Position numbers and translations under genes: made by a program. A stretch of DNA of 64,000 bases from Phytoseiulus persimilis. Taxonomy: Eukaryota; Arthropoda; Arachnida; Mesostigmata; Phytoseiidae. The DNA is taken from the NCBI GenBank assembly GCA_037576195.1, contig CM075104.1:2362775-2426774 (forward strand). The letters are read 5' to 3'. The notes under the pieces were generated by a model. It ran no database searches, was not told where the DNA came from, and saw nothing but the letters and a program-made list of their open reading frames with translations. Of the stretch, positions 1 through 64,000 are shown one piece after another (the stretch's first letter is position 1; every line of letters begins with the position of its first letter).

Positions 1-1393
1 CTGGAACCGTTCCGTTATTCCGCGGAACCTCCCGTTTAGAACTCGATGGGCTCGATCAGCGATGCTACGAACTCAAAAGAGCGAAGCAAACGAATTTGAG
101 TCAGCATCCTTTTGAAGCTGCGGATGGTTTGTGGTTGTTCTATGATGTCGCCTCCAGCTGAACGAGCTGGAAACTAAGCTTGGGGGAGCTGAGCTGTGTA
201 CAAACTGACCCCACTGAACGCCTTAATGCCTGGTGACCTCGGGATCGCTCCTTCCGTCTTCATGGAACGCGTTCTTCCTGCTCCGGAATTTCCATGAACC
301 GCAAAACGGCTGGAAGTTTCCCTCTCAGCATCGAAAGCGATAGATTTCACATTGTGTCTTATGACTGGAATCTTCCGATGCTCACACAGCAAGATCGTGT
401 GCCACAGCGACGAGATCCTACCGCGAAGGGTTCCGTGCAGGACAACGTTCTTTAGAGCGGCTCAGAAATCACCACATTTTTTTGAATTGTCTCACCCATC
501 TGACCAGGAAAAGTCGAGAGCTAACCGATCGCGTGCGTACCAATGTGATTCAATGCGAGGAAGGATTTCACTCACTTGCCATCCAACTGAACGAGAATCG
601 CTCAAGAGCTCTGGAAGGGGCAGGCGATCGTATCTGCCGTGGAATCGCTGATTTTTCGACAGAATCTTGTCGTCGATGAGTTTCCCCCTCAGAGTCGGCC
701 CAATTTGAGATGAGTTCCGGAAGCGAAAAATTCTTGAGTCGATCCAAACTAACCAGTCATGCGGTTGCCGCGTCGACCCGAGAACTCCTTACTCCTGAAA
801 ATCATGCTCGTCCAGTTGAAGGACTCCAGCAGGAAGACCTCGATCTTTGAGTGAGAAAATAATTGTCGGATCGACGCAGCCGCTGCGAAGTTGGGCAGTT
901 TGAATCAATTTAGGACCTTTTCACTATCGTATTTTATCTTGAATTCGCTTGCCCTTCCTCGAGATCTGAAGCGATTCTCGCCGTGCTCAGCGGCAACTAA
1001 GAGGGATCATTTTCTGCATTGGATCATATTGGTACGAGCTCGATTGCCTCACTTCTTACCATCCGCCGCTAGTCAAATGAAACGATGTGTCGGTTCCGAG
1101 TATCGAGCAGTGGCACGCCTCTAAACCGTCCGCCGGCCGCAAAAGAGTCGGACCGTGCAATGACATGATTGGAAGAGGCACATCACATTGCCTCGCGGCT
1201 AGACATCGCATCAGGCTGTCTTCGGCAGAACCTATTAATGGTGGCTGGTAAACGAAAAGTTTCCGTAACGAGAATTGATTGACATTCTCGTAATATTGTC
1301 CTCCATTTGTCTCCTTGGCAATGCGGGTAGAACTTCATTAACTCAAGTCCCACCAGCCAGTCCAAACATAGGTGTATATTCACATTTGAACAG
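1..1393. other. No recognisable gene
   Basis: I see no domain, RNA gene or repeat here. One open stretch on the + strand at about 363-677 follows two in-frame stops and encodes roughly 105 mostly charged residues with no recognised motif. It could be chance or a relic exon. The sequence just before 1,394 ends in a usable splice acceptor (..tttgaacag), which may belong to the chemoreceptor-like sequence that follows. Confidence 0.5.
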
Positions 1394-2405
1394 GCCCCTG
1401 TGTCACTTTGAAGCGCAATGAGAATCCGAAAGCTCGAACTCACATGCGAGTGAACTTACTAGCAATATTGTTGAAAAGTGTGGGGATTCTGGAGCTCCCC
1501 TACAAACTTCATCATGTCTCACGTGACTTCCTGTGCATGATGGACTTGCTCACGATGATGTACAACGCTCATGTTTCTTATTCAGTGGCCGCGGCAGCCG
1601 CCGAGGATCATCCGGAGATCTCATATACGATCTATTTCGCCTATGAGTGCGACATGGTGTCCTGCTCCCTCGTCTATATATGGGGGATCCGCTACGCGAG
1701 AAGGAACAAAGTCGATTGCCAAGAAGCTAACGCCGAGCGTTGGGCCCATGCGAATCTCGCCCTCAATCTGATCCTCGATGTTCTACTTGGATATTCGCTG
1801 GTCAGTTACCTGTTTTCCGTCGGTGTCTTCGACTTCTAATTTTGTCCTGCCTGTGTGCTCGTGTTCGAATTCTCCTACGCTGTAATCACGAAGCTGCACT
1901 GCTACGCAGTGCGCCTTCTCATATCAGGGAACCTGATGATGTTTGCCAGAGACATAGACGCAATCACCTCCGATCTGAGTACCACGAATGTCCATGAGAG
2001 CTGCTCACGAATTCGAGAAGTCAACGAATATCTCAAAAAGGAACTCAGTACATTCCTCGTACTGTTCTATGTGCAATACTTTGCGAGGCTCGCCGGGGAA
2101 GTTCCGAGTCTCGGAATGAGCTTGCAATGCGGAGAAGGCCCTACATGGTTCTGGAGAACCTCGGTCAGCTGCATATCTTCTTATTGGTAATATCCAGGAG
2201 CGATCTCATGCGGAAGACAATCGAGCGATCCCGACGAAAACTTCTCTACACGAACGTTGTCAACAGGAGTGACTACCTGGATTGTTTCCTGAGCGAAACG
2301 TTCGGCTTGCAACTTGGTGTCGGCGTCGCTAGAGCCGTGTCCTGGAAAACTTGCCTGTCATTCATCAGTTTCTGTCGGAGCTACGCCTCCATGACATTCC
2401 ATCAG
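1394..2405 (+). pseudogene. Gustatory-receptor-like 7TM chemoreceptor, apparently broken
   Basis: The + strand encodes a chain of hydrophobic segments separated by short charged loops, as in insect and chelicerate gustatory receptors: 'NLLAILLKSVGILELPY', 'CMMDLLTMMYNAHVSYSVAA', 'YTIYFAYECDMVSCSLVYIW', a fourth around 1,770-1,900, and 'ELSTFLVLFYVQYFARLAGE'. After a shift of reading frame comes a C-terminal part ending 'SWKTCLSFISFCRSY' and 'ASMTFHQ', which resembles the last transmembrane helix and its TY..Q-type ending. Two lesions are seen. A TAA at 1,837-1,839 sits inside a hydrophobic segment with hydrophobic sequence continuing in the same frame on both sides. A frame change lies between about 2,095 and 2,127. 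Short introns could in principle remove one of them, but no good donor/acceptor pair was found. If intact, it would be a ligand-gated cation channel of sensory neurons. The family call rests on topology and C-terminal pattern, not on a database match. Confidence 0.5.
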
Positions 2406-3877
2406 CAAACCCATGGTCGTGTTTTTAGCTGCTCCGATTCTCCATCTGTAGTTGAGCTCGCTGGCCGAATGGTGAAATCCGAGCGGGGCTTCTTCCTCGA
2501 ACGTCGCATACTTCTCTTCAGCCGGAATATTTGGGTCGGGGCGAGCATGGTGGGCTCCTGGAAGCACGTTTCCTAGATCCCTCACAATTTTCGAGAATGA
2601 AACTCGAGACTGAAGCTTGAGATGAAGTTTGAATGTTGTTAACGCGTGGTCTTCTAATGTTCTGGGTTGACCATACGGGGACATAATTTCGCAGCTTCAA
2701 CCAGGACATGATCCCTGATCGAAAGAGTTCTGGCAAGAAAGGACAAACCGAAACCGCAAGCGGTAATAGTCAGGATCAAAGCGTCTCCGTTGGGTGATTC
2801 GTATCGGAAAGCCTCGACCAGCTCTGATCGTACTCTGTCAACTGGAATTTTTGAAATCGTTTTCCTCTCCCTTGAACATTGGGAACAAATCAATCAGCAT
2901 TTTCTGACACAGTGAACTGACATCTCACGAAGAAGACAGTTCTATGCGTACACGTTGCCCACAGAAGTCTCCATTTGGAGTGTTCCTTGACCTGAACTTT
3001 CTAGGTGGTGGATGTACAGATAACCTCGACCATTTCAAACCCAATCATTTCAGCCATCCGGATCCAAACCTCGATCATCTCAACCATTAGGACTTCACCC
3101 GCGACTGCTTCTACTCCAATCACTGTGCGACACCGATTATTACAACCTCAATAATTCCGAATTTCGATGATTTCAACCATTCTATGTTTCGATCAGATGA
3201 GATAATCGAGGTTTCACTGTATGCTAGACGAATTTCGATCTGACTGCTGGTATAAACTGTCTTGGTATGAATCATGCTTGACATCCAAGGAAAACGCAAC
3301 CGAACTTCGCTCGAGCCCGGCGGCAGCTGCTCTTGGACAATGATAGAGCAGATGCAGCAAGGGCTTGCCTGGAATTAGCTAGAGCAAGAGTCGTCAAAAC
3401 GTGTGTCGCGACGAAGTGATCTGCGAAACCTCTTTGGAGAGAATCCAATTTAGATGATGGACCGACGCTAGATAGAAGTTATGAATGTTCATAGAGGCCG
3501 CAAGGAGGGAAAGAAAATTGGTGGGGGATGACGTTCTTGAACAGAACATGAACGAGACCTTGGGGAGTGAGAGCGCCCCAGACGGACGACAATCCGTTGT
3601 TTCGTCCGTCAACACTACAGTCGGCTGAGTTGTCGTTCACTGTCTTCTCTCGATCTCGCCCATCATCCAAGTGGGGGGAAGAATCGGCTCCATCCAACTT
3701 TCGTCAGCGCCAGAGCAGAAGTGAACCAGAAAAACTGTCGGACGAACGGACGATGTTCGGCTCAGTATCCCGCACGTACATGTGTTCTACTGGGCAGGAA
3801 AGTCTACCCGCGTAGCGCAGGGCGAGGACTCCATGAGCAGGGCAGCTAGGGACGTGCAAGGCTCCCCTTCTGACGGT

Positions 3878-3887
3878 GGGGGGGGGG
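3878..3887. repeat. G10 homopolymer
   Basis: Ten consecutive G residues interrupt otherwise mixed sequence. It is a simple length-variable tract with no sign of function. Confidence 0.85.
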
Positions 3888-4664
3888 AGGCTGGGAATGT
3901 GTTGCTGATGATCATCATCGTCAAATCGAAGCTACCGGGTGCCCGAGTAGCTGGTGAGCTCCCGAAGAGCTCGAGGCGTCGGTATCGGTCTAGGTTAGAT
4001 GTCGTCAGTCTCCGACAGCAAAAACACGCTCCGGCTTGTTACAGGGTAAGAGAAGCAGACCTGTTATGGCCCACTAACGAGCAGTTCGCTTCCGCCAGCT
4101 GATACGGCAAACACCAAGAGAGCCACGGAAAGCATTCTTCTCCTGAAGAGGAGCTGAGCATTCCCGGAGGAAAATATCCCCATTGAGATCTCAGAGCGCG
4201 TCTTGGGAATTCGCCTCCCCTAATGTCAGAGGACAGAGGCGGAGCTAGCCTCCGCGAGGCCCGGCCGATTGGCGGCGATCAAGGTTGAGAATCGGACAGA
4301 ATCGAAGCCCTGATGCCGTGGATTCCGGCGGATCCGCGGCCGGTTTCAGTTCCATTTCAGTCAGCTCTCGGCGTATCCGAGTGCGAAGAGATATCTTGTT
4401 CGTTGCAGAGATCTCTGTGGAACCTATTTGGGGGTTCCCGATCACAGCAACAACAATACAGTGTTTCGAGCACGAGCCCGAGCCCGAGCCATCTGACGTG
4501 GCTCACTTTCTATTCGGAAGTCAGTGAGGCCTTCAGTCGGCCCCTCGCATCTGTCGATCAGGTTGCAGCTCTGAATTTAATGTCGAGATGAGGCTTCGAA
4601 GATTCGCTTTGTCCGAATTCCGGCAATCGCTCCGAGCTCCGGATATTGGACCCACGTACATGGA

Positions 4665-4680
4665 GGGGGGGGGGGGGGGG
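4665..4680. repeat. G16 homopolymer
   Basis: Sixteen consecutive G residues directly followed by TTTGCG. It is probably length-variable, and the assembled length may be unreliable. Confidence 0.85.
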
Positions 4681-5217
4681 TTTGCGAGAACTTCTGCTGC
4701 ACATGGCTGACTGGGAAGTGTTCCATCCAGCGCAAAGGCAGACTGCAAAGAAACTCGGAGCTGGGCTCATTCAGCAGCGATAGACTCAGTTAGGGTTGAG
4801 CAATCCGCGGGAATCACAATGTGTGAAGACCCTGGAGTTCTACCGTGGATAACATATCCGAACTTCTGTCGAAACTCCAGTAGAGCCCCGTTACAGCGGA
4901 TCCGAGCATAGCGGACATTCGCTTAAGGAGAAATCCCTCGTTGAGCCTTGCCGAGTCCCGATCTCCTTCCACCTGGAACAGAGCGGCTACAACGCAATTG
5001 GATATAACGGGCACTCGGTTATGCGGATGAATTTCATGGTCTGGCAATCGGTTACATCGGAGCGATTTCTTTGTACAACGGAAAGAACGATAGCGATGAT
5101 CAAACAAATGATAGGTCATTTGTTTGTCCTGAATGAACTCCTCCGGGATTGATCGGATCGACGTGGAACCAACGGCATGTTGTAGGGCAGCTCACAAGGA
5201 AGGACATAGGCCACCCT

Positions 5218-5342
5218 ATGTGATTCTGAGACCGATCTGACCATACTTTCCGGGTCCTGAGAAGGTGATCCTGGGATCGATATCATTAAACTTCTCCGAG
5301 TCTAGGCAGGTGATTCTCGGGTCGATCTTATCATACTTTTGA
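5218..5342 (-). repeat. Diverged cluster of the 45-bp satellite unit
   Basis: Nearly three units related to the large 45-bp array at 8.2-10.7 kb lie here in reverse orientation. Read on the minus strand, 'aagtatggtcagatcggtct' aligns with the array's 'aagtaatggtcagattggtt', followed by 'cagaatcac' against 'cggaatcac'. The period is kept at exactly 45 bp, so the minus-strand frame shows a 15-residue rhythm (KYDKIDPRIT.., KFNDIDPRIT.., KYGQIGLRIT..). Divergence is much higher than within the array, so this is an older copy, probably a fragment of a related transposon. Confidence 0.75.
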
Positions 5343-7827
5343 GAGACAACATCCGCTGATAAGCCGAATAAGTTGACGGTTCTGAAATAATGCTGTCCCA
5401 ATGAAGAGGTAGAAACGCTCCTCCAAGTCAGAAACCGCCAGATTGTGTTCGCTCACATGTGTGGCCGGGATAAGAATCTCAACCATGAGGCGCACCGCCC
5501 CGATACTACGCTAGCGAGAGGCGGTGGTGACTTCCGAATGTCCTATGACACCACATCTAAGGCAATGTGTGTCTGCCAGCAGTAGACTCCAAAAGCAAGG
5601 GACGGCTCACCTAGCGAAGTCGGCTGAGGGCCGGCTAGTTCGAAATAAGTCAGGTTGATTATCATTTTAAACTTGCGAACACCGGAAAATGAAGATGTTC
5701 GATCTGGGAGGATCGCTTGCTCCAAAAATCTGCAAAAACGCGTGAGTAGAATGCAAGAGCGCGCAGCTCGGCGGCATCGTCTGAACCCTCTCATAGAGAT
5801 GGAGCTCGTTGAAATATTCCTAGAATCCCGACTGGATCCGGTCGAGACCTCTTGGATGTCCTGTGTGGGAACTGGGTCCGCCGTCATTGTCTCATCCCGA
5901 TTCACGCGCACTCCGTGGTGTTCACAAGGGGCTCGTCGCTGAGCCCAAAGCGAGAATTCCAAAAGTCAGCGATCCGAGCGTATCAGCAAGTTTCCCGTCC
6001 CTTTATCCACCCCCCTCCCCCGGTCGCCCAAGGCTCCTCGACTCATTTCGCCGTGCGAACGCTTCAGATGAATTCTTCCACTTATGCTGGAGCCGGCTTG
6101 TGCGTTGATCCGTTGTCGGCAGGGTCGAGAGTGGCGTTGAACGCAGCCGGATTATTCAAAACGTGCGACGAGCTGATGCGTGTTCGAAGACTTCAACGAT
6201 AATAACCAAGCTTCACTTCGTGCTGCCAGTTTTAGCGCCGGCGCTCCGAGGCTGGCGGCTGGGAGCATTATCCCCTCGGTCATGGTGTGTGGGCTCGTGA
6301 GGACGGCCTGTGAATTTGCGCACACGGACTCAACAACAGCGGGAAGGATGGGAAAGGGCGGCCACTTCTTCCTACTCGTAAACTAGCGACTCCAGTCGAC
6401 TGCCCTGGTGAGATTCTCAATTGCGTGTTGCGAAAAGACACACAAGTCAAGCCGCACTTTGCAGACACTTGTTCAAAGTAGTCGCGACGACAGGCGCCAT
6501 CCCCGCCTCAGCGAAAAATGTGGCGAAGACAGAGGAGCCTTGTCTGCCCATCCACAGGCGGCGGACGAACAATGCTACGAATCGCCTGTCATGTACCGAG
6601 GGATGATGCAATGGGTGGTTGGGAGGAGAGTGAGAGGAGGAAGTAACTATTTGGGAGAAAAAATCACGGCTTTTTGCTTTGATTGCACTCTAACTCAATG
6701 ACAAATACCCGTGCTGTTGCAAACCGCTGGTATCATTAGGGGAGCAAATTAATGGACGCTCATCCACACGCGGCCGCCGACGTGGTCACGATCGAAGCCA
6801 TACCGAGATGAATCGTTACGGTACAGGCGTCGAGAACGCGAATTTCGGCGTTTGTAAGGGCCAGGATCTCTGATGAGTTTCCGCATGCGATAGATTCGTC
6901 GCCCGTGGATGATGTAAGATTCCCTGATTCCGCTTTCGGTTCATTACACGTCGAATCAGCTCCACTGTGGCCCTGATTCCGCCAACCGATATTCACAGTC
7001 TTGCTTCCCGACTCAGTGATCTCCTGATCTCAGAGTGGAAAAGGTCAGGGAATGGACCACTCTCAAATGCAGATGGTGTGAAAAAACAGCCAGCCCCAGG
7101 CTCTTGATTCGTAGCCGCACTTCCGAAACGTTGAACTTTACTCCTAAATACTAGCACGTGGCTCGCGAAAACGACGAACTCATCGTCGCAGTTTTTCTGT
7201 TGCCCTCCTTGCCATCCTCACAAGAGGTGTTCGCAGACCACCCGCACGTGCAGGGCCAGAAGCGATCAGGAATAATTCTCGGGGCAGAAGCGATCTAATT
7301 ATCGTCCTCCTACGGTGCCACGATTCCGCGAAGGACTCCGTTGATCAAGGAAAACCCGCAATCGCCCTTTTGTGATCCTTCCATGAACCAAGCGCTCTTC
7401 TGATTTTGCGGACAGCCTGTCGCTCCCTCACGAAGTTTGGCTCATGTCGTTATTGGGAATGCAAGAGACGGTCTCCAACGGATTTTATCTCGATATCCCC
7501 CGTATTTTGTGCGGGAATGGTCTTTCCGGGATTTAGGAGTCCATGTGCAGATACACCGCTGGTGCAGAAGAGGAACGTAGAGACGTCGGACAGGGTGCAT
7601 TATGGGGTGTTTATGGTGAGCTGGCCTGACGCATTCCACATGCTACGCACCCATGAAGCCACACAGAGCGTTTCGCTCGCTTGCATGCTTTGGAGAACCG
7701 GTAGGCTCTCGGTTTCGAACGGGTACCCGAGACGATGGCGCCTCCCTGGTTGTGAGTTCCGACCGGAGGTATGTTCGACGAGCAGTGCCATGTTTGCTCG
7801 TTTTTTTTGGAGGCATGCATTTTGATC
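5343..7827. other. No recognisable gene
   Basis: I see no domain, RNA gene or clear repeat in these 2.5 kb. The right end borders the hAT-like element and supplies its 8-bp target site (7,828-7,835). Confidence 0.5.
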
Positions 7828-7835
7828 GTGTAGAA
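7828..7835. repeat. Target-site duplication, left copy
   Basis: gtgtagaa immediately precedes the CAGTGGTTCTC terminus. It matches gtgtagac after the right terminus in 7 of 8 bases. Confidence 0.6.
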
Positions 7836-7849
7836 CAGTGGTTCTCAAC
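7836..7849 (+). repeat. hAT-type terminal inverted repeat, left
   Basis: CAGTGGTTCTCAAC. It pairs with the inverted copy at 11,327-11,340. CA-TG termini followed by GGTTCTCAA are characteristic of many hAT elements. Confidence 0.7.
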
Positions 7850-8156
7850 CTCCACTGGCCCATCGACTCCCTGAGCGTCTTCGTTGGAGTTTATGGACTG
7901 CCGTACCCCAGGGGATCTATCGCCGACCAACGATTTCGTGAAGCGATTCCGGGGCCAATCTTTGTTTTCCGGCTGAACCTCTCAGCCAGCCCTCAGAAGT
8001 GTCCCGGAATCACCTCTCGGTATTGCTTCAGTGACACTCCCTATCGCCTCGCAAATCCCATTGCGGGCGGTGGGCTTGGGTCTCAAGATGGTTCAGATTT
8101 AATTCTGATATAAATTAAATCCTCTTTTTTTACTTTTTACCACATAAGAAATTTTT

Positions 8157-8232
8157 GTTGTCGACCGGGGATCGAACCCGCGATTGCTAGCTTAGCATGG
8201 CACCCAAGGCGTTGGTCTATCTAAGCCAATCA
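8157..8232 (-). pseudogene. tRNA-like sequence (degenerate tRNA or SINE head)
   Basis: Read on the minus strand there is an internal-promoter A-box-like segment (tggcttagataga) and a perfect B-box/T-loop (gggttcgatcccc). D-arm (TTGG/CCAA), anticodon-arm (CTTGG/CTAAG) and T-arm pairings can be drawn. However, the anticodon loop would have eight bases, the outer T-stem pair is mismatched and the acceptor strands do not pair, so it is not a functional tRNA. On its 3' side follows an A-rich stretch (acaacaaaaattt..gtaaaaaaag). The 5' end merges directly into the first satellite unit (ggggtgatt). A tRNA-derived SINE head or an old tRNA pseudogene would both fit. Confidence 0.55.
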
Positions 8233-9108
8233 CCCCTCCAGACTGGGATAGAAATGGTAAGATTGGTCTCGGAATCACCCCTATTGACTCGGAAGAGTAT
8301 GGTCAGATTGGTTCCAGAATCGCCCCTCCGGACTCGCAAAGTAATGGTCAGATTGGTCCCGGAATCACTCCTCCAGACTCGGGAAGTGATGGTCAGATTG
8401 GTCTCGGAATCGCCCCTCCAGACTCGGAAAGTCATGGTCAGATTGGTCCCGGAATCACCCCTCCAGACTTGGAAAGTTATGGTCAGATTGGTCCCGGAAT
8501 CGCCCCTCCAGACTCGGGAAGCAATGGTCAGATGGGTTTCGGAATCACCCCTCCCGACTTGGGGAGTAATGGTCAGATTGGTTTCGGAATCACCCCTCCC
8601 GACTTGGGGAGTAATGGTCAGATTGGTTTCGGAATCACCCCTCCGGACTTGGGGAGTAATGGTCAGATTGGTCCCGGAATCGCCCCTCCAGACTCGGGAA
8701 GTAATGGTCAGATGGGTTTTGGAATCACCCCTCCCGACTTGGGGAGTAATGGTCAGACTGGTCTTGGAATCGCCTCTCCAGACTCGGGAAGTCATGGTCA
8801 GATTGGTCCCGGAATCACCCCTGCGGACTTGGGGAGTAATGGTCAGATCGGTTTCGGAATCAACCCTCCAGACCTGGAAGAGTATGGTCAGGTTGGTTTC
8901 GGAATCACCCCTCCAGACTTGGGAAGTAATGGTCAGATTGGTTTCGGAATCACCCCTCCCGACTTGGGAAGTGATGGTCAGATTGGTTTCGGAATCACCC
9001 CTCCAGACTTGGGAAGTAATGGTCAGATTGGTTTCGGAATCACCCCTGCAGACTTGGGAAGTAATGGTCAGATTGGTTTCGGAATCACCCCTCCGGACTT
9101 GGGAAGTA
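8233..9108 (+). repeat. 45-bp satellite array, block 1 (about 19 units)
   Basis: Head-to-tail 45-bp units of the form ggtcagattggtttcggaat + cacccctccagacttgggaa + gtaat. Many units start at exact 45-bp steps (for example 8,526 and 8,571). Units differ by a few substitutions such as ttc/ccc and cca/ccc/ccg/gcg. Because 45 is a multiple of three and the unit has no stop in several frames, long open frames appear on both strands; I regard these as a by-product. The block starts at the tRNA-like sequence and is cut by the insertion at 9,109. Confidence 0.95.
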
Positions 9109-9357
9109 GCCCTAGCCGCAACACAGAACGAAGAATAGATAAAAAATGAGACGAGAGCTGAATGACGAAGCTGACGGCCCTTGGTGACCCGGAAGTAATA
9201 CAATACATACAGGGCTTGCCTTGAGTGCCCAGTCACCAAAAGGGCGGAGGGAGGGGTTTTAGAGGACACACCTCATAACTAGGGCAACGGACGTGAGTCC
9301 TATCTCTTGTATGCGGAGGGATTTCCCCTCCAGCCAGAAAAAAAAAGGAAAAAAAAA
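9109..9357 (+). mobile_element. 249-bp poly(A)-tailed retroposed insertion inside the satellite
   Basis: Satellite sequence stops at cttgggaagta (9,098-9,108) and resumes with ctcgggaagta (9,358-9,368), an 11-bp target-site duplication with one difference. Between them lie 249 bp of non-satellite sequence ending in a 20-bp A-rich tail (9,338-9,357, interrupted by GG). This is the hallmark of LINE-driven retroposition on the + strand. Inside, ttggtgac (about 9,178) and gtcaccaa (about 9,231) could pair as a long-loop stem. No clear A/B box and no homology to a known SINE or RNA was recognised, so the source is unknown. Confidence 0.7.
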
Positions 9358-10657
9358 CTCGGGAAGTAATGGTCAGATTGGTTTTGGAATCAACCCTCCA
9401 GACTTGGGAGAGTATGGTCAGATTGGTTTCGGAATCACCCCTCCAGACCTGGAAGAGTATGGTCAGGTTGGTTTCGGAATCGCCCCTCCAGACTTGGGAA
9501 GTGATGGTCAGATTGGTTTCGGAATCAACCCTCCAGACCTGGAAGAGTATGGTCAGGTTGGTTTCGGAATCGCCCCTCCAGAGTTGGGAAGTAATGGTCA
9601 GATTGGTTTCGGAATCACCCCTGCGGACTTGGGGAGTAATGGTCAGATTGGTTTCGAAATCACCCCTCCAGACCTGGAAGAGTATGGTCAGATTGGTTTC
9701 GGAATCACCCCTCCCGACTTGGGGAGTAATGGTCAGATTGGTTTCGGAATCAACCCTCCAGACCTGGAAGAGTATGGTCAGGTTGGTTTCGGAATCGCCC
9801 CTCCAGAGTTGGGAAGTAATGGTAAGATTGGTTTCGGAATCAACCCTCCAGACCTGGAAGAGTATGGTCAGGTTGGTTTCGGAATCGCCCCTCCAGAGTT
9901 GGGAAGTAATGGTCAGATTGGTTTCGGAATCACCCCTCCCGACTTGGGGAGTAATGGTAAGATTGGTTTCGGAATCACCCCTCCAGACCTGGAAGAGTAT
10001 GGTCAGGTTGGTTTCGGAATCACCCCTGCGGACTTGGGGAGTAATGGTCAGATTGGTTTCGGAATCACCCCTCCCGACTTGGGGAGTAATGGTCAGATTG
10101 GTTTCGGAATCACCCCTCCCGACTTGGGGAGTAATGGTCAGATTGGTTTCGGAATCACCCCTCCGGACTTGGGGAGTAATGGTCAGATTGGTTTCGAAAT
10201 CACCCCTCCAGACCTGGAAGAGTATGGTCAGGTTGGTTTCGGAATCACCCCTGCGGACTTGGGGAGTAATGGTCAGATTGGTTTCGGAATCAACCCTCCA
10301 GACCTGGAAGAGTATGGTCAGGTTGGTTTCGGAATCACCCCTCCCGACTTGGGGAGTAATGGTCAGATTGGTTTCGGAATCAACCCTCCAGACCTGGAAG
10401 AGTATGGTCAGGTTGGTTTCGGAATCGCCCCTCCAGAGTTGGGAAGTAATGGTCAGATTGGTTTCGGAATCAACCCTCCAGACCTGGAAGAGTTTGGTCA
10501 GGTTGGTTTCGGAATCACCCCTCCAGACTTGGGAAGTAATGGTCAGACTGGTCCCGGAATCGCCGCTCCAGACTCGGGGAGTAATGGTCAGATTGGTTTC
10601 GGAATCAACCCTCCAGACTTGGGAAGTAATGGTCAGATCGGTCCCGGAATCACCTCT
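9358..10657 (+). repeat. 45-bp satellite array, block 2, with 90/135-bp higher-order structure (about 29 units)
   Basis: Continuation of the same 45-bp satellite. Two monomer types alternate here: one with ggaagtaatggtcagattgg and one with ggaagagtatggtcaggttg. The second type starts at 9,451, 9,541, 9,676 (with cagattgg), 9,766, 9,856, 9,991, 10,216, 10,306, 10,396 and 10,486, so spacings are mostly 90 bp with some 135 and one 225. That is a dimer-based higher-order repeat, nearly absent from block 1. The array ends at about 10,657 in ccggaatcacctctgt. Confidence 0.95.
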
Positions 10658-10739
10658 GTAAAAAGTTGGATACACCAATGAACGGCAGGGTCTGAACTAC
10701 AGAGAACGGGCCTGTGCAGTGCGTTGTTACTGTCTCAAC

Positions 10740-10895
10740 ATGTCCGGAGCTGTGCTGTTGCTTTCTGCGTTGATTTCTGCTTCCCTCGCGAGGAATCCGA
10801 CCGACCCCAAGTACAGACTGGATCAGAGGACTTTCGGCTTTTTCGACTCGGGAGTTAACATGAGGAATAGCGACCCGAATTACGAGAAACCGATC
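10740..10895 (+). CDS. Possible first exon of a secreted protein inside the hAT-like element
   Basis: An ATG at 10,740 opens 52 codons beginning 'MSGAVLLLSALISASLA', a good signal peptide with a small-residue cleavage region, followed by a polar stretch containing 'RNPTDPKYRLDQRTFGFFDS'. Codon 52 ends exactly at a consensus donor, atc|gtgagt, giving a phase-0 intron. No downstream exon could be identified and I do not recognise the family. It sits between the satellite and the right subterminal repeats of the hAT-like element. It may therefore be a host exon captured by the transposon, a host gene the element inserted beside, or chance. Confidence 0.3.
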
Positions 10896-11184
10896 GTGAG
10901 TCCACAGGCTTTCGTTTTCAGCGACGAGTGCTCGAGAGTGCATGTGAATGGAAAAGCCGTGCGAACGTCCATCATTTCAATCCCGTCATGTCCGCGTTGA
11001 ACATCGCCACGTATTCTCGAGAACAGATGCATTCTTGGAAAGACAGAGACGTCTTACGTCATGCTGGCCGTTCCGGTACATGTTCATCAGCTCCGCCCGC
11101 TATGAAGGAGTACTATTGACATCGGAGTCGGATTGAAGCTCGACTCAGAGTCAATTCTGCTAATTCAATCGCCATAGGAACGCG

Positions 11185-11300
11185 AATGTGGACGCTAAGA
11201 AGTATGGTCAAATCGATACCGGAATCACCTCTATAAGGAGGGGGTCGACGGTCGACTCCCTGGATCCACCAACGTGGACGCTAAGAAGTATGGTCAAATC
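11185..11300 (+). repeat. Subterminal direct repeats of the hAT-like element
   Basis: Two 30-bp direct repeats (11,185-11,214 and 11,271-11,300), differing at one position, contain gtggacgctaagaagtatgg and tcaaatc. The first continues as cgataccggaatcacctct, which aligns with the 45-bp satellite unit (gaagtaatggtcagattggt and tcggaatcacc). Subterminal repeats of this kind are common transposase-binding regions in hAT elements. Confidence 0.7.
11239..11261. repeat. Hairpin in the right subterminal region
   Basis: agggggtcgac (11,239-11,249) can pair with gtcgactccct (11,251-11,261) across a one-base centre: 11 pairs, one of them G-T. It lies between the two 30-bp direct repeats. Confidence 0.7.
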
Positions 11301-11326
11301 CACTCCTAGAGGTCGATATCGACCAC

Positions 11327-11340
11327 TTTGAGAACCATTG
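11327..11340 (-). repeat. hAT-type terminal inverted repeat, right
   Basis: tttgagaaccattg, the inverted partner of the left terminus at 7,836-7,849. It is followed directly by gtgtagac, the right copy of the target-site duplication (11,341-11,348). Confidence 0.7.
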
Positions 11341-11348
11341 GTGTAGAC

Positions 11349-14300
11349 CTTCGAAGCTCTGGATCGCTCCGTTCCTTACCTTTCAGGGACCGACCTCAGA
11401 ACTCGAGGTAATGCTCTCACCCCGGACCAGGGCTGCGCGCCGCGTCACGGATTCGCCGGTGCCTGGGCGCGCCGCCGCCGCATTGTATTCATGGCGGCGC
11501 TTCATAGATTCGAGCCCGAATACCAGGGTTGCTAAGACAAATCACGAAGACGCGGAATTCACTGCTACGTATAATTTCTCCTCTCCCGCTTTTGATTTGA
11601 TTGATACTTCGACACGTGAACTCCGGCGTCGGGCACCAACTCCAGAGATTCAGTTCTCAGTGATCGCTCAACGAACGTCGGCATATTAGACATATCCATG
11701 AATTCGAAGTGTCAGGCTCTCAGCTGACGGTTCGGACGATGTGTTCATGAAGACGGGGTCTTATGAGTGGTCCGTTCCGGCCAGAAGAATTTGAAAATAT
11801 TCGCGTGATAGTCGAAAAATATTGGACGGGTTCAGAACCTAGTTTAGAACACTCGTCTATGCGAGAAGGGTTTTTCACACATTGCCAAAGGTACATGGTC
11901 GACGAATGGTTGACGAGCGGTTCCAAGAAATAGTTGACAATCAATTCCGAGGAATGGTTGACAATCAATCGATTCATCAGTTATGCAGGGACCGGATTTC
12001 CCGGCGCGTCATGGCGCGCCGCGACAGTTCCGGTCCGCCACTGTTCGCCGTGGCGAGCGTCGCCGCTGTGTATTTTCCAGTCCTTCGCCGCCGCCGTCGG
12101 AAATACCCGCGGCGCACACCTCTGCCCCGGACCGTACAGTATCTCACGGGGACTGGGGAATCAAACTGTATCCTCCAACCGATGCTGCGTGCGATATCGA
12201 GATGGAACTCGTGAAGGATCATGTTTCGCCGATGGGGAAACGCCGTTTGCGCCGAAGCCGATTTAAGCGAAAGACCAATCTCAGGGAGCCGCGCCGATGG
12301 CTCCACAGGGAAACAAAGGCAGCAGAGGGCTGTTCTCAAGCCTCCTAGATCCCGAAAATCCGCGAAGCGAACGCCGCCCGCCACAATCGGGTAATCAGTG
12401 TTTGAGTCTGTTCACGCGTCAACTCTCTAAGCCATCGCCACCTCACTCCAACCTGGCAGAGCACAGCCCGCTGTCCGCGGTCAGTCAGTACCGTTCGTCG
12501 CACGTCGCCGGACTACCTTCCTTTCCGACACATTGTCTTCATGGAGCATGAGCTCCCTGCAGCCGACCACCTGCGTTATCGGAAATCTGTCGGTCGTGGA
12601 AGCGACGACATCGCGGAAAAATTGAAGAACTCACTGATCCGGGAACTCCAATCTGCAAAACCGTCACCTGAAAGATCTCAGTACTCAATTAAGCAGCGTC
12701 GAACAAAGCAATTCACGATAGCACCCGTGAAATTTATCCCCGCATTCGCTTGAAAGAGAAAAAAACCATGAGAGCCCTCCTTGACGTAAGAGCGTCCACG
12801 GTAGGAATCGGAGCTACCGCTCACGGTTTAATATTTGGCTCGACACCCCGTCAAGATGGTAATGCAGGTCTGCAGGCATATTACGGAACGTATCGCAGGC
12901 TCAGCAAACTCGTTGCGGAAGTTATTTTCGCTCTTGATGTGAATGATAGCTTCTTTTGCAGAACCGGAGTAGCGGACGGTCCCCATGGGTGCCTAGCTGA
13001 AATACAAAGCCTCAAGTCCATGGGAAGACTCGGACTGATTAGTTGTGCGTCGAGGTTGAGGTTGGGGGTAGACCAGTCAAACGCTCCTATCGACCAGGCT
13101 TCCCTGCTCTGATCAGTGTCTGGGGCTCTCAGAGGAGTCTGTCGAGTTTCGGGTTGTCATCCTTGAGACTCGGATGATTCCCTATGAGCTCTTGCTGGGA
13201 GAGTCTCTCTTCGGAACTCATCATACTCGTTGCAGCCGTGGGAGTGAGCATCGAGAAACACTGATTTGTGCCCGAGAAAATGAATCAAACTTGTAGCGAA
13301 GGAAAATATTCGAAGCTCGAAGCTATCATTGGTTTGAGGTGTAGGGGGGAGGAAGCAGGAGGCTGTCGCCTCGGGTGCCGTATCCGTGGGGGCGCTCGTC
13401 GCTGTCCCCAACTTGGAAGAGCAAACACCACTTAGCAGACGTTCAAGGCCAACGGTCGACTTCCGATGACCCCGACTTTCAACATATTGAGGCTGCTCTT
13501 TCGGCTCGATCTCTTGTGCATCGGCGTTCGAGTGAGGGAATGTATCGGAAGTATTGTAGCTCTCAGGGGACGCGACTTCAGGAGAGGGAGCGTGAAGATA
13601 CGTCAGAGAAGGTTAGACACGCCGCTCAGCTAAGAAGGTTCTTGCCATCAAGCATTTCCGGAATGGCAGTACCCACGAAACTACGAGTCAACATCTGGGC
13701 GCGAGTCGGAGCTAAGGAGAACCTCGAGCCCGACGCAGGAATCGATGTCGATCATCAACGGGTTATCGATGAGCGCATAGAGCATTTGCGGGAAGTACTA
13801 GAGTGGCTGGAGTCCGCAGCGCTGTATTTGGCCGAGTCCAACTAGACTTCTCGTGGCTCTCCACCCGAGCTGTTCACTTTGAACAGGCGGACTTCAGGTC
13901 GCTCGGTCAGCTGATAGGAGGGTTTGCGTGAACATCCGGACTCCAAAACACCTAATTTTACAGAATCCTCGGCCGGATGTAAGCCGGCTTGCGATGCTGC
14001 TGAAATCCGCTGACGTGGCGACAGGAGAGGATCACTCAAGTGCATATTGCGTGATTTCGCCGGGAACTTTTCTCTGACGACGCGATCAAGGTCAGGATAA
14101 CGCAGCCGACGTGGAGAAACAGAAGAGTGCAGGCTCGACTCCTCAGCATGAACCTCGGGGCAGCATTCAAACCTCCCAGTTGTCACTTGCTCATCTAGGT
14201 GATGACTGAAGTTTCTCATTTCGAGCCAAACCACCCAAGACCGAAGTAAGTGGGTCGATTCCTCAATTTTTTCTTGGCCCCAGAAGTCACTTGAAGCTCA

Positions 14301-16698
14301 TCTCGTGTCCTCGCCACTCGCCTCGCGGTCCAAACTGCGACGACGAATAACAGCTCGAAAGAGTCGCGCGAAGTTTTTCATTCAAACCAGGAGCCGTTCG
14401 CCGCGACGACTTTCTCCAGTCTGCTGCGGAAGCTACGATACGCTTTTTCCACGTGTTCTCCCGGAGTGGTTGCAACGCCTCCCGAATCGCCTCCCTCAAC
14501 TCCCCCTCGTTCATGTGGGCTCGTTTTTTTTGACTCCATCACAATGTGATCATTGGCCGTTATGACCCCCGCCGAGTCGTTGGCGCGTTTTCAGGCGGGG
14601 CATGAGTTGAGCCCCAAGTGACTTCTGAAGTGAAACGAAAATTATCGAATCGACTCGGTTTCTTCGTTTCCGAGTAGTACCCCATTCCGGGCGATTTCCT
14701 GATCAGTTTTTTCAGGGACCATGTACAACATTGAGGGGAAATCCGACGAGCTCTGGAGAACGCAACCCTGATCTGATTGTTGGAATACAGCTCAAAACAT
14801 GGAGGCCAACAGAAGTGCTGCAGCCCAAAGTGCACACCCTGTATGTCGTGAGGATCAACCGCGAGGAGGAGGGTTCCAGAGAAGTCACTCCAGATTCTCT
14901 CTGTGAGAGTGGAAGTGACGCTTGCACTGTGAACAAATACGAGGCCGCTGCAGGAGGCTCAGCGAGGTCGTCAACCCAGCCATCCGTTTCCCTGACTCGT
15001 ACCGGCACCGCCGCTGCGCGGGAGCCGGCCGCAGCACTACCGAACAGCCAAATCGAAGAGTGGCTCGAAACTCGACGAACGTCACGAGCTCCTGGATAGC
15101 ACTCAGCGAATCATACCAAGAAATGAACTCAGAAGACAGCAACAACGGCGGTATGCTGGAATACGGGGGATTCATGTTGGGACTGGGGCTTGAAGGTTCT
15201 CGCATGAGGCACCGACACTCGAGAACTACAATATCATCCCCATTCAAGATCATTCCCCGTAACTCAAAGCTACAACGAACGATGATTAGAACTCGAGATT
15301 CCGATCACTCCCAATGGAACCTCAACTACCCTGCTTGTTCTTCGAACATCGGAAACAACGCTACAGCCCCGAGTCTATATCATAAGACCTCTTGCAAGAT
15401 GGCGGCATTGGACGGATTCGTGTGAGAGGAGGAAAGGCAATGAGAGTTCTCTCGGTCAAACGTGAAACCTAACCTCAGCTGACCCAATGCCATGCGCTAG
15501 CTTCAAGCAATCTGCTGGAAAACGGTCTGTTAGTCACCATGAATTGAAATAATGATCCTCTTGCGGGTCCTATTTCCGTTCTCTCCCTCGAATTCGTCTG
15601 GAGCCGCCTTGTTGTCCGGAGGTCCTATGATTGCATCCCCCGAGTCTCCGGTCTAGTTGGGTTGTGATGCGGCATCGTCGTTATCAAACGATGCTCAAAC
15701 TCAACTCATCATCGTGAGCAAGAGAATGCATAGAAGGGAACAATCATCGCAAAAGCAACTTCTCTCAGGAGGTCATGTCTGGCGTTCATCGTCTCCTTCG
15801 AAAGGAGTGGTCATGAAGCTGCTGTAGTCACAGCGAAGGATATTGCGTGGAGCCTGGGAGTCGATCCCACTTCTGAGACTCTTCTTCACTCCTTTGCAAG
15901 ATGCGGTTCCTTGAGCATAGACGAAGATTGAGAGGGCGTCGAGTCGTTTCAAGAGAAGTTGTCCCCACCACTGACTGGCGTCATGAGGCAACCCATACAA
16001 GTCGGAAATCATCCCAACCTATGAGGCTTCCTTGATGATGTCGCCACCTCCGTGGATGATACAATAACGCGGTGGAGGCATATTCATGAAGCACTCAGAC
16101 AGCACATGAGACGCAAACAGCATACAGTAGGGTATCGACTAACTTCGGTTCCGATTTTCCTTGTCGACATGAACTTTTTTTTTATTCATCTTGGGATCCC
16201 GCTCATGGAACCTAATGCGAGTTCTGCACAATGGAGCGTTTTGAATCGTTGAACGGTTTTCCGATTGAAAAACCGAGTTTCTTCAGGGCAGCGGTTGGTT
16301 GTGCGCAATCCCCTTGCAGTTCTGGCACTGCACTGACACAATCAAGCTGTCGCGAACAGCGACAGGCGCAGACTCGAGGGAGTACACGCGGCGGAACTAC
16401 GACCTCCCTACCCCGACAGGGAGATTTATGGGGATCATCAATGAGGTCAGTTATGTCCTCCATTCTATCTCTCGTTTGGCGAGCAACCCGATGAACAAGA
16501 CGCCATCAATGATTTGGTCGGCTTGACCGACGATCTGCAAATGGTACCTAATGTGGGCGACTTCATTGAACTCTTGGGCTACTCCGATGGGAGCCGACAA
16601 ATTTCCGTGGCGACGGGATCGAGGAAGGAGCGAGTGCCAGTGAGCCAGAAAGTGAGCAGCGAGAATATCGCATCGGAAAGATGTGGAAAGGCTCTTCC
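11349..16698. other. Gene-free stretch; a few unidentified open frames
   Basis: No gene could be assigned. A GC-rich inverted pair (gcgccgcc .. ggcggcgc, about 11,468-11,500) is present. The C-terminal part of a + strand open frame at about 13,550-13,845 is rich in charged residues and ends 'VIDERIEHLREVLEWLES' and 'AALYLAESN', which could form an amphipathic helix. It has no recognisable family and no clear start or splice acceptor. Confidence 0.45.
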
Positions 16699-16750
16699 CC
16701 AGTGGCGCAGCGAGCCTCCATGATGCCCGGGGCGGATTTGATGCCCCCTC
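16699..16750 (+). repeat. Dispersed TE motif of the 'CAGTGGCGCAGCGAG..GCCCGGGGCGG' type, copy 1
   Basis: cagtggcgcagcgagcctcc is followed by atgatgcccggggcgga and C-rich sequence. Motifs of this form occur at ends or 3' regions of many arthropod transposable elements. Related copies lie at 17,594 (same orientation) and 18,640 (reverse). Confidence 0.5.
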
Positions 16751-17120
16751 CCCCTCTTTCTTTGGGGTCTGAGAAGATGAATGCGTTTGATGCGCTCTGA
16801 TTGTATTTTTGTATGTCTGAAGTTGAACTCATCCGTGATGGACATCTCGATAGATAGGTCAGCGAGGTTTGTCAACTTCGTTGGCTCGATCTCTGTTCTG
16901 AGGCAGAAACAAAATGAACTGAACGTTGCTCGATCAGGAAGGAGGACGAAAATTATATGGTGGTTCGTCAAGATAGTGAGATCTCAGATGCAACGATCGG
17001 ATTTCGCCCCCACTCTGATGATTCCGGAGAAAAATCTACCTCGAAGAGCCGAAAAACACTAATGTGATAGGCATGGAAAGGCATTCTGATGCCCCTAGCG
17101 ACCTGTCGGGGACTTCCCTC

Positions 17121-17220
17121 GAGCCCGATTTCCGCGAGCCCGATTCCGCGGGCCCGATTAGCGCGAGCCCGAATACCGAAAGCCCGATTCCTTCCGCTCG
17201 AATACCCTGAACTCGAATGG
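17121..17220 (-). repeat. Degenerate 15-bp tandem repeat
   Basis: About six to seven units of gagcccgattccgcg, each 13-16 bp. The same unit in opposite orientation (gcggtattcgggctc) forms the array at 18,511-18,631. Confidence 0.75.
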
Positions 17221-17593
17221 GGCTCCGCCCAGCGGAGAGCGCGCACGCTTAGTGAAGCTTCTGTGCGGGGCGATGCTGCTTCCGCTAGGAGTTTTCCGGT
17301 TACACCATCTTGGCCTCGTTCAAAGCATGAGTCGCTATCCTTCTCTCTGAACGGAGACGAGTTCGGAACGGATCCGTTGACATCGCCCTCCTGAGCAAAT
17401 ACAACCAATCATACGCAGGGAGCGCATCGGAGGAGGGATGAATTGAACCGTTTGCCTCGATAGCCATTTAGTTAGCTTGAAGAATCAGTGATTGCCTACA
17501 TGAGAAGCGATTGAATTGGCACCAGAGTTGCCAGATCGGGGATCAATTTTCACACCGAACTCATGATCAGTACGGTTCGGGGAAGCTAAGCAG

Positions 17594-17645
17594 CAGTGGC
17601 ATACCCAGGGGGGGCAAGAGGGCCATGGCAACCCAAAGCTCTTCG
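17594..17645 (+). repeat. Dispersed TE motif, copy 2
   Basis: cagtggcatacccagggggg followed by gcaagagggccatggcaacc. This G-rich then ccatggc arrangement is typical of transposable-element termini or 3' ends and is related to the motif at 16,699. Confidence 0.5.
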
Positions 17646-17770
17646 ATAATATTCGGAAGGGTGGATTGAATACCACATCGATGGACGAAATTGTTCCGCA
17701 AAGATTCTGTGTTATCAGGAAAATCTCCGCAGTTTTGAAAACCATGTTGACTGCGTCATGAAGAACTCGC

Positions 17771-17801
17771 GACGATGATGATCATTTTTATCATCATCGT
17801 C
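17771..17801. repeat. Perfect 12-bp hairpin
   Basis: gacgatgatgat, a 7-base loop (cattttt), then atcatcatcgtc: a perfect 12-bp inverted repeat. It is built from GAT/ATC trinucleotides, so it may have arisen by slippage. No gene was found next to it. Confidence 0.8.
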
Positions 17802-18510
17802 ATCACATCCTCGGCTCGCTTCAAAAAGAAAGCTAAGTACGCCCCTGCTGAGCAGACGTCTCCTTTTCCGCTCTCAGAATTCAGCCATTGATCGAATCAC
17901 CCGAGAAAGTCCCACAGAGCGAGAAAAAATGACTAGTTCACAATCCAACTAGGCGAGTCACTCCACGCATCAGGGTCATGAGCAGTGCTCATGTCTGCGT
18001 GCCACCTCCGTGAAGGCGGAACTCTCGACGATGTACTCTGCTGCCAGAGCCTTCGGAAAACCAATATCATATCCGACAGCTTCAGGGATCACGCGAGGGC
18101 GAGAGAGCTCGACTTGGAGAATCATTAGTTCAGTTATTTACTCAATAAAATTTGGTTCAGCTGAAGAACAGCTCTAGCACGTTCATCAACGCGATCCAAG
18201 CAGCTGTCACGCGAATGACCCCCCAGCTCCATTCGCAACTGCGATCGGAAAACGTGGGTAGGACATCTGATCTCCTCCCCCCCTCCCCCCGCACTGGGTA
18301 CGCTACTGCCCTTGCGACTTGGAGAAAGAGAGTCTGATAATAATATTTCCGAACCGTTGGGCAGTGAAAAGGACCAGAACAAGAGATTGCAGTGTTGATG
18401 TGCTGATGTTGAATTCATTCTCTTCAACAACAAGGTCCTGCTTCTGACCCGAGAGGATTCGTTCCTAGAAGCTTCAACAGGTTCACGCGTATTCGCCTAG
18501 GCAGACCCTC

Positions 18511-18631
18511 ATTCTGGCTCGTAGCAACCGGGCTGACGGGTTCGGCGTTGTGGCACTCTGGCTCCCTGTATTCGGGCTCGCGGCACTCTGGCTCGCGGTA
18601 TTCGGGCTCACGGCAATAGGGCTGGAGGGAG
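18511..18631 (+). repeat. Degenerate 15-bp tandem repeat, inverted copy
   Basis: About seven to eight units of attcgggctcgcggc / actctggctcgcggt. This is the reverse complement of the 15-bp unit at 17,121-17,220. The array abuts a reversed copy of the 16,699 motif. Confidence 0.75.
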
Positions 18632-18639
18632 GCAACCGA

Positions 18640-18690
18640 CCTTATGCCCGGGGCGGACTGCCCCCGCCTCGCTACGCTACCGCTCCTCCC
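18640..18690 (-). repeat. Dispersed TE motif, reversed copy
   Basis: Read on the minus strand: agcggtagcgtagcgaggcg, ggggcag, then tccgccccgggcataagg. This is related to, and inverted relative to, the motif at 16,699. Confidence 0.45.
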
Positions 18691-20950
18691 GCATCAACCT
18701 AGCCCTATATTCATCCGGGGATTCGGATCCCTATGATGCTGTTTGGGAGGAGCAAGAGAAGCAGACCGAACGAGATCAATAGCTCCTCTATCCCTCACAG
18801 GAATGCTTGGAATGAAAAACGTTGCCTCCCAAACCCGTCACCTATGTTCTGATTATAGAAAAGGAACGCAGCTTAATCACATGTATAACTTCCATCACCA
18901 GCATAGAGGACATGTCTTCAGAGGTATTCAACGATAGTCTCGACTTGCGGCGTCTCCCGATTTACGTCGCTCAATCTGGCACCAATTACAGACGAGAGTC
19001 GAGACCCTACAGTAGATGTCAATAGAACAGATCTTCTTGAAGAACCGAAACGATCACAGGAGATCCTTCCGAAGTTCAGGGCTTCGCCTCGGGACTCAGC
19101 GCAGTTCTCGAGAGATATGGAAGTCATCCACGCGTTCCCGAATGTTTGGATGGCCATTCGCATCTGGCTCTCCTCACCATTGACGAGCGCAGAGTGAAGT
19201 TCTTCCAAATTGAAAATGATCGAGGACTTCCTGCGATCGTCAATGTCAGATAAGTACTCGCTTGCGATGCTCCACACTGGAAATGTCGTGGCGACTGGAT
19301 CCGATTCCCCCTCGCAATAACCGAGTCGCTTCCGTAATGTCATGTGTTCGTCAACTTGAGTACGAATTTCAATGAATCGAACACAATATTACTCGGATCA
19401 GTCAACGCCGATGTGCGTGCTATTTGAGTTTATGGATGAGTGCGATTATATCGGCACGGAGCTAGCGCCCCAAGGCCAGATCGCCCGGAGTGCCGTTCAC
19501 GCCACAGCCAGCCGTGTTCGAGATGCAAACGTCGGGTGTGCTACCACAACTCACGTTTTGGGCACCCCTTACGCTTTGCTCAAGCAGAGTGACCCATGGA
19601 TACTGTCACCGAAATCGGCCCCTATTTCCGGAGCGCATTTGAGCGCATTGCGATACCCTCTGAACGGACTTCCGAAGGGTTGAAAGCGTTCGGGGGCTCA
19701 GCTCAAAAGACGAGAGTAACTGTGGCATGATCATTGTGCCTTGTAGGTCGAAGAGGCGCGGAGGAACTAGCTTTCTCGAGATGTCTTCCTCGAAACCGCT
19801 CCCAGTTCGAGAGGAGCGAAGATATTTTTGTAGATGTCTAAAAACGCCTCACAAAAATAGAAATCATGCATATTCGGGTAATGGACGTGTACGCTTCGAG
19901 ATGAGCACGGTAGGAGAGCAATTGTTCTCAGCAACAGCCTCCGATAGATAAATGCAACCATCTCGCATCTCGGTGAGGGTGCAGAGCTCAACCGCGAAAA
20001 TCCATCAGCTCCGATCGATGGAGAGCACGGCTGGGATTCGTTTCGGTGCAATACAATATCAGCGACTCCGACCAATTCAAACACGCCGCGCATAGAGCAT
20101 TCTTAGAACCTGGTTTCTTGCCCACCTCTTCTCGGCGATGTTCACGGACACCTCTCTGTAACGTTGATTCGCAACTTGCTCTTCAGATATTCGAGCTATC
20201 CGTGACAAGAGTGATTGTGGGGCTTTCCGCTCGCCTCAGTTGCGGGCTCCCTCGGTTAATAGTAGTTCTTGGTGCCTCTAGTGTGCTACGAGGGACCACC
20301 CCTTTCCTCCCAGTTCAAACGCTGGACGGGAGCATCTTGTTCAAGGTGGAATTTATGTAGGTTCCGAAAACTCTGATCGATTTTCAGATCCGCTTGACAG
20401 TTTCGAATGATGGATCCTCGATTCTTTCCGGACGGTTACGTCACTAAATATTCTGATCACTTCATGGCCAAGCCAGCTCGTTTTTTCCCACTCGGTGTTT
20501 CTCATTCCCATAGACCGAGAAACGACGACACCACCAAAGGCCAAGTATTGACCTTATCCACGTGAATTCAAGATCAGCTCGAGTAGAACGGCGAGAACTG
20601 GAGATCAACCGTTATTGGCTACAAAAGAAGCGAGTTCAGCGTTGAAAGTGGGGTCCCGATTTGGGAGACCGTGTCTGAGCATGAGACTCTTGAACTCTTG
20701 CTCGCCGGAGAACCCGCCTTCCTACACATGGCGGGTTTGTCTGAGAGTAAAATATTGGTTTCGCCTTCTGAACCCACCATAAAGCGCGATCCCGGAAATG
20801 AGCGAAGCCTTCGTGCGGTTCCCGACAACTTAGGAAAGCTCGATATTCTTCTATCACGGGTAGCCGGTCGGTCTGCGTACCTGAACGGAGGCTGGGTGAG
20901 GCTTCCTCGCAAGTCTAGGTCATACGTGTTCCCAAATGTGAGACGCGGGC

Positions 20951-20968
20951 GAGAGAGAGAGAGAGAGA
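20951..20968. repeat. (GA)9 microsatellite
   Basis: Nine GA dinucleotides in a row, flanked by cgggc and ccacc. Confidence 0.9.
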
Positions 20969-23900
20969 CCACCGGCGCGAGGAGCGGAGCTCGAGTCAGG
21001 ACGGCGGACTCGTAGCCGATGCGAGGCAAGCCAAGAAAGGCAAGAGAGTCCTTCCGGATCACTTCACGGAAACTCACCCCCTCGCAGCGATCCCTTATCG
21101 TTGCCGCCGCCCCTGCGACAGTTCTTTGTCTTGTCATCGTGGCATGCGGCTCATTGATGCTGAAGACGCCCGTAGCGGCCACAGGGTCAAACGGCCAACC
21201 GCCAGAGTATCTCTTCCCTCCCTCATTGCTCTGTAGTTTCCCTGCGTGCTCGCCTCGTTACACATCTATCTATCAGCTGCTGCCGCTTTCGGAGCACAAC
21301 TGAGTCCTAATGACTTCCGACACCAAGACGAGAGAAGGCGTGAGGGGCGCTGGGACACGGGAGACCCTGAAAACCCCGCAGCCCCAGACTACCAGCGCAC
21401 GAGGAAGGACAAAGCGTGTGGCGGAAAGGAAACTCGCTGCACAGGCAGGAAGAATCAGGCCTCTCGGGTTCCTGCTGGGCCTCCTGACCTTCAACGATTC
21501 ATCGGCAATTACTTGGCGACAACGTTCAGACCGCTGGAATTCGCTTCAGCGCCGAAGGCAAAAATGTGCACATAGCGACCTGTTCCGAATCTCCGCGATA
21601 AAATTGGGCCAATGTTCGAGCTCAGCTCCGATCACACGTTTCCCGCTTGCGAGGTTTCCGCTCTTGAACCATCTCTGAACAGAGTCGGTGCTCTGAATGG
21701 ACTCGGCGCGAAACGTTGCTGGGATTCGCCTCGGATCCGCTGCGAGGGAGTGCGCTTTGATCCGAGTTGAACGAGCCGACAGACGGGCAGGAAGAAAAAG
21801 AGGGCAAAGTTTACGAGCAGATGAATCCGAAGGCGATGATGCGTTCCGAGCCGGCCAGGAGGGAGACCAGAGGATATTGCTGCCCGGAATGAGACTAGGA
21901 AATCTACTCTGAATGGAAACGAGTACGTTGCTCTTGGAATCGCAGGATTCCATTATCCCCTCAATGCAAGATCCTCGATAGATGTCCGTGGCTGCTGCTC
22001 CGAGATGGGTTCACGAGTTCGCTCCCTGGTAAACATTCGGAGCCACCTTGCTGGAGTTCTTGGCCCGATTGTCAGCACACTGGAAATCCCCTGAAATGGA
22101 ACGTTCCAATTGTTCGATCGGAATACCGAATCAAAGTTCATTAGCGATGTGACTTCTGAAAAATGTGTCACCCTCGTAACGGGCAGTTGTGAATGAGACA
22201 ATCAGACGCTCGCAGCCTCGATTCACTTCTGAGGAACAACTTCGGACATTGAGCGCAGTGACCGATGTCGTTCTGCGTTCTAGAAAGAGAGTTCAGCAAA
22301 AGTCCAAGGAAGACGGAAAAACGGCCATTTCCTAGAAAGAGGACTTGCTTAGGCGAACCGGAAAAGAATAGTCTCTCCGTCATGATAGATGAATGCATTA
22401 TCCGGAATATTCTTCTGCTCACCGCGGGATCCAACCCACAAGCTCGAGTTGCGACGAACGGAACCGTTGTCAAAATGGCCGAGAATGGCAACTGTTTGGG
22501 CTTGTTATGTGAAAAGTCGAACCCTTCCCCAAACGAGGAGCGGGATTTAAAGGAGGAAGACACTATATCGGAGGTGACAAACTCAGTATCACTCCCCAGA
22601 TACCGATGAGCGAGAGAGGTGTGAGAAGTTGGATGTCGATCGAGGATGACGACCCCGGGATCGTTCTCCGAAAACCGATGAGTGGCGAACTCACAGGTCT
22701 GAGGTCGTGCTCCGGGACCCAATTGTCTCCCTCTCCGCGGAAGAGCGCAGCGGGTTCCGCTTTATCGGAAGGAACGTCAGGTTCCGCCTTCGTTGAATGA
22801 ATGAGGAACTTGTATGATGACTGTTCCTCCTGGAGATTTCCGATCTAAAGGACGCTCCTTGACGTGGCGAGATGAACCTTCGGCGGCCGTCATAAAAAAA
22901 AACTGTTTTTCTTGCATTCGTAACTTTGATGAATCGACCGAGAACCGTGGTTGAAACCCCCGTGTTAAGACCCTCCGGTCGGAAGGAGCGGTTCCCGACG
23001 AACGTGCCCATTTGAACGCTGCTTCACACGAGTAAGATGGGAAAGGGAAGCCGGGGTGGAAAAAACGCTGTATCAGACGGGCTCAATGGTATACTTCATA
23101 AGGCTTATCTGAATACTTGAGCCCATGTTGCTCGCGGTCGCCATCGCCTCCTCTAGAGCGTCACATTCTCCATGCTATTCTGGATACTAAGTGAGAGAGG
23201 AGGCGGTGGCGGACGACAACGACGAGCTCAACACGAGGGGAGAAATCAGCCTGCCCCGCGTCAGACGACAAAACCCACGGTACGATAAGGCTCGTGGCTC
23301 CAACACCACAGATAACGAGGTTCCATGTCACCGCTCTATCCTCAGTCAGCAGCATGCGATGTCTTTGGATTCCTCCTTGATGACTCTGTTCGGGTCACGG
23401 ATCCAGGCGCTCTCCGGCTGAGCCACCCGCTTCTTTCGCGTCTGATTCTTTCTCTGAAGTGCAACGAGCGAGGCTCCGCGTTGTTGTTCGGTTTCTGTGC
23501 ACTCCACTCTGCGAACCCCGAGCGGTTCGATGTCGCCAGTCGAGGAAAGAGCCGATTCCGGTACAGTCTGCTTCCTCTCTCCCTTTGCCGATCTTTCCAG
23601 TCTGCGTCGAAAGCCACGCATTGAATTAATTACCCCGTGGGCTTGCCCGAGCGTGGGATGACCTTGGCCCTGATTACGAGAATCTGGTTCCATCTGGAAA
23701 ATTAATCGTTGCAAGCCATTCGCCGCGCCTCGGTTTCGGAAATTCCGCAAGGATGTTCATCGGCGGGCGGATAAAAAAATAACGCGGCTCCCTATCCCGG
23801 CGTCTTCTTCAGCCTACTGTCGCCCGCTTTTTTCGTTTTGAGAGTCGGTTTTTGTGCTTTCGTCTTCTCTTCCCGGGAGGGCTCCCCGAGCTCGTCGGAC

Positions 23901-24014
23901 ACTATGGTGATGCCGAAGACATCGTTTTTCACAACTCTCGACGGAGTTTCTCTTTCTTTGTTTCCATCCGTCCGCTCATCTCAGCTCTCATTTCCTCCGT
24001 CTTCTCTGTGACAG

Positions 24015-24702
24015 TTGGCCAGGCGCGATCATTCTCGGCAGTTTCCGAGGTTTAATAATGGTTGGTCGACCCAACGGCCTCGTTGCGGAGAACGGTTCTC
24101 GTTTCGTGGAGCTTGGGCCAGAGGATCATCCTCAACATCTTCAGCTGAGCTGTCGGCCGAGAGAACCAAGGCGCCCGATCCTGAGAGCCTGATTCAGAGA
24201 ACAGGAGTGTGCTGGAAACTAGGTGGAGAATTCCCTCTCGATCCGACGTTCTGCCATCCTATCATATCTCCTGGATCATCTATACATTGCATCTTACAGC
24301 GGCCACGTCAGCAGGAATGTGACGGTGTGGATAAGCTGACGATGACGGAGAATTTCACTTATTCCCCCGCACGGCTCCCGGCTACGGAATTCCAACTTTT
24401 TCCGGTGGCAGCAAACGCTTCCGGAGCGGCCCGAGACCCGGGTCAGGCTCAGTGGAGAGACTCGAGCTATGTGACCTCCGACACTGTGACCAACGACTTC
24501 GCACTGCCGGCCATGTTGTATTATGTGCTCTACGGCCACGCTCAATGTACGTGCAGGCATGTTCGCTGCGCAGCGGCCCTACCTTGCCAGCATGTACCGG
24601 AGCTCCGAATACACGTACAACGTACGAGCAGTTCAGGGCAACGAGCATGTAGAGTATCGGCTGTTAGACAGAGCATTGGATCTTCCTAATCTAAGGTCTT
24701 GA
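24015..24702 (+). other. Unidentified open frame, possibly a frameshifted relic
   Basis: One frame runs to 24,689 and includes 'DTVTNDFALPAMLYYVLYGH'. At about 24,540 the neighbouring + frame takes over with a more protein-like sequence, 'GMFAAQRPYLASMYRSSEY' then 'TYNVRAVQGNEHVEYRLLD', ending at a TGA at 24,700-24,702. A single frameshift would join them. No family is recognised and chance is quite possible. Confidence 0.15.
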
Positions 24703-27700
24703 GAGCACCAACTGACGCTTCCATTCGAGAAATATTCCGTTCGTTCGTTTCGCTCCTCGAAGGCCGCGATCGTTCTCAAGGTTCGAAATGACCAGGGAGT
24801 CCCCAAACGAAATGGGGCCTTGCGGAATGGAACTGAGACCGACGAAATGTGTTCCACCACGATTCTCATCTGAGAAAGAACGGGTCAAGACCTTAAACGC
24901 GTCTGAGACGAAGCACAGAGCTCTCAAGCAAGCCTCTCAGAGCGCAAACTCTTCGAAGTGGGCAAGACGGATTTGAATCCGGATTGGGACAGTCGAGCCT
25001 CGCCCCCAACAATACTCTCAGTCGAATTCGCACCTGACCGTGATGTGCTCGATGAATATGAGTCGGCTACCCCCGTGGGAAGATCCGAAGAAATGAGAAC
25101 TCGCGCAAAGAGGATACTATGTAGAGGATAATCGGGGCTCACTTCAGGAGACACTTCGCAGACTCGTGAAACTTGGAGCCTATGCGTTCCCTCAGATCGA
25201 GTAATCTTGGAACAGTGCACGATACCAAAACTCGACGGGAGATTCGCGTCGTTGCCCTGCGACCGTCGGACGTGGAGTTGACGTTAATTAAATATCTTGC
25301 AGTGGACGAAACCCTCCCTCGTTCGGCCTCTCACTCGGTAACAGTCAGACGGCTAAGGCTGTTTGATGCCGCACCCCGTGTGCTCCCTCGAAGCGCTTCC
25401 GCTTTTTGGAGCTAGCTACAACGCTCAGAGTCGTGACGCTAACATTTACTTGCGCAAGTGCAGAGCCTGTTTCGTCGCGTGGGGCAACCTTCCCTCTCCG
25501 GAGGGTCACATCGGCGAAACAGACGGATATAACGACCGACTTCGTTTTCCGTACCCGCCTACTTTCGTGGGCGTTGTCGAGCGATTCGGAGCACGTCAAG
25601 TTATCAACTCATTGATGTCGACGCTCAAGGCGTTTTCCCTCACACTTTCTTTTCAAATTTTCCTCAGCGACACTTTTCCGGCGACACGACGGAGGAAACT
25701 GCGAACAGGGTTTCAGAAGGGTGATATCACTCGTTATCAGCACCGTCCTGGCCTTGAATGAAATTCGAAAGTGACCAGATTCGTCGAGTGCTGCGGTGCG
25801 GATCGCAACTCTGCTCTGACTATCGGAACTATCGCTAATCAATAAGCTGTACCCTCTGTTCACTTGACTCTACCCGGAACCTTCGCTGCTCATATTGAGA
25901 AGCAGGTCCCGGAGTCGTGCAGGGGTCAGAGCAGAACGTTGACGTGCTCGCGGAACGGGAACACCTTCTACGATCTGCAGCTGAATGCGCCGGCGTCTGA
26001 GATAAGGGTGCTGTGAACCTCAGGTGTTGTACTGAACAGAGACTGCGTTCAGCCACCAATGGAGCCGAGAGAGGCTGTCGTCGGGAAGACGGTTAAAAAA
26101 TCCAGCGGAAACTGAGTCCGATCAAAACGTTGCATGCGGTCGGTCAGCGGAGTGAATGCAGAATCCGGGGAACGAAATGGGAGCAAGGCATTTTCCAAGC
26201 CATTAGGCTGATATTTGCACTCCGGAGCCGCCTTGAGCTCCGCTTTCCTCGTCTCGTGATGTTCCGCCACGTCGCGGGGAGTGACGTTGAGGATCTCAGC
26301 CAAGTCTCTCGGAACCGAGTCGTTGTCCTCGAAACACCGCGGAGAAAGGCTGACTGTTTGGTTTAAGCGTCGATTTCGCACTCAAGTTGACTCGGGAAAT
26401 CACCACCGTAGCTATTGTACCTTAGTCCCGACATTAACTCTCCGCCGTGGATAACCTTGCCCAGTGCCAAAATCTCGAGGGTTCTGAGAGAGTTGGAGTC
26501 TCCGGCGGTCGCTGGAGTATCCTGACTGGGACTTCATATGATGGTTGGTTTTCCTTTGGAACGGCATCACCTCGTGACCTTGGATTTTTGTTTCCGGTGG
26601 GTGAACTCACGAATAACTGACCCTAAGATTAACAAGAAGAACTGTGAGTGCTAGAGGAAAGAAAACAGGCAGTGAACGGATGAACTGGAATAGTCAACTC
26701 CTGATCGTGAAGCAAATATTGCTTGTCCCAACATGGACCGGGTGCGATCACACCGCGGAACATTGGGGGCACTTCGGACCATTCCGAGTCTATCACGCAG
26801 AAAAGAAATATTCGAAGTGCTCAGCCATAAATCATGTCAGGCTCACCTCTCGCCATCCAGATATCAATGATTTATTGTTCTCTGTCATTGTTCTTGTGCC
26901 AGACACATTTTCAATTCACATGCTTGTCCTCGGCTCGCTCATCTGGTGAGCGAAGCACTCTTCAGCTCCGTCAATGGAAGTTTTGCGAGGCTGACTCGCG
27001 AAGCCGCTTCTCGCAATACAAGACGCGCTTGGGGACCGGTCAACGCACGGAATCCACAACAGCATCAGTCCCGTGTTCCAGAGAATCAAGATCTGGGGGC
27101 CTCCTTCAATTTTCGCCCAAACGATGATCGCAGCCGGTCGAAGGATTTCAATGGTATACCCACAGTCTATTCCAGACGGGGCATTCCGACGTAGCTCGAG
27201 TGTTCGGACATCGCCACAGAATTCTATCTTCATCAGTTGAGCAAATATTGTTCTAAAGTCGAGGATTCCATCCCCTTTGAGCTCGATTCCTCAACGTGGG
27301 AACGTTTTCAATTGAACCGGAAGCACCGTAGCATGGCACTCGCCCCTCATTCGTTTCTGCTGAAAAGCGGGGATCGTCGGTGAATGGAGTTGTTCATCCT
27401 CAACACTCAGCCAGAACGCCTGCTCCTGCTATATGCACGGCTTGCAGGCCTGGGGATATGTTCGTCGCCTCACATTTGTCCCTCCTATCCGATGTGAAGT
27501 TTCTGAGATTCTGTCTGTTCCCAGCGACAGAGGACAAACGGGGTCAATGTTTGTTCCCTGATTACTGCGAACAACTTCATGTAGCCAATAACGCAGTTCG
27601 CTGAACGAGTCGGCCGACGGATGGTCGTCCATCTGCCCATCGGAACGAGTCCCGGAACGACCTCTGAACTATCGCCACAGCGAATGTCATCTGCTGTTGG

Positions 27701-29940
27701 GAGATTGGAAGCCTCCGGTATTTTGATTATTGCCGAATCTATTACCGAACACACGACTGGTCGAGCAAACCACGAACAAACCACTCGGCCGTCGCCCGCC
27801 AGCTCACCGGTTCGCTTGCTCGCTCGCTGGTCCGGAAAGGAGACAGACAGTCTCGCACTAAGAGCTGCAGCACCGATGCGAGTTGCTACCATTACAGGCG
27901 AGCAGCATCAGCCGTGACTTCGCCGTTGTGGGAGATTCCGAGGAGAGGCGCGAGTTTTACTTTCCGCCCAGCCATCGAATGCGCTCCATCGTTCCACTGA
28001 TTCGGGAGACAGGCGGGCAGTGGGCTGTGAAGCAGCAGGCTCTTGAGGCCAACGATTGCTCTCTGCACTTTATTGTGTTTACTCTCACCTCAGTATGGCG
28101 TTTACTCAACAAGTCCTGTCCGACATTTCACAACTTCCTGTCCTCACCGGGGCCTTCATCCTCACGGACCCCGACGGGGAACTTTGACTCGAACAGAATT
28201 GTCCGAAATGGGACACGGAAAGCGATCACCGAATGCAGCAGACTGAATGCACTCCAAGAGTAATTTTGGCATGAATATATCGATTCCAGACATGTGTAAT
28301 GGCGGTTGATGTTACGGGGAGAGCTGGGTGCGGTGGATGACTTGTAGTTTCCGGAATTTTCGGTAGACCCAATCGGCGCTCGGCGTCGTTTTTTTGCGAG
28401 TCTCCGGCTCGATTCGGATGGTAATTCGGAGACACAGCCCCTCCGCTCCACTACTTGACAGGCCCGCTGCTTGTTTCGCCGATGCGTGACCTGTTCTCGC
28501 CATATCTCGAGCTCCGAGGTCACTGCCAATCTCTCAACCGGCAATTCTGAGGACGGACGTGAGAAACGCTTCGCAAATGCTTCGCCACTTGTGCTGCATC
28601 AGAACGCTCTCCTCGTGCTCCAGAAGAGTAGATTCAAACGCAGATCTGTGCGCCTGAGTTCAGGACTTCTTCCGTATGCTGTATGGAGCCCGATCCATAT
28701 TGGGGTTGTTGTTAACCACGATTCTTCCCACATAGTCCAAATGCCGATAATCATTGCGTTTTGACGGGGTGGCGCCATCCGGACCGGAGGGGCCTCTCTC
28801 GACAATGAGGACCGAACGATTCGGGGTCTATTCTCATCTTTCCCCCTATATCAGGTGGGAAGTCCGGCGAGTTCTTCCGTGATAATGTGCGAAGGAGAAC
28901 CCGAATGAGGGAGAAAATAATTGAGTAACAGTCAGTCGGTCCCCGATGGAATAGTGATCAACCGAACGGAAAAAGTACGCTCACGACTGCATTCGGGCTC
29001 ATACGAGCTCAGCGGGACATTCCCGAACGGATGCGATATTCTCTAACCGAGCTTTTAGTTCTGGGGTTGTCCCGCGGACTGGGTTTCAGTTTCCAATTCC
29101 GACTGTGTGTTCGAACGAGGAGAGGGAGTGCTCGAACTTGCGTTCTCCGATGTGTGCGCATATCAATCGCTTCCTCCCCTCCCTCACATCTACTCGATCA
29201 GGTTACCGATAATCTCGTATATCATGGTGCTCCACATTAGATTCAATTCCATCAGGGATGAATGTCACTAAGTCTCAGCGTTTTCTTCTGAGTTCAGCAC
29301 CCGTTCGGATGGAACGCTTTTCTCCTTCCGAGCCAATGGGTTCTCTGGTCAAAAAAACCACGTTGGTTTGCAGTGACACCTCAGCGGAGGAGCTGAGCCA
29401 GGGTAAGATGCACAGGCGAACAACGGTATGAACAGGGAGATGACGCAAACCATGTCTCCGGAATCTCTAAAATTGGCCCTGCGCTGTCGATGAGATGGCT
29501 GGAAAACGAGTGAGCATCGGAAGCATCGCTCCAACCCGCAAATCAGGCTCCTACCTCTAGACTGGTCTGCATGCCCAGGCGTGAGTAGGTCTCTCATCCC
29601 ATCTCTAGTGAGGACACCCTGACAACGATGATTTGCTGAGCGACATTGCTCACGACCGCAGAAGTTCATTCTCCAGCACTCTAAACAACGGGAAAGGACC
29701 TCCTGAGCTCATTACGCTTTTAAGTCAACTACTTCTATTCAACGACGCTGCGTCAGCATCCCACGATCCGAATCAAGCAGCTATCGAGGCCATACTCCTC
29801 CACCATGCCACTGACAATGGGTCGAGCCACGAAACGATCACAAGACTCTCAGGTTGAACTTCCGTATCCCCGAACTTGCGAACACTGGAAATTTACGCCT
29901 CTTATTGGTGTGCTCAAAACAATGAGCGAGTGGCTGAAAC

Positions 29941-30026
29941 TGGTTCATCGTCCGGGATTTGAACTTACGTTAACCTCATTCTCCATGAGCAAAGGCCAAA
30001 CACTATGCCAACACCTCAAAGGCCAA
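29941..30026 (-). pseudogene. Second tRNA-like sequence (SINE or tRNA remnant)
   Basis: On the minus strand an A-box-like tggcatagtgtttggcc is followed, about 30 bases on, by a B-box-like gttcaaatcccgg. A CTCAT/ATGAG pairing is possible between them. No complete cloverleaf or paired acceptor stem can be drawn. It is less well preserved than the copy at 8,157-8,232, and the two do not align closely outside the boxes. Confidence 0.35.
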
Positions 30027-31404
30027 GGCTGGCGATCTGGGCCCTGAGAGTCTCTCGAATACCGCCGTCACGGGACTGCCGCCCGCGTAGACCACGCTCA
30101 GCGCCGTGAAAGTACAAAGAAACGCCCGAGGTGGCAGCGGTGCTTTTTGGCGAACATCGTTTCCCCTGACCGCGACGCTTGGGAACGACTTCCAGAAAAC
30201 GATCTTTGAAGACGTCACAGAATGTGTTACTCTGAGCTAGCATATGTGGGATATTTTCGTTCGGAACAAGTCTTCTGATATTGATTTCGGGTCTCCATAC
30301 TCAGATGTTCTGACATCGGGCCATGGAATGGGCCGCTGCGGGTTATGCGTTCTCCTCGAAGCCAAGATTGGGTTCGTTCCCATTCGAGTCCGCCCAAGTT
30401 TGAATCTCTCAGGAAGCCAGGTGGACATTGCCGGTGTTCGACTTAGATAACTACACTTGACCTTCATTCGAAGGATTAATATTGTTGAATCAGCACCTAC
30501 CATCCGTGTCCTGATTCCGTTCACGAGTAGCTGGCTGCCGAGGACTTCTCCGGAGCTTCCATGCTCGGATTCCCCCCGTTTGCTCGTTTGTTCCGGGCAG
30601 AGAGACGGATAAGGTCTCCCATCTCTGGTATCCGAAAAAATCCCCCCCCCCCCCCCGTCTGAGAAAAAAGTGCACCTAGGCTGGGGCTGACAATATGTTC
30701 ACGATATGTTCAATAATATTTGATATTGGTGGATGGCTTGTCAGGTAGCCCTAGGAGAGCACATTTACGGATAATGGAGCGAGGAGGGCGATCGCACTTT
30801 ACAAAGGCCCCCGAACACCGTTCATCTGCACAGGCCTCGAATCAGCCGAAACGGGACTGGTTGCCGAGCGCGCCCAAAGCGTCGAGAGAGCTCGTTGCCA
30901 CGTCGGAGAATTTGATGGCGATGGCTATCATTCGACTTCCATAACGCAATCAATGTCGACACAGCTCAAGATACCATGATCCGAGAAGGACGACGAATTG
31001 CAGTGAGCGCGACGGACGAACGCCGGATCGTCACACTCCGAGCAGCCGCTTGCCACCATTCGTGCAAAGGAGCGCGAACATTTCGAGGATGAACTTTCCA
31101 GAGAGCAGTTTTGGGCAAGAAGTTTGAACTCGGGACCAGTTTCCATTCTTCGTGGTATTCGTTTCCCAATTCTCAGTGTATTTGCGTGGAAATCGCTTTC
31201 ATGTGCCACTCTCTACCTATATCTTCAAACTGAGTTCTGAGCTCTCTGACATTTGTATAGACGGCAGATGTAGGGCACGCTGCATCGTGCGCATGTGCAC
31301 TCTTCATCAGCTCCGTGACCGGTCTACAAATAATGTTATGGAAGCCTAGCGCAGCTCATCTGGTGAGAGGGTGCCGTGTTTCGCGATCCGGTTCTTCCCA
31401 GAAG
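30027..31404. other. No recognisable gene; C15 tract
   Basis: Fifteen consecutive C residues lie at 30,642-30,656. Nothing else recognisable is seen. Confidence 0.5.
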
Positions 31405-31935
31405 TCAGTCTTCATCGCTGGGCGGTTGAGGAAGTCTATCATCTTTTGATGCCATGTCTCGAGGTTCTGTGTTTTTCGGGTCTTCAGTTTGGAGAGTCAC
31501 GTCGGCCAGATAGAAGGCGAGTCTGTTCCTTGATATTCCAGGGGTTCTCAGGGCCAGTTTGAGGAAGCTCACTTCCAGCTTGTAGAATGATTCCAGTTGC
31601 GTCGGAGTCAGGTGTCCCCATATGAGATCGATAACATATGGAGAGACCCTTATGGGAGTTTTGATGTGGGACAACGTAAAGGCCGTTGCGAGTGAAAGTT
31701 CGTGCGACTTTGGTTTCGACCCGAATGTCTTCCTCGCTTCCTTCAATCTTTGTCGGATATGCGTTGAAAAGCAAAGCCCCTTTCTGCTCAGTTCCAGTCC
31801 GAGGTGGGTGAGCGACTCCTCGACCGTCTCTCCGTCCCATTTGAAGATGTCTCCCAATTCAGAGAGTCCAGCTCTCCGAACTTTAGGAGCTTAGTTCTGG
31901 ATGCAGTAGCGGGCGGGAGGTGGTAGTGCGTCGTC
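31405..31935 (-). mobile_element. Non-LTR retrotransposon (LINE) reverse-transcriptase fragment, frameshifted
   Basis: The minus strand encodes the region just after the catalytic motif of a LINE reverse transcriptase. 'TKLLKFGELDSL' in one frame corresponds to the usual KTK..F segment. After a frameshift near 31,860 comes 'FKWDGETVEESLTHLGLELS', matching the G..I..V..F.YLG pattern, then 'HIRQRLKEARKTFGS' and 'YVIDLIWGHLTPTQLESFYK', the usual P..YG.. and L..LE.. segment. An ADD triplet just upstream (about 31,937-31,945) may be a remnant of the YADD active site. Stops and frameshifts show it is dead. The style is closest to jockey/CR1-like elements, inferred from memory of the family. Confidence 0.65.
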
Positions 31936-34900
31936 AGCGTCTGGAATTCGTGCAACTATGACCGCGATCCTTGAAAGCCCTCTCAGGCTGGCCTCGTGGG
32001 TTCATATGGACGGTGTAACTGATAGCCTCCAGATTTGTCCAATCCTGCTGGCTCGTGCGGCCCCAAGTCCTGATTCGACTGATTTCGAGTCCTGGGCAGA
32101 CTAAATGTGCTCGGGGACCACAAGGAAGAGCGTTTCAGTCTTTTTGATCCGTTATTCAATGATGTGCTTCACCCGAGCTACCTCATTGTGCTATCCACCC
32201 ATATCGATTATATTAAACAACTGGCAGGGTTCACTTGTCGGATAAACTATGGGGGAAGGGTAAACTGTCGATACTTTCGTGTCAAAACGATGGATGCCGG
32301 AAATCCCAATGCTTCCCGAAACTCGTTTACTCTGATTCTCGACCGTGAACCCATGTATAATTTTGAGTCGGAAGGGGCACTTGTTCAAAAAATTTCGAGC
32401 TCATCCACACTTCTCGGTATGATTGTTCAGCTCCGGGAACCATGGCAGAGTGAAGTCACTTTTCCTAACACGTTCCACCGGGCTACTGTCTCCAATAGAT
32501 GTATCCGAAAGTCGGGTTCCTCTACTACATACTTCGAAGATCGGGACGAAGAAGAACAGGATGAGGCTTATAGATAACGATTCGAGAGGCCACTGTCGAT
32601 TCAACCAAGTCGGAACGGTCAAGCTCCCTATGGGACACTTTCAACATTCCTCCCGTATCGACGCACGGATGACATTCATAGCCTAGCTGATCGAAATGTG
32701 CTCCTTCACAGCAACTGGCGGTGTGTCGCCACTAAAGAGCGAATTAAAGATTCACGATCAGGGGACGACTTCGCGCAGGGCGTCCTCCTGAATGATTGCG
32801 GGAACACCTCGAGTATGCCTAGACACATCAGATCATCGACATCGATGTTGACAGTCTTGGCAAACCGCTCCGTAGTGTCAACAGCCAGCTCGCGAGCGAG
32901 TTTGCCGACTGCGTTCTGGCTTTCCCCGGAGGGTAACTACCTAGATGCGATCTCGCTCGGAAGCTCGCTCACCCGCCTTCCTCCTGCCCCGCCCGCCCCC
33001 TCTTTCAGCGAGGCAGCTTTGTTCGGGTCGGAATCCGGCGAACGACCCAGCTGGGAACGAGCTGAATTTGTTTCAGGAGCAAGCAGCATCCGACCTGGCC
33101 CCCTAGCGTCGTAGGGACTCCCGCTCCCCTCAGAGGATCAACGACAACTGTGATGCCTAACGAGATACCTGCTCTGACCCGAGCTCGGATCCAACTAGAA
33201 ACATGAGAGCCCCGGCAAGGTTTCTTTCCGTTCCGGTCATTGATTGCACCATTCACGTGGTCGGCTCCATCTGCAGCCATGGCAATAAGTTGTTCACCCA
33301 TCACTTTCTTCAGATCAAATTCGTTGCAATTTTATGGCGGATCTCGCAGCCGGATCACTGTGGTGAATGCCCCCCTCTTCTTATCAATTGGAAATCCGTC
33401 AATCAGCACTCTTATTCGACTCCCAAAGCGCAATACGACCCCACTGCACGAGTTGTTCACACAATATGGATCTCAGGGGTCTGGAGCTAAGAATTTCATC
33501 GGGTATCTCCGGAAACGATAAGTCCGATTCCGTTCCCAAAAGGACCTCCAAGAGCAGCCGCTGACGGCACTCTTGGCGGTGTTCCACTCCGAGGGAGTTC
33601 AAAGTATTCGTGGGCCTTATGACATGACAACCTTTCGATTCACTCGTTCACCAAGTTGAGGAGGCCCTGTCAGGATGAGGAAAATCGTCGGAAATGTCGA
33701 ATCTCTGCTTCCATGGGAGTGATTTGGCAATTTTGAGCGCTTGAGTTGCGCAGAACCCTGCTCAAACACAGTGGTCCACTCGTGAGCCGCATGCACTTTA
33801 CCCACCCCTGACTTGAACGATTTCATGTAGAATAGATATATTCGTTTAATGTTGGGTACAGTTGACGGGGAGACCGTTCACGTGAGCTCCGATCGCTGTT
33901 TCAACTCTGTGGAGACCTTCCCAAGTGTGTCAAGGTATTCCAAGTTGCGGCGGAGATGCTCCTGATATTTTCCGATCGGTTCGCGTCTATGATGATGAGC
34001 GAACCGCGTTGAGGTTATTGAAAAGTGGCGTGTCCATAGCGAGTCCGACTCTTGTTGGTATGCGGAGCATGCGAACAAATATCTGGGCTGTCGTTCACCA
34101 TGTCATCGTTATTCGCCAGATGAGACCGAGAGCCAGCATCTCGATGCTCCTTCTGTCTCCGCGGGAAGCCGCAGCCCTCACTCACAGGGACTCCACGTTC
34201 TGCTGACGACAAGCCGCAGAGCTCTTCGAGTTCCCTCATATGATTGGAAACAGTGGCATCTGTTTACCAGGGTGTTTTCTCCGTGCCATCGGAGACGAAG
34301 AACAAACCGGTCACCAACCGGCCGCCTGAGCGGCTCGCTGACTGGCTAGCGCGGTGGCCGCAGACCAGCGGAGGAGAGCAGCCAAGCTTGCCAACCACCG
34401 TGTGTAGGTGATTGAGTCCGTGTCAGAAGTCGGCTCACGTCGACAGTTATGAGGCCCGATATTGGACCGATGGTCTCGCCAACGCTTATCAAGTTGCAAA
34501 CTTGCGTTGCATTACCAAAAAATAGAGCTCTGTCAGGTCGAATCCCTGAGGGCCCCGGTCCGAGAGCAAGAACTCCTGTCTGATGACTAGCGAAAGGAGC
34601 GTGGTCAAGTTCCCCACACGGCTGCTCTCGGACCGGCGAGTAGCGGGAGGTGGACCCACGCCGAGGGCCCACGGGGAGCGGTGAGATGCGGGCCCCGATG
34701 CAAAAGAGAGGGGCTTTGACTCGAAGGTGGTCGGACGACGGGAGGACGACGACGTAAGAGGAGTCTAGTAACCTTGTCGGGAATACTTTTCCCTTCCCGC
34801 AGCACGGACTCTCCTCTTCGTCAGGACCCTCTCCCTCGACAAGCTTTCCATCCTCCTGCTCTTGCTCCAACGGAGCTGCGCTCCGAAGACAGTGATGCGT

Positions 34901-35115
34901 TGCGTGTTGTTTGTACGACTACCCGGTGCTCTGAGTTTTTGTCTCGTGTGCATGTGTGGTGTGTGAATTCTCGTGTGGGTTCGTGGACGATCGATCCACA
35001 CACACCATGTGGACCTAGAGCTACGTCCCGTTGATGAGTCGCAGCCGAGGTGCAGGTATCCAACGGACTCGGAAGTGGAGAGGAATGTCCGCACCTTGAG
35101 GAAACGTGGACCGAC
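31936..35115. other. 5' flank of the LRP4-like gene; one unidentified open frame
   Basis: No confident gene. A + strand open frame at 32,107-32,577 (156 codons, ending '..DEEEQDEAYR') has no recognised motif. The last few hundred bases should hold the LRP4-like promoter and 5' untranslated region. I see no TATA box. A GT-rich segment (tgtgcatgtgtggtgtgtga) lies at about 34,950. Confidence 0.45.
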
Positions 35116-35194
35116 ATGAGGTGGCGACGAGTCCCGTTCCTCGTTCTCCCTCCGCTGCTGTCGCTGCTCATCACGCCCATTGGAGCCGCGAAAG
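35116..35194 (+). CDS. LRP4-like exon 1: signal peptide
   Basis: ATG in acceptable context (gac-ATG) opens '[20 protein letters not shown]', followed by 'PIGAAK'. Basic start, leucine-rich core and small residues at the cleavage region form a clear signal peptide. The exon ends gcgaaag|gtcagt in phase 1, which fits the phase-1 start of the first LDLa exon 4.9 kb downstream. The first in-frame ATG was chosen because the signal peptide begins there. Confidence 0.8.
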
Positions 35195-38100
35195 GTCAGT
35201 GTCAGGCAGGGACTGTTGCGCAACGCCTGCAACAAAGAGGGGAACGCCAGCTGAAGCCAGGAGCGGCGCGTTCCGTCTGTTTGGAGGAACTTTTTCCATC
35301 AAGAGTCGGTGGCTTCAGCTGGCGTTTCTCCTTCCCTCTGAAGGATGCCGCCGACAGGATCCTTGGGGAAATGAACTCGATCCCTGGTCGGCGTTCTTCA
35401 TTCGCTCGTTCGCTTCCTCGCTCGTTCGGTAAATGAACGCTCTCGCTGGCGTTCGACTCGGCTGATCTCCTCGCTATGAACTATCGGCTGTCAACTCTCT
35501 TAGTCGTGGATCTGCGTCCCTCTCCTTGGAAATGAATGTCCTGTTTTAAATTTCCGGAGAATATCTCAAAACATCCGGGACTTGCTTCTCCACGATTCCG
35601 AGCGCCGGTGGTGATTTTGTCAAGAGTTTTCCGGATTCAGTCTAGTATTCGCGGGAGCGGCAAACGGAGCTCATCATCGATCCGAGCTACTTTGGAAGGT
35701 CAGCCGCTGTGACTCTCAGACGTTGGCACTACCGTCCCGAAATTCTCCCGCAACAGCTTGACCACGGAACGAGGCACTGTCGTTTCCTGGTTGAGCGTTG
35801 TTGCGGTCAGTTCCCATCCGTTGAACGCAGCGGAGGACTCGGAGGGGATGAGACGACGGCGGCCCAGATTACGAGCTTGTGTGAGGGCGCGCCGTATCGC
35901 TATTTTTTTCCATCCATCCTTTTGGCTCGACACGAGGGACAACGCGTAGCGACTTTGTGTAAGCTCGATGCATCCATGCGCGAAATGGTCATCCGGCTAA
36001 CAATGACCTTTGACACGCTCGGGCAAGAATGTTCTCACGATGTCCGATCTCGAGGGAAATTTTTCTCCGCAAGACTCCTTGAAGCCTGTTGCGAGTGGTC
36101 CCGCGCTCCGGAACCGGTCTTCCTCCCGACGAGATACACTTGAATTCTCCACGAGATCTACCCTCGAGCACGATCTTTGAGACGGCGCACTCACGACAGC
36201 ACTGATGCCGTGAAGAAGACAATGAACCGAGAATGATGGGGTTCGCGAATCGACGACACCTCACTCCGCCTGTGGGTACGCTTAGGCCGAGACCGGTGCC
36301 ACATGTCTGATGGTCGGAATTTTGTTCGCGTCGTCAGTTCGGCAGGGGAAGGAAATCGAGAAAAAAAGAGGAGATTTTCCAAATCATTAGTTTGAGGCTG
36401 CGATCATCCGCGGTCCGCGCTGGATGGTCTCTATGGTCAGTCGGAGAATGTGATAGGAAAAACCTCGCTCTCTCTCTGGGCTCGTATTCACTGCGACAAA
36501 ACGATCCGTATCCAAGTACGATCGTTGGCTGAGGCTCTCACAGATCCTCGCGGGAAGCTCGGCTTCCGTCGGCTCGGTTCAGAATACTCGCCAAATTAGG
36601 CTAATTACTCCAGCGAGTCAAACTTGCTATGCGTCGGGATCGAAATAGGTTCAGCATCTGCGAAACACTAGGGGATCTGTTGGCGGTGCGAAATCAAAAA
36701 CAGTTGAGTGCCGCGCGGGAGAGAGAGAGCTCGAAGATTGAAGTCTTTGTGTTCTGCGCTCCCTCTGATCTGTGGCTCCTTCGCAACGTGACACGAGTCC
36801 CAGCGAAGTTCGACCTCCCGGCTCGACATGCAGCGGCCCGAGGTCGGAGACCCGGAAGGTTCGCCCGCGGTCGAACTGAGCTAACCCGGGGTGGTGAAAT
36901 TCCGACAAATGACCCCTGATGACATTCTTCGCAGATCCTGTCGTTAGCATTGTGGGGCAGTGTATAGCTCCTCGACTCGTTATGTCTCGATCAACTCGTC
37001 TGTGAATGATGAAGGCTTGAAACAAATTCAATTTGTACGGCAGAGGAGAGCGAACATCGAGGGGGACGAAGGGGCTGACTCGGTGAAGTGCGGAGAGAAG
37101 GGAACACGCGCTCGTGGTGATTTGGAGCGCAGCGTTTGAAAAGGAAGAGGAGCAGCGAAGAGCACGGGAGCCTTCCAGAAAACTCCCCGCTCAAACTGCC
37201 AAACGTCATCCTCAGCAGTGTGTAGTCGTTTGTTCGCCATTGTTTCCTTCAGAAACACGAGCACTGGTTTGAGACAACTCAAGTTTTTTCTCTGTAATTG
37301 TTCTTCCCTCTGCTTCCCCGTCGTCTCTTCAATTTCTGGTTTTTCCCAACGAGGTGATTCTTCCCTCTCATTCCGCTCGGGCTCTCCAAGATATCCTCTC
37401 ATTGTCAACGATCGCGGGATTATTTCGTCGCGCAGCGAGCCTCCTCACGGCCCAAAGCGACGCGGCGCGCGATCAAACTCGGCTCGCCGTGAATTCATTC
37501 CAGGTCGTTCTTCTTCTATCGGAAACCGCTTCCTCTAACAGCCCGACAAAGGGTTACAGGATCAGCAACAGGTTTTCCTCATTACGGCTGCTTTTGCTGC
37601 TGTTACCTCTCTAGGGCGGTGGATTCTTCCTCGTGAAGGTATTGTGTTCATTGGACGATTGTTAGACCACGTCCTGCGTGGGCTTGTACGTGGGCTAAGT
37701 GAGAAATTTCTCCCGGGACCGGCATGGACGTTGGGCAGATGGTTAGATCGATCTCGGGGGCAGCGCACCGTCCCTGACGGGACGACAGCCACGTCGTTGC
37801 ATATAATGTCTCCTCGAGGAAGAGTCACAGAGCGAGCCTCCGGTGGCACTGGATAGATATCTGAGCCGTTTTCCACGGAGTCCTCCAGTCGGATGTTTAA
37901 CTCCGGCTCTTTCCGATCCAGAGTGGGATTCGAGTGAAGGGACTCCGTCTGTGTATCGCGAATAAAGGGTGGTCTATACACATGAGGTTGCGTTCGAGCG
38001 CGGAATCTCCCCTCGGACGACCGGAACCAGATCGAGGAGGGATGAAATCCGCCCTGTGGACAACAAAAAAAAAACCGATGGGCGCTCCCACAGGCAGGAA

Positions 38101-41100
38101 AACAGGCCCTCAGAGCTGGGCGTGCGGAACATTTGGAAGGCTCCGACGCAAGGCCCGACACGTTCACAGCGATCACCGACTGGCGTGGAGCCCAACCCTC
38201 TGGAATGGAGTTTCGCCGCTGCTGTTTTCGGAAAGTTCGCGCGGCAACGCGATTCATTCACGCAGCGGATCGAGAGAGATAACGAAAAAGTCTGGCTCGC
38301 TCGGTGGCATCGACCAACTTTTAGGGGCGAGTTCATTCACGCTTTCGAATCAGACACTGGAATAGAACAGCAAGCTTTAATTTGCACATCGCGGAGAGGA
38401 CTTCATTCAGGGAGAGCATCGGTGCTCCTAAGTCTGTCGCATTCTCGTCTGGTCGTTCTCTAATTCATGCGCTCGAGATACAACGGCTTTGCGAACGTAA
38501 AGATAGACATTTGAATGCTCACTCGAACGCAGTGATCTTCTGCGCTCCATTGCTTCTGATACTGGTGTCTTGTTCGAAACGCCGTCACGAGGATCGCAGC
38601 TGTTTCTCACCGCGAGGGTACCGTGTTCGGAGAGGACAACGCGACCAGGAGAAGTCAGAGAGGATAAGAGCGATTTGAATGTCGCCCACCTCGAAATATC
38701 ATAAGTTAAGCGCGATCTCCTGTGGTTTTTGCTGATACGCGATTGAACCGGCACGTTCCTTCCCCCGCATGAACTTTTCCATCGAGCCCGATGTCTTTTC
38801 ATGAAAGCACCGAGTTATCTGAGAGTCCCTTCAGAGAAATAGAGAGGGACACAGTCCCCGATTGGGCTATTGATGGGCCCTAACGACGACGTCAAGAAAC
38901 GCAATAACTGGATTTCCTCCACGTCAGCGGACAACCCCGAATGAATGAAAGAGAGAGGGAGAGGGGAGGAAGGATAGCGAGAGAGCGAAGGAGAGAGAGG
39001 ATAGCGAGAGAAAGAGAGAGGTCTCAGACCGACCTATCGACTCGGACCGCCTGAGGCGATTTCAACCGGGAAACAAGTCAGGCTGAAGAAGAGCGGCCTG
39101 AGGGGTGAGCTCGGGCTCATTCAGGCCGACTTCTCAAAATCTGATACGCGTGCCCTGGAATCCTGAGACTGTAATAAGGACATAAGGCCCCTCGAGAGCC
39201 CCTGACAGCTCGGAAACGCCAGCACACACCCCGCGGCATTTGAATGTTTTATTGATCTCTTTCTTTGCGCTCGCCGCTCGATTGGCGTAACGTTTTTGTG
39301 CTCGACTCGAAACGCAAGCTCTCCGTGAAACTGTAAAGTCAACTGCTGTTGTTGGCTCGACGCAGCGGAAAAGCCATTCTCCGGAGCCTCGTCAAACTCG
39401 AGTTAGCTCCCCCGGCTTGCTCTCTTTGAATGTTAACTAGTCCTTGGAGCGTCCCTCAAATCTCTGGGAGAAGAGAGAAGTAAACAAACCAGCAAATTAG
39501 GGGAAGGAGAGGGAGGAAATTGCGAAAATCTTAATCAAAAACAATCACAGGAAAGGAGGAAATTAGATTCTCGTGAAAGGGTACGGCGCTTCCACCTTGT
39601 ACGAAACCAACCATCTCGTCATCCGCTACTACTTCCTTTCGGTCTCACTGGGTGTCTCGTCTGCTCATTTTTTTCTGAAATCTCCACACAAGAGATTCGA
39701 GTGAGGAGACAGACGGGAAGGAGCAAAATCTACTTCAGATAACGACGAAGGAATGAATAGTCACTCTCAGAGGTAATATCAACCATGAAGCCCAAGAACG
39801 CGTTCATCTCGCTATGTTTTCGAGTGGGCGGGCTGTCGAGAGTGCTTCTCAGAACCGGGGCGATCCCATTCCCCGGCCCCACTGTCGTTCCGCGACCCTG
39901 CGGTCCCCGGTCGTTTGCTCGCGCATGCAGAGGGACTCTCGAAGCAGAGCAAGTGCTCAGGAACGCCTACGACTAGTTTCGAGCAACAGTATCGGAATGC
40001 GCTCCACGATTAGACGGAGGGATACTATAGGTTTACGAAACAACGAATTCCCGAAAGTAAACTACGCTTCTCTTCTTTCAGTGGGAATGAGCAGCCATGG
40101 CTCGATACGCGCGACACGAATCTGTGAATGTGGTCCGTCGCAGTTCGCGTGTCATGAGGTTGTGTCTGAAAAAGGCAACTGTACGTGTATCCCAGCGAGG
40201 TGGCACTGCGATGGCGACGACGACTGTGGAAATGGTCGCGACGAGCAAGGATGCAGTAAGTGTGAAACTTTGAACGAACCGAACGTTTTATGACCAGGCT
40301 CACGCGGGCAACTTTGTCCACTGCCGGAGGCTCGCGTTAAGAATTCCAATGGCTGGAAACGTTGTGATGGAGTGCATGTTTGGGCCGACGCGGAGCACCA
40401 CGCCGTCTGGCTCAGCACCGAATAACGGAGCGGAGCGTTATCGGGAAGGAGCTCATTTGTGATCATTTTCCATGATTCCATTGTTTTCCATGATCGCTTC
40501 TAGCTTTGTCTAGAGCCGTTCCGAGGAGTAGGGCAGAACTTCAACGAGCAATAAACACTTATCTTTCTTCCCACGTCCCCTTACGGTCGGCGGGTCTCGC
40601 GCGCTGCGAGCGCCTATTGATGCTCCGCTGTTAAATCAGTTGCTGCCCCGCTTTTTCCATTCCATGGTTTTTCAAGGAATGACCTCCAGGATCAGAGTTC
40701 CGGAGGCCACCAGAACTGGCCACCGCTACTTTGGGATATCATCATCGGAAGTTTCGGAATCACGAGGGCAAGGAGTTTCGAATCGAGACGCTCTTCGGCG
40801 GTTCTCCGCTCTGGATTGGATTGCACATAGGGGAGAGCAGTCTCGATTGCCGAATTCAGCGCCAATGAACGGCAGTCAGACTTCGTTGACTGGCCGAGTA
40901 ACTGAAGGGGCGCATCCGCCGCCGTTCCATGCATGAGAAACATTACTCAGGAACGACACGAAATAATGGGATGATTTCTAAAATCGAGACTGGAGATAGC
41001 TGGTGAAATATTCATCCCGCGGATGTTCCTCCTGGAACAGGGGATCGCGTTTCCTCCTTACCCGCCGTGGTTGCTGCGGCTCTATTCGGCTGCAATCAAT

Positions 41101-44100
41101 TCGAAACACAGCTCGCCTACGTGATATCGGTTCATCAATCTGCGCACTCACAATCGAACAGCTCACCCGGAGTATCAATCGTTTCACATTTCCCGTCTCC
41201 ATCACGCGTCTTCTTCTCGACGGCGATCGCGATTAACGTCTGATATATAGCTTCGGCGCACGTGACCCACTCACTCGAAATATTAGTTCCCCACACGCCA
41301 CCTGTCGTCGCGACCGTTGACGATCATGTGGCGATTTCCGGCTGTCTGTCACCGTCGGAGAAGATCCGTCTTCAGTCCATGATGGGACTGATTGAAAGTA
41401 ATCCAGCCGTGCGAATCTACATCCAGGAAATACCCCTAGGTGGATTCTCGTGATTCCATATGGTCCGGAAGCCCTCTCTTCATTTATGGGACGAAATCGA
41501 TTCTTGTGAAGGTTGGACATCGCTCCTCGCAACGGCCGCACCCAATCGCACCGAAGTTTGTGCATAGTGAGAGGGGCAGAAGGCGGATGAGACCCAGCTC
41601 AGAAGCATCGAGACGACACCGTCGCGGCCGGGAGCACTCTTTCGCGAGCGATCGTACACTAATGAATACAGCAGAAAACTCAATCAACAGGCCTCCGTTG
41701 ATGGTCTTCGCGGCTCACAGTAAAGAACGGTCGCAGCTAACCCGCATGGCAATTATTCCAGTGTCCAGCGTTTGCATGGAGTCAACGCAATTTCCGTGCC
41801 ACAATGGAGCGTGCATCCCCAAAGATCACTGGTGCAACGGCGTCAACGATTGCGGGGATCATTCGGATGAGACAGATTGCAGTGAGTATCGAGACCTTCG
41901 AGGAACCGAGGGGAGCTACGAACAGCGTTTTACGGCTTTCGAAAAAACCAACGAAGAGCTCGATGGTGTCGGGCGAGAACGAACTTGATGTAGCCAGCTC
42001 ACCTTACCATCATCCTGTCGGAGAAAAACGCGACCCTAAGGTATTGCGTGCCTCTGGCCGACTAATGTAAACAAGCGCGCGATGCGGAGGATACAGGTGT
42101 TTATAAGCCTGGTTACACGAGGCGGATCCAAGGTCGCTTTTTGTGGCCTTGTTTTTATGTGCAGCAGCAGCAGCCATTTGCAGTATTTTAACAGATAGAA
42201 CAAACTCCATTAGCAAATTGTCGGCCTCCACATCGTCGCTCACTCGGCTCGGGTGGATCAGTCTCTCCTTCTCGCGAGACCCAGAGGGCTCGTGCTGCTC
42301 GATGCTGAAAAGTCGTAAGCGGATCTGGCGAGAAGCACGACGCGGATGCAAATATCTCTCGCAGAGTAGCCGAAGCAATCAAGCAACATGGATCGGATGC
42401 GAGACGACCGGATGCATATCGGTTATCTGTCGCTTGCACATCATGGTACCTAACGATGTACGCATACATTTCCCTCGCAGATGCCCGCAATTGCAGTATA
42501 TCCGAATTGGAGTGCGCCAACGGGAGATGCATCCCTCCGCTGTGGCAATGCGACGGCTTCGATGATTGTGGAGACCACTCGGATGAGCAGTGCCCTCACG
42601 GTACGTGGAATAGAATGCTTTCAAATGCTGATGCAGCGCAGCGCTCGGACGCGATCGACGCCGAGGAATCCGTTTCGATACACAAATCAATGCTGGAGTC
42701 GATCCACGAGTTCCCGGAGAAGATTTGATTGCTTCTCTGATTTGTCAGTCACAGCCCTGTGGCCCCTTGAATAGATGGCGGGGCGATGCCGAATTGTTGC
42801 AGCGCTGAAATCATCTTCCGAAGTTCATTAGGCCCTGCCATTTGACTGTGAGTTGATCTGAAGGAATCGTTTCCGATGATTTTCGCAATCTCCGCCGGTC
42901 TGGCAGCGGAAATCGCAGATTTGTCCGAGCGAACACTACCCCGCGGTGCACTTTCCGTGAAGGATGAGCGGATGTGGCTCGACGATGTGTGCGAACGACG
43001 CACGAAGGCTTCGCGCCCCTAACCTCTCGAGCTGATCGCATTATGTTCATCTTCATAAGAACTACGAGGATCTTCCACGAGACGGCCGAAGTTGTCAGAC
43101 ATCTATCGGTATGCGATTCTCGGTGGCGTCACTGCAAGGGTTCGGGTTTCGGAGTATCTCCACGGAGTGAATTGTCATGAACCTTCAGCGATGATCAACG
43201 CATTCGCTCAACCTATCCGTCAGAGACGACTCGGTTGCGATGCGCAGGATCGAAAAATGCGATGCGATTCCTGAGAAGTTGCCAAGAAGTTATCGATCCG
43301 AACGTTTCAGCCCTGGCGGGGTCGACGTCGTGTTTGGAATTCCCTTGCAAGACCGGCTCATGCATCAAATGCGACTCGAAAGGGCCTTGCGGAGACGGCG
43401 CTTGTCGAGGTGAGTTTGTTTCCACCCAATGCATGCTGAATTGTTGAAGATGAAGAGCTACGGGCGATGGAGTCATTAGTTCAGAGGTCGGAGGTTGGAG
43501 CGTCCTTTTCACTGTGGCGATCGACCTGAAAGCGAGCCCGTATACCGGATTCTCGTTCAAAGCCCGAGATCATGGACTTCTACACTCGGGGAGTTTCCTG
43601 AGGCGCGCAACAGGATCGAACGAGAAAAGTGCCGATATTCGTGATTCCGGTCGGGCTGTTCGCGCTGTGCTCCGAAACCAGTGGACCACTTTAGCCAGCA
43701 GGTTGGGTTTTGGGCGAGTCGGTCTAGTGAAGGGCTGTGAGCGGGACCGCTTTCTCCTTTGGTAACAACGAAACGATGCGCCATAAAGGACAGAACGATC
43801 GCTCGCAGTTATTGAGCACTTTGGGGACGGGTGGACGACAGCAGCATTCCCGTTCGAGGTCACCTCTTGTCTCGCCTCTCACCTCCTTTCCCCAGCCATC
43901 TGCTCCAGCAGTTGGACCGGTGGGAGTGAGCTACCGTCTTTCGAAGAAGGGGCGCTACGAGAAATGATCCGCAGCGAAACTCGAAGATGAGCGGATATCC
44001 GAAGGAGTGGAATTAGAGCTGAGGTTTCGTCTGATGATGTGGAAAGCCGAAATCACGCAAAGTCTTCCCGATTCTCCACGAGGGAGACACTTCGCAGCAG

Positions 44101-47100
44101 CATCCTGAGAGGTTCCGGGCTCCGGAGAAAACACACCGCTCCCCGTCAACTCCCGGACGACCATCTCGAGCTCCATACATTCATCTGATGGTCGTCGTTT
44201 GCTGCTCCGGACCATACTTGGATCAAGTGACATCCTGCCCGTGGTTCTCAGATTTCATCGGTCCAGGATATTCAGGAAATCAAATCTGTTCTCTCCTCGC
44301 GCCATCAAATTGAGCCGACAGCGTCATAGGCAGTGTCCGGGGAGCTCGAGCTTCTCCAATCCCTCCATTTTCTCCAGCTTCCCGCGAAATGTCCTCTGGA
44401 AAGCACACAGTGACCGACACGGAGTTCAAGATGGCCCCGAGCCACAAGCCTCTGTTGTTTGACCCGGGCGCATCCATTTCGACGTGATTCCTGGATCGGG
44501 CTTCGCTGAGACTCTTCACCGTTTTTTTCGGTTGCCATAAATAACGGCACCGTCGTGATATCACTTTCCATGGCCCAGAAAGCGAATTCTCCCGGGGAAC
44601 GCACAATCTAGACACCGTTGACGCTGGTCTCTCTCCGCGTCAGGGTTTTCCATCGACTGCGCTATACGAAGCCTAATTCTAATCTTTGACGCCTTCTGTT
44701 CTCTTTCAACCGGAAGCCCGACGACCGGAACCCAACGACATTAATACTCTGACAGGCCTGCTTCGACTGTTTTTCTGCTCTGCCGACCTTCGCAGCGTTT
44801 TCTCACTCCAAACAGCGACCGTTGTCACTTGCCTGCGCTCTGTTTTCAAAAACAGTGACTTTCGAATTCACTCAAAAGACAGGCATCGCAGAGCCAAGTA
44901 CCGCTCCGAGAATCTCACCAGAAACTCGCCATCGCCGGCGGAAAACCTGAGACTTGAGCCATCTGCATGTGATAGCGATCGGAACAAGAGCCAACATCGT
45001 GAAGGCAGAGGGCAATCCCGACCCGGAACACATGATCGCGGGGTATCGCATCTCGAATAACAATGGGGGGCGCTACGTCATTCGCGGCGCCCGCGATTCC
45101 GAGGTGGTAGCCCAGCAACCGATCGAGGTCCCGCCGAATATTTGCTCGTGCGAATCCCAGCGGAAGCAGTTTTCGTATTTCTCAGCTACCTCATCGGGAT
45201 ACGTCGATAACGACGTCATCCGAATCCTGCATGTGATCCCGCATAGAAGCCCCGTTGTTGAAGCACCCTGAGCCTGAGTCCTGGCGCCGCAGGATTAATC
45301 TCCGCGCTACAGATGGGGAACTCTCTCGGAAAGCTTATTTCAGCTCGAGCGATGCGCAAACATGCTAATTGCGATGAAACAATGAACCTTGAGAGGATTC
45401 ACCAAGAGAAGTTCTCTCGGCGATGATTTCTTTAATTGCACGTGTTGTGAATGAGCAGCCTTTCCCGCCCGGATGCGCTGATCTCACACGACGAGAGGTT
45501 TCGGGCTTTGGGTCCCTTTCTATGGTTGGATCCTTGCGGAGAATTCCTCCTCAGAATTCGCTTCCCTCTTGTTCGATCGGCGAGGCGCCAGGCTGCCAAA
45601 CGCGAGTCGCATCGGCGTCGAGAGACGAGCTAAAAACTACATCAGCCAGAGTCCAACCGATCGCTCCGGGGGACTTCGGGGGGGGGGGGGGGGGGGGGGG
45701 GGGGGAGCACAGTTCTGGGCTGCTGAGATTCGAGAGTGTCGGATGGTAGTCAGATGCTACAATCTCGAGACGGAAATGAATCACATTTGGCGAGTTGAAC
45801 GAGAAAATACAGGTCGACCGAGAGTTTGCGTAGCCTGGGGCGTCTCTCGACTCGCGTTCATTCGAACGTTCCGAATTTATCTTGCGAAGCGATTTCGTCT
45901 TCCTGTTCCAAGCCATAAATTCTCTGAGAACGAGGTCATCGTTGTTCCAACAAAGAGCTCCGTCCGTCGATTCGAGGGGAATCATCCGAAATACTTACCT
46001 CGCCTTGGCAGGTGTGCGCTCCTGTCGTATCCGCGCTCTCGCGTATTCGGAAACGTTCTGAATCGATTTTGAATGTTTGATTTCCCCTCGTCGCTCTTGA
46101 GGAATTCCCTCCCGCAGTTTTCATAAGCTACGCTCCAGCGAACGAGGTTCGTCTTTCCTCGAGCAGTTACCCGATCTTCAGGTTCCCCGTCTGCAGAGGA
46201 AGCGCACTCGGTTCACGTGCGGAGCCGTAGTTTCCCGGAATATTCGTTAATACGCCGACGAAAGGTTTCATTGTGAGACTGATGACATTGTTCCGTGGGG
46301 AAGCTGCACAAATCCTATCGTTCGCTCCCCACGAGGGTTCCCGAACACAAGTTGGCCGTGACCGGTCGGACAGGCCGGCCCACGAGCCAACGATCAACCG
46401 ACAAACCAACGGACGGAAAGCCCGACCAGTTAGCCAGCCAGCTGTACTCTTGATGAGGTCATCGCTCAGAGGGCAGCGGACTCGACAGCTGTCGAGACTA
46501 GATTTGTGGCAACATCACTGCGCGGCTAACGTCGGAAACGCGTCGGTTCGGTCGGTAATTGTATCTCGTCTCTAACCGGACCGTCGGCCGCGCCAGGCTC
46601 CGCGAATGACAGAAACCAGACTAACTGTGTCCACTGTGTGTTCCAGACTTGGCCTCTCTCCCACGTTGCGCACTTGAAGATGAATTTCTCTGCGCCAACG
46701 GTCGATGCGTTCTTGTGGCCGCGCGCTGTAACGGCCGAGATGATTGCGGGGACGGCAGCGACGAGCACAGATGTAGTGAGTATTGAATGGAAGCACTCAA
46801 CGGTCTCGCGGAGCTCGGCAAAGGATGCCTTATCAAGCTCTCTTTCATGTGCTCAGCCTACCTCACTGCCTCGTTGGATTGCTCTTAAGCCCACGTAAAC
46901 CGCTGGCCACATCCCAACACGTTGCGATTCGAGTCCCTGAATCCGCTGCTGGTTGCGCTGCAGCTGATGGCACGATGTGCGGTTTGCTAGAATAGCAGCC
47001 CGGACTCAGGGTTGCGACAAAACTGAATCCCGCGTGCTGATATCCTGAACATGGCCCAAATATTGCGACCATAAGGCGGACCTCTTTCAAGTCGTCGTAG

Positions 47101-50100
47101 TAAACCTTTTCGCTGTTGCTTTTACGGCCGACGAGGGAAGCCTCGAATCCGGATGGACGGGAAGGAGGGCTATCGCGTCCGCGCGCGAGCTTCCTTCCAG
47201 CTGTTATCTGCCAAATTACACCGCTTCGTGATTCGATTACACTTTTCACTCAAACTCGCGTGACTCACTGCGGATGAGAACGATACGGAGAGAGACCTCA
47301 TCGAGAAAACGCCCTCGATTGGCTCGTGATAGAAATGGAAGCCGCTAGTACTAAGTCGACGGAAGCCTTCGGCTCCCCCGACGTCCGTCGGTAGTCGGGG
47401 ACGATGCTTTTCGGCGACGATGTTCTCAAGCGTTTCGTGGTGTTCACGCAGGTACCGAGTGTCGGGAAGGCGAATTCCGCTGTGAGAAAGACGGCACCTG
47501 CATCAATCTGGACTGGCGATGTGACGGTGATACGGATTGTTCAGATGACTCGGACGAACGTCAATGCGGTAAGTTGTTGTTTGGTTCAGTTATATTCAGA
47601 ATAAGAACTCGCACAACGGGCTCACCTCGAACACACCCTTGAATCAGTCGCCTTTTCCGTCTATCTGGTTCCCACGCGGTGCTCGCGGTAATATTTGCGT
47701 TTTCGATAGCTTTCCTCAGTTTTTGTCATGCTTGACGAGCGCCTACTTCGGAGGATGCCAACAACTTTCCGATGGCTTCTGCATCTCGTGCATTCCTACA
47801 CATGCATTTCTGCTGTCGCGAACGGACTTCTCGTGGGCCCCTCCTGTTCCGGGCTTTGACTACGAGCATCCAGAAAAATGCGGAGATCTGACTCGAGTTC
47901 ACACCCAGTTTGTAGAGAATGCCGCCTGGCCAGTAAACGTTTTCTGTCAAGTTTCCTGATAGATCTGCGGCCCGTGTTCCCCCATTGGAGGCTTCCGTCC
48001 ATCATCGGCGCCTCTTTCTGAACGCCTCCTCGAGCCCACGGAATTCTTGCGGAATTCATATGCTGATGAAGTTATACTCATAGCGACTCACGCTTGAAGA
48101 GTCGAGAGCGACACTCGATATTATTGATGTTAGAAATTCTGCGAATTTCACCACTGGGCCCGCGCATCGACGACAAGCGGCCTTCAGGAGATGCGGTGCA
48201 AAGCATTGATGGGAGCTCGTTTCCCTTCAATTCACGGAGGGTGTGATTCCAATCCATCGGCGACAAGGAGTCAGCACTGAAACGTAAAACGCTCTCTGGA
48301 AGCTACGCGAACCAGCAATTTACTCCCCGCGATGCACGAAATTAACGTAGAACCATGCGCTCTTCAAATCCTTCACCCCCTGCGTTTCTCAAAAACAGTC
48401 TGGAACCTGGTCAGTTGTCGAGAACTCTGTTCCGATCTTCGCTGAAAAGACCCCGAATCGGAGAATAAAGCTCTGGGTGAGAAATTTTCGACCTCAATCG
48501 CCTAGAAACTCTATCGCTCGACGATCACTTGTCAGTACATACATACATAAGAACGGTCCTGTAGTTCTTGCATCGATTCAGCGGCTGAACACGGAGGAAC
48601 AGTTCTTCGTCTCCCACTGAATTCTCCGGTGGCTCGTCGGACTCCTCCGGTAGTCAAGGACGGCGAACTCGTTTGAAGACCGCGTTGAGGGAAGTCATTA
48701 GAGCGTCTTCGACCTTGAAGAGATCATTTCTCAAGATAATCAGTTTTGCCTCGAAGCGGTTCTTGACGAGCGTTTCCTGGACTGCGTCTTCGCGGTGTCG
48801 GCCTCCCATTAGATCTCGAACACATTCATCTCCTATGTCTCATCGCTAGCAGAAGTGGTTCGGCATTACTTCTCCTCCACAGTCGTCAGCTACGTGATTT
48901 CAGGCCGTTTGTCCTTGATGTTCCTGGAGAGGTTCACATCACCGTAACTCTTCGTTGCAGAACGACCAGAATGTTCGCTGAATCAGTTCCAATGCAACAA
49001 TGGGCGCTGCATACAGAAGGAGTGGAAATGTGACGGGGATTTCGACTGCCAGGACATGAGCGACGAGCAGAACTGTGGTGAGCAACTGGTCACAAGCATG
49101 AGGGATCTTACGCACGGCGAATCCCCCCTAGGTGGCGAAAACTCTTCTGGACAGGCTCGATGTCCCTCGTAAAGGCTGCCGATCAGCGGTTTGGATATCG
49201 ATAATTATTCGGGAACGGGGCGAGAACATTCCGCGTCTGCCGATCCGTTGGACAGCTCACCGCAACGCATTTCTTGAACGGCTAGATTCCCGATCCCGAG
49301 TCCTGAAACAAAAGGACCTATAAGAAGATTGTTGAGCAAAGTAACAACAGGTGATTTCGCTGTATACGTGGCGAGGAGCAACGGACTCGGGGCGGCTCAG
49401 ACAAATCCCTGTTAAGTGGCAATCTTTCAACGCCCAACCGCCGATCGCAATTACTTCGTGTCTCGTCCCTCGAGGTCGGAGCCGCGAACGGATCGTTAGC
49501 AAGATGTCATCACACGAAGTATGTCGAAAGCAACCTCCGTTCAGTGACCACCGGTCGCATCGTTACAAAAGAGCCTCATAACACCACGAGGGAACATCGC
49601 GGAACCATAATGATTTGGTGGGGACAGTAATTGATAGCAGGTGTACCGAGAGAGCACACAAATACACTGAAACTTTATCCTTGGTGGTCGTTCCTCGAGC
49701 TGAGCAACTTGGAACCAGCATCGACTCTTTCTGGGTGATCCCATCATGCCTTAAAAATTTGGGTAACACGATCACACGCGTGCTTGCCCGTTTCGTCCGC
49801 TCCGAAACCTCCTCTGGGCGCTTAGATTGGGAACCTCCCACGCTCAGCAGGATCATTCTAAGGAATTATCGATATGGGAATTACTCTCGTTATAGTTCTC
49901 TCGACCATCCGATTCTGAGGATTGAATGGTGTAAAAGCGGCTCAGAGTTCTCCTGTTCCCCGGAGGAACTCTGACGGAGAGTGGGAGCGAGGCATCGAGA
50001 CTCTCGTGCGACGCATCAATCCACAGCCATCTATACTTAAGGGGAGGGAGATGCACAAAGCCAACTTTTGCTGCGAAGGATTTCACATCAGGCTTGGATA

Positions 50101-53100
50101 ACACATCTATCTGACGGCTTTTGGGGCGTATTTTAAAGCATGTCACTCGATTCTGAAGGTTACATCGGCTGCACCGGAGGCCAGTTCCGATGTTTGGATG
50201 GCACATGCATATCAGAAAAAAACGTTTGTGACGGAGAGCCGCACTGCCCGGATCGTTCAGATGAATCAGCTAACACTACCTGCCGTGAGTACGGTTGGAA
50301 ACGCACGCTCTTAAAGGTTCCTCGGTGTATATTCCTCTCCGGCGAAGGTAAAAACACACACACTGTCTGAAAACTGAGATGGGTCCGAGGAACTTTGGAC
50401 GCCAATCTTGCTTGCCTTGTCCGCATTACGTTTGGCCCGATTTGAAGATTTAAGGAATTTGAGTCCTCTCCTCGTTTTGACAATAAAGATCATCCGTTTC
50501 CTCTTCCCTCGTATTCAGCGTATCCCAGCTATCTATCGAGGCTCGACGAACCCGACGATAAGCCACGGCGGAAGCCGCTGCATGTACCGAGTTATGTCCG
50601 CCGACGAGTTCGCTGTCTAATGACCGCCTTCGGTCGCATCCACAGTTTTTAGGCTGCCTTGAAGAGTAGCTCCATTGACAGAAGCTCATTGTAGCGGCAA
50701 GCTGAAACAATGCGGCCCTAACGACAAGAGTAAACATTCTGTATAACGCGTTTGCATGTGTGAGGGTTTTTCTGTCTGCACTCAATGCTTTCTCGACGGC
50801 TCCGTCGGTTTTCCGCTCTGTTGGCTGGCTGGCTGGAAGGCTCACTGACTGAACCCGGTTTGACCACTGGCAAACAAACCTCAATCCTCCTCTGATACCA
50901 CTCCCAGCTTCGTATTGTTGGTCGTGATTCAGCACCTCAGTGTACCAAACAAGGGAGTCAACAAGAGCTGCTGTTTGCCGGAGCAACTGATTCTTCCTCT
51001 CGTTGTGTGTTCTTTCGCTTTGAACGTGCTCAGAAAATCTCAACCGTCGAGCCGTGACGGAACAACTCGACGGATTTCGTTAGCTGCGAGCCGGGACGCT
51101 ACAGAAATCCTCCGGCCAACGGTCTCTGTCGATGCTATTCTTATGCAAGCTCTGAATTCCTCCTCAGGAAGCACAAAGCCCTGTCGTGAAGAGAATGTCC
51201 CGTGCCAACACCAGTGCATAGCAACGGCCACCGGGCACCGGTGCGCCTGTCGCGAGGGCTACCAGCTCGCCGGGGACTTGCGGTCGTGTCTCGGTAAGTT
51301 GCTGAGAACAGCCACACGAATTGATTATGCTCATCTGCAGTCGGACGCGCGTCGCCCGGAGCCACGCGCGGAAGAGCCGTAGTCGGGAAAGCCAAAGTTG
51401 GTATCGCCGGAGCGGATGAGGGATGCCGAGTTGGAACGGCGTCCTTGCCTATGCAGATAATTCGGTGGGAGGGGAGGGCGCAAGAAAAATGCGCTAAGTG
51501 CTCTTGCTGGCTGTCAGAAGCGGGAAGCGACCCGAACGCTGCCTGCCATCGTCGAGCGTGTCGAGCCCCCACCAACACCACGAAGCAAGCTGGTGAAGGT
51601 CAGAGTCGACCGCGTCGCTGTCAGTCCGAAAGCTAGGGTATTACCACACCACCGTATACTTCCCCGGTATTGGAGCTCACCTCTTTGAATTCAGCGCGAG
51701 CATCTCGTGGCTCATCGCCACCATGTGAGGCCGACTCCCTCCCTGCCTCGAACATAGTTTCCTGCAGTCGCCAGATAAGGATATTCCCAGGGATCCGCTC
51801 ACGCAGCTGCGTCGTTCCGACGAGGAATCCCGCAGGAGGACAGAGCGTGTTCAGCTCGCATGTTGTGCATTGCCGACTTAGGCTCAAGCCTGCGACGACT
51901 ATGAAAGCTCTTCTAACTTTCGTCTTACCCCTCCCTCTCTCCGCGTCGTCTCCGGATCCGACTCATCGTCCGCTCAGACATCGACGAGTGTCGAATCCTG
52001 GGAATGTGCAGTCACGAATGCACCAACACAGTTCCCGGCTACCAATGTACTTGTAGTAAAGGTTATAAGCTGCGGGACGATCATCGCCACTGCAAAGCGC
52101 AAGGTCCAGAGGTAAGTTCGTTTGCGAGCGAGCGCATGGTTCCGGCGCAGGGATTGGCAGGCTTCTCAAGCGACCTCATTCAAGCAGTTCCCAAGGAGTC
52201 AAAGCCCAGATCAGATCCCTGCAGATAGAGACGAAGCTCGTGGTGATAGAACAAGTGCAAGTGATACAGAGTGGCAGAGGAGCCCAAGGATACGGGCTGG
52301 CGGGTGAGCCCCCGTCTCCCCGCTCGCCGGCTCGAAAGTGTCTGCACCTAGATAAATAAACGGCATGCGTCTCCGTCACTGTAGGGCTCTTCTCAGATCT
52401 GGCTCTTGCAGGCTTTCATACTGTTTGCTCACTGCACTGACATCCGACGCTTGAAATCGGACCGAACAGGCTATAGCATCGTTTTATCCAAGTTCCAAAA
52501 CGTGGTGGCCCTCGACTTCATCTACCATCTGAACTTGCTCATATGGTCGGATATCGGCCAGAAAACCATTCAAAGTTACGTCATAAATCAAACGCTCCCC
52601 CTAAACGTTGAACCGAAAGTCACCACCCTGATATCGAGGGCTGTCCCCAACGCTGGAGGGTTGGCCGCCGACTGGCTTTCTAACAGGTGAGCCCAACTTT
52701 CGCCTTCGTCGGAGCCATTCCGGGCCAGCGAGAGTTCTACTCCGAGCGCACAGGTCACTGTAAGTCGTTCTCTTTGTGCTCCAGGATATATTGGACCGAC
52801 TCGAAGACCGCTCGAATCGAGAGCGCTTCCGCGTTGACGGGTCTGGACAGAAAGGTCCTCGTCTACTTGAACATCCAGAAGCCCCGAGGAATCGCTGTGC
52901 ACCCTCATTCCTCGTAAGTGCTCCAAAAGTTGCGTCCCGCGAGGTGTCTCGGCATTTCCGTATTGTTCGACCTCTGTTGGATACGCGGCTCGGAGATATT
53001 CTCTCTGCCCGATGTAGGAGAGGCTTTTTCCTCCTTCTGAGATTGGATGGGGTCTTCCCACGCCAAGGTCGAGTTGGTTTTTTTTTTTTTTCAACTTCCT

Positions 53101-56100
53101 CTCGTTGAGGGGCTTGCGCCGCTGTCGAGATCTTTATCAGCGACAAGGAAGGGGAGAAGAGTTCCGTCCACTCCGTGCCGCGCGGAACCGACGGACTCTC
53201 TTTCCGCCGTCTGCCGCGAATAGTTTTTCTTGTTTACGGCGAACTTGAGAGAGAGAGTGGAACAAATGTTCAAGACTGTCAACGCCGTCCGTCGGCCTGT
53301 TACCAACGTCGTACACATCGCTCAGTATTTTCTGTCAATCCCGCAGGATGGTGTTCTGGACCGACTGGGGGGATCAGCCCCGAATCGAACGGATCTTCAT
53401 GGACGGCTCTGATCGGAGAACTCTGTTCAATAGTTCACTGTTCTGGCCGAATGGAATCACCGTCGATTACCCCACGAACTCCATCTACTGGTCCGATGGC
53501 AAACTGAACACCCTCGAGTGCGCCACGATAGACGGTCTCGATCGGCGCAAAGTCGTTGAAAAGGGACTCCCGCATCCTTTTTCAGTGACTGTCTTTGAAG
53601 ACAACCTGCTTTGGACGGATTGGATGAGCAAATGTGAGTGATTCTTCCCATCGACTACATTTCCCGAGGGCTCGATGCTGCGTGGAGCGACCGGGAAGCC
53701 GCTCAGTCCGTGACAATTCCAAGCGATCCATCGCTCTCTACGTTCTTGTTTCGCGTCATTTTTCCATTGGAATGAAAAGTTCGAGTCGTTCCCGGGGGGA
53801 TACTCGGATCCTGACCGCATTTCAGTGTTCAGTGTGCGGAGGGTATGGGTGAACAGTGCTCACATTTAGAAACGTGTTCTCTTTTCTGTGATCTCTCAGC
53901 CCGCAGATCCGCTCGACGATGTCGTGTTTGATGATTAATGGAGCTTCGAGCGGAAATCCATTTGCAGCATAAAATGCGTTTAAGGAGATTGGGTTGTGTT
54001 CCGGGCGTGCTAGTGGCCGCCTGGTCCGCATAATTCTCTCGGTGGCATCGAATGAAAAACAACGCTTTGTGTTTTTTTCTGCGGGGCGGGTACTTCAAGT
54101 CATACGAACAGCCGACTCGAATGTAACATAGCCATGCTCGACCATGTGTTGGGATGTCGAGAGACAAAACGAACTCCGAGAGGGACACAGCGAGCACCGT
54201 TTGCAGCTTGTGTCGAATCTGAAGCGAAAGTGCTCTCGGTGTGATCGTGTCCGGATGGGATGGATGTTTTGGATGCGAGTATTCTTCCCCCGTTTTCTGT
54301 CGGGGGTCGCATGCTTCAAATCTCCTGAAGAGCTGCGTCGATGAAAGAAAATGGTGTGCTTCAAATCGTGTGCTCCAAGTCGTGTGCAAGATGGCGTCCG
54401 TCACAGCAATGACTTCGGGGGTGTGGGCTCTGAGACCATTGATGTCGCCTGGAGCGAGTCCGCCATCTTGGATTGCGCGAAGTAGGTGGCGTAACCAAAC
54501 CTTCCTCGCAGCCCGAGCTCAGCGATTTCATTCCGCCACAATGCAGTCCAGAAGCGACAACGAGGCGCGATTCTCGAATCGAGACGATTCCGAGCTGGGT
54601 GCGGAAGACCCGAGGAAGCTCCGGATGCGATGCGGGTGAACGAGATTTGCGAAAGTTGAAGATTTCAGCTCAAGCTAAGGCGATTACCAACAGTTCGGGT
54701 TCTCTATCTCAAGATTTCCGCGGGCGGAATCGTGTACCTAGCTGGAATGACAGCGGAAAATAGAAGCCAAAGCAAACAAGCTTCCTCTTCAACAACACAG
54801 CAACCTCCTGTTCTCCTTCCAGCTGTGCACCGCTGCAACAAATTCGGCCAAGAATCCGGTAAGCAGACGGAGGTGCTCGTCGCCAACCTCAGCTACCCGA
54901 TGGATATCAAAATGGTTCACCCACTCCGTCAGCCGCCTGGTGAAAACCCGTGTTCGAACGCGAGTTGTTCGCATCTGTGCTTTTCAAACCTGAAAACGTT
55001 CACGTGTGCCTGTCCCGATGGCCTCACCCTGCTCGCCGACAACAGAACTTGCTCAGAATGTGAGAACTACTGAGATGCGTTGATCGCTTCCTTCCAATAT
55101 TACTTTGAAAAACACTCGATCAATCGTGAGAGCAATTCTCGATCTTCCGCTGAAACAGGGCCCGAGGATGCGATCATTTTCTCGATTCGTGGAGATATTC
55201 GGAGAATGTGCATCCACTGCTCAAACTCCATCGACGTACCCATTCCCATCGATTATCGGATGGAAGGTGTCATGAAGAATGCCTCGAGTGCCATGGCGTT
55301 GGAATTCGACCACACTTCGGGGTCGATATTCTGGACTGACCGAACCAACCAAGCCATCTGGACGTCGTTCTGGGATGGCACCAACCAAAAGGTGAGCGAC
55401 CCTGAAAGCAACAGCAGTTCGGTCGTCAGAGCTCGCTTTCTGGAAATGTTCGAGTGGTGTGTGGAGGAACTGGCGCCGTTTCCCTAATTTTGCCGTTAAT
55501 TTTGGCGGCGCAGCGTCGGCGCGAGCTCTTGACTGGAGGTCGCATCGTTCCGATTGCGGGTGTTAGAAACAGACGAGCCGCTTCAAGAGCGGCAGCAGCT
55601 GTTGGGAACAGTTTTCTCAAGTGCAATAAATGTTTACAGATGGTGGCGCAGGCGAACGCGGCCGACCTTGCATTCGACTGGATCAACCGAAAGCTGTACT
55701 GGACAGACGCCATGAACGCGAGAATCGAAGTTTGCCACATCGATGGCTCGTTGCGCTCCCTGCTCCATTGGAACTCGCTGTACAAGCCTCGAGGAATCGT
55801 TGTGGATCCCCCTCGTGGGTGAGTTCTCTCCCCTCAGATGTTTTGCCCGTCGTTTATCCCGCTTTTCTTTCGTGGCCGTCGCTTGTCGCCTTCTCACAAC
55901 GCGGCCTGATGTTCTCGAGGGAAAGATTTTCGATGGAGCTCGCCTTCTCAAACTGTGACACATTGAAGTTTCCTCTACTGGACGGATTGGGGAGACGTTC
56001 CGAAGATCGAGAGGTCGACCATGGCCGGTAGCGCTCGGACCGTTCTCGTTCCGAATGGTCTCAAGTGGCCCAACGCTCTCGCCATCGACCATGGTTCAGA

Positions 56101-59100
56101 AACGCTTTACTGGACGGACGCCAATATGAAACTGATCGAGATGCTTCATCTGGAGTCGGTAGGTTCCTTGGAGACAGGTTTCCTTATTCCCGACAGCTGG
56201 CGAGGAACATGGCTGTCAGAGTTCAAAATATTGGCAAAGGAAACCAGGTTGGATCGAGGTCGGTTTCGCTCTTTTTGGTTCCGCAGTCGACGCAGCACCA
56301 TACAGAGATCATCGTCGAGATATCCGCCCACCCATGATGGATGTGTTTTGGCTTCCGAATAGAACCAGAGGTGCTCTCTAAACCAGCGTGACATCGACTG
56401 GGCTGATCCCGTGAAAGTCGACTATCGAGTCGGATTCAGTCCTAGGCCCAGCACGCCGAACACGCGAATGGGACAGAGTGAGCCGGAAGCACTCTTGGCG
56501 TTTTGCTGGTCGTCAATTGTTCTGTGCTCCCCGTGTGGGGACAGCGTCAAGAGGGGGAAGTCTTCTGGAAAATGAATCAGTGCGGTCCGCTGACTGCTCG
56601 AATTACCATGAATTTAAAGTTGGAACTTTGTCTCGAAGTTCGCAGGCTGTTGACGAGACCATGTTTCGGTTTTCGGAATATTTCGGCGAATGTCAACTGA
56701 GAAGCCCCCGACCTTGATCTGAGTTCGGACGCTCGACCACCTCCCCCACGGCTTTGGCGCGACTCGCGCATGCTTCGATTCCGTTATAACAACGCTCCAA
56801 GACGAACTCGACGATTTGTTTCTCGAGCCCTGGCTTTCTCTGCGCTTGATCCCGTTTGCACAACGACGTTTCTGCGTCCCCGTTCGTCCGCCTCCGTCCG
56901 TTTTTGACAAACGTCGGATCTTCATCGGATATGGAGGATTGCCATCCGGCTCTGACTCCAGTTTTCTGCTGGACGGAAATGAATGATTCACATTGCTGCG
57001 ACCCTCATGATTCGCTGTGAGATTCCTACTCGCATACTGAACGACGGTGTAAACCCCCAGCCACCACCCTCCTTGGGAGGCCTTTCGAGGAGCGATAGCG
57101 TTCAAGAGACTATAGAGCCTCGAAATGAGATTTCGTGTGCGGGTCGGCATCAAGAATCCCCGACGACGACGAGACAGCGGGAACTCTTATTCGAGTGTAG
57201 AGTCGCACGACGAAGAATCGTCTACATATACCCCTCCCTCAACCTCGCTGCTTCGGTGAAAATTCACGAAGATTTGGATCCCGGGAGATTGTGAGTGGGC
57301 TCCGGTTCGAACTCTGCGGAAAAGGGGGAAGGAAAAGAGCCCATCTCCATCCAGGTCGAATATGAGCACCCAAAGCGGATTCATGTACGTGTTCGAGTTC
57401 CTGTCTTTGACGAGATGACCCTCCTCCGAGGACGGGTTCCAGCATCACCATCAACGTCGTCGTCTCCGTCATCAGCTTCGGTCCTCTCGTTTATCTCGTT
57501 TTCCTTCTCTCCCTTCTTGGCTCCTCAGGCGGCAACCAAGCCCGTGGGGTCCTTCATACGTCGAGTGCATTTCCTCAGTTTTTCTTTCCTCACGTTTCGG
57601 GACGGCCGACGAGCACTCTACGTTCAGATTATTTGGCGGGCAAAGAAAACGTTGGCTTCTCGAGGATTAGAGAAGCTCTCGTAAGAAGGTTAAATGCTTC
57701 GCGCTCCCGGATGTTTGCCGAAAGCTTCTCCGAGCCATAACCAGATTATTGCCGAATCAGACTCGGTGCTCTCCCATAATGGAAATAGGCCTTGGCAGCG
57801 TCCTAAGGAGTGAGGGGTGGCGGCACGACGAGGATGACGGCGCTTGCAACATCGCGAAAAAAGATCAAGGCCGACCCGCGACTTCCCTGATCACACTGCA
57901 TTCGCCCGTCACGAAACTGGATTTGAACAAGGATCTCTGGAGGCAACTTAGGCGAAGCCACCACACGCGACCCCCATTCGATACATCAAGGAACGCTCCG
58001 GGTTCCCGGTTATGCTACGAGTCTGACGTGGAGGGCGTCACTGGCAAGTGTGGCAGGATCAGGTCAGTCACTGGACAGTGCCAAGATCAGAGTCGTTTTC
58101 TCTGCGGGATTTTAAAATAGTTCGACAGGGCTCCGGTAGAAAGATGGCTTCTCGACTCCAAGTTCGAGCCCGATACATCTCTCTCCCCTCTCTCTCTCTC
58201 TCCCCCTCCCAAACGAACTCCATTTTGAGGTGTTCAAGTAGCCAGCACTGTCTCGTTCCGGGGACAGCGGCCCTTCCCCTCCACTTTCAGCACCGTAATT
58301 GCATTGGATTGTTTGAAAAATCTGTCAGACCCAGCTCTGAAGGTCGGTACGCTCCGCCGGATGTCAACTAATTTCCTTTCGATTCTTCCCCCTCTTCCTC
58401 GTCACACCCCTGATCACTGCAGTGAGGTTTTGCGGCCCGTGCTGCGGGAGTCGTATACACTACGACGAAGAAAACGAAGCCCATGGACGCGGCAATCTTT
58501 TTCCGAATCGCCGAGCACCATTCAATGAACAGAGACCTCACTATAGGGTCGATTTCATATTGATGCTGTGAACGCACGCAGAGATCGTTCGGAAAACTCG
58601 ATTCGGGGCAGGGCAGACCCGAAGACACCGCTGTATTCTGTACCAATCTGAAAATTCGACCGTTACCTCAAGATACTGTTCTGAGTTTCTTGGCCAAGGT
58701 AATCTCGGTTTCCCGATTCGGGCTCCTGTCCGATGTTCGATGAATTTCCCTTACTCACACCTGTGTATGGCATGCAGACCGCGCGAACCAGTCGGCCATC
58801 TTGTTGGAATCCGATCAGCTCCCGCAATACGGTGCGGCGTCCGCCCCGAGATCAGGGTCGACACGCGCGACTTCCACCAAACGTACAGCTGTGCGGCTCT
58901 CCCTCCCTTGTTCGACGAAGTCTGTTCTGGTTTTCTCCCCGAGAAGAGTTTCCTCCGCACTTCACAAACGCACTTGTTTGATGATCGTCTTATTTGCACC
59001 TGGCTCCCCCGTTTTCTCCTCGGTCATTCACCCGTATTTCTGGAGGACAGATCAGCCAGTCCTACCCAGGCTGGGACCGTTCGAGCTGTCCGGTCTGGTC

Positions 59101-62100
59101 GCGGAATCCTCGTCCCTACGGATACTCCTTGTTTACTCGAACGGTGTGGCTGGAGTCTGTCGATTCCTCATGCTCCTTGAAAACTCTGGGACATTTTCAA
59201 TCGAATCCGATTTCTGAAGCCATTGACGGAGGGGTGACGAAATTCTGTCTTCTTCGGGAAAGGAAACAGTCCAAAGCCGAGGGGAAACGGGTTGACTAGA
59301 TCGATCCCCAAGTCTCAGGTATAGATATTCCTGGGCACATATTCAATGGAGGCCCGTGAAAGCTCCCTCTGTCTGGGTCTGGGACTTCTTGGGATCGCGC
59401 AAGTATGCCTCGCTTGAATATTCCATCAATTTCAACGGCATCCCAAGATCGCGGGGCTTCTGGGACGACAGTTCACCCAAACATTCTTGGAGCTTCCCTC
59501 GCCATCGGATCCGATTCGCTCCGATAGCTCGATCAAAACAGATTCAACGCTGATCGAAGTCAGAGTCTCCGAGTTTCAGTCGGAGTTTCGAGTTTCAGTC
59601 CTTGAAGCCCCGAAGCTGCATGTTGGATCGGCGGGTGTTATTTCCATTCTCGACTCATGAAGTTTCGAGCTACTGTTTTGAAGCAATATCCATCGATCAA
59701 TTAATTAATGATGAGGGGATTGGCGGGAAAATCGATCAATAATGCTCAGGAGTACAGGCTCCACATATGGTCCCCGGTGTGGGACAGGCCGTGCTGGCCT
59801 CCAGCGGGAATCAACTCCTCAGGAGCAAATATCTGCGATAGTATGGCATGGTGGCGAATCCGCTGATAGCGAGAACCCTGTGGGAATACGAAGGGACTCT
59901 TGAGAAATGAAGCCGGAGAGCACCGTCGTAACTGAGACTCCGGCGGATTCCGCAGTTGCCATGCGACTCGCGCAAGGAGACGACCTGGCCTAATGTTAGC
60001 AACCGGAACAGATCGGATCGCAATAACTTTCCTTCTGGGTAAGCAAATGCCTATAATTTCCTGGTTGCACTCGGCAAGTTCCGAGAGTGCGACGGGCAGC
60101 AGATCCGATAGCTTTGTTGCCGTGCGTGCTTCGCGCTTATTTCAATAATTGGAGAGAACGGCACACTTGGCGCACTGGAGGCCTCAGCGTGCGTCTCGCG
60201 CGAGAGATCCAATGTGTTTGCCTCGTTGAAACAATCACAAAGCGGTTTGGTCATCGAAGAGTGGTCTGGGGGCACTCTCCGTGCCTTGACATGCGGAAGA
60301 AGATTGTTGGCATCGGTGCAGCTCGATTTAGCTTACTTCCGTGTTTAATGCCACCTCAACCCTCGCGAAGATCCGTCAAGCAATCGGCCGAAACGGGAAG
60401 GCCATGCCGTCGAGGCAATGCATTCATTCAACTCCAACGGCTACAATCTCGACCGTCGCCATCGGTGTGCATACGCTTGTCGCTTATCAGCCGATTCCTT
60501 GTGAACGCCTTGCATGTAATGAGCTACTTGGAGTCATAATGGAAGACGAGCGGGAGTAGACGAGCCATGAAGAAGGGCCGGCCCCGAACGAGGGGCAACG
60601 GTGAAAGAAACATGAGTGGAGAGTGTACGCCGTTGGCCCAATTTGAATTGCATGAACGAATGCACGCTCGCATACACTGCGTCCCAGAAACGACGCTCGC
60701 CACCGCCCAAGCAGCCTGTGCTTATGTCAGTTAGCGGAAGAAGATCGTTCAGCGAGTGTAGACGCGATGAATTCTGACGTTACGCAAATGACATCCAGGC
60801 GTTCTCGGCGAGTGCGTAAAAATATCGAATATTGTTTTCCTCTCCCGCGTCAGCATTATCATACTGACAGCATGTGACAATCATGTAGGTATTAGAGCAT
60901 GAGAGCCGCGCGGGAACGTGCGACGACTTTCCGCCCAAATGGAACACCGCGATGATCGTTATACGAATGGAGGGCTCAGCGAGGATGGTAACGCCGGTAC
61001 GGCGCGACGTGCAATCCGGGAAGCGGTTGGGTTTGCCTGCTGGCTGATTCGTCGCAGAGCCGGGCACTTACCGACTCGGCTGGTCTAGGTGTGACAACGG
61101 CAGCCATCTTATCCTGCGAACAGGACTGGAAGGCTTCGGTTCGCCGACCATCGCGTGCCAGGAGCATTGTTCACTGGCCTTCGGTAGTAATAGCAGCATT
61201 GTCTGGTCATTTCCAATCGACAATAGACACAATCGGACAATTCGCCAGCGGGAGTGGCAAGTGTTCTTGTCAGAAGGACTTTTCCACTGACGTTCGTTGC
61301 CCCAGCCCACTTTCAAAACGCCACAAAACGCGGAATAGAGCGGAGCAAGCGCCCACGAGTATATTGATTCAAGATCATCGAGCGATCCCCGTTTCCTCGG
61401 GCCGGGTGAAGGCTGGCACCGGCTGAACTCTGAGAGGAAAGACGGCGATCCGCACATTTCGGGCGGATTTCGAAGTTATTACCGGGCGACCTGACTCGTT
61501 TGTGAGCAACACTTCACTGCCATCCTGACTTGATCTCTTGATTCATGTGTGGACTAACTAACAGAAGAGTTTACCGTCCGCAGATGACACGTCGAGTGCT
61601 GCTACAAAAAGAAATGCCCAATCCTTTCGGGTTATACTTTCACGAGGGCAGAATTTTTTGGAGCGATTACGAGAAACACACAATTCAGTCAGCTAACGCC
61701 CAGACTGGATCTGATCGTCGTCTCGTGAGAGAGAAGCTCGAAGGCGTCAACAATATAATGATTTACCACAAACAGCGACCTGAAGGTGAGTGGACTGTTT
61801 ACCGGCTGTATTCCGACATCGATATGAAAACAGGACGTATCGTCATCAGGACGGGAAGACGTAGTCCCCCGGGAGGATTTACTGAAACGGGTCACGAAAC
61901 TATCATCCCAGCCTGGTGAAAAATCTAGCTCTACGCTGAAGTCGCATGTTCCCTCTTCTTGGAACCACTTTTCTTCCGCAGTGCCAAACCCATGTGCCTT
62001 AAACAAGTGTGAATGTAGTCACTTGTGCCTTTTGTCCTCTGGAAAACCAGACGGATGCGAGTGCGCATGTCCGACTGGTTCGACCTTACTCAACGACACG

Positions 62101-63946
62101 AGAACGTGCTCTGACGCTTTCCGGAAAATGCTGGTTTTCTCACAAAGGACCGAACTGCGTTTGATGAGTGTTGAGATGCCGTACTGGGCCGATGTGGTCG
62201 TCCCGATACCGCAACGCTTGGAAAACATCATTGCTCTCCATATGGACACCGTCAGCGGTGAGTTCGACCGAAACGGCGACCCACCGTCTCTCCCGACGCC
62301 GGGCTTTTGAGGAGCCATCTCGCGCTCCTCCGGCACGCTCCATCCACGATAAACGCTTCGACAAGAAATTCCGCTTAGCGAACGTGAAGACTGCACGGAA
62401 GCTGTCAATAGACTGAACAACGCTTGTCTCGCCTTCAGAGAGGATCTTCTTCTCCGATGGAAACCTTCGGAAGATTCAGAGCTGTGCGCTCGACGGTGGA
62501 GACGTGAAAGATGTTGTGACAATCGGAATCGAGACATTGGGAGGTCTAGTTGTTGACTCACGGGCTCGAAAAGTCTACTGGACAGATGCGGGCCCTCATC
62601 AACCCCGCATCGAAGTCGCCGAACTCGACGGAGCTCATAGACGAGTGATTTTATGGCAACAAGAGATGGACTCACCCCGATCGATAACGATATACCCCGA
62701 GAAAGGGTATGTCACCCGCCATCCTCCTCATGGGGGATTATCACAATCCAAATATGGGATAGTCACTTCCGAGCAATGTATGCACTTCGGTGTGCTGGTC
62801 TCTCTGACTTGAAATTTTCACAAAGGTGGATTTTCTGGACGGACTGGGGGAACCAACCACGTGTGGATCGTGCCGATGCTGATGGCCGAAATCGCAAAAC
62901 TCTTATCATCGGGAAACTCGGTTGGCCGCACTGTCTTGCGGTCGACCTCCAGGCGGGTCGCTTGGTGTGGGCGGACGCGAAGAGCCATGTGAGTGCGCAG
63001 CCGCTTCATGCGATGGAACGATGGAAGTTCAATGGGGCCCTGGGTGTCTGAGGAATGCAAATCGCTTCCATTCTCATCATCCCACTCAATGCAGTTCCAT
63101 AAAGCCGGCGATCCTCTTAACCTTGGAGGCGGGAAGGGAAATATCTCAGGGGAATCGAGGAGTCGGCTCCTTGCTGCTTCGAGTTTTTCCATCCGAGGAG
63201 TTGCGTGGGCGAGTTCTGACCGATACTTCTGGAACGGCGTTTCCAGACGATCGAGAGCGTTGACCTGGACGGGCGTGATCGGAGGGTTTTGTTGAAGGAG
63301 CTGCCGTCTCCTTATGGTGTCACGGTGTGGAATGCACGGCTCTTTTGGACGGATTGGCAGACTCGAGCTATCCATGAGGCCTCGAAACCTGCGGAGAAGC
63401 TCAAAGGGAACCTCGTGTCTATCATGGATATCCACTACTTCGACCTCGAGGATAAAGGTGATTGTCAGCTCGTTGAACGGGGGATGTTGGATCCAGGGAA
63501 AGGGCGTCTTTGTCCTCACTCGGGTGACTCAAATTGAATCTTTCGAGCGAGACATCCAAGTGTTCTCTTTTTCTCATGAGTCCCGTGCGAGCTCAAAGGT
63601 CCCTATGCGTGCCATTTCACTTTCCGATTGGTTTCCCATTGTGTGGGTCGTCACGCGGCTCGTAGTTTACTTCCTGAGCATTCAAAGTCGTCGGTGTCAG
63701 CCGGCAACAGGCGAACAAGCGGGCGCACAGACAGTTCCGAGTGGGGCGGAGCACAGCTCCTCGTCGGAAGAACAGGCTTTCCCGAGGGTTGTTATACAGT
63801 TTGGTGCGTTGTATTCACAGGGACAAACTTGTGCTCGAAGAACAACGGCGGATGCTCCCACCTGTGTCTTTCCTCTCCCCGCGGAATCTCTTGCCAGTGT
63901 CCCACTGGCATCGAGATTCAGGAGGACGGTAAAACGTGTGACCAAT
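35116..63946 (+). CDS. LRP4-like low-density lipoprotein receptor-related protein, 24 exons, 3' end beyond window
   Basis: A single-pass cell-surface receptor. In vertebrates LRP4 is the agrin co-receptor that activates MuSK at the neuromuscular junction and binds Wnt inhibitors. In arthropods the family is expected at synapses or in Wnt-related signalling (inference). The joined exons give 1,372 codons plus one base. Order: signal peptide (1 to about 26), LDLa 1-8 (about 40-360), EGF and calcium-binding EGF (361-447), propeller 1 (448 to about 705), EGF (to 756), propeller 2 (757 to about 1024), EGF (to about 1066), propeller 3 (to about 1330), EGF (to 1372). Eight LDLa, two EGF, then YWTD propellers separated by EGFs is specific to LRP4. 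Details match vertebrate LRP4 from memory: the CTCIPA..W.CDG insert in LDLa1, the SDEQC ending of LDLa3, the longer SDES..C ending of LDLa8, and DVVVPI before propeller 3. Propeller 4, membrane segment and tail are missing only because the window ends. Introns not listed separately show nothing notable. Confidence 0.95.
35195..40081 (+). other. Intron 1 of the LRP4-like gene (4.9 kb)
   Basis: It contains a polypurine GA/GGGA tract (38,945-39,021) and no gene I can support. A 231-codon open frame on the minus strand (37,562-38,257) lacks motifs and includes a homopolymer-coded F run, so I consider it chance. First introns of this size often hold enhancers, but none is identifiable here. Confidence 0.6.
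38945..39021. repeat. Polypurine GA-rich tract
   Basis: About 77 bp almost free of pyrimidines on the + strand, with repeated gagagag and gatagcgagag blocks, inside intron 1. Confidence 0.8.
40082..40255 (+). CDS. LRP4-like exon 2: LDLa module 1
   Basis: Flanked by ttctttcag| and |gtaagt, phase 1-1. It encodes '[20 protein letters not shown]' then '[20 protein letters not shown]' and GC. The extra CTC before IPA..W is a signature of LRP4's first module. The calcium cage reads D..D..GN.RDE, slightly altered from D..S-DE. Confidence 0.95.
41762..41881 (+). CDS. LRP4-like exon 3: LDLa module 2
   Basis: Flanked by attattccag| and |gtgagt, phase 1-1. Six cysteines and a standard calcium cage: '[20 protein letters not shown]' then '[16 protein letters not shown]'. 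Confidence 0.95.
42481..42600 (+). CDS. LRP4-like exon 4: LDLa module 3
   Basis: Flanked by tccctcgcag| and |gtacgt, phase 1-1. '[20 protein letters not shown]' then '[14 protein letters not shown]'. One residue fewer between SDE and the last cysteine, as in the third module of vertebrate LRP4. Confidence 0.95.
43311..43409 (+). CDS. LRP4-like exon 5: degenerate LDLa module 4
   Basis: A 99-bp exon flanked by aacgtttcag| and |gtgagt, phase 1-1, in the position of LDLa4. It encodes '[20 protein letters not shown]' then 'CGDGACR'. All six cysteines are present, but about four residues around the usual tryptophan are missing and the D-x-S-D-E calcium ligands are gone. Without this exon the gene would have seven LDLa modules, and with it the count is eight as in vertebrate LRP4. 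No better candidate for module 4 was found between 42,601 and 46,646. Confidence 0.75.
43410..46646 (+). other. Intron 5 of the LRP4-like gene (3.2 kb)
   Basis: Contains the 28-base G tract at 45,678-45,705. No LDLa-like exon, other gene or recognisable element was seen. Confidence 0.6.
45678..45705. repeat. G28 homopolymer
   Basis: Twenty-eight consecutive G residues in intron 5, + strand. It can form G-quadruplex structures in principle and is likely polymorphic or mis-sized in assembly. Confidence 0.9.
46647..46775 (+). CDS. LRP4-like exon 6: LDLa module 5
   Basis: Flanked by gtgttccag| and |gtgagt, phase 1-1. '[20 protein letters not shown]' then '[16 protein letters not shown]', with six cysteines and an intact calcium cage. 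A short linker (LASLPR) precedes the first cysteine, as in the vertebrate fifth module. Confidence 0.95.
47452..47568 (+). CDS. LRP4-like exon 7: LDLa module 6
   Basis: Flanked by gttcacgcag| and |gtaagt, phase 1-1. '[20 protein letters not shown]' then '[16 protein letters not shown]', a canonical module. Confidence 0.95.
48961..49077 (+). CDS. LRP4-like exon 8: LDLa module 7
   Basis: Flanked by ttcgttgcag| and |gtgagc, phase 1-1. '[20 protein letters not shown]' then '[15 protein letters not shown]', a canonical module. Confidence 0.95.
50159..50284 (+). CDS. LRP4-like exon 9: LDLa module 8
   Basis: Flanked by attctgaag| and |gtgagt, phase 1-1. '[20 protein letters not shown]' then '[18 protein letters not shown]'. 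It has no tryptophan before CDG and an extended SDES..C ending; both features are also seen in the last LDLa of vertebrate LRP4. NTT is a possible N-glycosylation site. Confidence 0.93.
51168..51293 (+). CDS. LRP4-like exon 10: EGF module 1
   Basis: Flanked by ttcctcctcag| and |gtaagt, phase 1-1. '[20 protein letters not shown]' then '[16 protein letters not shown]': six cysteines in EGF order, first of the EGF pair before propeller 1. Confidence 0.93.
51978..52111 (+). CDS. LRP4-like exon 11: calcium-binding EGF module
   Basis: Flanked by tccgctcag| and |gtaagt; starts phase 1, ends phase 0. The joined sequence begins DIDEC, the calcium-binding EGF signature, then '[20 protein letters not shown]'. 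It ends in 'CKAQGPE', the conserved link into the first propeller. Confidence 0.95.
52412..52686 (+). CDS. LRP4-like exon 12: propeller 1, first blades
   Basis: Flanked by gctcttgcag| and |gtgagc; starts phase 0, ends phase 2. '[20 protein letters not shown]' opens the propeller. IWSD is the first YWTD-type motif and '[11 protein letters not shown]' leads to the next. Compared with vertebrate LRP4 (from memory) the stretch after IWSD is about seven residues longer and carries NQT, a potential N-glycosylation site. Confidence 0.93.
52785..52913 (+). CDS. LRP4-like exon 13: propeller 1
   Basis: Flanked by tgtgctccag| and |gtaagt; phase 2 to phase 2. Contains IYWTDS, '[20 protein letters not shown]' and 'KPRGIAVHP'. 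The preceding intron is only 98 bp. Confidence 0.93.
53078..53091. repeat. T14 homopolymer
   Basis: Fourteen T residues in intron 13 of the LRP4-like gene. Confidence 0.85.
53347..53633 (+). CDS. LRP4-like exon 14: propeller 1, last three YWTD motifs
   Basis: Flanked by aatcccgcag| and |gtgagt; starts phase 2, ends phase 1. '[20 protein letters not shown]', '[10 protein letters not shown]', '[12 protein letters not shown]' and 'LLWTDWMSK', the conserved blades of the first propeller. Confidence 0.95.
54823..55059 (+). CDS. LRP4-like exon 15: end of propeller 1 and EGF module 3
   Basis: Flanked by ctccttccag| and |gtgaga, phase 1-1. '[20 protein letters not shown]' closes the propeller (compare PMDI..HP.RQP in vertebrates). 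The EGF follows: '[20 protein letters not shown]' to TC. The usual NNGGC is replaced by SNASC, which adds a potential N-glycosylation site. Confidence 0.95.
55159..55391 (+). CDS. LRP4-like exon 16: propeller 2, start
   Basis: Flanked by gctgaaacag| and |gtgagc; starts phase 1, ends phase 0. '[20 protein letters not shown]', 'IDVPIPI' and '[12 protein letters not shown]' mark the start of the second propeller. Two cysteines (C-I-H-C) are unusual here. NASS is a possible N-glycosylation site. The preceding intron is 99 bp. Confidence 0.92.
55640..55818 (+). CDS. LRP4-like exon 17: propeller 2
   Basis: Flanked by tgtttacag| and |gtgagt; starts phase 0, ends phase 2. '[20 protein letters not shown]', IEVCHIDGS and '[12 protein letters not shown]' give the second YWTD motif. 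Confidence 0.95.
55969..56158 (+). CDS. LRP4-like exon 18: propeller 2
   Basis: Flanked by acattgaag| and |gtaggt; starts phase 2, ends phase 0. '[20 protein letters not shown]', WPNALAIDH (usual WPNG changed to WPNA) and '[18 protein letters not shown]'. The next exon is 5.4 kb away, but joining LES to MTRRVLL restores the exact spacing expected between these blades. Confidence 0.93.
56159..61583 (+). other. Intron 18 of the LRP4-like gene (5.4 kb)
   Basis: The largest intron in the window, inside propeller 2. It has a CT-rich tract at about 58,179-58,210. No exon, gene or recognisable transposon was seen. Confidence 0.6.
58179..58210. repeat. CT-rich microsatellite
   Basis: A CT/CCCC tract of about 32 bp in intron 18 of the LRP4-like gene. 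Confidence 0.85.
61584..61785 (+). CDS. LRP4-like exon 19: propeller 2, last blade
   Basis: Flanked by taccgtccgcag| and |gtgagt; starts phase 0, ends phase 1. '[20 protein letters not shown]', '[20 protein letters not shown]' and 'IMIYHKQRP' match the end of an LRP4 propeller (PHPFGLT..IYWTDW..SIQSA). Confidence 0.95.
61982..62257 (+). CDS. LRP4-like exon 20: EGF module 4 and start of propeller 3
   Basis: Flanked by cttccgcag| and |gtgagt, phase 1-1. The EGF '[12 protein letters not shown]' .. '[19 protein letters not shown]' has eight cysteines rather than six. It is followed by '[20 protein letters not shown]' and ADVVVPIP, the conserved entry to the third propeller. Confidence 0.95.
62439..62706 (+). 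CDS. LRP4-like exon 21: propeller 3
   Basis: Flanked by cgccttcag| and |gtatgt; starts phase 1, ends phase 2. [12 protein letters not shown], '[18 protein letters not shown]', '[19 protein letters not shown]' and '[12 protein letters not shown]' give the first two blade motifs. Confidence 0.95.
62826..62988 (+). CDS. LRP4-like exon 22: propeller 3
   Basis: Flanked by ttcacaaag| and |gtgagt; starts phase 2, ends phase 0. '[20 protein letters not shown]', [10 protein letters not shown] (WPNG changed to WPHC) and LVWADAKSH. Confidence 0.95.
63247..63457 (+). CDS. LRP4-like exon 23: propeller 3, last blade
   Basis: Flanked by gcgtttccag| and |gtgatt; starts phase 0, ends phase 1. '[20 protein letters not shown]', '[20 protein letters not shown]' and [12 protein letters not shown] complete the propeller. 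The donor gtgatt is weaker than the others. Confidence 0.92.
63821..63946 (+). CDS. LRP4-like exon 24: EGF module 5 (last exon in window)
   Basis: Flanked by gtattcacag| and |gtgagt, phase 1-1. '[20 protein letters not shown]' then '[16 protein letters not shown]', with the full NNGGCSHLC signature. The next exon should open propeller 4 outside the window. Confidence 0.95.
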
Positions 63947-64000
63947 GTGAGTACACTAGCTGTCCAAATCCGATCGGTCAGTTCAAACCTCAGCGCGGAC

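Follow-up and report, generated by a model that had tools for sequence, protein, structure and literature searches.

The window analysed here (the whole stretch of 64,000 nucleotides, C4:2362775-2426774 of the Phytoseiulus persimilis genome) contains a 3,505-bp segment, at positions 7836-11340, that we interpret as a non-autonomous hAT transposon (probably a Buster-group member) left by an internal deletion in an element of at least about 3 kb with subterminal satellite arrays; we put the probability of this reading at roughly 0.85. The segment starts with CAGTGGTTCTCAA (7836-7848) and ends with TTGAGAACCATTG (11328-11340), inverted repeats of 13 bp that are identical at 12 of 13 positions, and a search of the 64-kb window for CARTGGTTCTCAA with up to one mismatch revealed no further site beyond these two termini. 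The inverted termini, the 8-bp duplication around them and the tandem array between them, all described in the original prediction, are confirmed, with a duplication matching at seven of eight positions and an array that an anchor-based split resolves into 46 clean 45-bp units.

Ends and interior of the window element

The features of the segment and its borders are, in window coordinates:

7828..7835, no strand: left target-site duplication gtgtagaa, 7/8 identical to 11341-11348
7836..7921, plus strand: hAT left end, made up of the 13-bp terminus plus the left arm (nhmmer E 1.4e-22)
7922..7957, minus strand: left junction and ~20-bp remnant of the left inverted 45-bp array (junction pattern, 0 mismatches)
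7958..8220, minus strand: inserted high-copy SINE, tRNA-type from a reading of its sequence and not from ARAGORN (98-100% matches at further sites; direct repeats visible by eye beside other copies)
8228..9108, plus strand: 45-bp satellite array, first block (TRF period 45, 19.6 copies, 86% matches)
about 9113..9355, plus strand: A-tailed repeat within the array (also at array loci L056 and L051, with 92% and 91% matches)
9357..10663, plus strand: 45-bp satellite array, second block (TRF 28.8 copies, period 45 called at 9357-10654)
10679..11179, plus strand: copy of host DNA adjoining a lipase-like exon (465/501 identical, 93%)
11186..11238, plus strand: start of an 86-bp unit that shares a core with the 45-bp unit (MITE model 106-156, E 1.9e-9)
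11239..11340, plus strand: hAT right end, namely the remainder of the 86-bp unit, the right arm and the 13-bp terminus (nhmmer E 5.9e-20)
11341..11348, no strand: right target-site duplication gtgtagac, 7/8 identical to 7828-7835

The genome searched comprises 181 Mb in 127 contigs. The 13-mer terminus occurs in it 496 times (239+257), about once per 365 kb, versus nine times (3+6) for the reversed control; 60 of the 100 sites listed out of these 496 make up 30 plus/minus pairs and 40 are unpaired, and 29 of the 30 pairs span 109-268 bp, the remaining one spanning 1,413 bp. This excess over the control and the shortness of the pairs indicate that the termini belong to an abundant hAT MITE family. 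A 214-position model of this family, aligned from ten short copies and having a left arm that differs from the right arm, aligns by nhmmer to about 100 bp at each end of the window element, its positions 1-100 matching window 7836-7935 and its positions 75-214 the right end. The proposal of a non-autonomous hAT is supported, and both termini are from one family.

TA occupies positions 4-5 in 11 of 12 duplications having seven or eight matching bases (11 pairs from the 13 listed at 5/8 or better, plus the C2:27851307 copy described below). Since these duplications fit nnnTAnnn, given as the Buster-group consensus in the consulted part of PMC3517528, the hAT family of the window element probably belongs to the Buster group, as judged from sequence. 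A MITE at L008 1501-1751 combines these termini with another interior and a duplication gtttgaac/gtctgaac, and may represent a second family sharing these hAT ends.

The window element is without transposase. Left of the SINE, at about 7940-7957, lies a reverse-orientation piece of the 45-bp unit of about 20 bp, and at the other end of the array the last unit of the second block (10624-10663) matches MITE model positions 120-158 (nhmmer E 7.9e-5). ARAGORN found no tRNA in the window, and Rfam at the gathering threshold gave no match in the window and six loci. The 501-bp copy of host DNA interrupts the 86-bp unit of the element, a unit that occurs at other loci too. Its counterpart, C3:32968064-32968558 (L040 1501-1995), lies beside an open reading frame matching Abhydro_lipase (E 1.2e-17) and is presumably the donor; the copy may represent host gene DNA captured by the hAT element.

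Two further repeats lie in the window outside the element: minus-strand units of the 45-bp type at 5199-5325, degenerate and with no hAT terminus found alongside, and, in the right flank at 11434-11548, part of a dispersed repeat that is matched at dozens of genome sites. No empty site was found when the joined flanks were compared with the same genome. The two best matches were the window's own flanks, and the rest of the matches (at least 55 in all; 40 of 56 candidates scored) fell within query positions 240-375, in the dispersed right-flank repeat.

Relatives with inverted arrays around transposase remains

The 3,050-bp copy at C2:27851307-27854356 is flanked by a perfect 8-bp duplication, ctctagac. 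When it is oriented like the window element, a reverse array occupies 68-494 and transposase remains follow; 2038-2917 hold a forward array that passes into 86-bp units, the two arrays around the transposase remains being inverted relative to each other. One C-terminal fragment matches the hAT dimerisation domain PF05699 with an E-value of 0.0014 and 18.9 bits, below the curated cut-off of 21.4; two other fragments of this copy had no domain match. A second copy, at C2:5523934, was read from its right end to the far array, short of the left terminus, and presents in turn the right end, an array, a transposase match and then a further array in inverted orientation; a fragment of it gave a weak PX match only. 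A PDB search with one transposase fragment returned no match; at C3:15326800 the transposase has a third close match, with 85% identity. A third array-bearing copy, C3:24079691-24083341, has both ends and the duplication ttctgggc/ttctaggc, about 1.7 kb of its interior being unread. Two hAT features are present: short terminal inverted repeats, 13 bp in the window element, and 8-bp target-site duplications, matching at 7/8 positions in the window, 8/8 in the C2:27851307 copy and 7/8 in the C3:24079691 copy. Foldback-type elements have long inverted terminal regions composed of tandem repeats; a layout that may be of this kind is given by the inverted arrays of the C2:27851307 copy and of the C2:5523934 copy, the latter read short of its left terminus, and in the window element the left array is reduced to about 20 bp.

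Because arrays in inverted orientation bracket the transposase remains in both transposase-bearing copies read, the 45-bp array is a structural part of this hAT family, not foreign cargo. Of the original prediction that the satellite is the cargo of a hAT, the location of the array inside a hAT stood; its description as cargo was not supported, inverted arrays flanking the transposase remains in 2/2 copies.

The left junction and the 86-bp unit serve as further markers of the family. With up to three mismatches the left-junction pattern occurs at 51 genome sites and at none in the controls; exact matches are confined to the window and the C2:27851307 copy, the other 49 having one to three mismatches. 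The pattern of the 86-bp unit with its junction occurs at 19 sites at 10 loci, again with none in the controls. One near-uniform variant accounts for 33 of the 51 left junctions, and a hAT terminus is absent from the three pieces of it that were read (L141, L142, L143). In this near-uniform repeat (L141-L143 and 30 more sites) unrelated sequence precedes the left junction of the hAT and units of the array, and some of its sites are 1.4-2.5 kb away from hAT domain matches. Among 13 other left junctions inspected, three had a terminus in the first piece; extension of two revealed a terminus in one and none at C3:26993602, even with more sequence.

It is scarcely credible that two hAT ends bracket an unrelated array by chance. 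The imperfect duplication (7/8) and the occurrence of degenerate units alone at window 5199-5325 would be compatible with such an accident, but the junction and the layout recur in other copies, and this explanation was rejected on the rarity of the terminal motif, the alignment of some 100 bp per end to the MITE family and the shared left junction.

The architecture of these copies is suggestive of an ancestor of about 3 kb or more in which a terminus, a reverse 45-bp array, a transposase gene, a forward array, 86-bp units and the other terminus would have followed one another. Tandem duplication of an internal segment, through unequal exchange or through slippage in gap repair after excision, would have built up the arrays, and this growth may at first have multiplied putative transposase-binding sites, as is proposed for Tetris and reported for Galileo in the consulted part of the work discussed below. 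In the window copy the deletion would have removed the transposase gene and all but a remnant of the left array, the right one being retained; the SINE, the A-tailed repeat and the piece of host DNA would be later arrivals. Being subterminal repeats of the element, the arrays would have been carried along each time a transposase mobilised the element through its ends, and from the shared layout we infer that they were already present before each hAT insertion. Movement of arrays inside hAT copies is supported at three places with duplications; the proposal that the array moves as one unit with the element is supported by the same architecture with duplications at two other places. Against this derivation of the window element count the hAT domain match below its cut-off and the other fragments with no hit or a weak PX hit, the PDB search without a match, the window duplication of 7/8, the C2:5523934 copy read short of its left terminus, the C3:26993602 junction without a terminus, and the weakness of the arm-specific resemblance between arrays of different copies.

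A second, Helitron-type host of the 45-bp unit

The 45-bp unit also has the character of a satellite, with kb-scale head-to-tail arrays at many loci (at least 294 matches; 39 of 1,995 candidates scored). By far the longest run among the matches listed is at C1:51520059-51537558, where matches to the array extend across 17.5 kb. Eight other arrays were sampled from the strongest genome hits to the 45-bp array. None of the eight had a hAT end; all eight had a Helitron-type end and four had both, three of the arrays running past the fetched stretch on one side, so that one border was seen there. In a fifth array (L074) the second Helitron-type end lies, by its coordinates, 20 bp beyond the fetched stretch. 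Ten arrays found near 29 SINE copies comprised none with hAT ends and five with Helitron-type ends. The notion that the arrays generally lie inside hAT elements was therefore rejected, the sampled arrays being without hAT ends.

Helitrons start with TC, end with a hairpin and CTRR, insert between A and T and make no target duplication. In reverse reading, the second family has TC at its start and a hairpin followed by CTGG at its end; a host A adjoins the hairpin end in 20/20 cases, the T beside the other end having been built into the search pattern, and no direct repeat longer than 3 bp surrounds any of ten pairs inspected. Host sequence beside the hairpin end is often TTATATA-like at L086-L105, resembling the family's own other end. 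The two ends have 374 and 256 genome matches and none in the controls, the 256-match pattern also taking a variant (C for T near the end) that is frequent in the list. Some C1 copies of this variant (e.g. L105) are without a second end among the nearby matches listed, and the 256 matches may include another family. The genome has 101 Helitron_like_N matches; at three of these loci (L077-L079, each with about 1.5 kb of flanks) neither Helitron-type end model matched. Two other interpretations of these arrays were abandoned: that they are free-standing, given their shared borders, Helitron-like in reverse reading, and that their host is a non-LTR element, a candidate prompted by (AAGGAT)n at some ends and dropped since inspection revealed no target duplication.

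We regard it as improbable that the satellite is foreign cargo of the hAT and that hAT transposition seeded it genome-wide. At three places hAT ends and duplications do enclose the array, and the 45-bp unit is homologous to the MITE interior; this reading is opposed by the arrays that flank transposase remains in both transposase-bearing copies read and by the count of hAT ends, 0/8 at the strongest-hit arrays and 0/10 at arrays near SINEs. The same counts weaken the original prediction that the hAT seeds satellite DNA. With arrays present in hAT copies and sampled arrays lacking hAT ends, the array moved within the hAT, and the hAT was not the vehicle in the samples.

As to where the unit arose, it aligns over 35 columns of the interior of the 214-bp MITE with 27 identities, a score reached by none of 1,000 shuffles; this homology keeps a hAT origin possible, without giving a direction. 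Same-arm arrays of the two C2 copies differ by 0.185 on the left and 0.175 on the right, the two arms within one copy by 0.202 and 0.203, and among 120 groupings the one that unites the three left arrays comes 2nd, which hints that arrays were inherited with the element. Nine Helitron-type arrays separate from seven hAT right-arm arrays, an equally strong separation arising in 2/5,000 shuffles, in a test made without L031, which has Helitron-type ends and more diverse units; L056, with four units, was excluded from both array comparisons. Units from hAT arrays lie as far from the MITE core as units from Helitron-type arrays do, with overlapping ranges, and these distances indicate no direction of origin between the two hosts.

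Tentatively, and at somewhat less than even odds, we view the satellite as a module common to two hosts of unrelated transposition mechanism, which would have arisen as subterminal repeats around the transposase gene of the cut-and-paste hAT and been taken up by the rolling-circle Helitron-type family, which would have become its main amplifier. Alternatively, a Helitron-type repeat may have entered the hAT by insertion or gap repair and been retained as subterminal repeats, the MITE core being a leftover unit. The Helitron-type ends at 8/8 sampled arrays, the 374 matches to one of these ends and the equal distance of both hosts' units from the MITE core are consistent with this order of events, which we nevertheless hold to be rather less likely than not: no Helitron-type end was found in the window element or the C2:27851307 copy, and inverted placement around a transposase is easier to obtain within a hAT.

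Known systems and significance

The nearest precedent of the window hAT, within the consulted part of PMC4079207, is Tetris of Drosophila virilis. Tandem repeats likewise lie inside its inverted terminal regions; about 37 bp of the unit recur (~80%) elsewhere in the terminal repeat, the MITE DAIBAM has the same ends, and the repeats form kb-size arrays as well. Its unit is about 220 bp long, compared with 45 bp here, and its authors, who found no transposase-bearing copy, suggest the Mutator superfamily, whereas the present family has hAT-type ends and transposase remains. According to the same excerpt, Galileo also has tandem repeats in its terminal regions, which hold additional transposase-binding sites; Galileo belongs to the P superfamily, whereas the present element is hAT-type and its repeats are candidate binding sites. 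In miDNA4 of Xenopus tropicalis, as described in the consulted part of PMC9659126, a satellite monomer inside a MITE underwent tandem amplification, but that MITE is a Tc1-mariner element, whereas the hAT here has transposase-bearing copies. DINE elements of Drosophila, non-autonomous Helitrons whose central tandem repeats give rise to satellite arrays, resemble the second host; the consulted part of PMC9659126 makes no mention of the DINE unit in a hAT. Mar of Drosophila willistoni resembles the present family as a hAT MITE that retains relics of full-length copies and has nnnTAnnn (Buster) duplications, although the consulted part of PMC3517528 mentions no tandem array, unlike the hAT here. 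Among open-access titles and abstract openings we found neither a hAT with such arrays nor one satellite in both a hAT and a Helitron.

That satellites arise in transposon arms is already known, but for Tetris, the nearest case, no copy with a transposase was found by its authors. In the present family, arrays flank transposase remains in existing copies, so that the origin, growth and movement of an array can be traced in one genome. The presence of one unit in two transposon classes further offers a test of repeat transfer between transposons and of the vehicle by which a satellite spreads.
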